From contig JAKLJL010000015.1 of NCBI GenBank assembly GCA_023151185.1, positions 1-50,491 on the forward strand: DNA of 50,491 bases. The letters are read 5' to 3'. Source of the stretch: Bacteroidota bacterium (GTDB taxonomy: Bacteria; Bacteroidota; JABWAT01). This document shows, in pieces, positions 1 to 50,491 of the stretch (its first letter is position 1; each line of letters begins with the position of its first letter). The notes below the pieces were generated by a model. It saw only the letters and a program-made list of their open reading frames with translations, did not search any database and had not been told where the DNA came from. Position numbers and translations under genes: made by a program.

Positions 1-53
1 GGCAGCAATCTGACACCGCCCCGGGTTTACATCGCCCGGCATTTATAAATACA
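1..53. repeat. Terminal inverted repeat, left copy
   Basis: Bases 2-52 match the reverse complement of 50440-50490 with one internal mismatch (position 39, G versus C). The unit runs from GCAGCAATCTGACACC through a GC-rich stretch with CCGGG at 21-25 and CCCGG at 35-39, able to form a small hairpin, to the self-complementary ATTTATAAAT. No third copy was seen in the window. Since the genes between the copies are chromosomal housekeeping genes, this is more likely a dispersed repeat at which the assembly stopped than the terminus of a mobile or linear element. Confidence 0.85.
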
Positions 54-78
54 GGGGTGGTGTACCGGACACCACCCC
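54..78. other. Perfect hairpin, function unknown
   Basis: GGGGTGGTGT (54-63) and ACACCACCCC (69-78) form a perfect 10 bp stem with a 5-base loop. No T-run follows on the plus strand, so it is not a standard terminator. It directly abuts the terminal repeat and could be part of that repeat family or end a transcript entering from the left. Confidence 0.5.
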
Positions 79-171
79 ATCCGTCAGATTTAACCAGGAT
101 ACCAGAATTGAAGGCTTGTAACCTGAAACTAACGGAAATAACTCCGGCAAAGTAATGTTTTGGAGTTCAAA

Positions 172-3100
172 ATGAAAAAAACAAGTTGTTTGGTATTGAT
201 TCTTTTTTTCCTTACTCAGGGAAATTTAATCGGCCAGATTTTGCAGACAAAAACTCTTACCGGTTTTTCTACCTATTACAAAAACGGGTCGGATTATGGA
301 TCGGAGTCTCAGTCAAATTGGAAAGGCTTCATCGGAAAGGATGATAATGGAAATACCAGACGGTTGCGAATTCCGCTACAGGGATTCCCCGCAGTATCTT
401 CAAGTCAGGAAGGTGTTGAAATTGTCCGGGTAAAATTCAAGTTGGCAGGTGTTTCTGCAAGTAAGAAGGCTCTTCTTAAAATTGGAAATAACTCTAATAC
501 TCTGGGTACAATTCAAAATTGGTATGACGAAATACAGGGTTTCAAAACGCTGTCTATTGTTTCTTCAACTAATGAAATTGTGCTTGAAAGAAGCGCTATA
601 CCAGCCGATATTTTGGAATTATTCGAAAACCAGGGAGACCCATCCTTTATTATCGGCATTATGAGCAATGATGAAGGTAATTCGGCAAGTAGTGTAAAAA
701 TTGAGCCTCTGAGCATTTCAATTGAGTACTTTGTTACCTACCAATTGGTTATTGATATAAAAAAGGATGGAAATATTTACTTCCCGAAAGGTTCAACTGC
801 TTTTAAATTAAATGGTCAGCAAACCAAATACTCCGAAAGTGGTCATACCGTCTACTTTAGAGAAAATTCGTCTGTAGTTGTAGCGGCAAACCATTTATTG
901 TACCGGGAGTACATTACCAATAATACCACGACTAACTATGATACAGCAGGTTTTGACCAGTTTGCCCTGGACAATATCAACTTTGAAAATTTGACCTTCC
1001 AATTTGCAAAGATTGCATCAAAACAAAATCTGATCCTGAATTACAAACCGGTCAGGACCCTTAGACCCTATAATGAGTTGGTGAATGGCTCTGCAGAAAC
1101 CCACTTGCCTGGTACCACTTTTAACATTTATAAAAACGGTGCATTGACAGGAAGCGGACTATCAGGAGAAAAATATAAAATCCCTATTGACAAGACGATC
1201 AAGACAGAAACCGGGGTTCAAAAAGGTGAGATTTCCGGTTTCCAGATAGATCATCAAAATTGGGATGGGAATTTATCAAAGTACCAGAGATTTTTTGATT
1301 TTGAAACAAACAGCAATACAGTCGTGGTTACCCAAATTCATGCCAAACACCACCCGATTTACACACAGGCAATGCAAGTGTCTCTGGAAGGAATTGTTCA
1401 ATCGAATCAGGGAGTACAATTTAAGGACCCCTGGAAGGTGGTGAATGGATCCCGCCCCTGGAATTGGGATTCCTATTCAAGGCCGTTTACTCCGGGTAGC
1501 GGTGAAGATGCAGGGTATGGTGGCTTGTTTATAAGCGTTCCGTATGATCCGTCATTTCCAAATGCGGCCCATTACCGGCTTAGTGCACCCAATTTAAACA
1601 CAATGAATGGCGCTGACTGCTTTTTTATTTCATGGGGCGGAACAGGCGGATATTTTTACAATCCAACAAGTTTAGAAACCCCTGTTCGTTTTGATGCCGC
1701 CAATGCAGTTGTTACCGCCAATTACAAAGGCCGGCTTCGCACTGGGAACCCTTCCAATTATGCAAAAAATCAAAACCGGTTAGCCATCCAAACAACAGAT
1801 GGCCAGCCCTCCATTCTGGTGTACGACAGTATGAACGAAATCTGGCTGAACAGGCAGGATGAATATGAACTATCCTGGGCGAATGAGCTCAGATTGTCCG
1901 GGAATACAGCAACCGCTACCAACCCTTCCATCAGTAATGAAATCCAGGTTACTTCAAGTGATTACCGCAGGTGGGCTATTACCTGGGTGGAAAACGGATT
2001 GATTCATCTCCAACTGATGAAATCAAACCGGTTCGGTGGCGGTGACTTTACTTATGGATGGTCAACCGGTGCAAATAATCTGATTCAGGATGACTACAAC
2101 CATATCATTCTTGAAAGTGATTTAATTGATAAATATGGGGTGCCACTTTCTACAGCCAGACCGGTGGTGAATCTGTCTTACTATCCGAATGATACTGCCC
2201 CCACCTCACTGATTGTGACAGTTGCCTATGAAGGAAAGACATCTGCCTCTGCAACTGCAACTACGATCATTCAGAATGAACTGGTTTTCCCGGTTGAATT
2301 AGAAGGCACCAGTGGTAATAACTGGAGCGATGTAAGTCCGTTTTACACCTGTACAGCCTGGAGCGGGAACCGGTACCGTGCCCTCACAACGGAAAATGTA
2401 TCGGGTATGCCCGTTGTGATCCGGTATAATGCACGGGGTACGAACCCTGCCAAGCATGCGGTTTACTATCTGGCCTCTACGGGAACAGGAACGACGTTCA
2501 CCAAACTGATGGAGTATAACCTCACTACCGGAGTCAATACACCGATTACGGGGCTTAGCTACGTTCGGTCCTTCAGCTCCCTTTCCGGTAACTGCAATTA
2601 TACATCCGGAGGTATTGTTCTGGCCGCAGAAGCTGCAATTTATGATTATTACAATCCGTCTAACCCGTACTATGATAAACCCACGGTGGCGGTCTATGTT
2701 AAATCAGTATCATCAGCCACGACTCCTGCACTTTCAAAAACCTACACCAATTACCGGAGCGGGGTTGTAATGGTCGACCAGGGTGCTGTTGCCTCGACAC
2801 CGGTTTATGAAGTGAATATGCTTCCGGTTTCAGGGACCCAGTGGGCTAAGGCAACTGGGGGTACATCTGTTACCTATATTCAGGGAAGCAATATTGTTCA
2901 GCCGTTTGTTTCGGGAAGGGTCCCGGCAGGTACCCGTAAGTCGGTTGTGATTCAATCAGGGTCTCCTGCAAAATTCCTGAACTATGGCGGAAGCGGTGTT
3001 CTTCAGAAAGGGGAAGGTTCGGCAGCAGACGTTCGGGCACATAGAACGGTTGAACTGAGTAACGGTGAGCAAAAGGAAGTTATTCTGGACTTTACCGGAA

Positions 3101-3708
3101 CCCGGGTTGAGCCGGTAGATTCACTGGAAGCCGGGTCAGTCATTTGTGCAGTTCAATTTCTGACAGAATCTGCAACATCCATTCTGGTATCCCAGCCAGA
3201 TTCCCTGATTTTCCCTTTAGGCGTGAATATTATCCGAAAAGGTGTGTCAATCCGGTCCTATAAATCCGGCTTGTGGGCTGCACTATCCTCACAGAGTTTT
3301 GAGGATTTGCAACGGGGTGACATTCTGGTCTTCAGGTCGGATGTACCGGTAACCATGCTGATAAACTATGAAGAGTTTAACCTGGACGGTGCTGATGGTG
3401 CAGGAAAAGGAAATATTGAAGGAGTGTCAGGGACTCAACTCAGTTCCATCAAAACCGGAGTCGCCGTTTATCCGAATCCGTTTAACCCGGCAACCAGCAT
3501 TGCAGTTTCGCTTGAATCACCGGAAGTGGTCAGAGTCACGGTTTTCAATATTCTGGGGCAATTGATTACCGATTTCGGGAAAACGGATCTGGGAGCCGGG
3601 GTTCATAACTTCCCGTTCGATGGCCGGCTTCTGGCCTCGGGAACCTACTTCTACCGGGTTGAAATCGGGGACAAGGTCAAAACCGGCAAACTTCAGCTTC
3701 TGAAGTAA
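172..3708 (+). CDS. Large secreted protein with T9SS type A C-terminal sorting domain
   Basis: The protein has 1178 residues and begins with a classical signal peptide (MKKTSCLVLILFFL..., cleaved around residue 20). The ATG at 172 is preferred to an in-frame TTG at 160 because GGAG lies six bases before it and the signal peptide then starts with lysines. The last ~80 residues form a type IX secretion sorting domain: YPNPFNPATS, then VTVFNILGQ, then SGTYFYRVE and a lysine-rich end (KTGKLQLLK). Such proteins cross the outer membrane by T9SS and are usually released or anchored to the surface. I recognise no enzymatic domain in the ~1080 residues before it; they look like beta-rich modules with many Asn, Tyr and Thr. 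The 5' third is visibly more AT-rich than the 3' part, suggesting a mosaic origin. A terminator follows 27 bases downstream. The sorting domain is certain; the function of the cargo is not known. Confidence 0.9.
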   Translation: MKKTSCLVLILFFLTQGNLIGQILQTKTLTGFSTYYKNGSDYGSESQSNWKGFIGKDDNGNTRRLRIPLQGFPAVSSSQEGVEIVRVKFKLAGVSASKKALLKIGNNSNTLGTIQNWYDEIQGFKTLSIVSSTNEIVLERSAIPADILELFENQGDPSFIIGIMSNDEGNSASSVKIEPLSISIEYFVTYQLVIDIKKDGNIYFPKGSTAFKLNGQQTKYSESGHTVYFRENSSVVVAANHLLYREYITNNTTTNYDTAGFDQFALDNINFENLTFQFAKIASKQNLILNYKPVRTLRPYNELVNGSAETHLPGTTFNIYKNGALTGSGLSGEKYKIPIDKTIKTETGVQKGEISGFQIDHQNWDGNLSKYQRFFDFETNSNTVVVTQIHAKHHPIYTQAMQVSLEGIVQSNQGVQFKDPWKVVNGSRPWNWDSYSRPFTPGSGEDAGYGGLFISVPYDPSFPNAAHYRLSAPNLNTMNGADCFFISWGGTGGYFYNPTSLETPVRFDAANAVVTANYKGRLRTGNPSNYAKNQNRLAIQTTDGQPSILVYDSMNEIWLNRQDEYELSWANELRLSGNTATATNPSISNEIQVTSSDYRRWAITWVENGLIHLQLMKSNRFGGGDFTYGWSTGANNLIQDDYNHIILESDLIDKYGVPLSTARPVVNLSYYPNDTAPTSLIVTVAYEGKTSASATATTIIQNELVFPVELEGTSGNNWSDVSPFYTCTAWSGNRYRALTTENVSGMPVVIRYNARGTNPAKHAVYYLASTGTGTTFTKLMEYNLTTGVNTPITGLSYVRSFSSLSGNCNYTSGGIVLAAEAAIYDYYNPSNPYYDKPTVAVYVKSVSSATTPALSKTYTNYRSGVVMVDQGAVASTPVYEVNMLPVSGTQWAKATGGTSVTYIQGSNIVQPFVSGRVPAGTRKSVVIQSGSPAKFLNYGGSGVLQKGEGSAADVRAHRTVELSNGEQKEVILDFTGTRVEPVDSLEAGSVICAVQFLTESATSILVSQPDSLIFPLGVNIIRKGVSIRSYKSGLWAALSSQSFEDLQRGDILVFRSDVPVTMLINYEEFNLDGADGAGKGNIEGVSGTQLSSIKTGVAVYPNPFNPATSIAVSLESPEVVRVTVFNILGQLITDFGKTDLGAGVHNFPFDGRLLASGTYFYRVEIGDKVKTGKLQLLK

Positions 3709-3735
3709 CGCAGTAAACGTTGTTCAATCTTAAAG

Positions 3736-3761
3736 GCCAGTCGGGAGACTGGCTTTTTTTT
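3736..3761 (+). terminator. Rho-independent terminator after the T9SS cargo gene
   Basis: GCCAGTC (3736-3742), a four-base loop and GACTGGC (3747-3753) are followed by eight T. An A-rich stretch precedes the stem, so it may also act weakly on the convergent minus-strand operon. Confidence 0.85.
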
Positions 3762-3854
3762 ACTCTCAACCCACTCCCCTTTTAGGGAAAGGGAAAGTTA
3801 AACCCAGCCTATTCGCCTATTCCTGAGGTTGATGAGAAGGTCTTCCTCACCGGT

Positions 3855-4202
3855 TCAGTTCCCCGGGCGGTAAATCCGGACGGAAGCCTTTTCAACGGTG
3901 ACGAGCCCGCCGATTCCGGCTGAGTCGAACAGGTCGTCCACGACCGGCAGGAAGGCGGTGATTTTTTCTTCGGTATCCACGATTTCAACAATGACCGGCA
4001 GGTCAGAGGAAAATTCAACCAGTTTGCTGGTGTGAATCCGGCTGTTGGCCCCAAAACCGGCATGGCCCTTCCAGACGGTGCAGCCGGCCAGGTGGTGGTT
4101 ACGGGCTTCGGTCAGGAGTGCTTCCCACACCGGCCGGTGATGAATCAGATCCGATTCACCCAGGAAAATCCGCAGAAGTTGAGCCTCTCCGGTTAGTTTC
4201 AT
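3855..4202 (-). CDS. DUF190 (PII-like) protein
   Basis: This 115-residue protein matches the DUF190 family: an N-terminal stretch LRIFLGESDLIHHRPVWEAL, a middle AGCTVWKGHAGFG and HTSKLVEFSSDLPVIVEIVD, and a C-terminal VTVEKASVRIY. Members adopt a PII-like ferredoxin fold and are thought to bind small ligands or regulate partners; no enzymatic role is established. It starts 7 bases after the stop of crcB, the last gene of a four-gene minus-strand operon. DUF190 genes are often found beside crcB, which suggests a role linked to fluoride export, but this is inference. Confidence 0.85.
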   Translation of the reverse strand: MKLTGEAQLLRIFLGESDLIHHRPVWEALLTEARNHHLAGCTVWKGHAGFGANSRIHTSKLVEFSSDLPVIVEIVDTEEKITAFLPVVDDLFDSAGIGGLVTVEKASVRIYRPGN

Positions 4203-4209
4203 ATCCGCC

Positions 4210-4584
4210 TCACAGCAATTTTCCGGTCAGGTGTCCGGCCCAGACAAAGACCAGACAAAGCAGAACCGATAACATGATATTTCCGAAAGCAAAAAGAAGT
4301 TCGCCATCCCGGATCAGAGCCAGTGTTTCCCAACTGAAGGAGGAAAAGGTGGTAAATCCGCCCAGGAACCCGATCGTCAGCAGGTGACGCCAGAAGGGGA
4401 AGACGGTTAACCGGGAGTCCAGCACGGTCAGAATGAGTCCGATCAGGAAGGACCCCGTCACATTGGCCGTCAGAGTTCCCCAGGGAAAGCCGGTGCCCGT
4501 CATCCGGGTGATGCCCGATGCCAGAGCAAACCGGGCTACGGCCCCGAGACCGCCTCCGAGAAAAACCAGTACCCAGGGCATCAT
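4210..4584 (-). CDS. crcB: Fluoride-specific channel CrcB (Fluc)
   Basis: A 124-residue, four-helix membrane protein of the CrcB/Fluc family, which exports fluoride passively as a dual-topology dimer in the inner membrane. Family signatures are clear: GGGLGAVARF near the N-terminus, GTLTANVTGSFLIG in the second helix and GFLGGFTTFSSFSWET in the third, which carries the phenylalanines and threonines lining the pore. The start at 4584 is chosen because its ATG overlaps the stop of the upstream hydrolase gene (ATGA), a typical coupled junction. Only one crcB copy is present, consistent with a homodimer. No fluoride riboswitch was found ahead of the operon. Confidence 0.95.
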   Translation of the reverse strand: MMPWVLVFLGGGLGAVARFALASGITRMTGTGFPWGTLTANVTGSFLIGLILTVLDSRLTVFPFWRHLLTIGFLGGFTTFSSFSWETLALIRDGELLFAFGNIMLSVLLCLVFVWAGHLTGKLL

Positions 4585-5555
4585 GGTACCATTCCTGCCG
4601 CTGTTTTGGCGAACCACAACGCCCGTTCTTCAGAGTAATACGGGAATTCCTTTCCTGACATGAACCCGCAGTGACCGCCGTACCGGGTTTTTTCAAGGGT
4701 GACAAACGGGTGAGTGTCTGCAAGTTTTTCGGGACTGCATTCCGGACTCAGGAAGGAATCGTCTGCCGAGTTCAGGATCAGAAACGGCCGGTGAATCTGG
4801 TCAAGTACCCGGATTCCGGAAGCCTGGTAGTAGTAATTTTTCGCCGTTCCGTACCCGTGAATCGGGGCCGTGTAGGTGTTGTCGAAGGCATGAAAGGTCG
4901 AAATGTTTTTCATCGGCTCAGAGGAAATCCGGTCGGGAAACAGGGCTTCCTTGGCCCGGACTTTTTTCCCAAGATAATGTAAAAACCGGATCATAAAAAT
5001 CTTGTTTCGGAACCGGTCCAGTTCAACTGCCGAAGAGGTAAGATCCAGCGGGACAGAAACGGCCATTCCGCCTTTGATTTCCGGGGGGAGGCTGCTGCCG
5101 CCTTCACCAAAATACCGGGCTGTTACATTGCCTCCAAGTGAAAACCCGACGAGAAAGACCGAGTCATACCGGCCGGTGGTGAGGGCGTGACGGGTGACCG
5201 TTTCCAGATCGTCAGAGGCCCCGCTGTGGTAAAACCGGAGCTGACGGTTGATTTCGCCGCTGCAGGACCGCATGTTCCAGGCACAGACGGTGAAACCGGC
5301 TTCATTGAAAATCCGGACCATGCCCAGAATGTACTTTCTGGATGAGTTCCCTTCCAGGCCGTGGGTGACAATGATGAGTGACCGGGCAGATCCGGAATAC
5401 CAGTCCAGATCCAGAAAGTCATCATCCGGTGTGGCAATCCGTTCCCTGACCGGTGTCCGCCATGTCAGTTTCCGGTACAAAGTAGGTGAAATGGTCTGCC
5501 AGAATCCGGACCGAAGGTGAAAGGGAGGCCGGTAGGAAGAGGAAAGCAGGGGCAT
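4581..5555 (-). CDS. YheT-type alpha/beta hydrolase
   Basis: This 324-residue protein belongs to the COG0429 (YheT) branch of alpha/beta hydrolases. The oxyanion region is THGLEGNSSRKY (64-75), the nucleophile elbow is GFSLGGN with Ser139, the acid is in NSADDSF (Asp265 or Asp266) and the histidine in YGGHCGF (His295). There is no signal peptide, so it should be cytoplasmic or loosely membrane-associated. Family members are esterases of poorly known substrate. It lies 21 bases after the GNAT gene and overlaps crcB by four bases. No unusual features were seen; the family is secure, the substrate unknown. Confidence 0.9.
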   Translation of the reverse strand: MPLLSSSYRPPFHLRSGFWQTISPTLYRKLTWRTPVRERIATPDDDFLDLDWYSGSARSLIIVTHGLEGNSSRKYILGMVRIFNEAGFTVCAWNMRSCSGEINRQLRFYHSGASDDLETVTRHALTTGRYDSVFLVGFSLGGNVTARYFGEGGSSLPPEIKGGMAVSVPLDLTSSAVELDRFRNKIFMIRFLHYLGKKVRAKEALFPDRISSEPMKNISTFHAFDNTYTAPIHGYGTAKNYYYQASGIRVLDQIHRPFLILNSADDSFLSPECSPEKLADTHPFVTLEKTRYGGHCGFMSGKEFPYYSEERALWFAKTAAGMVP

Positions 5556-5576
5556 GGGTATTCCGGAAAAAAGGGT

Positions 5577-6059
5577 TCAGGGTTCAGTTGACAGGCGGAT
5601 CAGGGCATCTCCTTCAAGGCGGTAAGTCAGCCATTCTTTCATCCACCGGGCGCCGAGTGATTCATAAAACCGGATGGAGGGAGTATTCCAGTCGAGCACC
5701 TGCCAGACCAGACGGCCGCATCCGTTTGAGGCTGCAACCCGGGCCATTTCTTTCAGAAGAGCCTTCCCGATTCCCAGTTTCCTGAACTCCGGCAGGACGA
5801 ACAGGTCCTCCAGATAAAGTCCGGGTTTTCCCTGCCAGGTCGAATAATTAAAGAAGTAGAGGGCAAAACCCGCCGGATTTCCGTTCCACTCGGCCAGGAC
5901 ACATCCGAAAAAGGGGCGGTCCCCAAATCCATCCCTCAGCACATCGGCTTCGGTCAAAACGGCGGCATCCGGTTCTTTTTCATAATCGGCCAGTTTTTTA
6001 ACAAAATCCACGATCAGAGCAGCATCGTTCGGGGTGGCGGTTCGCAGAGTTAAAGACAT
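5577..6059 (-). CDS. GNAT N-acetyltransferase, SSAT/diamine type
   Basis: This 160-residue enzyme has a full GNAT fold. LYLEDLFVLPEFRKLGIGKALL holds the acetyl-CoA pyrophosphate loop (R/Q-x-x-G-x-G/A equivalent, RKLGIG), and WQVLDWNTPSIRFYESLGA is the C-terminal strand-helix typical of the spermidine/spermine and thialysine acetyltransferase branch. The probable reaction is acetyl transfer from acetyl-CoA to a primary amine of a diamine or amino-acid analogue. It is the first gene of the minus-strand operon ending in crcB and DUF190, and is divergent from the aldolase gene. No direct functional link to fluoride is known. Confidence 0.85.
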   Translation of the reverse strand: MSLTLRTATPNDAALIVDFVKKLADYEKEPDAAVLTEADVLRDGFGDRPFFGCVLAEWNGNPAGFALYFFNYSTWQGKPGLYLEDLFVLPEFRKLGIGKALLKEMARVAASNGCGRLVWQVLDWNTPSIRFYESLGARWMKEWLTYRLEGDALIRLSTEP

Positions 6060-6107
6060 GGAGGGCTGTTATTTTAATTAGAGATTAATCTGATTCCGGT
6101 CGCCGGG

Positions 6108-6139
6108 TTTCAAAGTGAATCCCGATTTACCTATATTTA
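6108..6139 (+). promoter_or_regulatory. Candidate promoter of the aldolase gene
   Basis: TTTC (6108-6111), 20 bases, then TATATTTA (6132-6139) resembles the Bacteroidota promoter (TTTG, N19-21, TAnnTTTG) but has an imperfect first and last base. It would give a leader of about 118 bases before the ATG at 6264. I see no known riboswitch in that leader. Confidence 0.3.
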
Positions 6140-6263
6140 AAATTATCGTTTTTGGCGATTAAAAACACAAAAAACACCGGAAATCCGGGTCAAATTCCGG
6201 AAAAAGTGATGAAAACCGGTCATTTGAGTTTACATCTGACTTTTAACCTTTCAGGAGAAAACA

Positions 6264-7328
6264 ATGAGCAAAACCGTTGAATACCTTGGCAGTGAAGCCG
6301 AGTATTTACTGAACCACGAATGTAAAACCATCCCTAAAAATACGATCCAGCTTCCGGGCAAGGATTTTGTTGATAAGGTTTTCATTCCTTCCGACCGTCC
6401 GATCAATGTTCTGAAAAACCTGGGCTATCTGTACAATACCGGCCGCCTCAGAGGAACCGGTTACCTTTCCATTCTTCCTGTTGATCAGGGAATTGAGCAC
6501 TCTGCAGGTGCTTCCTTCGCCAAAAACCCGGCTTACTTCGACCCGGAAAATATTGTAAAACTGGCTATCGAAGGCGGTTGCAACGGTGTTGCCTCTACCC
6601 TTGGTGTTTTGGGAATGGTTGCCCGTAAATATGCCCACAAAATTCCGTTCATCCTCAAAATCAACCACAACGAACTGCTGACCTACCCGAACATGGCCGA
6701 TCAGACGTTGTTCGCCACCGTTGATCAGGCTTTTGATATGGGCTGTGCTGCTATCGGGGCCACCATTTATTTCGGTTCTGAAGACAGCCGCCGCCAGATT
6801 ATCGAAGTTTCTGAAGCCTTCCAGCATGCCCACGAACTCGGTATGGCTACTATTCTGTGGTGCTACACCCGGAATGACGCCTTCAAAACCAAGGAAAAAG
6901 ATTACCACGTTTCGGCTGACCTTACCGGCCAGGCCAATCATCTTGGCGTGACCATCGAAGCCGACATCATCAAGCAAAAACTGCCTGAAAACAATGGCGG
7001 ATACACAGCTCTGAACATGGGTAATTCCTCCTACGGAAAGTTCGACAAACGGATCTATACTGAGCTTTCTTCGGATCACCCCATTGACCTGACCCGGTAC
7101 CAGGTTGCCAACTGCTACATGGGCAAAGCCGGTCTGATCAACTCGGGCGGTGCTTCAGGAAATAACGACTTCCAGGAAGCAGTGAAGACTGCCGTTATCA
7201 ACAAACGTGCCGGTGGTATGGGTCTGATTTCCGGACGGAAAGCCTTCCAGCGCCCGATGAAGGAAGGGGCTGCCCTTCTGAATGCCATCCAGGACGTTTA
7301 TCTGGATAAAAAAGTTACCATCGCCTGA
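6264..7328 (+). CDS. fbaB: Class I fructose-bisphosphate aldolase, FbaB/DhnA type
   Basis: The 354-residue length and sequence fit the FbaB (DhnA-like) class I aldolases, which split fructose 1,6-bisphosphate into glyceraldehyde 3-phosphate and dihydroxyacetone phosphate through a lysine Schiff base, with no metal. Recognisable blocks are [11 protein letters not shown] near residue 75, [13 protein letters not shown], and [19 protein letters not shown]-like text in the barrel centre. The C-terminal GGASGNNDF and [13 protein letters not shown] blocks form the phosphate-binding end of the barrel. A good ribosome site (AGGAGA, seven bases before ATG) sets the start, and a strong terminator lies 27 bases after the stop, so it is probably a single-gene unit. 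It serves glycolysis and gluconeogenesis in the cytoplasm. Codon use is strongly biased, as expected for a highly expressed gene. Confidence 0.95.
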
Positions 7329-7355
7329 GTCTGTTCAGGATGGAATTTTAAAAAG

Positions 7356-7384
7356 GGCTGTCCCGCAAGGACAGCCTTTTTTTT
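7356..7384 (+). terminator. Rho-independent terminator after fbaB
   Basis: GGCTGTCC (7356-7363), a five-base loop CGCAA and GGACAGCC (7369-7376) form a perfect 8 bp stem followed by eight T. Confidence 0.93.
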
Positions 7385-7595
7385 GCCGGTACCTGACGGG
7401 AATAAAAGCACTCCCATTTCGGTAAATTCAGGGTTCGGCAACCCCGGTTACCGGGATGAACGGATGGATGTATTCCGAAAACCTCCCGAATCCATCCGGC
7501 TGCCGGCGGAACCAACCAGACTTACCTGCGGGTCACCCGGCTTTCTTTTCCACCCGATCTTTTCCATCTTCAGGGAAATACAATCCGGACAGTCC

Positions 7596-8501
7596 ATGAA
7601 AACGACCTTTTTTCTATTCCTGCTCCTGACTTCCTGTTCAGGGCTTCCATCCGAATCTTCCGTCACTCCCGAAAAGCTGGCAGAACTGCCGGCCTACTGC
7701 GAAGGCATTGTTTTCGATCAGCAGGGAAACGGATTTGCTTCGGTCACCCGGACCGGCGAAATCTTTACTTTCGGTCCTGATTTTAAGCCGTTCATCTGGG
7801 CACGGGTTCCGGCACCAAACGGACATAAAATTCTTCCGGACGGAACGCATCTGGTGTGTGCCGGCCGGTTTGTCCTGAAACTGGACCGGAACGGCAGTAT
7901 TCTGGATACGGCAGCTGCTGTCTGCGGCACCGACAGTCTGAGGGCACCGAATGACCTGACTCTGGATTCTGAAAACGGAGGCTTTTACTTTTCGGACCCG
8001 GGCGGAAGCAGTGAAACTAACCCGATCGGAACGGTTCACTACACCGATTCAACCGGGAAAACCACTCTTGCCGCACAGGGTCTGGCGTTCCCGAACGGAG
8101 TTGTTCTGCTGCCGGGCGGAAAGGAACTGATCGTCGGAGAGGCGAACCGGAACCGGATTCTGAAATTTGAGATCGCTGCACCGGGAGCCCTGACCACCCA
8201 AACTGTACTGGCATATCTGCCAAGCAAATCCGGTGATCAGATCGGAAACTATCCGGATGGCATTTGCCTGGATGAGGCCGGCAGGCTGTTCATTGCCCAC
8301 TGGGGAATGCAAACGGTTCAGGTTCTGGATCCGGACGGAGACCTTCTCCGGTCTTACCCGGCAGGAAATCTGACGACCAGCAATGTGGCGTTTACCGGGA
8401 AAAACCGGGATGAACTGATTGTGACCGGTGCACTTTTAGGTGAAGGTGACTCACCCGGCGGACTCTGGCGGCTCAAACTTCCAGGGGTGAAGGGGAAATA
8501 A
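7596..8501 (+). CDS. SMP-30/gluconolactonase-like lipoprotein
   Basis: The frame is open further upstream, but the ATG at 7596 gives a lipoprotein signal (MKTTFFLFLLLTSC) with a lipobox ending at Cys14, so I take a 301-residue protein. The mature part is a six-bladed propeller of the SMP-30/gluconolactonase/LRE type: ELPAYCEGIVFDQQGN opens the first blade, APNDLTLDSENGGFYFSD, AFPNGVVLLPGGKEL and YPDGICLDEAGRLFIAHWG follow. In the family, the glutamate of 'CEG' and the Asn and Asp in PND and PDG bind the catalytic divalent metal; all are present here. It likely hydrolyses a sugar lactone or a related ester in the periplasm. It is followed by a sugar-binding protein gene, compatible with carbohydrate use, but the substrate is not shown. 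Confidence 0.85.
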   Translation: MKTTFFLFLLLTSCSGLPSESSVTPEKLAELPAYCEGIVFDQQGNGFASVTRTGEIFTFGPDFKPFIWARVPAPNGHKILPDGTHLVCAGRFVLKLDRNGSILDTAAAVCGTDSLRAPNDLTLDSENGGFYFSDPGGSSETNPIGTVHYTDSTGKTTLAAQGLAFPNGVVLLPGGKELIVGEANRNRILKFEIAAPGALTTQTVLAYLPSKSGDQIGNYPDGICLDEAGRLFIAHWGMQTVQVLDPDGDLLRSYPAGNLTTSNVAFTGKNRDELIVTGALLGEGDSPGGLWRLKLPGVKGK

Positions 8502-8634
8502 CCGGCAGCAGGGGACAATTTTTTACCCGGATTAGAAATTCATTTACCTTACAATTTTTTACCAGTTCTTACAGCCACCCGACATGGCAGACAGCTTTTC
8601 CTGATAATTTTGTTGCCGGAGGGAATATGTTGTC

Positions 8635-9669
8635 ATGCTGAAAGTCCTGGCTGCCGGTCTGTGTCTGATGTTTCTCGACGGTGATGCCGGCTCGGAGGAC
8701 TGGAAACTGATTCTGGATCTGAAGGGAACCTGGAAATTCCAGATCGGGGACGACCCGTCATGGAAGGATCCCAGACTGAATGAATCCGGCTGGAAAACCA
8801 TTTCCGTCCCCGGGGAATGGGAAGATCAGGGATATCCCGGCTATGACGGTTACGCCTGGTACCGCAAAACCTTCTTCCTCCCTTCCGGTATTTCTTCCCG
8901 CCATCTTTACCTGCACATGGGAATTATTGACGACGTCAGTGAAGTGTTTATCAACGGCATTCAGGTGGGTGCTGAAGGTGCTTTCCCGCCCGAGTTCAGC
9001 ACAGCTTTTGCCACTTATCAGAAAATTGTGATCCATCCCGAGTATCTGAAACCAGGCGCAGAAAATGTGATTGCCGTCCGGGTGTATGATGATAAGCTTT
9101 CGGGTGGATTCGTCCAGGGAAAAATCGGCTTCTACCAGCTCACCAGAGAAATTGATCCGGATATTGACCTGAAGGGAAAGTGGAAATTCAAAACCGGAGA
9201 TTCTTCTGTCTGGAAGGATACCGCTTTGGATGACCGGGACTGGAAGGACGTTTTTGTTCCGGCATTATGGGAAACCCAGGGATTCACCAATTATAACGGA
9301 CTTGCCTGGTACCGCAAAACATTCCGGGTTACAGAAAAGCAGTCGAAGGAACCGCTGGTCTTTCTGTGCGGTCAGGTCGATGACGTTGATGAAGTGTATC
9401 TGAATGGCTGTTTTCTGGGGCGGACCGGTAAGTTTTTTAAGGAAACCCAGTATGAAGGGGAGTACCAGGTTTACCGGGCCTATCTCATTCCGCCGGGAAC
9501 TCTGGAACCCGGCAGGGAAAATCTGCTGGCCGTCCGGGTTTATGATAATTTCCTGAATGGCGGCATTTACAGCGGAACGGTCGGGCTGATTTCCCTCGAA
9601 AACCTCCGGAAATGGGAAAAAAAGGAAAAGCCTCACGGGCAGTCCAAATGGGACTTATTGTTTAACTGA
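8635..9669 (+). CDS. Exported protein of two GH2-type sugar-binding domains
   Basis: This 344-residue protein contains two similar ~145-residue halves (about 28-170 and 178-330). Each starts with DLKG-x-WKF and has a WK/WE tryptophan-rich block, GYAWYRKTF or GLAWYRKTF, DDVSEVFING or DDVDEVYLNG, and a final AVRVYDD/AVRVYDN. This is the jelly-roll sugar-binding domain found at the N-terminus of glycoside hydrolase family 2 (beta-galactosidase/glucuronidase), but no GH2 catalytic barrel follows. The N-terminus is a short hydrophobic signal (MLKVLAAGLCLMFL), so it is likely exported. A GGAGGG ribosome site precedes the ATG. Its 3' end overlaps the convergent HEAT/cyclophilin gene by 15 bases. Probable role: carbohydrate binding at the surface or in the periplasm; catalytic activity is not expected. 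Confidence 0.85.
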   Translation: MLKVLAAGLCLMFLDGDAGSEDWKLILDLKGTWKFQIGDDPSWKDPRLNESGWKTISVPGEWEDQGYPGYDGYAWYRKTFFLPSGISSRHLYLHMGIIDDVSEVFINGIQVGAEGAFPPEFSTAFATYQKIVIHPEYLKPGAENVIAVRVYDDKLSGGFVQGKIGFYQLTREIDPDIDLKGKWKFKTGDSSVWKDTALDDRDWKDVFVPALWETQGFTNYNGLAWYRKTFRVTEKQSKEPLVFLCGQVDDVDEVYLNGCFLGRTGKFFKETQYEGEYQVYRAYLIPPGTLEPGRENLLAVRVYDNFLNGGIYSGTVGLISLENLRKWEKKEKPHGQSKWDLLFN

Positions 9670-11724
9670 TTTACCTTTTTTCGCCTTTTCCTGCTGCACC
9701 GGCAGGGAGTCCAGAACAACTGCCCTGAGAATCTGATCCCCGATATCCAGCATCGGTACGACCGGTAATCCTGAAACTACCCTGCCCCAGATTGTATACC
9801 GTCCGTCCAGATGCGGTGTCGCCGAATGAACGATAAAAAACTGACTGCCTTCGGTATCCTTCCCGGCAGAGGCCATTCCCACCACCCCTTCATGATCATA
9901 CCGGACCGGGGCAAATTCTGACCGCATGGCAAAGCCGGGTCCACCCCAGCCGTCACCTCTCGGGTCACCTCCCTGAATCACGAAATTGGGGACTAACCGG
10001 TGAAAGTAAAGTCCGTTGTAGTATCCTTTCTGAACCAGACCGGCCAGTTTGCTGCAGGTAACCGGTGCATCCTGGACCAGAAGTTCGACCAGAATCGTCC
10101 CTTTGGAGGTTTGAAACTCGATCCACTGCTTCTTTTTCAGATCTGAAGAACCCGGAGCAACCGGAATCCCCGGTGTGACCGGCTCTGCATCCAGAGATTC
10201 AACTGTAAACCCGGCTCCTGACCGTTTCCTGATCCAGTTGATTGCCAGAACGGAAAGAACTTTCTCAGAGGAAACCGAAAAAGCTCCAAACACAGAATCC
10301 ACCTTTTCGGCCTTAACCGGGCCCAGAGTGTTTAATACAGCCTGAATGGCTTCTGTATCGGTAACCGGATCAAGGCCATCAAGTGCTTTGATCAGATCAG
10401 CCGCATACCCGGCATACTGAAAAGCCGGATCGCCGAGGGCTTCTGAACCGATAGAAATCAAGGCCATATCCCGGCTGAATATCAGAGACTTTACCTCGTG
10501 GCCGGCAGAATCAGGCGGAAGCCCGGCTTTTTTCAGGATCTCAAGCAGGGCAGTGGCTGCCAGAGTTTTAACCGGAGTTTCAGGTGCTTCCAGCAATTGG
10601 CGGAGAGCGGGAAGTGATTCTTTACTGCCGGGTGCAGCCAGAAGTACGGCGTACTGAGCCTTCAGCAGCGGATTGGAATGGGTGGCGAGTGACGAAACCA
10701 AGGGCTGATGCCAGGGCAGATTCAGACGGGCTGACAGCACCATCCAGTCAATATCCGGTTTGGCAAGCGGTGTTTTAACCTGGCTCAGTCTCGATTTGAG
10801 GGCAGCAGAAATCCGGTCGGCCGGTAAACTTTCCTGCGGAAGTCCGGTAAGGGCTGTCTGAGCCGCCGCCTGAACCATTGGTACCGGGTCGGTCATCGCC
10901 GAAATCAGAATCTGACTGCGGGTTTGGGCGGAATCTTCCGGCAGCCGGGAGGCAGACCGGATCAGGGTGCTTCTGACCATCGGATCCGGTTCAGAGGCAA
11001 ACCAGACCTGAAGAGCCGGAAGAATCCTGGCGTCACCGGATCCACCGGTTACGGCAGCCCAGGCCATCCGGACCTGCGCCGATGGAGAGGCCGAAAGAAT
11101 GGTATGCCGGGCTGAAATCAGAGGCCACCAGGAAGTATCCGGTTTCTTGAACCGGTTCAGTGCATACAAGGCCTTCCAGCTTGAGGTTGGCTCCGGGTGG
11201 CTGCAAAGCCGGAGAGCCGACATCAGAATTGAATCTGAAACCACAGCCCTGACCGATAGTCTGACCAGAATCTCAGCAGCGGAACCGGCATCACCGGTGG
11301 CTTCAAGTGTATCCAGCAAGGCTTCTGATTCTGACCGCGGCAGGCAGCGGCCGGCGGCACGGGCCCACTCACTCCGGACGTCAGGTATTTCTTCAGTCAG
11401 GACCAGGTCGGTAAGGAGGTCGGCAACCGAAGAATCCCCGGTTTGCGCAAAGGCAAAAGCAGCCGCCTTCCGGACTGCGGGCTCAGGATGGTCGGCAAGC
11501 GGGACTATCCGGCTGATGGCGGCAGGATCCTGCAGATTGGCCAGGGCCAGCAGGGCCCGTTCTGCCACTTCCGGCTTTCCTGATTTCAGATAGGGGTAAA
11601 AGGAAACGGCACCGGCTCTGGAATCCTGCAGCATGATCACAGTCTGAAGGTCACGGTCTGATGACTGGGCAAGAACTGAGCCGGCAGTACCCGCCAGAAT
11701 CCACCCGAAAAAAAATGCTTTCAT
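9655..11724 (-). CDS. HEAT-repeat protein fused to a cyclophilin-type prolyl isomerase
   Basis: This 689-residue protein begins with a signal peptide (MKAFFFGWILAGTAGSVLAQ). About 500 residues of alpha-helical HEAT-like repeats follow (recurring patterns such as HPEPAVRKAAAFAFAQTGD and DPMVRSTLIRSASRLPED). The C-terminal ~160 residues form a cyclophilin domain: FHRLVPNFVIQGGDPRGDG holds the catalytic arginine and the Gln-Gly-Gly-Asp block, then MASAGKDTEGSQFFIV and HLDGRYTIWGRV. It should catalyse proline cis-trans isomerisation in the periplasm, with the repeats acting as a scaffold to hold client proteins. The catalytic domain is complete. It overlaps the convergent upstream gene by 15 bases and has a likely promoter just ahead. 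Such fusions occur in the FCB group but their clients are unknown. Confidence 0.9.
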   Translation of the reverse strand: MKAFFFGWILAGTAGSVLAQSSDRDLQTVIMLQDSRAGAVSFYPYLKSGKPEVAERALLALANLQDPAAISRIVPLADHPEPAVRKAAAFAFAQTGDSSVADLLTDLVLTEEIPDVRSEWARAAGRCLPRSESEALLDTLEATGDAGSAAEILVRLSVRAVVSDSILMSALRLCSHPEPTSSWKALYALNRFKKPDTSWWPLISARHTILSASPSAQVRMAWAAVTGGSGDARILPALQVWFASEPDPMVRSTLIRSASRLPEDSAQTRSQILISAMTDPVPMVQAAAQTALTGLPQESLPADRISAALKSRLSQVKTPLAKPDIDWMVLSARLNLPWHQPLVSSLATHSNPLLKAQYAVLLAAPGSKESLPALRQLLEAPETPVKTLAATALLEILKKAGLPPDSAGHEVKSLIFSRDMALISIGSEALGDPAFQYAGYAADLIKALDGLDPVTDTEAIQAVLNTLGPVKAEKVDSVFGAFSVSSEKVLSVLAINWIRKRSGAGFTVESLDAEPVTPGIPVAPGSSDLKKKQWIEFQTSKGTILVELLVQDAPVTCSKLAGLVQKGYYNGLYFHRLVPNFVIQGGDPRGDGWGGPGFAMRSEFAPVRYDHEGVVGMASAGKDTEGSQFFIVHSATPHLDGRYTIWGRVVSGLPVVPMLDIGDQILRAVVLDSLPVQQEKAKKGKSVKQ

Positions 11725-11745
11725 ATCGGCCTCGGCTTATCCGGA

Positions 11746-11777
11746 TAAAAGTAACCCCTCAGGCGGTCACTGTCAAA
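11746..11777 (-). promoter_or_regulatory. Candidate Bacteroidota-type promoter of the HEAT/cyclophilin gene
   Basis: On the minus strand TTTG (11777-11774) is followed after exactly 20 bases by TACTTTTA (11753-11746), close to TTTG-N19/21-TAnnTTTG. A start about six bases later gives a leader of roughly 15 bases before the ATG at 11724. Confidence 0.4.
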
Positions 11778-11860
11778 AAACAAGGCTGGTTCATTTTTTG
11801 ATTTTTCCTCCCGATTTTTTGGTTAAATTTGTACTTCCTTAAACTTACCGGAGCATCCTT

Positions 11861-13456
11861 ATGAACCTTGGTCCTGATCTGCTGATTATTGCAGGCTATA
11901 TTCTCCTTGTCCTGTTCATTGGCATCTGGGTATCCAGAAAAGAACGGAATTCAGCCGATTATTTCCTCGCCGGCCGCGATGTGGCCTGGTGGGCAATCGG
12001 GGCTTCTCTGTTTGCAGCCAATATTTCCTCTGAACATTTTATCGGTCTGGCAGGTGCCGGGGCTTCTGCAGGTCTGGCCGTCGGGCATTACGAATGGCTG
12101 GCGAGCTTGATTCTTCTGCTTCTGGCCTGGGTCTTTGTGCCGTTTTACCTGAGCTCAAAGGTTTTTACCGTTCCCGAATTTCTTGAAAAACGGTTCGATG
12201 CAAGAAGCCGGAAGTATCTGGCTTCGGTGTCGGTTATCGCCTATGTCATGACCAAAATTTCGGTGACATTATATGCCGGCGGTGTGGTTCTGAATTCCGT
12301 TTTCGGGTGGGATATGATGACATCTGCCCTGGTTCTGGTCGTTATAACCGGAATTTACACTGTTATCGGCGGACTGAAAGCGGTGATTTATACGGATGTG
12401 ATTCAGACTGTGGTCCTGATTGCCGGGGCCGTTCTGCTTACCGTTCTGGGGCTCGAAAAAACCGGCGGATGGGATGCCATGGTTGCCAAACTGGATCCTG
12501 AGTACCTGAACATGTGGAAGTCGGCCGATGACCCGGTTTACCCCTGGACCGGCATTTTATTCGGGGCACCGATTCTCGGAATCTGGTACTGGTGTACTGA
12601 TCAGTTTATCGTCCAGCGGGTCTTAAGCGCCAGAAACATACCGAACGCCCAGCGGGGAGCCATTTTTGCCGGATTTCTGAAAGTGCTACCGGTTTTCATT
12701 CTGGTTCTTCCCGGCTTGATTGCCAAATCCCTGAATCCGGAAATCAAAGGAGACGAAGCCTATCCGTGGCTGGTTCACGAAGTGCTCCCGACCGGACTCA
12801 AAGGAATCGTGATGGCGGCCCTTCTGGCGGCTCTGATGTCTTCACTGGCCAGTTGTTTTAACTCAGCTTCTACTCTCTTTACCATCGACTTTTATAAGAA
12901 AATCAAACCGGAAACTACCGAAGCCCGGCTGGTCATGGTCGGCCGTCTGTCGACCGTTGTTCTTGTGCTGATCGGAATTCTCTGGGTACCGCTGATCCCG
13001 TATATTTCGGGTCAGGTCTGGATTTACCTGCAGAGTGTTCAGGCGTATATTTCACCCCCCATTGCTGCCGTTTTCCTGATGGGAATTTTCTGGTCGAGAA
13101 TGAATGCAAACGGAGCTATTGCCGGTTTGTTTACCGGGCTGATTATCGGCTTCACCCGGCTGTTCGGTGAACTCTATGTCAACTCAACCGGAGCAAACTG
13201 GGGGGCCATGCACTGGTTTATCAGCATGAACTTCCTGCATTTTGCGACCTTCCTGTTCCTGGTTTCGCTGGTTATCCAGGCAGCAGTTTCTCTTCTGACG
13301 GCAGAACCGGATCCGTCGGTTGTGGCTCAGCTAACCTGGAAAGGCCGGACGAAGGTCATTCACGATCTGACTTCCGGGCTGGCAGAAAGAACCAATATTC
13401 TCCTTTCTGTCCTGCTTGCTGCTCTGGTTCTTGCCGGCTGGATTTATTTCAGTTAG
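11861..13456 (+). CDS. Sodium/solute symporter, SGLT-like
   Basis: A 531-residue inner-membrane transporter of the SSS family with about 14 helices. It has the family landmarks DYFLAGRDVAWWAIGASLFAA in helix 1, the SEHFIGLAGAG block, HYEW in helix 2, GGLKAVIYTDVIQ, and YWCTDQFIVQRVL. The last is nearly the human SGLT sequence, and the DQ/QR and HYE residues correspond to the sugar-contacting positions in vSGLT and SGLT1. The likely substrate is therefore a sugar, cotransported with sodium, though inositol or another polyol cannot be excluded. ATG at 11861 has GGAG six bases before it. A TAAATTTG box lies at 11824-11831 but with no well-spaced upstream box. A strong terminator follows. Neighbouring SMP-30 and GH2-type genes fit a carbohydrate context. 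Confidence 0.9.
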   Translation: MNLGPDLLIIAGYILLVLFIGIWVSRKERNSADYFLAGRDVAWWAIGASLFAANISSEHFIGLAGAGASAGLAVGHYEWLASLILLLLAWVFVPFYLSSKVFTVPEFLEKRFDARSRKYLASVSVIAYVMTKISVTLYAGGVVLNSVFGWDMMTSALVLVVITGIYTVIGGLKAVIYTDVIQTVVLIAGAVLLTVLGLEKTGGWDAMVAKLDPEYLNMWKSADDPVYPWTGILFGAPILGIWYWCTDQFIVQRVLSARNIPNAQRGAIFAGFLKVLPVFILVLPGLIAKSLNPEIKGDEAYPWLVHEVLPTGLKGIVMAALLAALMSSLASCFNSASTLFTIDFYKKIKPETTEARLVMVGRLSTVVLVLIGILWVPLIPYISGQVWIYLQSVQAYISPPIAAVFLMGIFWSRMNANGAIAGLFTGLIIGFTRLFGELYVNSTGANWGAMHWFISMNFLHFATFLFLVSLVIQAAVSLLTAEPDPSVVAQLTWKGRTKVIHDLTSGLAERTNILLSVLLAALVLAGWIYFS

Positions 13457-13504
13457 AAATCCCGGAAAGGGAAATCCGGCAACGATTTGCCGCACCCTAT
13501 CTGA

Positions 13505-13553
13505 AAAGCACATCGGGGTCTTCATCTGACCTGTCCCCGGTGTGCTTTTTTTT
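13505..13553 (+). terminator. Rho-independent terminator after the symporter gene
   Basis: GCACATCGGGG (13508-13518) pairs with CCCCGGTGTGC (13535-13545) with one G-T pair, with a 16-base loop, then eight T. Confidence 0.85.
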
Positions 13554-13669
13554 CACGGTGCGGACATTGTGGAAAAGGTCATCTGCCTTTTTGGTCAGAA
13601 TTCTGGGACTTCCGGAAATTATTTCATCCGGATTTCATGTTTGTTCTGATGAACTAATCCGAAAAAATC

Positions 13670-15139
13670 ATGAAATCTGTTTTGGTTATCGGGTCCGGTT
13701 TTGCCGGACTCACCGCTGCTGCTCTTCTGGCCCGGGATGGCTACCGGGTTACCCTCCTCGAAAAAAATGATCAGCCCGGCGGACGGGCCCGGGTCTGGAA
13801 AAAAGACGGGTTCACCTTTGATATGGGTCCGTCCTGGTACTGGATGCCCGAAGTCTTTGAGGAAACTTTTGCTCTGTTCGGCAGAAAGACCTCAGACTTT
13901 TATGAACTTGTCCGGCTGGATCCGGCCTACCGGGTTTATTTCGGTGACGGAGATGTGGTGGATGTTCCGGCCGGGATGAAAGAACTGGAAGCCCTGTTCG
14001 AGTCTCTGGAACCGGGATCCGTCCCGAAACTCAGGGAATTCCTGGCCCAGGCTGAGTACAAATACCGGGTCGGTGTCGGCGATTATGTGCACCGGCCGTC
14101 TCACTCCATTACCGAATTCATTGATTTCAAGGTCCTCAGGGAAAGCCTCAGAATTCAGTTGTTCTCTTCCATCCGAAGCCACATCCGGTCCTTGTTCCGG
14201 CATCCCCACCTCATTCGGCTGCTGGAATTCCCGGTACTTTTTCTCGGATCAACTCCCGGGAAAACGCCGGCCATGTACTCCATGATGAATTATGCCGATC
14301 TGGTTCTGGGAACCTGGTATCCGAAAGGCGGGATGGTTCGGGTAGTCGAAGCCCTGGTCAGTCTGTGCAAAGAGTATGGGGTCGATATCCGCCTGAATCA
14401 TGAAGTGAAAAGCATGAAAGTCTTTGCCGGAAAAATTACCTCAGTCGAAACGACTGCCGGATCCTTTTCGGCAGATGTGGTGATTGCGGGAAGTGACTAT
14501 CAGCATACCGATCAGCAGCTTTTGCCAGAAGGCTGGAAGGGATATTCCCCGCAGTACTGGGAATCCAGGACGATGTCGCCGTCAAGTCTGCTTTTTTTTC
14601 TGGGCCTGGATAAAAAACTGGAAAAGATGGCGCATCATACCCTGTTTTTTGATGAAGACTTTGACCGCCATGCCGATGCGATTTATGACCACCCCAGGTG
14701 GCCGGAACGGCCTTTGTTTTACACGTCTGTTCCCTCCCGGACCGATGGGTCGATTGTACCCGAAGGAAAGGAAAGTCTGTTTGTTCTGATCCCGCTTGCA
14801 CCGGGACTTCAGGATTCTGAGACGGAACGGGAAGCTTATTACCACCTGGTCATGGACCGTTTGGAACGCCTGACCGGGCAAAAGGTACGGGATCATGTCG
14901 TCGTTAAAAGAAGTTATGCCATGGCCGACTTTACCGCCGATTATCACTCGTTTAAGGGAAATGCCTACGGGTTGGCCAACACCCTGCCGCAGACGGCGGT
15001 TTTTAAACCCAAGCTGAAGGCAAAAAAGATAAAGAATCTGTGGTATACCGGGCAGCTTACAGTTCCGGGACCCGGCGTCCCGCCGTCTCTGATTTCCGGA
15101 CGGATCGTGGCAGAGGAAGTAAAAAAGTCTTTCCGGTAA
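13670..15139 (+). CDS. crtI: Phytoene desaturase family FAD oxidoreductase (CrtI type)
   Basis: This 489-residue enzyme carries the N-terminal FAD-binding fold VLVIGSGFAGLTAAALLARD with the acidic end of the second strand at VTLLEK and the adjacent GGRARVW. FDMGPSWYWMP follows, and the C-terminal signature is YTGQLTVPGPGVPPSLISGR, both characteristic of bacterial CrtI-type carotenoid desaturases. The expected role is to introduce double bonds into phytoene or a related C30/C40 carotenoid at the membrane. No crtB, crtY or other carotenoid gene lies beside it, so a different substrate in the same family (for example an apocarotenoid or another polyene) is possible. There is no strong ribosome site at the ATG. 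The family is secure; the specific desaturation is inferred. Confidence 0.85.
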   Translation: MKSVLVIGSGFAGLTAAALLARDGYRVTLLEKNDQPGGRARVWKKDGFTFDMGPSWYWMPEVFEETFALFGRKTSDFYELVRLDPAYRVYFGDGDVVDVPAGMKELEALFESLEPGSVPKLREFLAQAEYKYRVGVGDYVHRPSHSITEFIDFKVLRESLRIQLFSSIRSHIRSLFRHPHLIRLLEFPVLFLGSTPGKTPAMYSMMNYADLVLGTWYPKGGMVRVVEALVSLCKEYGVDIRLNHEVKSMKVFAGKITSVETTAGSFSADVVIAGSDYQHTDQQLLPEGWKGYSPQYWESRTMSPSSLLFFLGLDKKLEKMAHHTLFFDEDFDRHADAIYDHPRWPERPLFYTSVPSRTDGSIVPEGKESLFVLIPLAPGLQDSETEREAYYHLVMDRLERLTGQKVRDHVVVKRSYAMADFTADYHSFKGNAYGLANTLPQTAVFKPKLKAKKIKNLWYTGQLTVPGPGVPPSLISGRIVAEEVKKSFR

Positions 15140-15205
15140 CGCCGTGGCTGGACTTTCGGGGTCAAAACAGGAAAACGGCCGGTTTTCTTCCTACCTTTGC
15201 ACCCT

Positions 15206-16348
15206 ATGCAAAAACTGACCTTTGATTTACTGAAAACGGATCCTGACGGATCAAAAGCCCGTGCAGGAGTTATTCACACCAGCCGCGGGGATATTGAAAC
15301 TCCTATTTTTATGCCGGTCGGAACCCGGGCAACCGTGCGTGGAGTTCCGGAACGGGACCTGCAGGCTGCCGGGGCCCAGATTATTCTAGGCAACACTTAC
15401 CACTTATATCTACGCCCGGGAAATGAGGTCCTGAAATCGCAGGGCGGGCTGCACCGGTTTAATGCCTGGCCAAAACCTATTCTGACCGATTCGGGCGGCT
15501 ATCAGGTTTTTTCCCTGTCTGAACTGAGAAAACTGACCCCCGACGGAGTGACCTTCCGGTCTCATATTGATGGGTCGTCGCATTACTTTACCCCCGAGAA
15601 TGTTATCGAAACCCAGCGGGCTATCGGGTCGGATATCATGATGGTGCTGGATGAGTGTCCGCCACACCCGTGCGACCATCTGTATGCCAAAAAGTCGAAT
15701 GAAATTACTATGAAATGGGCAAAACGGTGCCAGACCGCCGTTCAAAATTCAGAACCGCTGTATGGCCACCACCAGGCCCTTTTCCCCATTGTTCAGGGAT
15801 CTGTTTTCCGGGATCTACGGGAATATTCGGCGAAAACGCTGGTGGATATGGAGTTTGAAGGGTATGCCATCGGCGGACTTTCAGTCGGGGAACCCATCCC
15901 GCTGATGTATGAATTTACGGATTTCACCACGGACTTTTTGCCCGTGAACAAGCCCCGTTACCTGATGGGGGTTGGAACACCGGCCAATATTCTGGAAGGA
16001 ATTGCCCGCGGTGTGGATATGTTTGATTGTGTAATGCCCACCCGTAACGGCCGGAATGCGACGTTGTTTTCCCGAAACGGAGGGATGAACATCCGCGGTG
16101 CCCGGTACATCAATGACTCCTCGCCCATCGACGAAGACTGTACCTGTTATGCCTGCCGGACCTATTCCCGATCTTACATCCGGCATTTGTTCACTGTCCA
16201 GGAAATGCTCGGGCCCATGCTGGCCAGCATCCACAACATTCACTTTTACCTCTGGCTGGTAAAAGAGGCCCGCAAACATATTCTGGATGGGACCTGGGCC
16301 ACCTGGTACCCGGGAATGGTTGAAATTGTCGGGGGGAAGCTGCCCTGA
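15206..16348 (+). CDS. tgt: tRNA-guanine transglycosylase
   Basis: A 380-residue Tgt, which exchanges guanine 34 of GUN-anticodon tRNAs for preQ1 in queuosine synthesis. The nucleophile/acid region ILTDSGGYQVFSLSELRK, the substrate pocket VLDECPP and QGSVF-DLR, AIGGLSVGE, and the second catalytic aspartate in MFDCVMPTRNGRNA are intact. The zinc site is CTCYACRTYSRSYIRHLF (Cys-x-Cys-x2-Cys and a later His in SIHNIHF). The ATG at 15206 replaces an upstream TTG because homologues begin near MQKLTFDLL. A TACCTTTG promoter-like box (15192-15199) ends seven bases before this ATG and there is no ribosome site, so the mRNA may be leaderless. Confidence 0.95.
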   Translation: MQKLTFDLLKTDPDGSKARAGVIHTSRGDIETPIFMPVGTRATVRGVPERDLQAAGAQIILGNTYHLYLRPGNEVLKSQGGLHRFNAWPKPILTDSGGYQVFSLSELRKLTPDGVTFRSHIDGSSHYFTPENVIETQRAIGSDIMMVLDECPPHPCDHLYAKKSNEITMKWAKRCQTAVQNSEPLYGHHQALFPIVQGSVFRDLREYSAKTLVDMEFEGYAIGGLSVGEPIPLMYEFTDFTTDFLPVNKPRYLMGVGTPANILEGIARGVDMFDCVMPTRNGRNATLFSRNGGMNIRGARYINDSSPIDEDCTCYACRTYSRSYIRHLFTVQEMLGPMLASIHNIHFYLWLVKEARKHILDGTWATWYPGMVEIVGGKLP

Positions 16349-16412
16349 GACCCAGGAGCGGAAAAACCTGAGTTTCAGGAGTAACCTCATTTTTTGGATA
16401 AGTTGTCCTGTT

Positions 16413-16424
16413 TTTAACGTTAAA
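16413..16424. promoter_or_regulatory. 12-base palindrome ahead of the restriction-modification gene
   Basis: TTTAACGTTAAA is perfectly self-complementary and lies 20 bases before the start codon at 16445. It could be an operator, but palindromes this short also arise by chance, and no controller-protein gene is present. Confidence 0.25.
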
Positions 16425-16444
16425 CCGATCAGGTATTAAAAGGA

Positions 16445-18820
16445 ATGAAATACCAAAACATCCGCGAAGAGGAACTTAAAAACAAAATAGCCAAGGATTA
16501 TTTCTGGCTATATGATTGTACCAAAATCATTGGGAATGTTGACTTTTGTGTCTGTTTTCACCAAAGCCAACCCGAGTTGTTTGAACGGGAGTTCTTACTT
16601 TGGGCAGAGGCAAAAACCGGCTCTTCGGATATTTATAAATCGATTGTTCAGCTAATCCTGACAATTGGAAAAGCCAGAACCTTTGATAAATTCTTACCAC
16701 CTGCGATGCTGGGTGCTTTTGATTTTGAAAAAATTGCGTTTATTCACTACAACGATATTCACGAAGTCTTTTACCAAAACGACTTTAACTGGAATGTTAC
16801 TCCGTCGGACCATGATTCGAAAGAATTTAAACTGCTACTTGAAAAAGTAAAGAAAATGATAGACAGCAAAGCTCTGCTCTTTACCTATCTTAGAGATGAC
16901 AGGGAACTGACGTCATTTATCAAAAAGAATTTTGTTGTGGGAAAGTTCGGGCTGACCAAAACCCGGATTGACAAAAACAATTTTATGGTCATTTACAACA
17001 AATGGCTCCAGATCGTGAAACCCACCATCGCAGTAAATTGGGATGCAGCCAAAAGAAACGGAATAATTGACGGCGACTTTTATCTGGCAGATCTGCTGTC
17101 CCATGAAAATACTACTCTAAAGGAAAAATTGTTCGTTTTGCTCCATCTCGACCATTATGAACTGGACCGCCGGATTGACGAGGCGGGAATGTTCAGCAGT
17201 AAGAGAACCGATTTTAAGGACGGGCAGGTTGCCCATACTCAATTCTGGAATAAATATGAACGGCCACCGAAAGAGGAGTATTGGGATTATATCGTCGAAC
17301 GCCGTGATTTATTGGTTCCACAGGATGTCAGGGAAAGGAAGGGGAGTTTTTTTACGCCTCAGATTTGGGTGGAACTTTCGCAAAAATACCTGACAGACGT
17401 TTTGGGCGAAGACTGGCAGGATGAGTACACCGTTTGGGACTGCGCGGCTGGTACCGGGAATCTGCTTGCCGGGCTTACCAATAAATACAATATATGGGCC
17501 TCAACCCTGGACCGGCAGGATGTTGAAGTTATGCACGACCGGATTAAAAACGGTGCAAACCTGCTTGACGACCATGTTTTTCAGTTTGATTTTCTGAACG
17601 ATGACTTCAGCAAACTGCCTGCACCCCTGCAGGCTATTATCACTGACCCTAAAAAAAGAAAGAAATTGGTCATTTACATCAATCCGCCTTATAAAAGAGG
17701 ATTGGGTGTCGCGAATACAAATTGGCATATTGCGGAAATGGGTGAAGCAAAGGATGAATTATATATTCAATTTTTGTATAGAATAAAATCAGAAATTAGT
17801 GGATGCAAATTGGGTGTTTTCTCAAAGCTTAAGTTACTTAATGCCCCTGATTTTGAGACTATGAGGCAAGTATTTCAGGTAAAACTCGAAACACTTTTTG
17901 TTATGCCCGCAAATACATTTGATAATGTGAATGGAAAATTTCCGATTGGGTTTCAAATTTATGACTTGGGGAAAAAAGAAGTTTTTAATTCTATTAACTC
18001 AGATGTTTATGATGAAGATAGAAACTTCATCGGAACAAAATTATTTTCAACTTACAACAATTCTGTTTTTCTAAATAAATGGCTCGGTACATATAAGGAC
18101 AATTCACATCCGATCGGTAAACTAATTTACAATAGCAATGATTTTCAACACCAAAATAGAATCAGGATTACGAATTTTGAAACAATAGTTTTAGGTGGTG
18201 ATGGGAAATTTAAGATTACAAAATCAAATTTATTGGTTGCTTGTGTCTACTTAACAATCCGGCATTGTATTGAAGCGACCTGGTTAAATGACCGAGACCA
18301 ATTTTTACAACCAAATAAAAATTGGGAGCATGACATGAACTTCCAAAGCAACTGCCTAATTTACTCTTTGTTTCACACTCAAAATAACATTTCAACAAGA
18401 GATTCAACCAACCACTGGATTCCATTCACTGAACAGGAAGTTAACGCCAGAGAAAAGTTTGAAAGCAATTATATGAGCCGGTTTATCTTGGGAAAACTCA
18501 GAAAAGAAGCCCAGGAAGGATTGTTCAGTGAGCAGGAAGAACGGACAGCACCGCTTGTCTTTTCACCGGAAGCAACAGCCGTTCTCGATTCGGGCAGGGA
18601 ATTGTGGAAATATTACCATCAGCAGCCCAATTGCAACGTCAATGCCTCATTGTATGACATCCGGGAGTATTTTCAGGGAAGAAATGAAACCGGGAAGATG
18701 AATTCAAAAAGCGGAGATGAACAGTATATGTCCCTTATTGGCAATTTAAGGGGAAATCTAAAGCTGCTGGCAGCTAAAATCGAGCCCAAAGTTTACGAAT
18801 ATGGCTTTTTAAGAAAATAA
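16445..18820 (+). CDS. Single-chain restriction-modification enzyme (type IIG-like, N6-adenine methylase)
   Basis: This 791-residue protein combines a nuclease-like N-terminus with an adenine methyltransferase. Residues ~30-75 read DF (33-34), WAEAK with Glu55 and Lys57, and a later Gln69, fitting a PD-(D/E)xK nuclease core. The methylase core has FTPQIWVEL (303-311, motif X-like), DCAAGTGN (332-339, motif I, SAM binding) and INPPY (412-416, motif IV, the amino-methylating signature). A C-terminal target-recognition region follows. It should cut and methylate the same DNA sequence, protecting against incoming DNA. No separate specificity or methylase gene is nearby, so one polypeptide does both. 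The stretch 17700-18420, after the NPPY motif, is markedly more AT-rich than the rest of the gene and of the window. The gene sits alone between tgt and a peptidase operon and ends at a terminator. Similar proteins occur in epsilonproteobacteria. The target site is unknown. Confidence 0.85.
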   Translation: MKYQNIREEELKNKIAKDYFWLYDCTKIIGNVDFCVCFHQSQPELFEREFLLWAEAKTGSSDIYKSIVQLILTIGKARTFDKFLPPAMLGAFDFEKIAFIHYNDIHEVFYQNDFNWNVTPSDHDSKEFKLLLEKVKKMIDSKALLFTYLRDDRELTSFIKKNFVVGKFGLTKTRIDKNNFMVIYNKWLQIVKPTIAVNWDAAKRNGIIDGDFYLADLLSHENTTLKEKLFVLLHLDHYELDRRIDEAGMFSSKRTDFKDGQVAHTQFWNKYERPPKEEYWDYIVERRDLLVPQDVRERKGSFFTPQIWVELSQKYLTDVLGEDWQDEYTVWDCAAGTGNLLAGLTNKYNIWASTLDRQDVEVMHDRIKNGANLLDDHVFQFDFLNDDFSKLPAPLQAIITDPKKRKKLVIYINPPYKRGLGVANTNWHIAEMGEAKDELYIQFLYRIKSEISGCKLGVFSKLKLLNAPDFETMRQVFQVKLETLFVMPANTFDNVNGKFPIGFQIYDLGKKEVFNSINSDVYDEDRNFIGTKLFSTYNNSVFLNKWLGTYKDNSHPIGKLIYNSNDFQHQNRIRITNFETIVLGGDGKFKITKSNLLVACVYLTIRHCIEATWLNDRDQFLQPNKNWEHDMNFQSNCLIYSLFHTQNNISTRDSTNHWIPFTEQEVNAREKFESNYMSRFILGKLRKEAQEGLFSEQEERTAPLVFSPEATAVLDSGRELWKYYHQQPNCNVNASLYDIREYFQGRNETGKMNSKSGDEQYMSLIGNLRGNLKLLAAKIEPKVYEYGFLRK

Positions 18821-18836
18821 ATTTTTCCGGAAAAGG

Positions 18837-18888
18837 AAGCACAACGGTCCCGGCCGGGGACATCTGCCGGAGTTCCGTTGTGCTTTTT
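18837..18888 (+). terminator. Rho-independent terminator after the restriction-modification gene
   Basis: AGCACAACGG (18838-18847) pairs with CCGTTGTGCT (18875-18884), with a long internally structured loop, followed by a short T-run (TTTT). It lies between convergent genes. Confidence 0.7.
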
Positions 18889-18895
18889 GGTGGGT

Positions 18896-20332
18896 TTACA
18901 GGTTGGGTACAGGTCCCAGAACATCATCCACGGTCAGAATCTGGATTTCCCCCAGATTCAATCCACGGAGTCCCGCTTCAATTTTTGCCCGGTCACCAAC
19001 TACCACTAAGGTGAGATTTTCCGGCCGGATGTAGGTTTTGGCAGCCTGGATAGCCTGATCGCGGGTAACCCCCAGAATTTTACCGGTGTACGTGTTGAAA
19101 TACTCACCCGGCAGGTTGTAAAAGACCTGATTTCCGATCTGATCGGCCACACTCTGAACATCTGCAAAGTCCGACGGGAAACTTAAGGCCACATAATTCC
19201 GGGCCCGGGTCATATCCTCTTCCCTGATGACCTGGATTCCGGTCAGCTCTTTCATAAACTGAAAGACTGCCGAATCGGTCACTTCGGTCTGTACCGCCGA
19301 GCCAGCCAGGAAAGCCCCCGTGTTTTTCATCAGTCCGAACCGTGAATTTGCCCCGTAAGCATAGCCATGTTCTTCCCGAATGTTCTGGTTCAGGCGGCTG
19401 GTGAAGGATCCGCCCAGAATCGTGTTCACCACGGTCAGGGTATAATAATCGGGTGTCATCCGGTTGACGCCGGGGTGCCCGATTCTGAGTTCAGTCTGGG
19501 CGGCACCCGGTTTATCAACCAGAATGATTTTGCGGGGTTTAAAAACCGGCACTTCAAGCTTAGGAGTTGCCAGTGCCCTGCCCGGTTTCAGTTTCCCGAA
19601 GGCGGCCTCCAGACGGGTCTTCAGATCCTTCGGGTCAAGCGCACCTGCCACGATCAGTGTTACATTTCCGGTGGTAAAAATTTTACCATGAAAGGCTTTC
19701 AGGTTACCGGTTGTGAAGCTTTTAAGGGTTGCTTCCGTACCGGCTGATGGCCTTCCCAGCGGATGGTTTTTTCCGAAGATCTGCTGGTTAAACGCCTGGG
19801 AGGCAATAACACGGGCTTCATCATGCTGCTGGCCGAGGGCAACCAGTTTGGAAGTCCGGGCCCGGTTCAGTTCATCTTCAGAAAATGCCGGGTAGAGTAC
19901 CACATCCCTCATCAGGTCCAGGGCAGCCGTCAGCCGGCTGACAGGTGCAAACAGGTTAACTCCCATTTGTTCCTGGCCTGACCAGGAGTCCAGCCGGATT
20001 CCCAGATAATCAATTTCGTCGGCAAGTTCAAGGGCTGTCCGTTTTCCTGCTCCTTCGGTCATCAGATCAGCGGTCAAAGAAGCAAGTCCGAGTTCAGAAT
20101 CCGCTTCAAAAATGGATCCGCCGTTGGCAATCAGGTTAATCTGAACCAGGGGAACCTGATCCTTTTTTACAAAATGGACTTTAATTCCGTTCGACAGAGT
20201 AAAAGATTCGGCAGCCGGTAACTTCAGCGGGTCGATTGGTCCCGGATCGGGTGCTTTCGACCGGTCGGGTGCCTGAGCAAAAGCGGTCAGGGAAAGAACG
20301 GATAGGGTAGTCAGAAATATCTGTCGTTTCAT
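18896..20332 (-). CDS. M16 peptidase-like protein, non-catalytic partner subunit
   Basis: A 478-residue exported protein with signal peptide MKRQIFLTTLSVLSLTAFAQ. It has the M16 (pitrilysin/insulinase) fold: FTLSNGIKVHFVKKDQVPLV opens the first domain and NTILGGSFTSRLNQNIREEHGYAYG marks the second. The HxxEH zinc motif is absent; the corresponding region reads LGLASLTADLMTEGAGKR. In two-chain M16B enzymes one subunit carries zinc and the other supplies the glycine-rich loop and the R/Y substrate pair, and this gene fits the second type. Its ATG overlaps the stop of the catalytic subunit by four bases. Substrate: probably short exported peptides, by family inference. Confidence 0.9.
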   Translation of the reverse strand: MKRQIFLTTLSVLSLTAFAQAPDRSKAPDPGPIDPLKLPAAESFTLSNGIKVHFVKKDQVPLVQINLIANGGSIFEADSELGLASLTADLMTEGAGKRTALELADEIDYLGIRLDSWSGQEQMGVNLFAPVSRLTAALDLMRDVVLYPAFSEDELNRARTSKLVALGQQHDEARVIASQAFNQQIFGKNHPLGRPSAGTEATLKSFTTGNLKAFHGKIFTTGNVTLIVAGALDPKDLKTRLEAAFGKLKPGRALATPKLEVPVFKPRKIILVDKPGAAQTELRIGHPGVNRMTPDYYTLTVVNTILGGSFTSRLNQNIREEHGYAYGANSRFGLMKNTGAFLAGSAVQTEVTDSAVFQFMKELTGIQVIREEDMTRARNYVALSFPSDFADVQSVADQIGNQVFYNLPGEYFNTYTGKILGVTRDQAIQAAKTYIRPENLTLVVVGDRAKIEAGLRGLNLGEIQILTVDDVLGPVPNL

Positions 20333-21690
20333 GGTTTCACCTCAGCAGGTTTCACGGCAAGATGGGTCGATCCTTTGGGAACGAAACTCAGCATCAGGCG
20401 TTTGTTTAAGTCAAGATAGGTGGCAGTAACCGACGAAATATCGCCGGTATCAACAGCCCGGTACCGGGCCAGGTCTTCATTCGCCCAGTCTGGATTTCCG
20501 GTAAACCGGAAGTAGTTGTTCATCAGGTCGGCCTTGGCTTCAATCGATTGAAACTGACTCAGAAAGTTCATTTCATACTGGTTTACCACCCGCTGAAGTT
20601 CCCGTTGTGACGGGGGTGTTGCCTTCAGCCGGGCTATTTCTTCATCAATGACGGTCCGGATCTGATCCAGACCAACGCCTGGCCGGGCGGTGGAAATAAG
20701 TATCAGTTGTGAGCCTAAAGCCCCCGAGTTCTGAAAAGCAGCAACATCCTGGGCAATCTGCAGGTCATAAACCAGCCGCTTGTACAGGCGGGAATTTTTT
20801 CCGCCGGCAAGAATCTGGGCAGTGATATCCATTTCAGCATCGCCGGGTGAATAAGACCGGGGTGATCTGAAGGCCATATACAGCCGGGGTAATTGAACAT
20901 TGTCTTCGACTGTGACGGTTTTGACACCGTTCAGCTCAAATTCTGGGGCATCCGGGCGGGTAACAGACTCTCCGGCCGGAACGTCCCGGAACCAGTTTTC
21001 AGCCAGTTTTCTCGCCTCTTCAGTTTTAATTGCCCCCGAAATCACAAGTGCTGCATTGTTCGGACGGTAATACTTCTTGAAAAATTCAACCACATCGTCA
21101 TAGGAAGCCGCCGTTAAATCTTCCATATAGCCGATAACCGGCCAGTTGTAAGGGTGGTTTTTCGGATAGAATTCGGTGGCCAGATACTGCCAGGCAAGTC
21201 CGTAAGGGCGGTTTTCATACGATTGCCGGCGTTCATTTTTCACCACATCCCGCTGGCCGTCAACCTTGCCGGGAGACATGGCTTTCAGCAGATGCCCCAT
21301 CCGGTCTGATTCCAGAAACAAGGCCAGGCTGACAGCGTTTGAGGGGACGGTTTCGTAATAATTCGTCCGGTCATTTGATGTTGAGCCGTTGTTGCTTCCG
21401 CCGGCTCCTTCGAGCAGGTTGTCGAAGTCGCCTTCTTTTACGTTGCCGGATCCTTCAAACATGATGTGTTCAAACAGGTGGGCAAATCCGGTTCTGCCGG
21501 ACTTTTCATACGAAGATCCGACATGATACCAAACATTGACGGCAACCATCGGGGTCGAAAAATCTTCATGGACAATGACCGTAAGTCCATTGTCGAGGGT
21601 GAACCGGGTAAAAGGCAGGGCCAGCCTGCTGTCCTGTGCCATCGCCGGAAAGGCAGCTGTCAGAAGCAGGGGAATGAGCAGTCGTTTCAT
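20329..21690 (-). CDS. M16 zinc peptidase, catalytic subunit
   Basis: A 453-residue exported protein with signal peptide MKRLLIPLLLTAAFPAMAQ. It carries the inverted zinc motif HLFEH in GFAHLFEHIMFEGSGN and a downstream glutamate in the helix FLESDRMGHLL region, as in pitrilysin-family enzymes. The second domain has AQILAGGKNSRLYKRLVYD. It should hydrolyse peptides in the periplasm, paired with the following gene. It lies 26 bases after the S9 peptidase gene, and the three genes form a peptidase operon. Confidence 0.92.
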   Translation of the reverse strand: MKRLLIPLLLTAAFPAMAQDSRLALPFTRFTLDNGLTVIVHEDFSTPMVAVNVWYHVGSSYEKSGRTGFAHLFEHIMFEGSGNVKEGDFDNLLEGAGGSNNGSTSNDRTNYYETVPSNAVSLALFLESDRMGHLLKAMSPGKVDGQRDVVKNERRQSYENRPYGLAWQYLATEFYPKNHPYNWPVIGYMEDLTAASYDDVVEFFKKYYRPNNAALVISGAIKTEEARKLAENWFRDVPAGESVTRPDAPEFELNGVKTVTVEDNVQLPRLYMAFRSPRSYSPGDAEMDITAQILAGGKNSRLYKRLVYDLQIAQDVAAFQNSGALGSQLILISTARPGVGLDQIRTVIDEEIARLKATPPSQRELQRVVNQYEMNFLSQFQSIEAKADLMNNYFRFTGNPDWANEDLARYRAVDTGDISSVTATYLDLNKRLMLSFVPKGSTHLAVKPAEVKP

Positions 21691-21716
21691 TGGTTTTCCT
21701 GTGTTGGTGATAAAAG

Positions 21717-23603
21717 TCAGTTTCCGGCTTTCAGATGTTTATCCAGAAAGGTCAGAATGGCTTCATAGCCCTTTTCCTGGTTTTCCTTCTTGATAAACCC
21801 GTGGCCTTCATCGTCAAAAACAATATAGTCGACCGGAACGCCGTTTTTCTTTGCAGCAGCCACAATTTCGTCCGACTCAATCCGCAGTACCCGGGGGTCA
21901 TTGGCACCCTGCAGAACCATGAGGGGTTTCCGGATGTTCTGGGCATGGAACAGAGGTGAGATACTTTTCAGATAGGCTTCATCCTTCAGGCTCCCCATTT
22001 CCTGTTCCCAGGCTTTCCGGTAAGATTCCCAGTAAGCAGGGGTATTGGTCAGAGTCCGGTGCCAGTTCGAAACACCGAATAAATTGACTCCGGCAGAAAA
22101 GGCCTCCGGGTGAAAGGTCAGGGCTGCCAGAACCATAAATCCGCCGTAACTGCCCCCGATGATTCCGATCCGGGACGAGTCAATCCAGCCGGTGGCGGCC
22201 AGCAGAGATTTGGACGCAATACAGTCTTTCAGGTCTCCGTTTCCGTGATCCCGGTCATCCAAAGCAAAAAAGGTTTTTCCGTAACCGCTGCTGCCCCGGT
22301 TATTGATGGCAAAAATGGCATACCCATGATTGACGAGATATTGAATCAGGGCCGAATATCCCAGCCGTGACTGACCGCCGGGTCCGCCGTGAACCCAGAC
22401 CAGAGCCGGTACTTTGGCGGTTTCTGAAGCTTTTACCGGTTTATACAGAATGCCCGGAATTTCGAGACTGTCGAAGGACCTGAACCGGACCACTTCGCCT
22501 TCCACCAGATCCTGTGGCTGGATTGCCGGTGACAGGGACCGGGTCAATTGCTTCGGGTTTCCTCCCTTAAGGTCATAAACAAACAGATCGCCGGGGTTTT
22601 TACTTCCGCTGGCATAAAAGGCCATTTTCGTTTCATCTCCCGAAAAAACAGCTTTTTTAATTTCGGCGTTATCCAGTTTGGGAAGGGTTGTCTGGAGCAT
22701 CGTGGCAGTTTCGTAAATCTTAACCTCGGTCCGGGCATCCCGGTTGGTGCCGGTTACGAGGTACTTGCCCTTTTTTGAAAAATAGGCGTATTCCACATCC
22801 CAGTTGGTTTTTTCTACGGTTTTAATGACTCCTGTTTCCAGATTTTGGCGGACGAGGTACAGAAATTCATCGTTTTCGTTTGTCAGATAGTACAGTTCCC
22901 GGCTGTCGGGTGAAAAGGACTGGGGGAAATTCGAGACCTTGCCGGAATGCGGTGTCAGATTGCGGGTGGCTCCGGTCCGGGTGTCGTAAAGGTAAATGTA
23001 GGTATCCGAGGTGCCTTCACTTTTCATTAATGCCATATACCGTTTATCCGGAGACACAGCCTCGACTTCCAGGCCGGCGGTATTTTTATAAACGAGTCTG
23101 GGCTGATAAGTCCGGATGTCATATTCGTAAACGTCAAAATACCGGGCATCCCGCTGGTTCGTTCCGGCAAAAAAGGAGTGGTCATCCGCCGAGAAGCCAA
23201 TGAAATACGCCTTAACCTGATCGCCAGGGGTGATGTCTTTCAGTGAGGAGTCGGTTTCCCTCACATAAAGATGGGTCAGTTCATTGCCGCCTTTATCTGT
23301 TAGAAGAAGAATCCGTTCATCATTGGGGAAGTAGGAAATGGCAAAAAAGGCATCTCCGGTCGAAGCTGTCAGCGGAACCGGATTGCCCCCCGAAACGGGG
23401 AGGGCGGCAGCATTATAAATCCCGGACTGATCCGTGCTGACCAGAATCCGGCTGTTGTCAGGAGAAAAGGAAGCCCCTTTAAAATTACCGGTTGCCAGAA
23501 ACTCCCGGATGGAATAGGTTTTAAATTCAGTCTCTGGTTGTTTTCCCGTGCAGGAGGCAAGAAGCACTCCTGAAACGAGCAGAAAAATGGGCCCCGGCTT
23601 CAT
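21717..23603 (-). CDS. S9 family (prolyl oligopeptidase-like) lipoprotein peptidase
   Basis: I take the ATG at 23603, giving MKPGPIFLLVSGVLLASC, a lipoprotein signal with Cys18 as the lipidated residue; a longer in-frame start would spoil it. The 628-residue protein has an N-terminal beta-propeller of repeated strand motifs (FSPDNSRILVSTDQSG, VSPDKRYMALMKS, FSPDSRELYYLTN). The C-terminal alpha/beta-hydrolase domain carries GGSYGGFM (nucleophile), GANDPRV (aspartate) and DEGHGFIKKEN (histidine). It should cleave short peptides, perhaps releasing dipeptides, at the periplasmic face. The catalytic triad is complete. It is the first gene of the peptidase operon and is divergent from the MacA-like gene. 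Confidence 0.92.
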   Translation of the reverse strand: MKPGPIFLLVSGVLLASCTGKQPETEFKTYSIREFLATGNFKGASFSPDNSRILVSTDQSGIYNAAALPVSGGNPVPLTASTGDAFFAISYFPNDERILLLTDKGGNELTHLYVRETDSSLKDITPGDQVKAYFIGFSADDHSFFAGTNQRDARYFDVYEYDIRTYQPRLVYKNTAGLEVEAVSPDKRYMALMKSEGTSDTYIYLYDTRTGATRNLTPHSGKVSNFPQSFSPDSRELYYLTNENDEFLYLVRQNLETGVIKTVEKTNWDVEYAYFSKKGKYLVTGTNRDARTEVKIYETATMLQTTLPKLDNAEIKKAVFSGDETKMAFYASGSKNPGDLFVYDLKGGNPKQLTRSLSPAIQPQDLVEGEVVRFRSFDSLEIPGILYKPVKASETAKVPALVWVHGGPGGQSRLGYSALIQYLVNHGYAIFAINNRGSSGYGKTFFALDDRDHGNGDLKDCIASKSLLAATGWIDSSRIGIIGGSYGGFMVLAALTFHPEAFSAGVNLFGVSNWHRTLTNTPAYWESYRKAWEQEMGSLKDEAYLKSISPLFHAQNIRKPLMVLQGANDPRVLRIESDEIVAAAKKNGVPVDYIVFDDEGHGFIKKENQEKGYEAILTFLDKHLKAGN

Positions 23604-23778
23604 GCCTGCCTCCCTGCAAAAGTTGTTCAAGAAAAGGGATGTAATTATACGGAAGGTTCCTGCTTTGTTTCAAAAAAAACGGAAATATGAAGAAAATAAT
23701 CCGTTCGGAATCAGAAACATAACTTTTTTCATGCCGTAAACGCCCGTCAGTGCAACAAACTGCAAGCGGAAAGAACCC

Positions 23779-24879
23779 ATGACAATGAAAAAGAAGCTCA
23801 TCCTCTCCACCCTCGCCGTTGTTATTTTAGGCGGCGGAATTTTCCTTTACCTATCCGGTTCCAGCCCGAAAGATGAAAATCAGGTTCCGGAGGTCTCTGT
23901 TCAGAAACTGACGATTGTGGACAAGGTCCTGGCAGTCGGCAACATCCAGCCGCTTCAGGAAATCCAGGTAAAATCCAAAGTTTCGGGTATTGTTTCCCGG
24001 ATCTTCAATGATGCCGGTGCCTACGTCAGAAAGGGAGATCCCCTCATCGAAATCAAACCTGACCCAACCCCGACTGAACTTGCCGAGGCCACCCGCCAGG
24101 TCGATATGGAAAAGAACAGTTTCGATACGGTCGAAAAAGAAAAAGCCCGCCAGGAATCCATGATGAACAAAGGGCTGATCTCCAGCAAGGAATATGAAAC
24201 GATTCAGCAGGAATTTACTGCAGCACGCCTGAGACTCGAAAGTGCACAGGATAAACTGACGTTGCTGAAGCAGGGGAAAGTGTCCATCAAAAACACCGAA
24301 TTTTCTTCCATCATCCGGTCCGAGATTGACGGGTATGTTCTGGAAAAAATGGTGAACATCGGCGACCCGGTGGTGCCATCGACCTCTTTTCAGCCGGGCC
24401 AGCCGGTGATGACCCTCGCCGACATGAATTCCCTGATTTTTAAGGGAACCGTCGACGAAATCAACATCGGGCGGATTCAGGTCGGGATGCCGGTTGAACT
24501 AAAAATCGGAGCCCTTCCAAACGATGTGGTCAAAGGCCGTCTGAGCAAAATTGCCCTGAAGGCAGAAAAGAAAGACAATGCCACCAACTTCCCGGTTGAA
24601 GTAACCATTCTGCCCGATCAGAAGGTGACTCTTCGTGCGGGGTATTCTGCCAATGCCGATATCATCATCGCAAAAAAGGAAAATGTCCTTTCTGTTCCTG
24701 AACGGGTTGTGACCTTTGCAAAAGATTCCACCTTCGTCATGGTCCTGGATACGACCACAAAAGTTAAATCCAGAAAACTGATTAAGACCGGGCTCAGTGA
24801 TGCTATCAATATTGAGGTGGTCGACGGACTTAAGGAAAATGAAAAAGTTCTCGAGCCCGAACTGAAAACGATCAAATAA
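23779..24879 (+). CDS. MacA-like periplasmic adaptor (HlyD/MFP family)
   Basis: A 366-residue membrane-fusion protein with one N-terminal membrane anchor (LILSTLAVVILGGGIFLYL). After it come a lipoyl-like half (SKVSGIVSRIFNDAGAYVRKGD, ~75-95), a coiled-coil hairpin of ~70 residues rich in Glu, Lys and Gln (~95-170), and beta-barrel and membrane-proximal domains. It should bridge an inner-membrane transporter to an outer-membrane channel. It lies 40 bases before the first permease, so the three genes form one export system. ATG 23779 is preferred for its purine-rich site; a second ATG two codons later is also possible. Confidence 0.88.
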   Translation: MTMKKKLILSTLAVVILGGGIFLYLSGSSPKDENQVPEVSVQKLTIVDKVLAVGNIQPLQEIQVKSKVSGIVSRIFNDAGAYVRKGDPLIEIKPDPTPTELAEATRQVDMEKNSFDTVEKEKARQESMMNKGLISSKEYETIQQEFTAARLRLESAQDKLTLLKQGKVSIKNTEFSSIIRSEIDGYVLEKMVNIGDPVVPSTSFQPGQPVMTLADMNSLIFKGTVDEINIGRIQVGMPVELKIGALPNDVVKGRLSKIALKAEKKDNATNFPVEVTILPDQKVTLRAGYSANADIIIAKKENVLSVPERVVTFAKDSTFVMVLDTTTKVKSRKLIKTGLSDAINIEVVDGLKENEKVLEPELKTIK

Positions 24880-24919
24880 AGCAAAAGCATCTAATCAAGT
24901 TAAACTTATTGGCAACCTT

Positions 24920-26146
24920 ATGCTGACCTGGATCAATGAATTTCTGCAGGATATGCGGGCCCAGAAACTCCGGACGACCCTGACTCTGTTCGGGATCATC
25001 TGGGGAACAATTGCCATTGTGGTTTTGTTGGCAGTTGGTGAAGGGTTTAAAAACCAGACCGTGAAAAACATGCATGGAATGGGAACCAAGGTTGCGGTTA
25101 TTTTCGGCGGAGCAACGACTAAGCCTTTTGGCGGATTCGGGATCGGCCGGGGCATTCCGCTTGAAGAACTGGATGCTGGCCTGATGGAACAGAGAATACA
25201 GGGAATTGATGAAGCCACTATCGAATATTCCTCTGACTATCTGATCACCAGCTACCGCAATAATGCCATGACACCCGGGCTGACCGGTGTTGAAGTTCCC
25301 TACTCTGACCTCCGAAATATTTACATCCAGGCCGGCGGCCGGTGGCTGAACCAGCTTGATGTGGAAAAGCAGCGCCGGGTTGCGGTAATTGGCAATAAAG
25401 CCAAAGAAACGTTGTTCGGCCAGGAAGATGCCATCGGGAAAACAGTGTTTGTCGGGAATGCCCCGTTTGTTATAGTGGGCGTCATGCAGGAAAAAACCCA
25501 GAATTCAAATTATGGGACCTGGGATGCTGACCGGCTGTTTATTCCCTATACCACCTACAAATCCATGCTTCCGGGCCAACGGGTTAATGTGCTGCTTTAC
25601 CGGGTGAAAGATCCGACCCAAAGTGAAGACATCCGGAAGGAAGTCAGGCAGGTTCTGGGCAATCATCACCGGTTTGATCCGGCCGATGAGGGCGCCATTT
25701 TTATCTGGGATACGGTTGAGGCTGACAAATTCTTCTTTTACTTTTTTCTCGGGCTCAATATTTTCTTTGGTGTTCTCGGGATGTTTACTCTGGCCGTTGG
25801 CGGTATCGGGGTTGCCAACATCATGTTTATTGTCGTTCAGGAACGGGTTAAGGAAATCGGAATCCGCCGGGCAATGGGGGCTACACGGACCTCTATCATG
25901 GTCCAGTTTCTGATTGAAACTCTGTTTATTGTCGGGATGGGTGCCCTGATCGGATTCGGTGCCGGAATTCTGCTGCTGAAGGCGGTGACTCTGCTGCCGA
26001 TTCAGGATGCGGTCGGAACGCCGTCTCTTTCACTTGAAGTTGCCCTTATTACCGTTTCTATTCTGATGATCATCGGGTTGGTTGCCGGTATGATGCCGGC
26101 AAGAAAAGCCGCCGGCCTGGATGTTGTCGAATGTCTGAGAACCTGA
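24920..26146 (+). CDS. MacB/FtsX-type ABC permease, copy 1
   Basis: A 408-residue permease with an N-terminal helix at LTLFGIIWGTIAIVVLLAVGEG, a large periplasmic MacB_PCD domain, and three C-terminal FtsX helices (LTRFALAVGGIGVANIMFIVV-like segment with IGIRRAMGA after it). The conserved 'VKEIGIRRAMGA' cytoplasmic loop couples to an ATPase in the family. There is no ATP-binding domain on the chain, unlike E. coli MacB. It probably forms a mechanotransmission-type pump or lipoprotein/peptide exporter with the adaptor before it. The next permease begins 13 bases after. Confidence 0.88.
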   Translation: MLTWINEFLQDMRAQKLRTTLTLFGIIWGTIAIVVLLAVGEGFKNQTVKNMHGMGTKVAVIFGGATTKPFGGFGIGRGIPLEELDAGLMEQRIQGIDEATIEYSSDYLITSYRNNAMTPGLTGVEVPYSDLRNIYIQAGGRWLNQLDVEKQRRVAVIGNKAKETLFGQEDAIGKTVFVGNAPFVIVGVMQEKTQNSNYGTWDADRLFIPYTTYKSMLPGQRVNVLLYRVKDPTQSEDIRKEVRQVLGNHHRFDPADEGAIFIWDTVEADKFFFYFFLGLNIFFGVLGMFTLAVGGIGVANIMFIVVQERVKEIGIRRAMGATRTSIMVQFLIETLFIVGMGALIGFGAGILLLKAVTLLPIQDAVGTPSLSLEVALITVSILMIIGLVAGMMPARKAAGLDVVECLRT

Positions 26147-26159
26147 AAGGACCCGGTTC

Positions 26160-27416
26160 ATGTGGCTTATTCTGATTAAAGAATTCTTTTTTGACCTCCG
26201 GTCACAGAAGGTCCGGTCCTTCCTGACCATTCTGGCAATGGCCTGGGGAACTTTTACCATTACAGCTTTGCTGGCTTTCGGTTCCGGCCTGGGTCATGCT
26301 TTTATCAAGGGAACACTGGGTGCCGGTAACCAGATTATGATGGTTTTTGGCGGGCAGACCAACCTGGAATATGAAGGAATGCAAAAAGGACGGTCCATCA
26401 ATCTGGAGCTTCAGGATGTGGATCTTCTGAAGGCTGCGATACCGCAGATCAGCAGCATCAGCCCGACGTACGGAACCTTCGTTCAATTGAAACGGGGAAA
26501 GAATATTCTGAATACTTTTTGTGAAGGCGTCAATCCGCAGTTCGAAGATATGCGGACGATGTATCCCATGGCCGGCGGCCGGTTTCTGAATGAAAAGGAT
26601 ATGCTGGAAGGCCGGAGGTCACTGGTACTGGGTGCCGAAGTAGCCGAAGAACTGTTCGGAACCGAAAATCCGGTTGGCGGGGTGGTTTTTATGGATGATC
26701 AGCCCTATACCGTAGTCGGCATCATCCAAAGGAAACCGCAGATGGGAATGAGCATGGGTCCCGATACCCGGCGGGCCATCATCCCCCACACCACGTTTCA
26801 TTCGGTCTATAGCTGGTCACGGTATCTGAGGTCTATTGTGATGGATCTGAAAGTACCCGATCAGAATGAAATAGTTAAACAGAAAGTGTTCGAAGTTCTG
26901 GGACGAAAATATAAATTTGACCCGAAAGATGAACGGGCTCTCGGGATCTGGGATATGGTCGAAAACCTGAAAATGACGACGCTGATTTCTGACAGATTCA
27001 ATATCCTGCTCGGGATGATTGGTTTTCTGACTCTGATCGTTGCCGGAGTCGGGATTGCCAACATCATGTATGTGGCGGTAAAGGAAAGAACCCGGGAAAT
27101 CGGAATCCGGATGGCGATTGGCGCCAGGAAAAGCCAGATTTCGGCCCAGTTCATTCTGGAGTCAGTTCTGCTGTCGTTTATCGGCGGATTTATTGGGCTT
27201 CTGATGACCTGGATTGCAGTAAAAGGAGCCTGGCTGGTTCCAAGTGATCCGAAAAATCTGTTTGACCCCATTGAAATGCTGGCAAGGCCCCAGATGAAAC
27301 TTGGGTTAACACTTGGTGTTGTTGTGGTTCTGGCCTTTATCGGATTGCTGGCCGGCTATTTCCCAGCCAGAAAAGCGGCTGCTGTAGATCCGATCGAAAG
27401 CCTTCGGTACGAATAG
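26160..27416 (+). CDS. MacB/FtsX-type ABC permease, copy 2
   Basis: A 418-residue paralogue of the previous gene with the same arrangement: N-terminal helix FLTILAMAWGTFTITALLAFGSG, periplasmic domain, and an FtsX module with REIGIRMAIGARKSQI. The two probably form a heterodimeric permease. No ATPase gene follows; the next gene, uppP, is convergent and begins its coding 17 bases later. The ATPase must be elsewhere in the genome. The substrate is unknown. Confidence 0.88.
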   Translation: MWLILIKEFFFDLRSQKVRSFLTILAMAWGTFTITALLAFGSGLGHAFIKGTLGAGNQIMMVFGGQTNLEYEGMQKGRSINLELQDVDLLKAAIPQISSISPTYGTFVQLKRGKNILNTFCEGVNPQFEDMRTMYPMAGGRFLNEKDMLEGRRSLVLGAEVAEELFGTENPVGGVVFMDDQPYTVVGIIQRKPQMGMSMGPDTRRAIIPHTTFHSVYSWSRYLRSIVMDLKVPDQNEIVKQKVFEVLGRKYKFDPKDERALGIWDMVENLKMTTLISDRFNILLGMIGFLTLIVAGVGIANIMYVAVKERTREIGIRMAIGARKSQISAQFILESVLLSFIGGFIGLLMTWIAVKGAWLVPSDPKNLFDPIEMLARPQMKLGLTLGVVVVLAFIGLLAGYFPARKAAAVDPIESLRYE

Positions 27417-27432
27417 AAGTCTGGTTCAACGG

Positions 27433-28269
27433 TTAAACCAGGAACCACCAGAAAAACAGACCTGCGGCAATCCGGTACCATCCGAAAGGGCCCAGTCCGG
27501 CTTTGGCCAGAAAAGATAAAAACCATTTGATGGCGGCAATGGCAACCAGGAAAGAAACTGCAAACCCGACGGCCAGAACCGCCAGATTATCCGGAGTGAA
27601 GAACTGCCAGGATTTCAGAAAATCATATCCGGTTGCAGCAACCATCACCGGAACTGCAACAATGAAGGAAAATTCTGCAGCCGTTTTTTGAGATAATCCC
27701 GTAAAAATCCCCGAAATAATGGTTGCCCCCGACCGTGAAACCCCGGGCCAAAGGGCCAGGCACTGCCCGATCCCGATCCAGACAGCCTGCCGGTACGTAA
27801 CTTCATCCATTGAATCTGCCGGATGGTCCTGTTTTCTGCGGGCTACCCAGATCATAATTACCCCACCTGCGATCAGACCAATGATGACGGTATTAACCGA
27901 AAACAGATGAGTCTTGATCAGGCCGTGAAGTAAAAATCCCAGAATAAATGCAGGTGCAATCGCAAGACCGATATGCATCAGTCCCAGTCCGGATTCAGGG
28001 AAAAAAAGCTTTCTGAGTGCAGGAAACGGGGTTCCGGGTTCCCGCCTGAGCCCGGCCAGTAACAGGAACCGGTCTTTGTACAGGACGACCACGGCAAGAA
28101 TGGCACCCAACTGAATAACCACTTCAAATGTAGCCCAGAATCCTGCATTGGCTTCGCCGCCAAACAACAGGTGATGGGTTAAAATGAGGTGCCCGGTCGA
28201 GGAAACCGGGATGAATTCGGTAAGACCTTCGACAATACCCAGGATGACGGAAGCAACAAATTCGTTCAT
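27433..28269 (-). CDS. uppP: Undecaprenyl-diphosphate phosphatase
   Basis: A 278-residue integral membrane enzyme of the UppP/BacA family, which dephosphorylates undecaprenyl diphosphate to recycle the lipid carrier for peptidoglycan and other envelope polymers. The two active-site signatures are present: EGLTEFIPVSSTGH near the N-terminus and PGVSRSGATI later. The start at 28269 (MNEFVASVILGIVEGLTE) fits the family; an upstream in-frame TTG/ATG would add 17 unsupported residues. About eight helices are visible. Convergent with the permease gene. Confidence 0.93.
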   Translation of the reverse strand: MNEFVASVILGIVEGLTEFIPVSSTGHLILTHHLLFGGEANAGFWATFEVVIQLGAILAVVVLYKDRFLLLAGLRREPGTPFPALRKLFFPESGLGLMHIGLAIAPAFILGFLLHGLIKTHLFSVNTVIIGLIAGGVIMIWVARRKQDHPADSMDEVTYRQAVWIGIGQCLALWPGVSRSGATIISGIFTGLSQKTAAEFSFIVAVPVMVAATGYDFLKSWQFFTPDNLAVLAVGFAVSFLVAIAAIKWFLSFLAKAGLGPFGWYRIAAGLFFWWFLV

Positions 28270-28398
28270 AATCCGGCCAGAAAAAGCCGTAAAAATACGG
28301 CTGCTGAGTGGGTGATTCAAAGAAGATGGATTTTTCCGGTGTTTTTGTAAGAAAAGACTGCGATCTTCCGACCAAGAGGTAAAAATGAGGAGACCATC

Positions 28399-29445
28399 AT
28401 GCTATCTGCTGAGACCCTGACCTGGGTGAATCAAAAACTGACTGCTTTGCAGAATGACCGCACAGATCCTGATCAGGCCGTCCGGTTCCGTGATTTTATC
28501 ACCAAAACCCCGGCTGAATCCCTCCGGCCGGTAAATACCGATCAATTCCGTTCTGTAATGGGATTATCCAGATATGCGGCGGTAACCCTGTTGCTGAAAT
28601 CTGTCCGCCAGGGTCTCATGGAGATCAGCTGGTCGACCTGCTGCCCGGCCTGTTCAGGGGTGACCCATCAGACTTCAGACCTGAAAGAGGTTCAGGAGAC
28701 GTCGTTCTGCCCGGGATGCAATGCCGGATTTGACCTTTCGGTAGACGAAAATCTGAAGGTGGCTTTTTCTGCCGCTGAACCGCTTCTTGACGGTCTTGCT
28801 TCTGAAGGTGAAATTCATATTCACTCCCAGGCAGAAGGTATTACCGGGGCAGATCTGCTGACCAATGCCTATTTCCGGCAATTCTTTTCGGATCAGGTGG
28901 TTCCGGAAGACCGGGGTCTGAAAATCAAGAATATCACCCTGCTGTTTACCGACCTGAAGGGATCAACCGAATTATATGAAAAAATCGGGGATTTAAATGC
29001 CTACCGGATCGTCCGGGAGCATTTTGATTCTGTCACGGCAGTCATTGAATCCCATAACGGAGCTTTGGTTAAAACCATCGGAGATTCGGTAATGGCCAGT
29101 TTCTCTTCCTCTGAAGACGGACTGAAAGCGGCAATTGATATCCAGAAACTGTTTCGGGAGGAGACTGCCAAACACCGTCTGGTGCTGAAAATGGGGCTTC
29201 ATGCAGGTCCGGCCCTGGTGGTGAATCTGAACGGAACGACCGATTATTTCGGATCAACGGTTAATATTGCCGCACGGGTTCAGAATCTGAGCAAGGGTGG
29301 CGATGTTTTTATCTCGAAGGTGATTTTTGATGACCCCAGATCACTGAAATATCTGAGGCAGATGCCGGTAATCTTCAGGTACAAAACCCGGCTGAAAGGA
29401 ATCCGGGAAGACTATCTGGTTTATCAACTGAATGACAGGAAGTAA
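28399..29445 (+). CDS. Soluble class III adenylate cyclase with zinc ribbon
   Basis: A 348-residue cytoplasmic protein. Residues 1-170 hold a CPAC (82-85) and a CPGC (104-107), which should form a zinc ribbon, in a domain resembling the N-terminal domain of some bacterial cyclases (DUF5939-like). Residues ~175-335 are the cyclase domain with metal-binding Asp185 (LLFTDLKGST) and Asp229 (KTIGDSVMA), the adenine-selecting Lys225 and Asp282, and the transition-state Asn289 and Arg293 (VNIAARVQ). All catalytic residues are present, so it should make cAMP from ATP as a homodimer. There is no membrane segment. GGAG six bases before ATG defines the start. What signal it senses is unknown; the zinc ribbon may be structural. 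Confidence 0.88.
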   Translation: MLSAETLTWVNQKLTALQNDRTDPDQAVRFRDFITKTPAESLRPVNTDQFRSVMGLSRYAAVTLLLKSVRQGLMEISWSTCCPACSGVTHQTSDLKEVQETSFCPGCNAGFDLSVDENLKVAFSAAEPLLDGLASEGEIHIHSQAEGITGADLLTNAYFRQFFSDQVVPEDRGLKIKNITLLFTDLKGSTELYEKIGDLNAYRIVREHFDSVTAVIESHNGALVKTIGDSVMASFSSSEDGLKAAIDIQKLFREETAKHRLVLKMGLHAGPALVVNLNGTTDYFGSTVNIAARVQNLSKGGDVFISKVIFDDPRSLKYLRQMPVIFRYKTRLKGIREDYLVYQLNDRK

Positions 29446-29470
29446 CCGGGCAGAAGGAACCCCTGCCCGG
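29446..29470 (+). terminator. Possible terminator between cyclase and glutamate synthase genes
   Basis: CCGGGCAG (29446-29453) and CTGCCCGG (29463-29470) form a perfect 8 bp stem with a nine-base loop. Only short T-runs follow, so termination strength is uncertain. It lies between two convergent genes. Confidence 0.4.
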
Positions 29471-29476
29471 TTTCAG

Positions 29477-32400
29477 TTACTTTTTCCCGGTTTCGGCCAC
29501 GGCCTCAGGTTTGGTGATAACCTGGGTGACGGGCAGGGCTGTGATGAATGTCGTCCGGATGGATTCCAGATCCCGGTCAACAAGAACTGCTTCGGTTTCC
29601 TGATCCGCAAGACCAGTTCCCAGCAGTTCAGATTTGTAATCAGACAGCAGCATCCGGATGGCAGCTTCATCCTGTTCATCCGGTTCCCGGAAGGCGATTT
29701 TTGCATTTGAGGCAAGCCGGAGTTTCAGGGTTTCTTCTGTCAGACCTGCTTCGGGGTAAAGCTTAAAGTAGATGGTTCCTCCCGTCATTCCGGAACACAT
29801 CCAGGGTCCCGGGTCGCCTAAAACAACGATTTTTCCGCTGGTCATGTATTCAAAGGCGAATCCCTTCAGAGCTGCTTTTTCCAGAATCATCAGCGGATCA
29901 GACATATCATACTTCTCTGTGATCCGTTTACCGAAAACCACATCGGCGCCCGAAAGGCGGATGCAGGTTCTGGAATCGGCATATCCCTGAACAAAAAACC
30001 GACCGTTCTGCGCACCGTAAGCAAAACATTTCCCAACCGAGCCGTCCAGAGACTTTCCGTTATGGTTCATCCCTTTCAGAATCGACATTTTCCCGCCTGA
30101 AGCCCCTTTTGCCGAGCCGTCCTGAACACCCCCCTGAATCCGGATATGAAGCTGCGGGGTGATAAAGGATCCGAGACCGTTCCCGGGAATTGAACCGCCG
30201 GTCAGATCCAGAAAAATACTTCCGGTAAACGGATTTCCGCCAAAGGCCATCCGGGCCAGTTCTCCGGCAGTGGCTGCCCCAAATGCCCGGTCGGTATTGG
30301 CGATCCGGTCATCCCGGTACAGAATCTGTTCATGCCCCTTTTCAATACATCTGAGCAGAGTTTCCCCAATCATTTTCGACAACCCTGTTTTCGGTTTCTG
30401 AACCATGAACCAGTCTCCGTCATCCGCCGGACCAGAAACCTGCCCGACCGATGGCAGCGTTAAAGAAACCAGTTCTGCCCGGCCGATACCCCGGGTTTGC
30501 CGAAGGAGATGGTTCTGGCCGACCAGATCCTGCAGAGAGGAAAATCCGAGTGCAGCACCCTGTCTGGCCAGTTCCCGTTTCATGGTCTGCAGCAGGTGAG
30601 ACAGATGCTGAACCGCATGATCATAATTCCGGGGCTCATACTTTTCCAGACCGGCAGAAAAGGCCGCTTCTTTGGTCGGGAAGTGGGCAGTAATTCCCGT
30701 ATGGCAGGTTCCCAGGTTGCAGTCGCGGCAGATGGTACATCCGATGGCGACCATGGCCATCGTACCCATGCCGACCCGGTTGGCACCCAGAGCCATCAGC
30801 TTAAGAATATCCTCGGTAGATTTAACTCCGCCGTCAGCCCAGACTTCTACTTTTGACCGCAGCCCGGCTGAAACCAAAGCCTGATGGCTTTCAAATACAG
30901 CCAGTTCGGTCGGGAAACCGACATACTTCAGGGAATGCCGGCGGGCAGCCCCGGTTCCACCGTCGAAACCAGAGATGGCAATGATATCGGCAGAAGCTTT
31001 GGCAACACCGGTGGCAATCGGGCCAATGTTCGGAATAGCCGGAATTTTTACACTGATCAGGGCATCCGGATTGACGGTTTTCAATTCCTCGATAAGCTGA
31101 GCAAGATCCTCAATGGAGTAAATATCGTGGTTATTGCTGGGCGAAATCAGGTCAACGCCGGTTTTGGTGTGCCGGGCTTCAGCAATTTTGGCCGTTACTT
31201 TGAAACCTGGCAGGTGACCGCCTTCACCGGGTTTGGCTCCCTGTCCGACCTTGATCTCGATAAACCGGGCAGAATTCAGCAGGGCAGCATTCACGCCAAA
31301 CCTCCCGGAAGCGACCTGCTGTCCGCGGTTGCGGTAGTACCGCCCCATGATTTCTGGCAATTCGCCGCCTTCTCCGTTCATGCAAACCAGGTTTTCACGG
31401 GCTGCACTTTCTGCATAGGCTTTGTAGGAAATTTCTCCCTGAGAACCGAAAGACATTGCCGAGATATAAAACGGGCCATCATATCCGTCGATTGTGATGT
31501 CACAGGAATCCGCCGGCGGTGTTACCGGCTCAAGATCAAGCAGATGACGGATTCCGACCGGAGTTTTTTCGGTGACTTTTTTCAGTTTCTCCAGATACTC
31601 GTCATAGGTCATTTTTCCCTGGGCAACCTCTGCAATGGATTTCCAGACTTTCGGATACAGGTGCGAATCGGGCTTCAGCCGGATCAGATCTTTGGTCAGA
31701 GCCTCCTTTCGTTTATCCAGATTGGAAGCAAGCTCAGCAAACCCGAATCCGGCCTCTTTGCTTCCCAGTGCATTGGTGATTCCCAGTGCCTGAGCCAGAT
31801 CGTTTTTAAGTCCGATGGCAGCAAATAACGGGGCATATCCGCTGAGGTCATGAATCCCCAGAGTCGAAATCACCTTTTCAATTCCGTTATTCAGGGCTGC
31901 GATTCCTGCAGAAATCCGCTTTGCGGCCTGATCAGGAACTTCGGCTGCCCGTTCAAATACGAGATAGGGAACCAGGGCATCGGCACCCAGACCCAATGCC
32001 ACAATGCAGTCGTGCGTGTTTCTGAGTTGCCCCGAAACGAGAATAACCGAAACCTCGAGGCGCAGGCACCGGCCTCTGACGCCCGACTTTTCTTCGAGAG
32101 CCCGGTTCAGTCCCGACAGGAACAGGAACGGATCGAGTGAATAGGTGGGTGAATTTTCAAAGCCCCGGTCATCCAGAACAATCAGGGTCCCGGATGAAGT
32201 GGAAACCGAGTTTGAGACCAGTTGTATTTTTTTGCTGTACTCGTCAGGACCGGGGTATTCAGTTTCGCTGAACAGAGAAACCGGCAGGACATCCAGGTGG
32301 GCATCTGCCTGACGAAGAACATCATTTAAAGCCAGAGAAGTACTGACTGCCTGAAGGAAACTGTCATTGGCAGAACCGGCTACCAGCAACGGGTGTTTCA

Positions 32401-34039
32401 GGACAACCTGATGGCCAAAACTTTCCCGCCAGCCTGGCCGGGGGCCAAGAAAAGTGGATAGTGAAAAGTGGTCGCCTTCCCGTTCCCGGTCGATACTCGG
32501 GTTGGTAACCACTGCTACTTTTTCCTTGATAAACTCGGGCAGGTTGATGATGTCATCCACCAGAAACGCCAGCGGGCCGTCATAGCCGGTAGCTGCAATC
32601 GGTTCCTTGCTGTTCGACATGAAATAAGTTACATCATCCCATTCATCGGTCTTCCAGCCGTGGGCCATGTACTGGTTCACCGGTACCGGCTTCAGATCTG
32701 AACCGGCGTCCGTTTTTTCCCTTTTCGGGTGGATCATGTGGTCACGGGCGGTAACGGCGGTCCCGATCCGGTTTACAACAAACTCCCGCAGTTTATTGTG
32801 ACTGAAAATCTCGACTCCCCCGTTAATAATCTGGTTTCCGAATCCGTCCTGCATCATAATCGGCCGTTTTAGCCAGATGCCTTTTTTCTCGCCGGGCGCA
32901 ATCGGAACAGGATCCGTTTCAAGCGATTCAAAATCAATCACCCCTTTTTCTGACGAAGCAAAGAATTCCTTATCGGTTTCGCCGAACCACAGAGGCCTGA
33001 GCCCAAGGGCATCCACTGAAAAGACGATTTCATCTCCCTGACGGGCTACGATCGCTGCCGGGCCCTGTGCCGGCATCCCGATAACCCGGCGGAAGTGGGT
33101 GTACAGTTTTCTGGCCTGAGGATCCATTTTGTCGATTTCTGACCAGACCGGCGGGAAGATCATTTCCATGGCTTCCATCAGGGTGAAATCTTCCCGGAAC
33201 ATGAGATTTTCAATCATCCGGTCCAGATCCTGTGAGTCAGAGCCGTTTTCAACCAGTTGAATTCCCAGTTTCCTGGCTTCATTCCGGAGGCGCATAATGG
33301 TATTGATTTCGCCGTTATGCCCCAGGGTAGAAAACATCTGGGCCCGTTCATGGGTGGATTCTGTGTTGGTGGAATACCGGCCATGACCCAGAGTAATTGC
33401 ACTCCTGAAATCGGGATGCTTCAGTTCCGGAAAGTAGTTCATCAGAGTCCGGACATCACCCCTTACTTTATAGATGACCGAATTCTGGCTGAAGGAGACC
33501 ACGTGGACTTCGGGATACAGTTTTTCAATTTTCAGATGAAGTTCATGGCTTTTATTCTCTGCGATGGATTTTCTTCCCTGCGGGACGAGGGCCATGTGCC
33601 AGTAAAGTGGTTCAAGGGCTTTTCCACGGGGACCGAGGGCATCCTGAACGGTATCCATCCGGGAGGAAATCAGGACGTCAAATCCGGCACCGGTTAAAAG
33701 CTGTTCGATGGATTTGATCACCGCAGTCTGGCGTTCGGCTGTATTCCTCCGGATCATCAGATGAAGAACAGTAAACTGCGGATTGAAAACCGTCCTGGAT
33801 TCGGCACCGGCCAGTTCCAGTTTGCGGGACCAGATCAGGCGGGGAATATCGGTCTGAATTCCGGTTCCATCCCCTTCCTGGTTGATTTCACCGGTGCGGT
33901 GACCCATGTTGTCGAGAGCTTTGAGAACCCGCCGGACGTTACCGTGGGTGGCCATTCCGTTCTTCCGGACAAGGGCAATAATTGCGCAGGCATCATGTTC
34001 CGGATCAAACCGGTTGATTGAATAGGGTGAATGTGCCAT
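29477..34039 (-). CDS. gltB: Glutamate synthase large subunit
   Basis: This 1520-residue enzyme transfers the glutamine amide to 2-oxoglutarate, giving two glutamates. The class II amidotransferase domain starts with a short propeptide and Cys at HDACAIIALV (usual context C-G-V), with GHGRYSTNT and LGHNGEINT. FMN-binding TIM-barrel blocks follow (ISPSNNHDIYSIEDLAQL, GFDGGTGAA, WADGGVKSTEDI), then CTICRDCNLGTCHTGI, which holds the 3Fe-4S cysteines in C-x5-C-x4-C spacing. The C-terminal GXGXG helix domain carries repeats such as GGSIPGNGLGS and GASGGKMSI. The start is ATG 34039 with GGAG six bases before; a TTG at 34051 is not needed. No gltD lies beside it, so it may use a distant small subunit or ferredoxin. 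A well-formed promoter lies just upstream. Confidence 0.94.
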   Translation of the reverse strand: MAHSPYSINRFDPEHDACAIIALVRKNGMATHGNVRRVLKALDNMGHRTGEINQEGDGTGIQTDIPRLIWSRKLELAGAESRTVFNPQFTVLHLMIRRNTAERQTAVIKSIEQLLTGAGFDVLISSRMDTVQDALGPRGKALEPLYWHMALVPQGRKSIAENKSHELHLKIEKLYPEVHVVSFSQNSVIYKVRGDVRTLMNYFPELKHPDFRSAITLGHGRYSTNTESTHERAQMFSTLGHNGEINTIMRLRNEARKLGIQLVENGSDSQDLDRMIENLMFREDFTLMEAMEMIFPPVWSEIDKMDPQARKLYTHFRRVIGMPAQGPAAIVARQGDEIVFSVDALGLRPLWFGETDKEFFASSEKGVIDFESLETDPVPIAPGEKKGIWLKRPIMMQDGFGNQIINGGVEIFSHNKLREFVVNRIGTAVTARDHMIHPKREKTDAGSDLKPVPVNQYMAHGWKTDEWDDVTYFMSNSKEPIAATGYDGPLAFLVDDIINLPEFIKEKVAVVTNPSIDREREGDHFSLSTFLGPRPGWRESFGHQVVLKHPLLVAGSANDSFLQAVSTSLALNDVLRQADAHLDVLPVSLFSETEYPGPDEYSKKIQLVSNSVSTSSGTLIVLDDRGFENSPTYSLDPFLFLSGLNRALEEKSGVRGRCLRLEVSVILVSGQLRNTHDCIVALGLGADALVPYLVFERAAEVPDQAAKRISAGIAALNNGIEKVISTLGIHDLSGYAPLFAAIGLKNDLAQALGITNALGSKEAGFGFAELASNLDKRKEALTKDLIRLKPDSHLYPKVWKSIAEVAQGKMTYDEYLEKLKKVTEKTPVGIRHLLDLEPVTPPADSCDITIDGYDGPFYISAMSFGSQGEISYKAYAESAARENLVCMNGEGGELPEIMGRYYRNRGQQVASGRFGVNAALLNSARFIEIKVGQGAKPGEGGHLPGFKVTAKIAEARHTKTGVDLISPSNNHDIYSIEDLAQLIEELKTVNPDALISVKIPAIPNIGPIATGVAKASADIIAISGFDGGTGAARRHSLKYVGFPTELAVFESHQALVSAGLRSKVEVWADGGVKSTEDILKLMALGANRVGMGTMAMVAIGCTICRDCNLGTCHTGITAHFPTKEAAFSAGLEKYEPRNYDHAVQHLSHLLQTMKRELARQGAALGFSSLQDLVGQNHLLRQTRGIGRAELVSLTLPSVGQVSGPADDGDWFMVQKPKTGLSKMIGETLLRCIEKGHEQILYRDDRIANTDRAFGAATAGELARMAFGGNPFTGSIFLDLTGGSIPGNGLGSFITPQLHIRIQGGVQDGSAKGASGGKMSILKGMNHNGKSLDGSVGKCFAYGAQNGRFFVQGYADSRTCIRLSGADVVFGKRITEKYDMSDPLMILEKAALKGFAFEYMTSGKIVVLGDPGPWMCSGMTGGTIYFKLYPEAGLTEETLKLRLASNAKIAFREPDEQDEAAIRMLLSDYKSELLGTGLADQETEAVLVDRDLESIRTTFITALPVTQVITKPEAVAETGKK

Positions 34040-34075
34040 GATCGTCTCCAAAAGTGGCTGTTCCGCTTATGTATG

Positions 34076-34105
34076 CAAAAATAGACAAAATTACAAAAAA
34101 GGCAA
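34076..34105 (-). promoter_or_regulatory. Bacteroidota-type promoter of gltB
   Basis: On the minus strand TTG (34105-34103) is followed after 19 bases by TATTTTTG (34083-34076), an exact match to TTG-N19/21-TAnnTTTG. Transcription would start near 34070, giving a leader of about 30 bases that includes the GGAG site of gltB. Confidence 0.6.
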
Positions 34106-34606
34106 CAGTCTGCTTTACTTATTAAGATTTGAATCGCATTAAAATCGCATATTGTCGTCAATTGCAAGAATAATGCCGAAGAGAAACGAAAAAATGAAGG
34201 GGTTGGGTTAAATAATTTAAGTGCGGGGAAATAAAATCCGGTGGCAGACTAACCCTGTGCGGATTTATCCTGAAATGGTGAAAATTGCCGGAGGTTGACC
34301 GGAGTTTCTGGGAAAGGGATGAAATAGTACCGGTTGGGAGAGGAATGGGGTTATGCAATTTGTGAAACCTTTTTGAAAATCCGGATCCTGTCCGGAAGCG
34401 AGGAGTGAATGAAAAAACGAGTGTACCTGCTTGAAAATAACCACCGGAAAGACCTGGTTTTAATTTGATTTAACCAAAGTATATTCAGAAAATTAATAAG
34501 GGAACTGTCAGGAGAGCCAGAAACCAGCATGGACACCCGACACCGATGAAGTTCAAACACCTTCACCTAAAACACAGCTCTTCATTTGAAACTTGAATTC
34601 CCACCT
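34106..34606. other. Gene-free stretch next to the RHS island
   Basis: I see no convincing gene here. Short frames on the minus strand (about 66-71 codons) have no ribosome site or recognisable domain. The last 20-30 bases resemble the end of the toxin-like gene: in the frame of that gene's HHYNK end, the codons just before 34619 read PPHYNK and a stop. So the right edge probably keeps the tail of a lost upstream toxin cassette, and the rest is likely degraded DNA. Confidence 0.5.
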
Positions 34607-34628
34607 CACTACAATAAATGAGGACATC

Positions 34629-35033
34629 ATGAAAAACACTATTGGTTTATTTATTATATTTTTTTTACTGAATGCTGGATCTTGTGACCCTGATGGACAC
34701 AGTACTATTACAGCAGTAAATAAATCTCCAGATTCGGTGATTTTTGCAATAATATCCGGTTATGGTGGTGATACAAATAAGATAAATCTTGGTGGGGTAA
34801 TAACACCGCCAGAAGGTAAGTATATTTGGAAAATCCGTGGATCCTATGAGGATGAAATCACAGAGAAAAATCCTTTTGAGTTCTATGTTGTAAACCCGCA
34901 CAAGTACAACCAACCTGGTGTTTTTTACCCGAGGGATTCTATGTACGTTAAAAATGAGATCTTAAAAAAATACACCTTAACACTGCGTGATTTGGATTCT
35001 GCCAACTGGAAAATAACCTACACGGGAAAATAA
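34629..35033 (+). CDS. Small lipoprotein A, putative toxin-immunity protein
   Basis: A 134-residue lipoprotein: MKNTIGLFIIFFLLNAGSC is a lipoprotein signal with Cys19 as the lipidated residue. The start is taken at 34629 with GAGGA just upstream; a longer frame is open but lacks the signal. I recognise no domain. It is a paralogue of the gene at 36285 with the same length. Residues 1-24 and about 88-134 are almost identical between the two, including VVNPHKYN, GVFYPRDS and NEILKKYTLTLRDLDSANWK, while residues ~25-87 differ at about half the positions. Location beside an RHS/toxin-like fragment and the conserved-ends, variable-middle pattern suggest an immunity protein for a periplasmic toxin. 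This is inference; it may instead be an unrelated surface lipoprotein. Confidence 0.75.
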   Translation: MKNTIGLFIIFFLLNAGSCDPDGHSTITAVNKSPDSVIFAIISGYGGDTNKINLGGVITPPEGKYIWKIRGSYEDEITEKNPFEFYVVNPHKYNQPGVFYPRDSMYVKNEILKKYTLTLRDLDSANWKITYTGK

Positions 35034-35035
35034 GG

Positions 35036-35080
35036 TTGGATTTACGTGATGCAGCAGGAACCGAATCCATCTGGCAGTAA
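35036..35080 (+). pseudogene. RHS-core fragment ending in a stop codon
   Basis: In the same frame as the RHS gene that follows, these codons read LDLRDAAGTESIWQ and then TAA (35078-35080). The matching position in the second copy is TAT (QYIYGPTG), so the stop is a nonsense change in core sequence. It separates this short piece from the rest of the core fragment, which resumes with ICGPTGL. Confidence 0.75.
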
Positions 35081-35098
35081 ATCTGCGGACCAACCGGG

Positions 35099-36277
35099 TT
35101 GATTGCCATACGGGATAACACCACCGATTACTTTGTTATGAAAGATCATGCTTCGGCTTGGCTCAGCACAGGCCTGGGTTCAACCCGGGTTGCCTTCAAC
35201 GGTACAACTGGGGCAGTGGTGGCCTATTTTGATTACTCGCCGTTTGGAAAAACGGCCCGTTCTTTTGAATCCGGCACAATTGTGAAGTACACTTACACGG
35301 GACAGGAGAAAGACCCGGAAACCGGGCTGATGAACTATAAGGCAAGAATGTACGACCCGAACATTGGTCGGTTCTACGCCATGGATCCTGCAGGCCAGAC
35401 ACCTTCCTTTTATAATTACTGTGGCAATAACCCGGTAAACTTTACGGATCCGAGTGGGGAGTTCTTTATAATTGATTCATGGATTGTTGGCTTTATAGAT
35501 GGTTTTTTTAAAAAGGGGAGCAATCGATTTGGTAACGCATGGGATGAAGCAACAAACCGTTCAAAAAATGATGCGAAAATTTGGGGTGGGCTCTTTACCA
35601 CAGACCCGAATAAATCTTTTGGCGGAAGAATTTGGGAGTTTATTTCCAGACTTACCTGGCAATTGCCACAGACAGTTGGCGGGTTTGTTACGGGACAAAG
35701 CATGAATACCTTTGGGTTTAAAGGATTTCTTGGGGGTGGTGTAGAATCAGTCGACTATAAATATGGCTCTACAGTTGTTAAAACTAGAGATGATAATTGG
35801 GGTGCATTTACACAGGGCAGTTTTATAATAGGTGACAACAATATTGAAGCTGACCCAAATAATTCCCTTTTTCAGCACGAGTATGGTCATTATATTCAAA
35901 GCCAGGATATGGGCTTGGCCTATTACCCACGGGTAGGAATTCCGAGTATTCTGAGTAATGGGGAACATTCCTTCAATGAGGTTGAACAAGATGCAAACCG
36001 AAGAGCGTTTCTATATTTTAATGAAAATGTATCAGGGTTTTATGATGTTAACCAATTTGACGGAAAAGGCTGGAATTTTAAAAGAAATCCTTTAGATATT
36101 TATGGTAATAAGGATCGTTATAATTATGCCATTGTTGACTATAAAAACCCAGAACACAGAAGGTTATTAAATAATTTAAGAATTCATTCTAAATGGTATG
36201 ACTATGCCTCATGGGGAATTCCCGTGCTGGGACCGGTCTTTGTTGGGCTTTATAATAAACATCACTACAATAAATGA
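35099..36277 (+). CDS. Orphan RHS-core fragment with a metalloprotease-like toxin C-terminus
   Basis: The frame has only a TTG (35099) as possible start and no ribosome site. Residues ~15-120 are the end of an RHS-repeat-associated core: GLGSTRVAFN, YFDYSPFG, YTGQEKDPETGLMNYKARMYDP, GRFYAMDP and finally NNPVNFTDPSG. In RHS polymorphic toxins the toxin follows this core. Here the remaining ~270 residues carry HEYGH (260-264), a zinc-metalloprotease HExxH motif, with glutamates (294, 296) further on that could be the third ligand. The region 35460-36277 is AT-rich. A full RHS protein would have thousands of bases before this point; they are absent, so this is probably a silent cassette that could be joined to a full-length RHS gene by recombination in the conserved core. 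Followed after seven bases by lipoprotein B. The protease activity is a prediction from the motif only. Confidence 0.78.
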   Translation: MIAIRDNTTDYFVMKDHASAWLSTGLGSTRVAFNGTTGAVVAYFDYSPFGKTARSFESGTIVKYTYTGQEKDPETGLMNYKARMYDPNIGRFYAMDPAGQTPSFYNYCGNNPVNFTDPSGEFFIIDSWIVGFIDGFFKKGSNRFGNAWDEATNRSKNDAKIWGGLFTTDPNKSFGGRIWEFISRLTWQLPQTVGGFVTGQSMNTFGFKGFLGGGVESVDYKYGSTVVKTRDDNWGAFTQGSFIIGDNNIEADPNNSLFQHEYGHYIQSQDMGLAYYPRVGIPSILSNGEHSFNEVEQDANRRAFLYFNENVSGFYDVNQFDGKGWNFKRNPLDIYGNKDRYNYAIVDYKNPEHRRLLNNLRIHSKWYDYASWGIPVLGPVFVGLYNKHHYNK

Positions 36278-36756
36278 GGTTATCATGAAAAACACTATCG
36301 GGTTATTTATTATATTTTATTTACTGAATGCTGGATCATGTGAACCTGATGGGCACGATACCATTACAATTATCAATCATTCACCTGATACAGTAATCTT
36401 TGCATCAATATTTTATTATGCAAGTGATCCGAACTTAATATATATTGGTGGTGATTATGTAAAAAACGGTGGGAGCATTGATTGGCAAATCCGTGGATCC
36501 TATGAAGATGAAATTTCCGATGAAAAACCATTTTCCTTTTTAGTTGTAAACCCGCACAAGTACAACCCAACCGGTGTTTTTTACCCGAGGGATTCTTTGT
36601 ACGTTAAAAATGAGATCTTAAAAAAATACACCTTAACACTACGTGATTTGGATTCAGCCAACTGGAAAATAACCTATACGGGAAAATAAGGTTGGATTTA
36701 TGTGGAGCAGCAGGAACCGAAACCATCCGGCAGTATATTTACGGGCCAACCGGGTT
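36263..36756 (+). repeat. Direct repeat, copy 2 (lipoprotein plus RHS junction)
   Basis: Second copy of the repeat at 34607-35100. It begins within the last codons of the toxin-like gene and ends at the RHS-core words Y-G-P-T-G-L, after which the two copies diverge. Confidence 0.9.
36285..36689 (+). CDS. Small lipoprotein B, putative cognate immunity protein
   Basis: A 134-residue lipoprotein with signal MKNTIGLFIIFYLLNAGSC, paralogue of the gene at 34629. It starts seven bases after the toxin-like gene, the position expected for a cognate immunity gene, with GAGG upstream of the ATG. The ends match lipoprotein A almost exactly; the central part (about residues 40-75) differs, with YYASDPNLIYIGG in place of SGYGGDTNKINLGG. 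No domain is recognised. If it is an immunity protein, its outer- or inner-membrane lipid anchor would place it in the periplasm, the compartment where a metalloprotease toxin would act. Confidence 0.78.
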   Translation: MKNTIGLFIIFYLLNAGSCEPDGHDTITIINHSPDTVIFASIFYYASDPNLIYIGGDYVKNGGSIDWQIRGSYEDEISDEKPFSFLVVNPHKYNPTGVFYPRDSLYVKNEILKKYTLTLRDLDSANWKITYTGK

Positions 36757-36838
36757 ACTCACCGCTGATGGGACAGCAGAACCGACCACACACCCTATCT
36801 GGACTCCCGTTTTTCATCCCAACGGATGGGGAAACTGA
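36692..36838 (+). pseudogene. Second RHS-core remnant
   Basis: The frame reads LDLCGAAGTETIRQYIYGPTGL, clearly the same core junction as at 35036 but without the nonsense change. After about 36756 it continues with unrelated codons (LTADGTAEP...) to a TGA at 36836-36838. There is no start codon or ribosome site. Its tail overlaps the 3' end of the histidine kinase gene on the other strand. It is best read as the opening of a third cassette whose toxin has been lost. Confidence 0.7.
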
Positions 36839-39800
36839 TAACAACCGTGGTGCCCTTATCCGGTTCAGAGGTAACCGAAATGGTGCCCCCGTGGTAGTGC
36901 AGAATCTGATAGGCGATGGATAACCCAAGGCCTTTGTTCTTCCCAACTGGCCGGGTGGTGAAAAACGGATCGAAAATACGGGCCAGGGTTTTGGCATCCA
37001 TCCCGTGTCCGGTATCCGAAATCGTCAGACGGATCCGGTCACCGGCAGCTTCTGTCCGGACGGAAATTGTCCCCGATTCTGCAATGGATTCGGCTGAATT
37101 AACCAGCACGTTCATCAGCACCTGGTTGATCTGGCCGGGGAAGCCTTCCATTTCGGGAAGGGGCTGCAGATCAGTTTCCACCCGAATCCGGGTTCCGGTC
37201 AGGTTTGAAAGCAGGAGCAGGGTTGAATCGAGACATTCGTTCAGATTCAGCTTTTTGACTTCATTTTCTTCGAGTCGGCTGAACGTTTTCAGGGACTGAA
37301 CGATGTCCATGGTCCGGATGGTGCCCGATTCAATACCTTCGAGCAACTGATGAATTTCTCCGGCAAGTTCACCCGGGTTACCTGCCCGGATCAGGTCTCT
37401 GATGGTGTCATTCTGCCGGTCAGGTGTCTCCTCTGAACCGGTAACAGCTTCCACTTGACGGATGAGTTCCATCAGATCAGCCACGTCCTGACGGAGTGGC
37501 GGAACTGCACTGCGGATGAAATTGACCGGGTTGTTGATCTCATGGGCAATTCCACCGGTCAGAATCCCCAGTGAAGCCATTTTTTCGGACTGAACCAATT
37601 GGGTCTGGACTGATTGAAGGTCGGCCAGGGCCGTTTGAAGTTCGGCTGTCCGGCTGGTAACCCGCTGTTCCAGAATTTCAGTTTCCCGCCGGTAGGCATT
37701 GACCCGGTACATCACCACTCCCCAGATCGCAAATCCGGCCAGAAAGACGTAAACTGCAATCATGTACCAGGACCGGTACCAGGGCGGCAGAATGGTAAAG
37801 GTGACGGCAGAAACCAGCGTATCCCCGCCGCCGGGTGTAAGTCCGGCAACCTCGAAGGTATACCGGCCTTCGGGCAGGTTGGTATATTCCTTTTCCCTGA
37901 CCGGTGCCCAGGCCGACCAGTCTGATTCAAATCCGTCGAGACGGAACCTGCACAACGGCTGATCGGTAATGTAATCGGGGCAGGAGAAATAAAACCGGAT
38001 CCCCTTTCCGGAATAAGGGATAATTACCGGATTGGGTAACGAGCCCGGTGAATAAAACTGCTGCCGTCCTGCAACAGAAAGACGGGAAATCAGGGGTTTT
38101 ATGGCTGGTGACGGCAGGTTGGTTTCCGAAATCTGAACCCTGAAAAGTCCTTCTGTTCCGCCAATCCAGACTGCCCCTGAGGCTTCGGGGTAAATTGCCC
38201 AGAATTCCATCAGCGGAAGCCTTCTGAACAGGTCATTGGCTGCCGGTAAAAATCCTGACGGCGTTTTTTGAAGCCAATACCGGGTATCCGAGAAAAAATC
38301 TCCCGACGGTGAAACTGCCAGGCGGTAGGTCGACTGGTTAACCGGAAGTCCGGGGAAGAGGTGGCCGGCCGGGATAAACCGGTTTTCTGCCGGTTGAAAA
38401 ACATACAGTCCGGACTGGGTTGCTGCGATGAGGCCAACCGGAAAGGAATAAATCTGAAGGAAATTTTCGCCGGGGAGTCCATCGGCAGAAGTATAATAAA
38501 CCGGTGTTGAAGAATGGGTTTGTGCGCCGGGATCTTCCGGTAACCTGATCAGTCCGTTCAGCCGGGTGGATGCCCAGATTCTGCCATCCTGAGCAAGGGC
38601 AAGCTGGGTGATTTCATCCTCAATTTCCGGAAAAATACGGCGGTTGCCACCCGGGCCAACGACTTTAAGTCCGGACCGGAGTCCGCAGAAAAGAGTCTTT
38701 CCAGCAGGAAGCAGGGAGTTGACCGGTTCTTCGAAAACCCGGGTCAGTTTATCACCCTGAAGCTTGTACAACCCGTAATTGGTAGCTGCATACAGGGATC
38801 CGTTCAGTTCTGCCAGTTTCCAGATCTGAGTTTCAGGAATATCGAGTTTTTCGGCGGTTGTTCCAGGTATTTTAAACAGGCCCGAGCCGGTTGCGGCATA
38901 TAAAATACCCTGGAACCGGATCAGGTCATAAATGCTTCCGTCGAGTCCCAGAGATTCATCCCAGTAGCTGATTGGGGACCGGAATTCGACCCGGGTAATT
39001 CCCCGTTCGTGAGACATCCAGAGCAGCCCCTGGCGGTCTTCATAAACATGGTACACTTTATTTTCACGCAGGCCCCGCTGCTTATTCAGGATTTCGGCAA
39101 TGGATCCGTCCTGATTCAAAATCAGAACTCCGCCGAGCAGCGTCGGAAACGCCATTTTCCCGTCGGACAGGCGAAGTCCGTTATAAATCCGGTTTTCGGT
39201 GATAAAGGTTCCGGCTTCGGGAAAAACCGGATCAGCGGTGCCGGAGTCGGGGTTCAGCCGCCAGAAGCCAGAGGTACGGGAGGCTGCCAGCAGGCTGCCG
39301 CCGGGGAGATCAAGAAGAGAAAAGACATCTTCGCTTCCAAACCGGTCACCCCCGGGGAGCGGAACCAGGGCACCGTTTCTGATTTCGGCAAGGCCGGTGG
39401 CTTTTTCCCGGATGATAACTTTCCCGCGGGCAAGCCATCCGTTCTGAATCTGCGTTTTTGTCCGGATGATGGTAATAACCGTATCCCGAACCTGAAGAAC
39501 GGCCTGCGGGGTAATAAAGAAAACCAAATCGCCGGAAATAAGGATTTTCCGGACAACGGTAAATCTGAAGGATGAATCGGGCAGATACCGGTACCAGGAA
39601 GTGAAAACCGGTTTCCCGTTTGGCAGCCGGGTCAGTTTTCCGAATTCATCTTCAGCACCGGCCCAGATCGACCCCTCAGGACCCGTGGCAATTGCTCTGA
39701 CGGATGAACTGTCTTTTGAGACCGGAATCAGGGTCCAGTAAAATCCGTCAAAACAAAGAATCCCGTCATTGTTGGCGAAATATAACACACCAGCTGAGTC

Positions 39801-39959
39801 CTGCACGGTGCCCCAGTTCTGGTTGGCGGCATGAAAATCACGGAGGGTATAAACTGTGGAAAACTGTTTGCCAAGTTCTGTCCCGGTGGCACTGTCCGAT
39901 AATAAGGAAAGGAAGGCCCAGGAAATAAGGAAGGTAAGGATGTGACAGTGTCTGGTCAT
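36795..39959 (-). CDS. Beta-propeller hybrid sensor histidine kinase
   Basis: A 1054-residue membrane sensor. I use the ATG at 39959, giving a signal peptide (MTRHCHILTFLISWAFLSLL...). The periplasmic part holds two-component-regulator propeller repeats (GILCFDGFYWTLIPVSKDS, GLLWMSHERGITRVEF, DGRIWASTRLNGLIRLPED) and a Y_Y_Y-type domain (RFRLDGFESDWSAW...YTNLPEGRYTFEVAG). One helix follows (WYMIAVYVFLAGFAIWGVVMY), then a coiled linker, the phosphoacceptor GGIAHEINNPVNF, and an ATPase with NVLVNSAESI, DTGHGMDAK, FDPFFTTRPVGKNKGLGLS and PDKGTTVVISF. It should autophosphorylate on the His after sensing a periplasmic signal. No receiver domain or response-regulator gene lies beside it. The mRNA may be leaderless. 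Its 3' end abuts the RHS island. Confidence 0.92.
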   Translation of the reverse strand: MTRHCHILTFLISWAFLSLLSDSATGTELGKQFSTVYTLRDFHAANQNWGTVQDSAGVLYFANNDGILCFDGFYWTLIPVSKDSSSVRAIATGPEGSIWAGAEDEFGKLTRLPNGKPVFTSWYRYLPDSSFRFTVVRKILISGDLVFFITPQAVLQVRDTVITIIRTKTQIQNGWLARGKVIIREKATGLAEIRNGALVPLPGGDRFGSEDVFSLLDLPGGSLLAASRTSGFWRLNPDSGTADPVFPEAGTFITENRIYNGLRLSDGKMAFPTLLGGVLILNQDGSIAEILNKQRGLRENKVYHVYEDRQGLLWMSHERGITRVEFRSPISYWDESLGLDGSIYDLIRFQGILYAATGSGLFKIPGTTAEKLDIPETQIWKLAELNGSLYAATNYGLYKLQGDKLTRVFEEPVNSLLPAGKTLFCGLRSGLKVVGPGGNRRIFPEIEDEITQLALAQDGRIWASTRLNGLIRLPEDPGAQTHSSTPVYYTSADGLPGENFLQIYSFPVGLIAATQSGLYVFQPAENRFIPAGHLFPGLPVNQSTYRLAVSPSGDFFSDTRYWLQKTPSGFLPAANDLFRRLPLMEFWAIYPEASGAVWIGGTEGLFRVQISETNLPSPAIKPLISRLSVAGRQQFYSPGSLPNPVIIPYSGKGIRFYFSCPDYITDQPLCRFRLDGFESDWSAWAPVREKEYTNLPEGRYTFEVAGLTPGGGDTLVSAVTFTILPPWYRSWYMIAVYVFLAGFAIWGVVMYRVNAYRRETEILEQRVTSRTAELQTALADLQSVQTQLVQSEKMASLGILTGGIAHEINNPVNFIRSAVPPLRQDVADLMELIRQVEAVTGSEETPDRQNDTIRDLIRAGNPGELAGEIHQLLEGIESGTIRTMDIVQSLKTFSRLEENEVKKLNLNECLDSTLLLLSNLTGTRIRVETDLQPLPEMEGFPGQINQVLMNVLVNSAESIAESGTISVRTEAAGDRIRLTISDTGHGMDAKTLARIFDPFFTTRPVGKNKGLGLSIAYQILHYHGGTISVTSEPDKGTTVVISFPIRWDEKRESR

Positions 39960-39964
39960 AATCT

Positions 39965-39996
39965 TTAAATTAACCAAGACAGCGGGTTTAATCAAA
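39965..39996 (-). promoter_or_regulatory. Candidate Bacteroidota-type promoter of the kinase gene
   Basis: On the minus strand TTTG (39996-39993) is followed after exactly 20 bases by TAATTTAA (39972-39965). Transcription would begin about where the ATG at 39959 lies, so the transcript would have almost no leader. Confidence 0.45.
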
Positions 39997-40008
39997 ACCG
40001 GATTGGGA

Positions 40009-40046
40009 AAAGAACCGCAGGAACCTGCAACAGCAGGTCTCTGCGG
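40009..40046 (-). terminator. Terminator of the rarA-to-DUF2231 gene run
   Basis: On the minus strand CCGCAG and CTGCGG (40041-40046 and 40015-40020) enclose ACCTGC/GCAGGT, making a stem with one small internal loop and a four-base loop, followed by TTCTTTT. Confidence 0.6.
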
Positions 40047-40060
40047 CTTAACAGAAAGAG

Positions 40061-40894
40061 TTACTGAAGGGTTTTTACGTAATCGCTTTTCGGAAACAGT
40101 TCGGTGAGACGTTGCTTAACCGCAGTCTGGCCGAGTGAATCATTCAGGGCGGTGTAAGCTTTATATTTGGCTACCAGGGCATCATAATACTGCTGGCTTT
40201 GAGGATCCCTGAGCAGATTCAGAGTCTGATCCAGAATTGTAAGGGCTTCTTTCGGACTGTTTAACTGCTGGAACAGAAACTGGGCCTGCATGATTTTGAA
40301 ATCGGTATTTTCGGGAAGCTGAATTTCGATTTCCCGGAAAAGGGAAATAACGGCCGGGATGTCATTTTTCTCGATCAGGTACTGAATCCGGCTATAATAA
40401 AAGGCATAGGATTGACGCTGGATGGATTCACTGGTCTGGGCTCTTACCGAACCGCTGACGTGGTAATCATAAACCAGGTCGCCGCCTTTGTTTCCGGTCA
40501 TCAGAACGGAAAAAGTACACCAGACACCACCGGCGAGAACCAGAAAATAACTGACATCCTTGTTAAACCTCAGGGCAGAATCCTTAAACCGGATGTAGAG
40601 GAAAGTCAGAACGGAAAGCAGCAGGGCAGACCATTGTGAAATCATGGCCCAGTCTTCGTGGGCTTCGATCGGGTCATGAATTCCCGGAATGCCACCAACC
40701 AGAGATTCTGCCTGATGGCCCGAAAAGGAAGACAGGAACAGAGACAGGGTTGCGAAAACAAACAGTGTAAGTGAGGTATTCAGCAGCCATTCCTGCCAGG
40801 TGAACCGGTAAATCAGTAGTACCAGAAGTCCGGCCGGGATCAGGGCAACCGAAAAGTGGGCAAGTACCGGGTGAAGTTCAGCGAACCATTGCAT
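40061..40894 (-). CDS. DUF2231 membrane protein with helical C-terminal domain
   Basis: A 277-residue protein. The first half has four membrane segments and a DUF2231-like opening (ELHPVLAHFSVALIPAGLLVLLI; the histidines in HP..AHF are conserved in the family, which is suspected of haem or metal binding). The second half is helical and resembles TPR-type repeats (SLFREIEIQLPENTDFKIMQAQFLFQQLNSPKEALTIL). No enzymatic role is known. It starts 85 bases after serB and is the last gene of the minus-strand run, with a terminator after it. A small inverted repeat lies in the gap upstream. Confidence 0.75.
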   Translation of the reverse strand: MQWFAELHPVLAHFSVALIPAGLLVLLIYRFTWQEWLLNTSLTLFVFATLSLFLSSFSGHQAESLVGGIPGIHDPIEAHEDWAMISQWSALLLSVLTFLYIRFKDSALRFNKDVSYFLVLAGGVWCTFSVLMTGNKGGDLVYDYHVSGSVRAQTSESIQRQSYAFYYSRIQYLIEKNDIPAVISLFREIEIQLPENTDFKIMQAQFLFQQLNSPKEALTILDQTLNLLRDPQSQQYYDALVAKYKAYTALNDSLGQTAVKQRLTELFPKSDYVKTLQ

Positions 40895-40944
40895 ATCGGG
40901 AGGTCTCCTTCAACTGTAGGGTGTGAAAAATCTTTAAAATACTC

Positions 40945-40962
40945 TGAATTTGAGTGAATTCA
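40945..40962. promoter_or_regulatory. Inverted repeat upstream of the DUF2231 gene
   Basis: TGAATT, six bases, AATTCA lies in the 85-base gap between serB and the DUF2231 gene, and is bracketed by AAAATAC on both sides. It may be an operator; the arms are short and AT-rich, so chance is possible. Confidence 0.25.
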
Positions 40963-40979
40963 AAATACCCCGGGACCGG

Positions 40980-42203
40980 TCAATCATCCGTCAGTTCCCG
41001 GTCACGGACGCCGATCAGATACAAAATTCCGTCGAGGCCGATGGAGGACAGGGCCTGATCTGCTGATTTTCTGACCAGGGGTTTGGCCCTGAAGGCAATT
41101 CCAAGTCCGGCAGCCGCCAGCATGGGCAGATCATTGGCTCCATCCCCGACGGCAATAACCTGTTCAAGCGAGATGGATTCCTGTTCGGCAATCTGTTTCA
41201 GGCACTCGGCCTTTTTTCTGGCATCAATAATGTCACCGGTGACTTCGCCGGTAACTTTTCCGTCCCGGATTTCAAGTTCATTGGCAAAAACGTAATCAAT
41301 GCCCAGTTTGGAAGCCAGAAAATTTCCGAAGAAGGTAAATCCGCCTGAAATAATGGCGGTTTTATACCCGAGGGACTTAAGGATGCTGATCAGGCGTTCT
41401 GCGCCCTCATTTAACTCGAGGCCCTGTGCGATGGAAGCCAGTTCAGTTTCGGGGAGCCCTTTAATCAGGCTCAGCCGCCGTCTGAGGCTTTCCCGGTAAT
41501 CGAGTTCACCCCTCATGGCAGCTTCCGTAATGGCAGCGACTTCATCACCCACCCCGGCATGACGGGCCAGTTCATCGATAACTTCGGTACTGATCAGGGT
41601 TGAATCCATATCAAACGCAACCAGACGCCGGTTCCGGCGAAACCGGTTTTCTTCCTGAAAGGCAATGTCTATTCCGTATTCATGGCTGATGTCGAGAAAT
41701 GCAGCCTTCATGGCTTTGAAATCACGGGGTTCTCCCCTGACTGAAAACTCGATGGAAGCACGGGGAAGCCGGTCGGTTTCGTTCAGCGGCGGACGTCCCG
41801 AAAGCCGGGTTATCACATCTATATTCAGTCCGTTTTCGTGGATTACTCCCGATAGCCGGGCAAGATGTTCCGCCCGGATCCGTCGGGCCAGAAGGGTGAT
41901 GATATACCGCTTTTTACCCTGATTCTGAACCCACTTTTCATACCGTTCCTCCGAAATGGGTGAAAACCGGATTTTAACGCCCAGTTCAAAGGCTTTGAAA
42001 AGTAATTCCTTCATCAGGTCATGAGACGGATTTTCGGAATGTTTCGGCAATTCAATTACCAGCCCCAGTGACAGGGAAGAATGGATCACCGACTGGCTCA
42101 TATCCAGAATGTTCACGCCCGAATCGGCTAAAACCGAACACAAGGCTGCCGTGAGGCCGGGTTTATCTTCACCGGATACCGTGACCAGCAGAATTTCCTT
42201 CAT
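40980..42203 (-). CDS. serB: Phosphoserine phosphatase with ACT-like N-terminal domains
   Basis: A 407-residue enzyme catalysing the last step of serine synthesis (phosphoserine to serine). The N-terminal ~180 residues contain two ACT-like domains (ILLVTVSGEDKPGLTAALCSVL and later ITLLARRIRAEHLARLSGVI). The HAD core follows: FDMDSTLIS (nucleophile and acid), SGGFTFFGN, and GDGANDLPML (Mg ligands). ATG 42203 is chosen because GGAAGGAAATGAG lies right before it and the protein then starts at the first ACT strand; the frame is open 48 codons further. It lies one base after the metallophosphoesterase gene, so the two are co-transcribed. Confidence 0.93.
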   Translation of the reverse strand: MKEILLVTVSGEDKPGLTAALCSVLADSGVNILDMSQSVIHSSLSLGLVIELPKHSENPSHDLMKELLFKAFELGVKIRFSPISEERYEKWVQNQGKKRYIITLLARRIRAEHLARLSGVIHENGLNIDVITRLSGRPPLNETDRLPRASIEFSVRGEPRDFKAMKAAFLDISHEYGIDIAFQEENRFRRNRRLVAFDMDSTLISTEVIDELARHAGVGDEVAAITEAAMRGELDYRESLRRRLSLIKGLPETELASIAQGLELNEGAERLISILKSLGYKTAIISGGFTFFGNFLASKLGIDYVFANELEIRDGKVTGEVTGDIIDARKKAECLKQIAEQESISLEQVIAVGDGANDLPMLAAAGLGIAFRAKPLVRKSADQALSSIGLDGILYLIGVRDRELTDD

Positions 42204-42204
42204 C

Positions 42205-43188
42205 TCATTTCCTTCCTTTAAATTCAATTTGCTGATTAATCGGGAAAACCCGGGTAAAAAGTTTGTTTCCGTCCCGGTCAAAAAAACGGAGTTCGGCCAG
42301 TTTTCTGGACACTCTGGACGAGACAAATCCGAAATCTGCCGAGGCAAAGACTGTTCTTTCTGTGCAGGTGATATCCCGTGTTTTTCCGGCTGAGCCTGAA
42401 ATCACGTAAGTGACGCCATTTTCGGGTTTCAGCAGTTCCAGATCGTGATCGTGACCGGCAAAATAGAGACTCACCCGGTTTTTTTCGAGCAGAGATTTGA
42501 GCTGGCCGGTGAGTTCTCCGGTATCACCATGCTGTCCTGAAGACCGGACCGGATGGTGGCCGAAAACGATTTTAACCGCCGCTTCCGAGTTTTTAAGACT
42601 GCTGTCCAGCCAGGCCAGTTGCAGACGGGATTCGCCGGAAGATTCATCCAGCAAGGGTTCTGTATCCAAAGCCCAGAACTGCAGGCTGTCACCGGCAGGA
42701 AAGGGAACAGAAAACGTATAGTACAACGCCGGCATCCGCCACCGGTCAGACCGGGATGTATACTCAACTTCGGCAAGAACAGTTCCGTAATGATCATGAT
42801 TTCCGGCAATGGCAAAAAACGGAATCTGAAGCGACGGCTGGGTGTAAACCAGTTCAAATGCGGTCTGCCACAAGGAATCGTGGGCAGAAGTCACGCCGGA
42901 TTCATAAAAATTGTCACCCAGGTACAGGACAAAGCGGGCCGGCAGGTTTTCAGCAACCCGGGCCATTCCTGCGGCAACTTCCTTCTGGTTAACGCCGCCG
43001 GTTCCGGCATCTCCGGCAGCCAGAAAGGATACCGGCAAGTCATCCGCAGGGAAAATGGCGGGTTCATCCGGCAGTAGAGGCGCCAGATTCCGCGTTTCAC
43101 TTTGTGCGGGAGAGGTTTCAAAACTGCAGGCCTGACTGAGAACCAATGCTGTCAGTACCGGGAAAAAATACCTGAAATGACCGGCCAT
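42205..43188 (-). CDS. Exported purple-acid-phosphatase-like metallophosphoesterase
   Basis: A 327-residue protein with an N-terminal signal ending LVLSQAC, likely a lipoprotein. The calcineurin-like metal motifs are all present: GDAGTGG, LGDNFYESG, GNHDHYG, FGHHPVRS and GHDHDLE. The GDNFYESG form with a tyrosine and the GHHP/GHDH pair resemble mammalian-type purple acid phosphatases with a two-metal centre. It should hydrolyse phosphate monoesters in the periplasm or at the surface. It has GGAGGG before the ATG and lies 20 bases after the lptD gene and one base before serB. Scavenging phosphate is a fair guess. Confidence 0.9.
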   Translation of the reverse strand: MAGHFRYFFPVLTALVLSQACSFETSPAQSETRNLAPLLPDEPAIFPADDLPVSFLAAGDAGTGGVNQKEVAAGMARVAENLPARFVLYLGDNFYESGVTSAHDSLWQTAFELVYTQPSLQIPFFAIAGNHDHYGTVLAEVEYTSRSDRWRMPALYYTFSVPFPAGDSLQFWALDTEPLLDESSGESRLQLAWLDSSLKNSEAAVKIVFGHHPVRSSGQHGDTGELTGQLKSLLEKNRVSLYFAGHDHDLELLKPENGVTYVISGSAGKTRDITCTERTVFASADFGFVSSRVSRKLAELRFFDRDGNKLFTRVFPINQQIEFKGRK

Positions 43189-43208
43189 AATTCCCTCCGG
43201 AGTTGAAA

Positions 43209-45830
43209 TCAGAAACGATCGTAGGAATATTCCGATTTTTTAACCGAAATATCCTGCAGTTGAGGAGCTTTGATGTGAATGTTCAGGGAATAAAAGCTGT
43301 ATGCCCCGGCCGGTGCCCAGGAAAAATCCATCTGCCAGCAGTGAAGATCTCTGAAAATAGTGAGCTGCGGGTAGGTAAATTCATCCAGAATGAGGTCATA
43401 TCCTCCCGAAACCCCGATTTTCCAGTTTTCAGTCAGGCTTGCATCGATACTTCCGTTCAGAAAGGCTGACCGGGTTTTGACGGAAGGTGTCGGCGTACTG
43501 GTTGTAAAATTTCCCGTCAGGTTGAATGACCAGGGAACATCGAAATCGACATTTTTAAGCTGGAGTTTTCGCTGTTCAGCCGGTGACAGGGTTCTCTGGA
43601 ACGGATCGGCAGGTTTGGTTTCGTCCTGGTAACTAAGGCGGTCCTTTTTCTCTGCTTTTTCTGCCGTATAGGAAAAGCTGAAAGAAAAACTCTGGTTCAG
43701 ACTTCTGAGGAGTCCTTTGTTTTTTTTCCAGAGGGTAAACCGGGTGATCCGTTCAGTTACGACGCCGGTGTTCAGGTTTTTAACGTAGTTATAATCGTAA
43801 GGAGTGTAGGTACTGGAATACTGGACCGAAAAATTCTGCCCGAGATTTGTGCCCGCAGAAAGAGTCAGATTCGACCAGTTCAGTGAATCTGCAGCGAAGT
43901 TGTAGCCTGCCGAGGCATTCAGATACCGGATGAGCTGAATCACCTCATCCTTGCCCTTTTTCCCGTTTTCATCCGGTTTACCATCCAGCTTCATTTCAAA
44001 AATATTGCTCAGACTGAACGAAAGGGCACTCACCCGGCCGGTACCGGGTCCGCCCAGGATACTGCCTTCAAAAATGGAGTATTTCTGAAGCTTTCCTGCC
44101 GAATCGGTCACGGTTTTATAGTAACCATACTCCGGAGAGGAAAAGTCGGGCTGGAAGCTGTAGCTCACCGATGGCTGGAGAACATGCCTGAATCCCTTCA
44201 CCGAACCGAACTGGGGCTGAATAATTCCGTAAAGCCGGGTTGATGCACTGAGGCCGGCACTCCAGGTTCTGGCCGCTTCAAATCCACGGACAGTTTTTTT
44301 ATCCAGAAGTCCTGTTGCCGGATTCAGTTCCTTCCGGATGGTTTTAAAATACCAGTTTTCGGTGTAGCTGAAACTGGGATTCAGCGTGAAATACTGGCCG
44401 ACCGGGAACGGAAGGTTGATGCTGGGGCGGTGGCTGAACCCGTAGTCTTCCTGAATCAGGGTACTGGTGGTTGAATCTGTAATCTGACTGACGATCCGGT
44501 TGTTGATATTCCGGAAGGATCCCGAGTAGGCAATGGTCAGTTTTTCATACCAGCTTTGACGGGACGCCGGTTTGGACTCATCACGGAGCGGATTGAAAGA
44601 TCGTTTTGTGGCAGAAATTGTCGGAAAGGACTGGTAAACGGTTCCGGTCTGAAGCTGCTGCCGGCGGTCAAACCCCAGGCTGGTGCTCCATCCGGCGTCT
44701 TCAAAAACCTTGGAATAGGCCGCGTTCGACTGAATTTCCTGCTGAGACAAATCTCTGGCATTGAACGAGGTCCGTTTCAGGTAATTGGAGCTCATAAACT
44801 GGACATTGGCATTCAGGTTTGAGGACGGATCGATTTCCTGATGATGATTCCACCGGAGGTTGTACCCGGTATTTTCGTTATAATCCGGGTCAGTTGTTTC
44901 ACCGGTTATGTCTTTTGTGAATCCGCCCTGAATACTTCCGCTGAACTCGTACCGCTTGTTATAGTTAAAATCGCCATACAGGTTATAACCGCCTTTTGAA
45001 TAATAATCGCCGGTGGTGGTAAGGTCATAATACTCGCTCAGTGCCCAGTAATAGCCGCCACCCCGCAGAAAAATTCCTCTCAGGGCAGACTCGCCGTATG
45101 TCGGCGGAATGATGCCCGACTGGCGGCCGCCCCGGTTGGGAAGAATGGCAAACGGAAGGGCAAATACGGGAACCTGATTCATCATCAGAACAATAGGACG
45201 GGCAATAATCTTGTCTTTGACCAGAATTTTCATCTCTTTGCCCCAGAAATGAAAATGCGGTTCATCCAGATTGCAGGTAGAGTAAACCCCATTCTGCACA
45301 AAAAGGACATCAGGGGCCTGTTTCTTGATTTTTGTTCCCCGGTAAAACCCATCTCCCATTTCGGTTTTCCCGGCCAGAACCCGTCCTTTTTTTGTCTTGA
45401 AATTGTAGTAGACCCGGGCACCCTTATACGGTTCACCTTCATCGTTGAATTCTGGAGAGCCGGCAATCTGCCCGGCTGAATCGGTCATACCCTCAGCGAA
45501 AAGCTGGTTTTGGGTCCAGTCTATATTGATCCGTTCCGATTTCAGATTGGTTGATCCGTAAATCAGCGAGGAGTTTCCGTACAGATCCATGTTTCGGGTC
45601 CCGAAGGAAAACAGGATGGAATCACTGGCCTGATAAACCACCACGGTATCCAGATCGGAACCGGCTTCAGACGTCGTGTCGGCAGCCAGGAGGGAGTCGG
45701 AGGCCGCCAGGCTATCTGGAGCATTAAACGGCCAGACGGAATCGGTCGGGGGGACGGAACCACCGGAAAAAACCGGGAACAGCAGGAAAACCGCCGGTAC
45801 GAAAATTCGGGATAAACGGATTGAAGTCAG
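43209..45830 (-). CDS. lptD: LptD-like LPS assembly outer-membrane protein (probable CTG start)
   Basis: The family match (Bacteroidetes-type LptD) begins with a periplasmic OstA-like segment (STNLKSERINIDWTQNQLFAEG...) and continues with a long beta-barrel (alternating aromatic strands, GGYYWALSEYYDLTTTGDYYS, and a terminal YSYDRF with C-terminal Phe). It inserts LPS or a similar glycolipid into the outer leaflet. The first GTG (45644) would miss a signal peptide, but the frame is open upstream and encodes SIRLSRIFVPAVFLLFPVFS, a good signal peptide. No ATG, GTG or TTG occurs there. CTG at 45830 is the best start: GGAGG lies ten bases before it and its TGA overlaps the end of the DinB gene (CTGA), like ATGA junctions in the same run. 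A short assembly error is the alternative. From that CTG the protein has 873 residues. Confidence 0.75.
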   Translation of the reverse strand: MTSIRLSRIFVPAVFLLFPVFSGGSVPPTDSVWPFNAPDSLAASDSLLAADTTSEAGSDLDTVVVYQASDSILFSFGTRNMDLYGNSSLIYGSTNLKSERINIDWTQNQLFAEGMTDSAGQIAGSPEFNDEGEPYKGARVYYNFKTKKGRVLAGKTEMGDGFYRGTKIKKQAPDVLFVQNGVYSTCNLDEPHFHFWGKEMKILVKDKIIARPIVLMMNQVPVFALPFAILPNRGGRQSGIIPPTYGESALRGIFLRGGGYYWALSEYYDLTTTGDYYSKGGYNLYGDFNYNKRYEFSGSIQGGFTKDITGETTDPDYNENTGYNLRWNHHQEIDPSSNLNANVQFMSSNYLKRTSFNARDLSQQEIQSNAAYSKVFEDAGWSTSLGFDRRQQLQTGTVYQSFPTISATKRSFNPLRDESKPASRQSWYEKLTIAYSGSFRNINNRIVSQITDSTTSTLIQEDYGFSHRPSINLPFPVGQYFTLNPSFSYTENWYFKTIRKELNPATGLLDKKTVRGFEAARTWSAGLSASTRLYGIIQPQFGSVKGFRHVLQPSVSYSFQPDFSSPEYGYYKTVTDSAGKLQKYSIFEGSILGGPGTGRVSALSFSLSNIFEMKLDGKPDENGKKGKDEVIQLIRYLNASAGYNFAADSLNWSNLTLSAGTNLGQNFSVQYSSTYTPYDYNYVKNLNTGVVTERITRFTLWKKNKGLLRSLNQSFSFSFSYTAEKAEKKDRLSYQDETKPADPFQRTLSPAEQRKLQLKNVDFDVPWSFNLTGNFTTSTPTPSVKTRSAFLNGSIDASLTENWKIGVSGGYDLILDEFTYPQLTIFRDLHCWQMDFSWAPAGAYSFYSLNIHIKAPQLQDISVKKSEYSYDRF

Positions 45831-46303
45831 GGTTTCCAGGCCTCCAGGTTACGCTGAATCTGTTTCAGATGGTCTTCAACATGCCGGGAGTAGATCCCCA
45901 GATAATCAGAAACGGTAATCGGACCCCGTTCCGGATGAATGACGTGGCGTGAAAGGTCACCTGCCTCCAGGTTTAAAAGCAGCCCGGCAGTCAGTTTCCG
46001 GCAGATTCTGAATAACGCCAGAGCCTCTTCGGCCGGGGTTGATCCGTACTGAAGGCTGACGGCCCAGGCATCCTGATCGTAGGCAAAAATTGTGCTTCCC
46101 GGTTCCGCAATCATCCTTCTGACCCGTGCATACCCAACGGCTTCAGCATCCGCCAGATGAATCAGAATTTCATGAAGGGTCCAGTTGCCGGGTGCAGGTC
46201 TGAAGTGCCAGGCCCCGCCGGGAATCCGGCTGACGGCATCATCCACCAGGCGAATGCCATCAAGGAATTCCTGAACCCGTTTTACTTCTTCAGCCGGCAG
46301 CAT
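45827..46303 (-). CDS. DinB-like (DinB_2) protein
   Basis: A 158-residue four-helix protein of the DinB superfamily. NWTLHEILIHLADAEAVGYARVR carries two histidines and IYSRHVEDHLKQI carries two more, the arrangement of a three-histidine metal site. Members are damage-inducible or thiol-transferase-like proteins in various bacteria. ATG at 46303 (MLPAEEVKRV) is preferred to an upstream in-frame codon since the preceding ROK gene's stop lies at 46305. Its stop overlaps the proposed CTG start of lptD. Confidence 0.82.
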   Translation of the reverse strand: MLPAEEVKRVQEFLDGIRLVDDAVSRIPGGAWHFRPAPGNWTLHEILIHLADAEAVGYARVRRMIAEPGSTIFAYDQDAWAVSLQYGSTPAEEALALFRICRKLTAGLLLNLEAGDLSRHVIHPERGPITVSDYLGIYSRHVEDHLKQIQRNLEAWKP

Positions 46304-46304
46304 A

Positions 46305-47255
46305 TCAGTTCTGATACACCATGGCAGCGGCACCCAGAACGCCGGCGTTGTTGCCGAGTACGGCCGGGATCAGTTTCACTGAGTGACGCATGGAAGCCAG
46401 GGCATGGGTTTTAATGTGGGTTTCGGCCGGACCCAGAATAAAGTCACCGGCACCGGCAACTCCGCCGCCGATGATAAACGTCCGGATGTCGAGAATATGA
46501 AGCATCGAAGTCAGGGCGACGCCGAGCAGTTTCCCGACGTGACCGAGAACATGAATGGAAAACTCATCGTTTTTAACGGCGTTAAGCCCGAGATCCTTAA
46601 CTTCAAGCCGCCGGTCTTCAGCCGTTCTTGCCAGAGGAGAGTGAGGAAATTTCCCGACAGTCTGGTGGGCAAAGTCCACAATATTCTGCTGCCCGATGTA
46701 CCGTTCAATGCACCCCCGGTTTCCGCAGTTGCAGGCGGGTCCGTCGTGCTGAATCGAAATGTGCCCGATTTCACCGGCTCCGCCGAACATTCCCCGGTAA
46801 ATTTTCTTTCCGATTACGATTCCACCGCCGACTCCGGTTCCCAGCGTGATCATGATAAAGGAGTTGTGGTTCTTGCCGGATCCGAAAATACCTTCTCCGA
46901 AAGCTGCCACATTGGCGTCATTTTCAACTTTGGTTTCATAACCTGTAGCTTTTTTTACCAGGTCACCCAGCCTGACGACTCCCCAGCCTTTCAGATTTGG
47001 CGGATACGAAACCGTTCCGCCATCGAGATCGACCACCCCCGGAACGCCGATTCCGATCCCGAGAATTTCATCCCCGGCTTTCAGGTTTTTTTTAAAAGCA
47101 GCAACAGTTTCTGCAATCTGACTGACCGTCGCATCCGGACTTTCATCCCCCAGTGTGGGAACACTGGTTTGTTCAATAACTTCCCCCTCTTCACTGACCA
47201 AAGCTAATTTGACACTCGTCCCGCCAACATCCACTCCCACGGCGTAATGACTCAT
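46305..47255 (-). CDS. ROK-family sugar kinase, glucokinase-like
   Basis: A 316-residue ROK protein with VGVDVGGTSVKLALV (ATP site), NDANVAA (catalytic Asp), TLGTGVGGGIV, and the zinc motif GHISIQ ... CNCGNRGCIE (one His and three Cys). No DNA-binding helix-turn-helix precedes it, so it is a kinase and not a repressor. Glucose is the likely substrate, giving glucose 6-phosphate for glycolysis, in line with the sugar symporter and aldolase in the window. It starts two bases after rarA ends. Confidence 0.9.
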   Translation of the reverse strand: MSHYAVGVDVGGTSVKLALVSEEGEVIEQTSVPTLGDESPDATVSQIAETVAAFKKNLKAGDEILGIGIGVPGVVDLDGGTVSYPPNLKGWGVVRLGDLVKKATGYETKVENDANVAAFGEGIFGSGKNHNSFIMITLGTGVGGGIVIGKKIYRGMFGGAGEIGHISIQHDGPACNCGNRGCIERYIGQQNIVDFAHQTVGKFPHSPLARTAEDRRLEVKDLGLNAVKNDEFSIHVLGHVGKLLGVALTSMLHILDIRTFIIGGGVAGAGDFILGPAETHIKTHALASMRHSVKLIPAVLGNNAGVLGAAAMVYQN

Positions 47256-47257
47256 TT

Positions 47258-48592
47258 TTAATCCTTTTTTTTCAATGACTGGTATCGTTCAGGCCAGAAA
47301 AACTCCAGCCTTTCCCTGAATAATTTCTCTTTACCGTGAGAACCGGGCCTGTAGAAAGATTTAACCGGCACTTTTTCCGGGAAGTAGTTTGCCCGGACAA
47401 ACTGGTTATCAAAGGAGTGCGGATACTGGTATCCGTCTCCGTATCCTTCCTGTTTCATCAGCCGTGTTGGGGCGTTGCGCAGAAAGATCGGAACGGTGGC
47501 ATTTGCTCCGCTGCGAATTTCCGAAAGTGCCTCTTCAATAGCAACATAAGAGGCGTTTGACTTGGGACAGCAGGCCAGATACGTGACAACCTGGGCAAGA
47601 TTAATCCGGCCTTCGGGCATTCCGATGAGTTCAACCGCCTGAAACCCGGTAACGGCAAGACTCAAAGCAAACGGATCGGCATTCCCGACATCTTCGCTGG
47701 CAAAAATAACCATTCGCCGGGCTATGAACCGGGGGTCTTCACCGGCATCCAGCATTTTGGCGAGCCAGAACAGGGCTGCATCCGGGTCGCTTCCCCGCAT
47801 GGATTTAATAAAGGCCGAAATGGTGTCGTAGTGGTTTTCACCGCTTTTGTCATATTGAGCGGTTTTCTGCTGAAGGGCCTTTTCCAGAATGGACCGGGTG
47901 ATCTGAACCTGACGGCCGGAGCCCTTCCGGGCAAAACTTACCGCCAGTTCAAGGGCATTCAGGGCCGTCCGGGCATCACCGGCAGACAGAGAGATCAGCA
48001 AGTCCCGGTCTTCGAGATGAATATCTAGATCTTTCAGAACGCCATCGGCGGTCAGGGCCCGGTCGATCACCTGCCCCAGTTCCTCATCGGTCAGAGACTG
48101 AAGCCGGTAAACCTGGCACCGGCTCAGAAGGGCCGCATTAACTTCGAAAGACGGATTTTCAGTCGTGGCTCCGAACAGGGTGATCACGCCGGTTTCAACG
48201 GCATGAAGCAGGGCATCCTGCTGGTTCTTATTGAACCGGTGGATTTCATCAATGAACATGAGGGATTTTCGTCCCTGCTGTTGCCTGAACTGGGCCTGAG
48301 CAATCAGTTCCCTGACTTCCTTCACGCCGGCTTCAATAGCCGACAACCGGGTAAAATGGTAACCGGCTTCCCGGGCAATGAGCTGGGCCAGGGTTGTTTT
48401 CCCGACTCCCGGCGGCCCCCAAAGCAGAATGGACGGAAATTCACGGCGGTCATAAAACAGGCGGATGGGTCCATCCGGACCTAAAAGGTGGGTTTGCCCG
48501 ATGACGTCTTCCAGTCGGCGGGGGCGCATCCGGTCAGCAAGGGGAGTCCGGATGTCAGTGGCTGCAGAATCAGAATCGAAAAGTGTGGACAT
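47258..48592 (-). CDS. rarA: Replication-associated recombination ATPase RarA/MgsA
   Basis: A 444-residue AAA+ ATPase of the clamp-loader-like RarA family, acting at stalled replication forks. Walker A is GPPGVGKTTLAQL, Walker B is LMFIDEIHRFN, sensor I is in FGATTENPSFEVN, and SAGDARTALNALELA carries the arginine/sensor II region. The C-terminal tetramer domain has RGSDPDAALFWLAKMLDAGEDPRFIARR. A TATTTTTG box lies at 48617-48610 but no well-spaced upstream box was seen. It is the first gene of the seven-gene minus-strand run. Confidence 0.95.
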   Translation of the reverse strand: MSTLFDSDSAATDIRTPLADRMRPRRLEDVIGQTHLLGPDGPIRLFYDRREFPSILLWGPPGVGKTTLAQLIAREAGYHFTRLSAIEAGVKEVRELIAQAQFRQQQGRKSLMFIDEIHRFNKNQQDALLHAVETGVITLFGATTENPSFEVNAALLSRCQVYRLQSLTDEELGQVIDRALTADGVLKDLDIHLEDRDLLISLSAGDARTALNALELAVSFARKGSGRQVQITRSILEKALQQKTAQYDKSGENHYDTISAFIKSMRGSDPDAALFWLAKMLDAGEDPRFIARRMVIFASEDVGNADPFALSLAVTGFQAVELIGMPEGRINLAQVVTYLACCPKSNASYVAIEEALSEIRSGANATVPIFLRNAPTRLMKQEGYGDGYQYPHSFDNQFVRANYFPEKVPVKSFYRPGSHGKEKLFRERLEFFWPERYQSLKKKD

Positions 48593-48672
48593 GACAGGTT
48601 TGTTTCCGGCAAAAATACGAAAATCCGGCTGTCATTCCCCGGCTGTCTGCAGGAATCCCGGCAGAATTACAC

Positions 48673-49164
48673 TTAAAACCTGATTACCGGCCAGGTGGCA
48701 GACAATCTGGACTCCTTTTGCATGAATCCGGTCAGTTTTTCACGGGCAGAGGTCTGAACCTTTTGCTTCAGGAAGGGAGTCCACCCCAGAAGCCATCCGG
48801 CCAGACCCAAAGCCTGGCGGCTCCAGCGCCAAAATGAAAATTCATCACGGTGCCGGTAAATCAGCCCGTCTTTCAGGTCGATCCGGGCGGTAATCACATT
48901 CCGGACTTTTCTCCGGGTGGAAGAGAAGGTATAATCGGCAATCCACAAAACAGAAGCGGTCCGGCTGGTTTCTTCAAGAACCTGAAACTGAAGTGACAGA
49001 TCCTTTCCCGATAAAACCAGCATTTTCCACATGGCTTTGACTTCTGCAGCTTCCAGTCCGGGGAAGGCCGGGTCAGAAAACCGGGCTTCGGGGTGATAGC
49101 AGTTCTGCATGGTTTTCCAGTCTTTTTGCTGGAAAGCGGTGTAAAAGTCTGAAATGGATTTCAT
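48673..49164 (-). CDS. NTF2-like (SnoaL-type) protein
   Basis: A 163-residue protein with an NTF2-like fold: SISDFYTAFQQKDWKTMQNCYHPEARFSDPAFP in the first helices and strand, then KDLSLQFQVLEETSRTASVLWIADYTF and DGLIYRHRDEFSFW. ATG at 49164 (MKSISDFY) fits the usual SnoaL start; an upstream frame adds 33 unsupported residues. A C-terminal extension of ~35 residues contains a short hydrophobic segment (GLAGWLLGWTPFL). Such folds serve as ketosteroid-isomerase or polyketide-cyclase-like enzymes, or bind small molecules; no specific role can be given. Confidence 0.8.
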   Translation of the reverse strand: MKSISDFYTAFQQKDWKTMQNCYHPEARFSDPAFPGLEAAEVKAMWKMLVLSGKDLSLQFQVLEETSRTASVLWIADYTFSSTRRKVRNVITARIDLKDGLIYRHRDEFSFWRWSRQALGLAGWLLGWTPFLKQKVQTSAREKLTGFMQKESRLSATWPVIRF

Positions 49165-49272
49165 TTTTCTTTCCTGAGTTGCAATTTTTGTCCGGTGAAA
49201 TCTGTCTGACCTGTTCAGACCGAAACCAAACAGGTTTTGCAACAGAATAACTTCTACAGGCAAGGTAAAATC

Positions 49273-49521
49273 ATGATGAAAAAAAGCGGAGTTCAGATCC
49301 TTGCTGTTTGCCTGCTTTCCTTCACCGCCGGCTGCTCAGATTCTTCAACCGGTTCCGGGTCCGGATCGGTTCCCGACGATCATACCATCCGGAAGGGCGG
49401 TGCTTATCACAAGGCCGGGCTCACAGCACCCGAAACTAATTGCACCCAGTGTCACGGAACAGATCTGAAAGGCGGATCTTCAAAGACCTCCTGCTATTCC
49501 TGCCACGGCAAGGTGTGGTAA
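49273..49521 (+). CDS. Tiny diheme c-type cytochrome lipoprotein
   Basis: An 82-residue lipoprotein: MMKKSGVQILAVCLLSFTAGC with lipidated Cys21, a Ser/Gly linker, then two heme-binding motifs, CTQCH (57-61) and CYSCH (74-78), only 12 residues apart. It should be a small electron carrier tethered to the membrane and facing the periplasm. A second ATG one codon later is equally possible as start. It is the only plus-strand gene in this part and has no obvious redox partner beside it. Heme attachment needs cytochrome c maturation genes elsewhere. Confidence 0.8.
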   Translation: MMKKSGVQILAVCLLSFTAGCSDSSTGSGSGSVPDDHTIRKGGAYHKAGLTAPETNCTQCHGTDLKGGSSKTSCYSCHGKVW

Positions 49522-49531
49522 CGGAGGCCGG

Positions 49532-50338
49532 TTACTGAATTTTTCTGTCGGTGGATTCAAAAATTTTATCGGCAGAACTGGCAATAAACCCACTGTAAAG
49601 TTCACCGGTGGCCATGGGATGGCGAAGGGCAAACTCATAGTAGCATCCCGGAAGGTCGTAGGTTCCGTCTGCCAGCTCAATCCGGATCATATTTGCCAGA
49701 GTTGAGGATTGCTCAAGGAATTCTGCCGGTGTTCCCTTGATTTCACCACCCTGACTGTTCAGCCGGAATCCGGATTCTTTCAGGAACCGGTTGAGTGAAT
49801 CCAGCGAAGGAAACGAGTTCAGATGATTGACCGAAACCGTAAAGTGGTTGGCTCTGAATCCGTTAACTGCCATCCAGGCGGCGTATTCACTTTCCTGACG
49901 TAAAAACTCATACGTTTCAAAATCAATTATTGTCCAGGGGATTCCTGCAACAGGAAATCCGGGGCTTTTCACTGTCTCTGCCGGAACCTGCTTCACGAGA
50001 AGTTCAATAATTTTCTGGAAATCCTGCGAAAATTCTTCAACCAGCAGTTCAGAGATAAAAACCCTGGGATACAGGCCGGAGGGGTGCTCCCAGTGCCGGG
50101 CAAAGAGCTTCTTTTCGGGAAACTGGTACTGTCCCTTTTCGGTATATCCCAACCGGACAAATGGTTTGGCAAGGGCCTCGATCCCAACGGGATGGACGTT
50201 AAACGTCCGGAGGGCAACGTGGTCATTCACCACGGTTTCTCCCTTTGATTCAAGCAGATGGTGAATTTGGTTTGCAATGGGATTCCGGGTGGAATAATCC
50301 GCCCAGAGTTCCCCGAAAAGCTGGTCAATCGAGGTCAC
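49532..50338 (-). CDS. DUF1338 / HglS-type dioxygenase-like protein
   Basis: A 268-residue protein of the DUF1338 family, whose studied member HglS converts 2-oxoadipate to 2-hydroxyglutarate in lysine breakdown with Fe(II). The metal ligands line up: His40 in NDHVALRT, His165 in ANHFTVSVNH and Glu235 in CYYEFALR. The GTG at 50338 is chosen over an ATG at 50419 because AGGAGAG lies five bases before it and the protein then starts at the conserved IDQLFGELW. No other lysine-degradation gene is in the window, so the natural substrate is unproven. Confidence 0.85.
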   Translation of the reverse strand: MTSIDQLFGELWADYSTRNPIANQIHHLLESKGETVVNDHVALRTFNVHPVGIEALAKPFVRLGYTEKGQYQFPEKKLFARHWEHPSGLYPRVFISELLVEEFSQDFQKIIELLVKQVPAETVKSPGFPVAGIPWTIIDFETYEFLRQESEYAAWMAVNGFRANHFTVSVNHLNSFPSLDSLNRFLKESGFRLNSQGGEIKGTPAEFLEQSSTLANMIRIELADGTYDLPGCYYEFALRHPMATGELYSGFIASSADKIFESTDRKIQ

Positions 50339-50438
50339 AGAAACTCTCCTGGTTTTTCCGGAAAAACGATAAAGGTAAGCGATAGATTCCCCGATGTCGA
50401 GCCAATTGGGAAAAGCCAAAGGCCCGAGCCCAAACCCT

Positions 50439-50491
50439 GGTATTTATAAATGGCGGGCGATGTAAACCCGGGGCGGTGTCAGATTGCTGCT
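50439..50491. repeat. Terminal inverted repeat, right copy
   Basis: Reverse complement of bases 1-53 of the window, with one internal mismatch plus differences at the outer ends. Reading inward it ends at ATTTATAAAT, beyond which the two copies share no sequence. It begins 100 bases upstream of the DUF1338 gene's start. Confidence 0.85.

What the first reader, a model, noticed from the sequence alone, without database searches (positions are those of the whole stretch)
16445..18820. Single-chain restriction-modification enzyme with an AT-rich recognition region
The nuclease-like (D33, E55, K57) and adenine-methylase (motif I, NPPY) parts are on one 791-residue chain. From about 17700 to 18420 the DNA is clearly more AT-rich and almost free of CCGG (one in 17701-18300), unlike its own flanks. 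This suggests the target-recognition part was exchanged by recombination.
Basis: partly seen in the sequence, partly recalled or inferred. Interest (0 to 1): 0.55.

Follow-up and report, generated by a model that had tools for sequence, protein, structure and literature searches.

The report
Restriction enzyme with swappable recognition cassette
This gene looks like a one-protein bacterial enzyme that both cuts and marks DNA, and in its relatives the DNA-reading part is a cassette exchanged by recombination, so one enzyme body could be re-aimed at different DNA sequences.

Summary
The 791-residue ORF at 16445-18820 has the build of a single-chain Type IIG restriction-modification enzyme: PD-(D/E)XK nuclease (D33, E55, K57 invariant in 78 aligned members), spacer, gamma-class adenine methylase, recognition region, conserved C-terminus. 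No library model reached its cut-off. The AT-rich stretch is real and coincides with an exchange cassette, residues 417-607, 3' edge up to 660 (window 17693-18265/18424). In six pairs of relatives or tandem copies DNA identity is 0.93-1.00 at residues 400-409, 0.40-0.56 at 420-429, and recovers by 660. Over 82 sequences cassette and backbone similarity are uncorrelated (Mantel r 0.01). Two corrections: CCGG is no scarcer than composition predicts; and AT-richness alone does not show a swap, since cassette synonymous sites are AT-rich in 77 of 82 members and Type I HsdS recognition domains behave alike (10 of 10 against hsdM). A swap on this copy's own branch is unresolved: its four cassette carriers plus L064 are not one backbone clade (p 0.0003), but grouping it with L002/L064 is not rejected (p 0.46). 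Some relatives have tandem copies with divergent cassettes, three lacking the nuclease. Activity and target are untested.

The parts
16445..18820 (+). Single-chain Type IIG-like restriction-modification gene, 791 aa
   Evidence: ORF; 294 relatives in genome contigs, best 80 kept, 57-78% identity; folds
16445..16957 (+). N-terminal PD-(D/E)XK nuclease domain, residues 1-171
   Evidence: AF2 of residues 1-290 alone; VIA-align nearest BpuSI 3s1s Z 7.9 (132 aligned, 3.6 A) and DrdV 7lvv Z 7.4 (116 aligned, 3.2 A), model ranges 1-168 and 1-171
16541..16615 (+). Nuclease active-site codons D33 (16541-16543), E55 (16607-16609), K57 (16613-16615)
   Evidence: Invariant in the 78-row alignment
16958..17314 (+). 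Spacer, residues 172-290, mixed helices and strands
   Evidence: AF2 secondary structure; hardly covered by the fold matches
17438..17461 (+). Methylase motif I, DCAAGTGN (residues 332-339)
   Evidence: G336-N339 invariant; methylase fold over about 294-540
17681..17692 (+). Methylase motif IV, NPPY (413-416); the 5' cassette edge follows it
   Evidence: Invariant; swap-pair protein identity 0.97 at 409-416, 0.34 at 417-424
17693..18265 (+). Exchangeable recognition cassette, residues 417-607 (second half of methylase domain plus first part of recognition region); AT-rich
   Evidence: Hot spot; DNA breakpoints; GC3 dip; discordant trees
18266..18424 (+). Zone in which the 3' cassette edge falls in different pairs, residues 608-660
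   Evidence: Graded recovery of identity, fading GC3 dip
18425..18817 (+). Conserved C-terminal part, residues 661-791, ending in a long helix; follows the backbone
   Evidence: Swap-pair identity 0.61-0.94 in most blocks, lowest 0.45 at 697-704; AF2 helix 759-785
18837..18885 (.). Inverted repeat (11-bp arms 18837-18847 and 18875-18885) followed by a T run: likely terminator between the convergent genes
   Evidence: Read directly from the sequence; a shorter stem is flagged on the - strand

Best explanation
The gene is a self-contained Type IIG restriction-modification enzyme of a family that the searched libraries do not cover. Shown: one chain holds a PD-(D/E)XK-fold nuclease with invariant D/E/K, a gamma-class adenine-type methylase, a recognition region and a conserved C-terminus; in related genes residues 417 to 607-660 are replaced as a block between near-identical flanks. 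Inferred: the recognition region binds an asymmetric DNA site; the methylase marks an adenine in it, protecting host DNA; the N-terminal nuclease cuts unmodified DNA at a fixed distance. Because one recognition region serves both activities, replacing the cassette by homologous recombination in the conserved flanks (methylase motifs X to IV on the 5' side, the 'ATWLNDRDQFL' to 'HWIPFT' stretch on the 3' side) changes the target of cutting and marking at once, without a lethal mismatch. The edge right after NPPY makes sense if the part after the catalytic motif also touches the site. The cassette's AT-richness is a family-wide property of recognition modules, not a fresh import mark.
For: Invariant catalytic residues in 78 rows. 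Folds: whole model BpuSI E 1.5e-11, with CamA, M.BseCI, DrdV, LlaBIII and MmeI further down; VIA-align DrdV Z 17.9, BpuSI Z 16.4 (their rmsd near 13 A I take to reflect domain orientation); nuclease part alone BpuSI Z 7.9, DrdV Z 7.4, then DpnI at 5.4. Exchange: L002/L064 backbone 99%, cassette 43%, DNA 97.3% identical up to residue 416 and 89.9% again from about residue 607, with only a 65% stretch of 278 nt between; six pairs break between residues 410-419 and 420-429; 24 of 27 pairs with backbone >= 0.84 have cassette < 0.5, Mantel r 0.012, p 0.39. Trees: cassette clade Q+L002+L003+L004 (SH-aLRT 100), which with L064 added is rejected on the backbone (p-AU 0.0003); Q with its backbone neighbours L005/L007/L014 is rejected on the cassette (p-AU 0.00015). 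Neighbours: the only neighbour recurring in more than 4 of 80 loci is another copy of itself. MmeI's methylase-domain residues Lys487, Ser488 and Lys489 contact site base pairs (PMC4833311, passages).
Against: No activity, methylation or specificity data. The window copy's own swap is unresolved: the backbone does not reject Q+L002+L064 (p 0.46) or Q+L004 (p 0.17), although it rejects Q+L003+L006 (p 0.01); the 26-row backbone tree has only 3 of 23 starred branches. Foldseek with the nuclease domain alone found nothing at E <= 0.001, a Z of 7-8 is in the range that can be uninformative, and an unrelated lipoprotein (3n2q, Z 5.0) stands fourth in the VIA list; the assignment rests on the two top matches together with the invariant D/E/K. 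pTM is only 0.62-0.64. Many relatives are MAG contigs, so host names and a few junctions may be wrong.
Confidence: 0.85

Rival explanations
1. The hot spot is fast divergence by point mutation under diversifying selection, without block exchange.
For: Blocks 426-600 are among the least conserved (pair identity 0.24-0.50 in six of seven 25-residue blocks), and recognition domains are expected to diversify.
Against: Abrupt identity steps at the same place in six pairs while flanking DNA stays near-identical; similar cassettes on unlike backbones (51 pairs with cassette >= 0.65 have mean backbone 0.71, all pairs 0.69); backbone and cassette groupings rejected reciprocally.
Confidence: 0.05
2. The AT-rich dip marks a recent import of this cassette from an AT-rich donor into this genome.
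For: The query's methylase-minus-cassette GC3 difference is 0.26, family mean 0.13; 8 of 81 relatives are as large. Cassette GC3 tracks backbone GC3 with slope 0.43 only, the C-terminus with slope 1.02.
Against: Fourfold-site GC is lower in the cassette than in the backbone in 77 of 82 members, and HsdS recognition domains in other genomes show the same, so the dip does not date or prove a swap here. The nearest cassettes found are only 71-76% identical.
Confidence: 0.3
3. The protein is now mainly a methylase and the N-terminal domain is vestigial or regulatory.
For: Nuclease-less family members exist (L023b, L057b, L069b).
Against: D33, E55, K57 and Q69 are invariant in the 78-row alignment and present in all 14 tandem copies that carry the N-terminal domain.
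Confidence: 0.1

Closest known systems
Type IIG enzymes BpuSI and DrdV (PDB 3s1s, 7lo5/7lvv)
   Same: N-terminal nuclease, spacer, gamma-class adenine methylase, recognition region on one chain; among the top fold matches of the whole model and first for the nuclease part
   Different: 791 residues against 870 and 1011-1016 in the listed full-length chains; the single sequence hits no PDB sequence; the exchange cassette starts inside the methylase domain
Single-chain Type IIG methylases of Helicobacter pylori with exchangeable TRDs (PMC10423294, passages)
   Same: TRDs within the methylase chain recombine between shared backbones (three backbones among seven TRDs)
   Different: Within one species there; here across records titled as many Bacteroidota and other phyla. 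A 44%-identical relative lies on H. pylori plasmid pUM157; identity with the published backbones was not tested
MmeI / Type IIL family (PMC4833311, passages)
   Same: One recognition part serves cutting and marking; widely diversified specificities; fold match 5hr4
   Different: No MmeI model among Pfam matches; here diversity comes at least partly by block exchange
Type I systems with duplicated, distinct hsdS genes (PMC7394358, abstract and outline)
   Same: Adjacent copies with shared conserved DNA and different recognition regions
   Different: Here whole R-M genes or nuclease-less copies are duplicated in the same direction; no inversion shown
Eco57I-type systems, bifunctional enzyme plus separate methylase (PMC3874165, passages)
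   Same: Full enzyme with adjacent methylase-only gene in L023, L057, L069
   Different: Those methylase-only copies carry a different cassette from their neighbour (identity 0.40, 0.48, 0.37); the window gene has no companion

Membership tests
Type IIG restriction-modification enzyme | Nuclease and methylase on one chain | tested here: met
   One ORF with both by sequence and fold; invariant D/E/K and motif I/NPPY
Type IIG restriction-modification enzyme | N-terminal PD-(D/E)XK cleavage domain of about 200 aa | tested here: met
   D33/E55/K57 invariant; nearest folds BpuSI and DrdV nuclease ends, Z 7.9 and 7.4; Foldseek alone not significant
Type IIG restriction-modification enzyme | Gamma-class methylase (motif X before I, then IV, TRD after) | tested here: met
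   GSFFTP at 300-305 (taken as motif X), motif I 332-339, NPPY 413-416; Type I M subunits align 295-540, M.TaqI 302-631
Type IIG restriction-modification enzyme | Cuts at a fixed distance from its recognition site | not testable with these tools
   No biochemical or methylome data
MmeI / Type IIL family | Sequence membership of the MmeI family | tested here: inconclusive
   No MmeI model among Pfam matches; general fold shared
Type ISP enzyme (LlaGI/LlaBIII) | Helicase/translocase between nuclease and methylase | tested here: not met
   Only about 120 residues (172-290) lie between the two; no helicase model in Pfam
BcgI-like Type IIB | Separate S subunit gene beside the RM gene | tested here: not met
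   Flanking genes are tgt and an M16-type peptidase gene (names by recall); no S-like recurrent neighbour among the clusters listed for 80 loci
Phase-variable (switching) R-M locus | Repeats or a second copy that could recombine in the same genome | tested here: not met
   One copy in the genome; only short chance-like repeats in 16000-19200. Other members do have tandem copies

The most novel reading that the evidence does not exclude
DNA-recognition modules of restriction enzymes, whether inside single-chain Type IIG enzymes or as Type I HsdS domains, share a synonymous-site AT bias that follows the exchanged module and not sequence variability, and is only weakly tied to host composition. 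This would fit a pool of recognition cassettes that circulates semi-independently of the enzyme bodies or escapes GC-biased repair because it seldom pairs with a homologue. In this family the cassette also carries half of the catalytic fold and moves between nuclease-bearing and nuclease-less bodies in tandem arrays, giving one locus several specificities.
Probability: 0.35. Interest if true: 0.6.

Novelty: new member of a known kind. Interest (0 to 1): 0.42.

Why it matters
Enzymes that cut and mark through one recognition region can change target in a single recombination event. This family supplies mapped cassette edges, near-identical natural backbones carrying divergent cassettes (L002/L064, L072a/b), and tandem arrays with different cassettes: ready material for learning which residues read which bases and for building enzymes with new targets. 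No model in Pfam, NCBIfam, PADLOC or PHROGs matched the window protein above a cut-off or convincingly, so annotation built on these would be expected to miss the gene. The AT bias shared with HsdS, if general, would be a simple sequence mark of exchanged recognition modules and calls for an explanation.

Tried and rejected
CCGG depletion: rejected, 1 seen against 0.39-0.57 expected. CCGG abundance in the flanks: not special under a maximal-order model.

Rab GTPase matches of the profile in the PDB (110 sequences at E <= 1, 60 shown, E 0.00065-0.045): judged spurious. All but one of the 60 shown are small-GTPase chains falling at profile positions of about 480-630, no such fold is among the fold-search rows shown, and the best has 21.7 bits. 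Weak hits to MAD2 (E 0.0019, 16.6 bits, cut-off 720), N6_Mtase (14.5 bits, cut-off 20.4) and PADLOC MTase_II (E 0.058) lie on the general methylase motif.

Empty site: not obtainable. tgt and the M16-type gene are not neighbours in the two same-genus genomes, so the gene lies at a synteny break. No flanking repeats of note in 16000-19200; no RNA family in 14000-21000.

Query-specific swap: four further held groups on the backbone: p 0.026 with L006 added, 0.46 with L002/L064, 0.01 with L003/L006, 0.17 with L004. I do not claim the swap on this branch.

HsdS control: a first try on 30 short loci gave a hsdM partner in only 3. Repeated on 20 longer stretches, all taken from high-scoring PF01420 matches: 10 had a hsdM by my motif criterion and in all 10 the recognition-domain GC3 was lower; 17 had a hsdR-like ORF and in all 17 the recognition domain was lower (the 17 counted by me from its rows). 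Genes were picked by motifs, not curated.

Tandem pairs as fixed functional pairs: not shown. Of the nuclease-less copies only L023b shares a cassette at >= 0.6 with another tandem copy (L077a, 0.83). A BLAST reading of 79.5% DNA identity in the L023 pair was replaced by codon alignment of residues 302-416, 98.3%.

A first AU test on 80 rows did not finish and was repeated on 26 chosen rows, with quick trees. The group tested on the backbone came from the cassette tree (plus L064), the group tested on the cassette from the backbone tree.

Rows left out of the main 82-row alignment: L038 (interrupted ORF), L001 and L082 (the query itself); of the 78-row alignment: also L016, L036, L037, L070; of the trees: L037 and L070. 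Only 80 of 294 relatives were fetched.

Paper searches were read as listings; passages were read in seven papers, an outline in one, and passages in two more to check a possible earlier report of AT-rich recognition domains (none there; PMC3751577 explains the low GC of a whole Type IIG gene by possible horizontal transfer). REBASE was not available, so I cannot say that the family is undescribed.
Full report
What is there. The ORF 16445..18820 (+, ATG, 791 aa) lies between tgt and two convergent M16-type peptidase genes (gene names recalled from the sequences, relatives of both neighbours). It is the only copy in the 3.74-Mb assembly and is absent from two same-genus genomes and one same-family genome. 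In 394 genomes of the phylum 8 have a match, the query included; several of these are partial or weak. A scan of genome contigs found 294 relatives, of which the best 80 were kept, at 57-78% identity over nearly the full length in almost all; by record titles most are Bacteroidota, with others titled Ignavibacteria, several Pseudomonadota and Desulfobulbaceae, Phycisphaerales, and the chromosome of Candidatus Haliotispira prima (L069, a spirochaete by recall). Two viral-contig loci, 15 plasmids including H. pylori pUM157 (43.7%) and no phage record hold relatives. For the window protein Pfam, NCBIfam, PADLOC and PHROGs give nothing above a cut-off or better than E 0.0019. For ten further proteins (six family members, the nuclease-less L069b and three more distant relatives) the first three libraries gave nothing above a curated cut-off except a DUF559 insert in L087; PADLOC lists one 22-bit methylase match, for the distant relative L088.

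Anatomy. In 78 aligned rows D33, E55, K57, Q69, the motif I glycines, N413-P414-P415-Y416 and many others are invariant. AlphaFold2 gave pLDDT 84.3, pTM 0.62 for the whole protein and 82.2, 0.64 for residues 1-290. The whole model matches BpuSI (E 1.5e-11), CamA, M.BseCI, DrdV, LlaBIII and MmeI by Foldseek; VIA-align puts DrdV first (Z 17.9) and BpuSI sixth (Z 16.4), with Type I M subunits aligned over 295-540 and M.TaqI over 302-631. The N-terminal part alone has no Foldseek match at E <= 0.001, but VIA-align ranks the BpuSI and DrdV nuclease ends first (Z 7.9, 7.4); DpnI follows at 5.4, then at Z 5.0 and below a mixture of Holliday-junction resolvases, SPARDA nucleases, NucC and FokI with some unrelated chains. 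So: nuclease 1-171, spacer 172-290, methylase about 291-540, recognition region from about 540, C-terminal helices to 791. This is the Type IIG layout (PMC3874165, passages).

The exchange cassette. Mean pair identity over the family is 0.80-0.92 in 276-375, falls to 0.24-0.50 in six of the seven 25-residue blocks of 426-600 (0.65 at 476-500) and is 0.69 at 601-625. Backbone and cassette identities are uncorrelated over the 3321 pairs of 82 rows (Mantel r 0.012, p 0.39); 24 of the 27 pairs with backbone >= 0.84 have cassette < 0.5; 51 pairs with cassette >= 0.65 have a mean backbone of 0.71 against 0.69 for all pairs. L002 and L064 show it at DNA level: 97.3% identity up to locus position 6247 (residue 416), 89.9% again from 6822 (about residue 607), and only a 65% stretch of 278 nt between. 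Six pairs (L002/L064, L025/L083 and tandem pairs of L023, L057, L069, L072) have DNA identity 0.93-1.00 at residues 400-409 and 0.40-0.56 at 420-429, and recover between 608 and 660; further upstream single 10-residue blocks dip to 0.57 (L069) and 0.73 (L025/L083). In window coordinates the cassette is 17693 to 18265, with a 3' edge zone to 18424. It is thus not the C-terminus but an internal block: the methylase domain after NPPY plus the first part of the recognition region. That the methylase part travels with it is plausible, since MmeI uses methylase-domain residues Lys487-Lys489 to contact its site (PMC4833311, passages). Cassettes remain homologous (mostly 30-50% identical), so 'different cassette' here means divergent, not unrelated in fold.

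History of this copy. On the cassette the query groups with L002, L003 and L004 (SH-aLRT 100; path 0.27-0.35, next nearest 1.17). On the backbone its nearest rows are L005, L007 and L014, without a well-supported group. With 26 chosen rows, holding {Q, L002, L003, L004, L064} together is rejected on the backbone (p-AU 0.0003) and holding {Q, L005, L007, L014} together is rejected on the cassette (p-AU 0.00015). But the backbone does not reject {Q, L002, L064} (p 0.46) or {Q, L004} (p 0.17), while rejecting {Q, L003, L006} (p 0.01) and, more weakly, the six-row group (p 0.026). The cassette has therefore most likely moved among these four carriers; whether it moved into the query's own lineage is open.

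The AT-rich stretch. The dip is real and not an amino-acid effect. It is family-wide: fourfold-site GC is lower in the cassette than in the backbone in 77 of 82 members (means 0.24 against 0.36-0.41), and the aa-normalised GC3 deficit runs from 421 to 600 with a sharp 5' edge. Two other poorly conserved segments that are not exchanged, 126-150 and 676-704, are only a little low (GC3 0.31 and 0.32, against 0.24 in the cassette and 0.36 over residues 1-418; fourfold-site GC 0.37 and 0.35), so the dip follows exchange more than variability. Cassette GC3 depends on backbone GC3 with slope 0.43, the C-terminal part with slope 1.02. As an outside control, recognition domains of Type I HsdS in the same phylum had lower GC3 than hsdM in 10 of 10 loci (0.38 against 0.60) and lower than hsdR-like genes in 17 of 17, out of 20 stretches, with recognition-to-hsdM slope 0.61 and hsdR-to-hsdM slope 1.01 (nine loci). 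AT-richness is thus a general mark of recognition modules in this sample and cannot by itself show a recent swap. Paper searches listed nothing with this point in title or abstract start; the two papers that held 'lower GC content' beside all other terms do not report it in the passages seen; the rest I did not read through.

Tandem copies. Of 50 loci with at least 2.4 kb on both sides, 8 hold another family copy near the match (my count, leaving out L016, which is the same gene). In L023, L057 and L069 a 520-537-residue copy that starts shortly before methylase motif X and lacks the nuclease follows a full gene by 5, 1 and 7 nt. In L023, L057a/b and L072 adjacent copies share the methylase core (98.3, 98.6 and 98.8% DNA identity over residues 302-416); cassette identity between copies of one locus is 0.36-0.48 in every compared pair except L076, which is the reverse, cassette 0.97 with N-terminus 0.83. 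The L023b cassette, in a nuclease-less copy, is 83% identical to that of L077a, whose match reaches back at least to residue 149 before its contig ends. No other neighbour recurs in more than 4 of 80 loci; that one is an ABC-type ATPase by its sequence. The window gene has no tandem partner.

Comparison and verdict. It is built like, and by the features testable here is, a Type IIG enzyme. TRD exchange between shared backbones is already reported for single-chain Type IIG methylases of H. pylori (three backbones among seven TRDs; PMC10423294, passages) and for Type IIG S subunits (PMC3077401, passages); duplicated Type I hsdS genes are described in PMC7394358 (abstract and outline). What I found in no listing or passage seen are this family, a mapped cassette that begins inside the catalytic domain, the nuclease-less tandem partners with a different cassette and the shared AT bias; REBASE was not searched. 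Activity, methylated motif and cutting remain untested.

Noticed in passing
L087 268-3633 (-): A family member of 1121 aa carries an in-frame insert of about 295 aa near residue 691 that holds a DUF559 domain (Pfam E 8.4e-26) between repeats encoding SPLLEGTQGVF-like peptides.
   Followed up: partly
window 15197-20332: tgt and the M16-type peptidase gene, neighbours of the gene here, are not adjacent in two same-genus genomes, so the gene sits at a synteny break.
   Followed up: partly
L138-L157: Recognition domains of Type I HsdS have lower GC3 than the hsdM gene in 10 of 10 loci in which a hsdM was found, with a shallow dependence on hsdM composition.
   Followed up: partly
L076 1043-6023: Two tandem copies share a 97% identical cassette although their N-termini are 83% identical, which looks like local conversion of the cassette.
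   Followed up: no
L043 43-7430: Three family copies in one direction within 7.4 kb, each with a different cassette, plus a 200-aa ORF between the second and third; the first is cut by the end of the fetched stretch.
   Followed up: no
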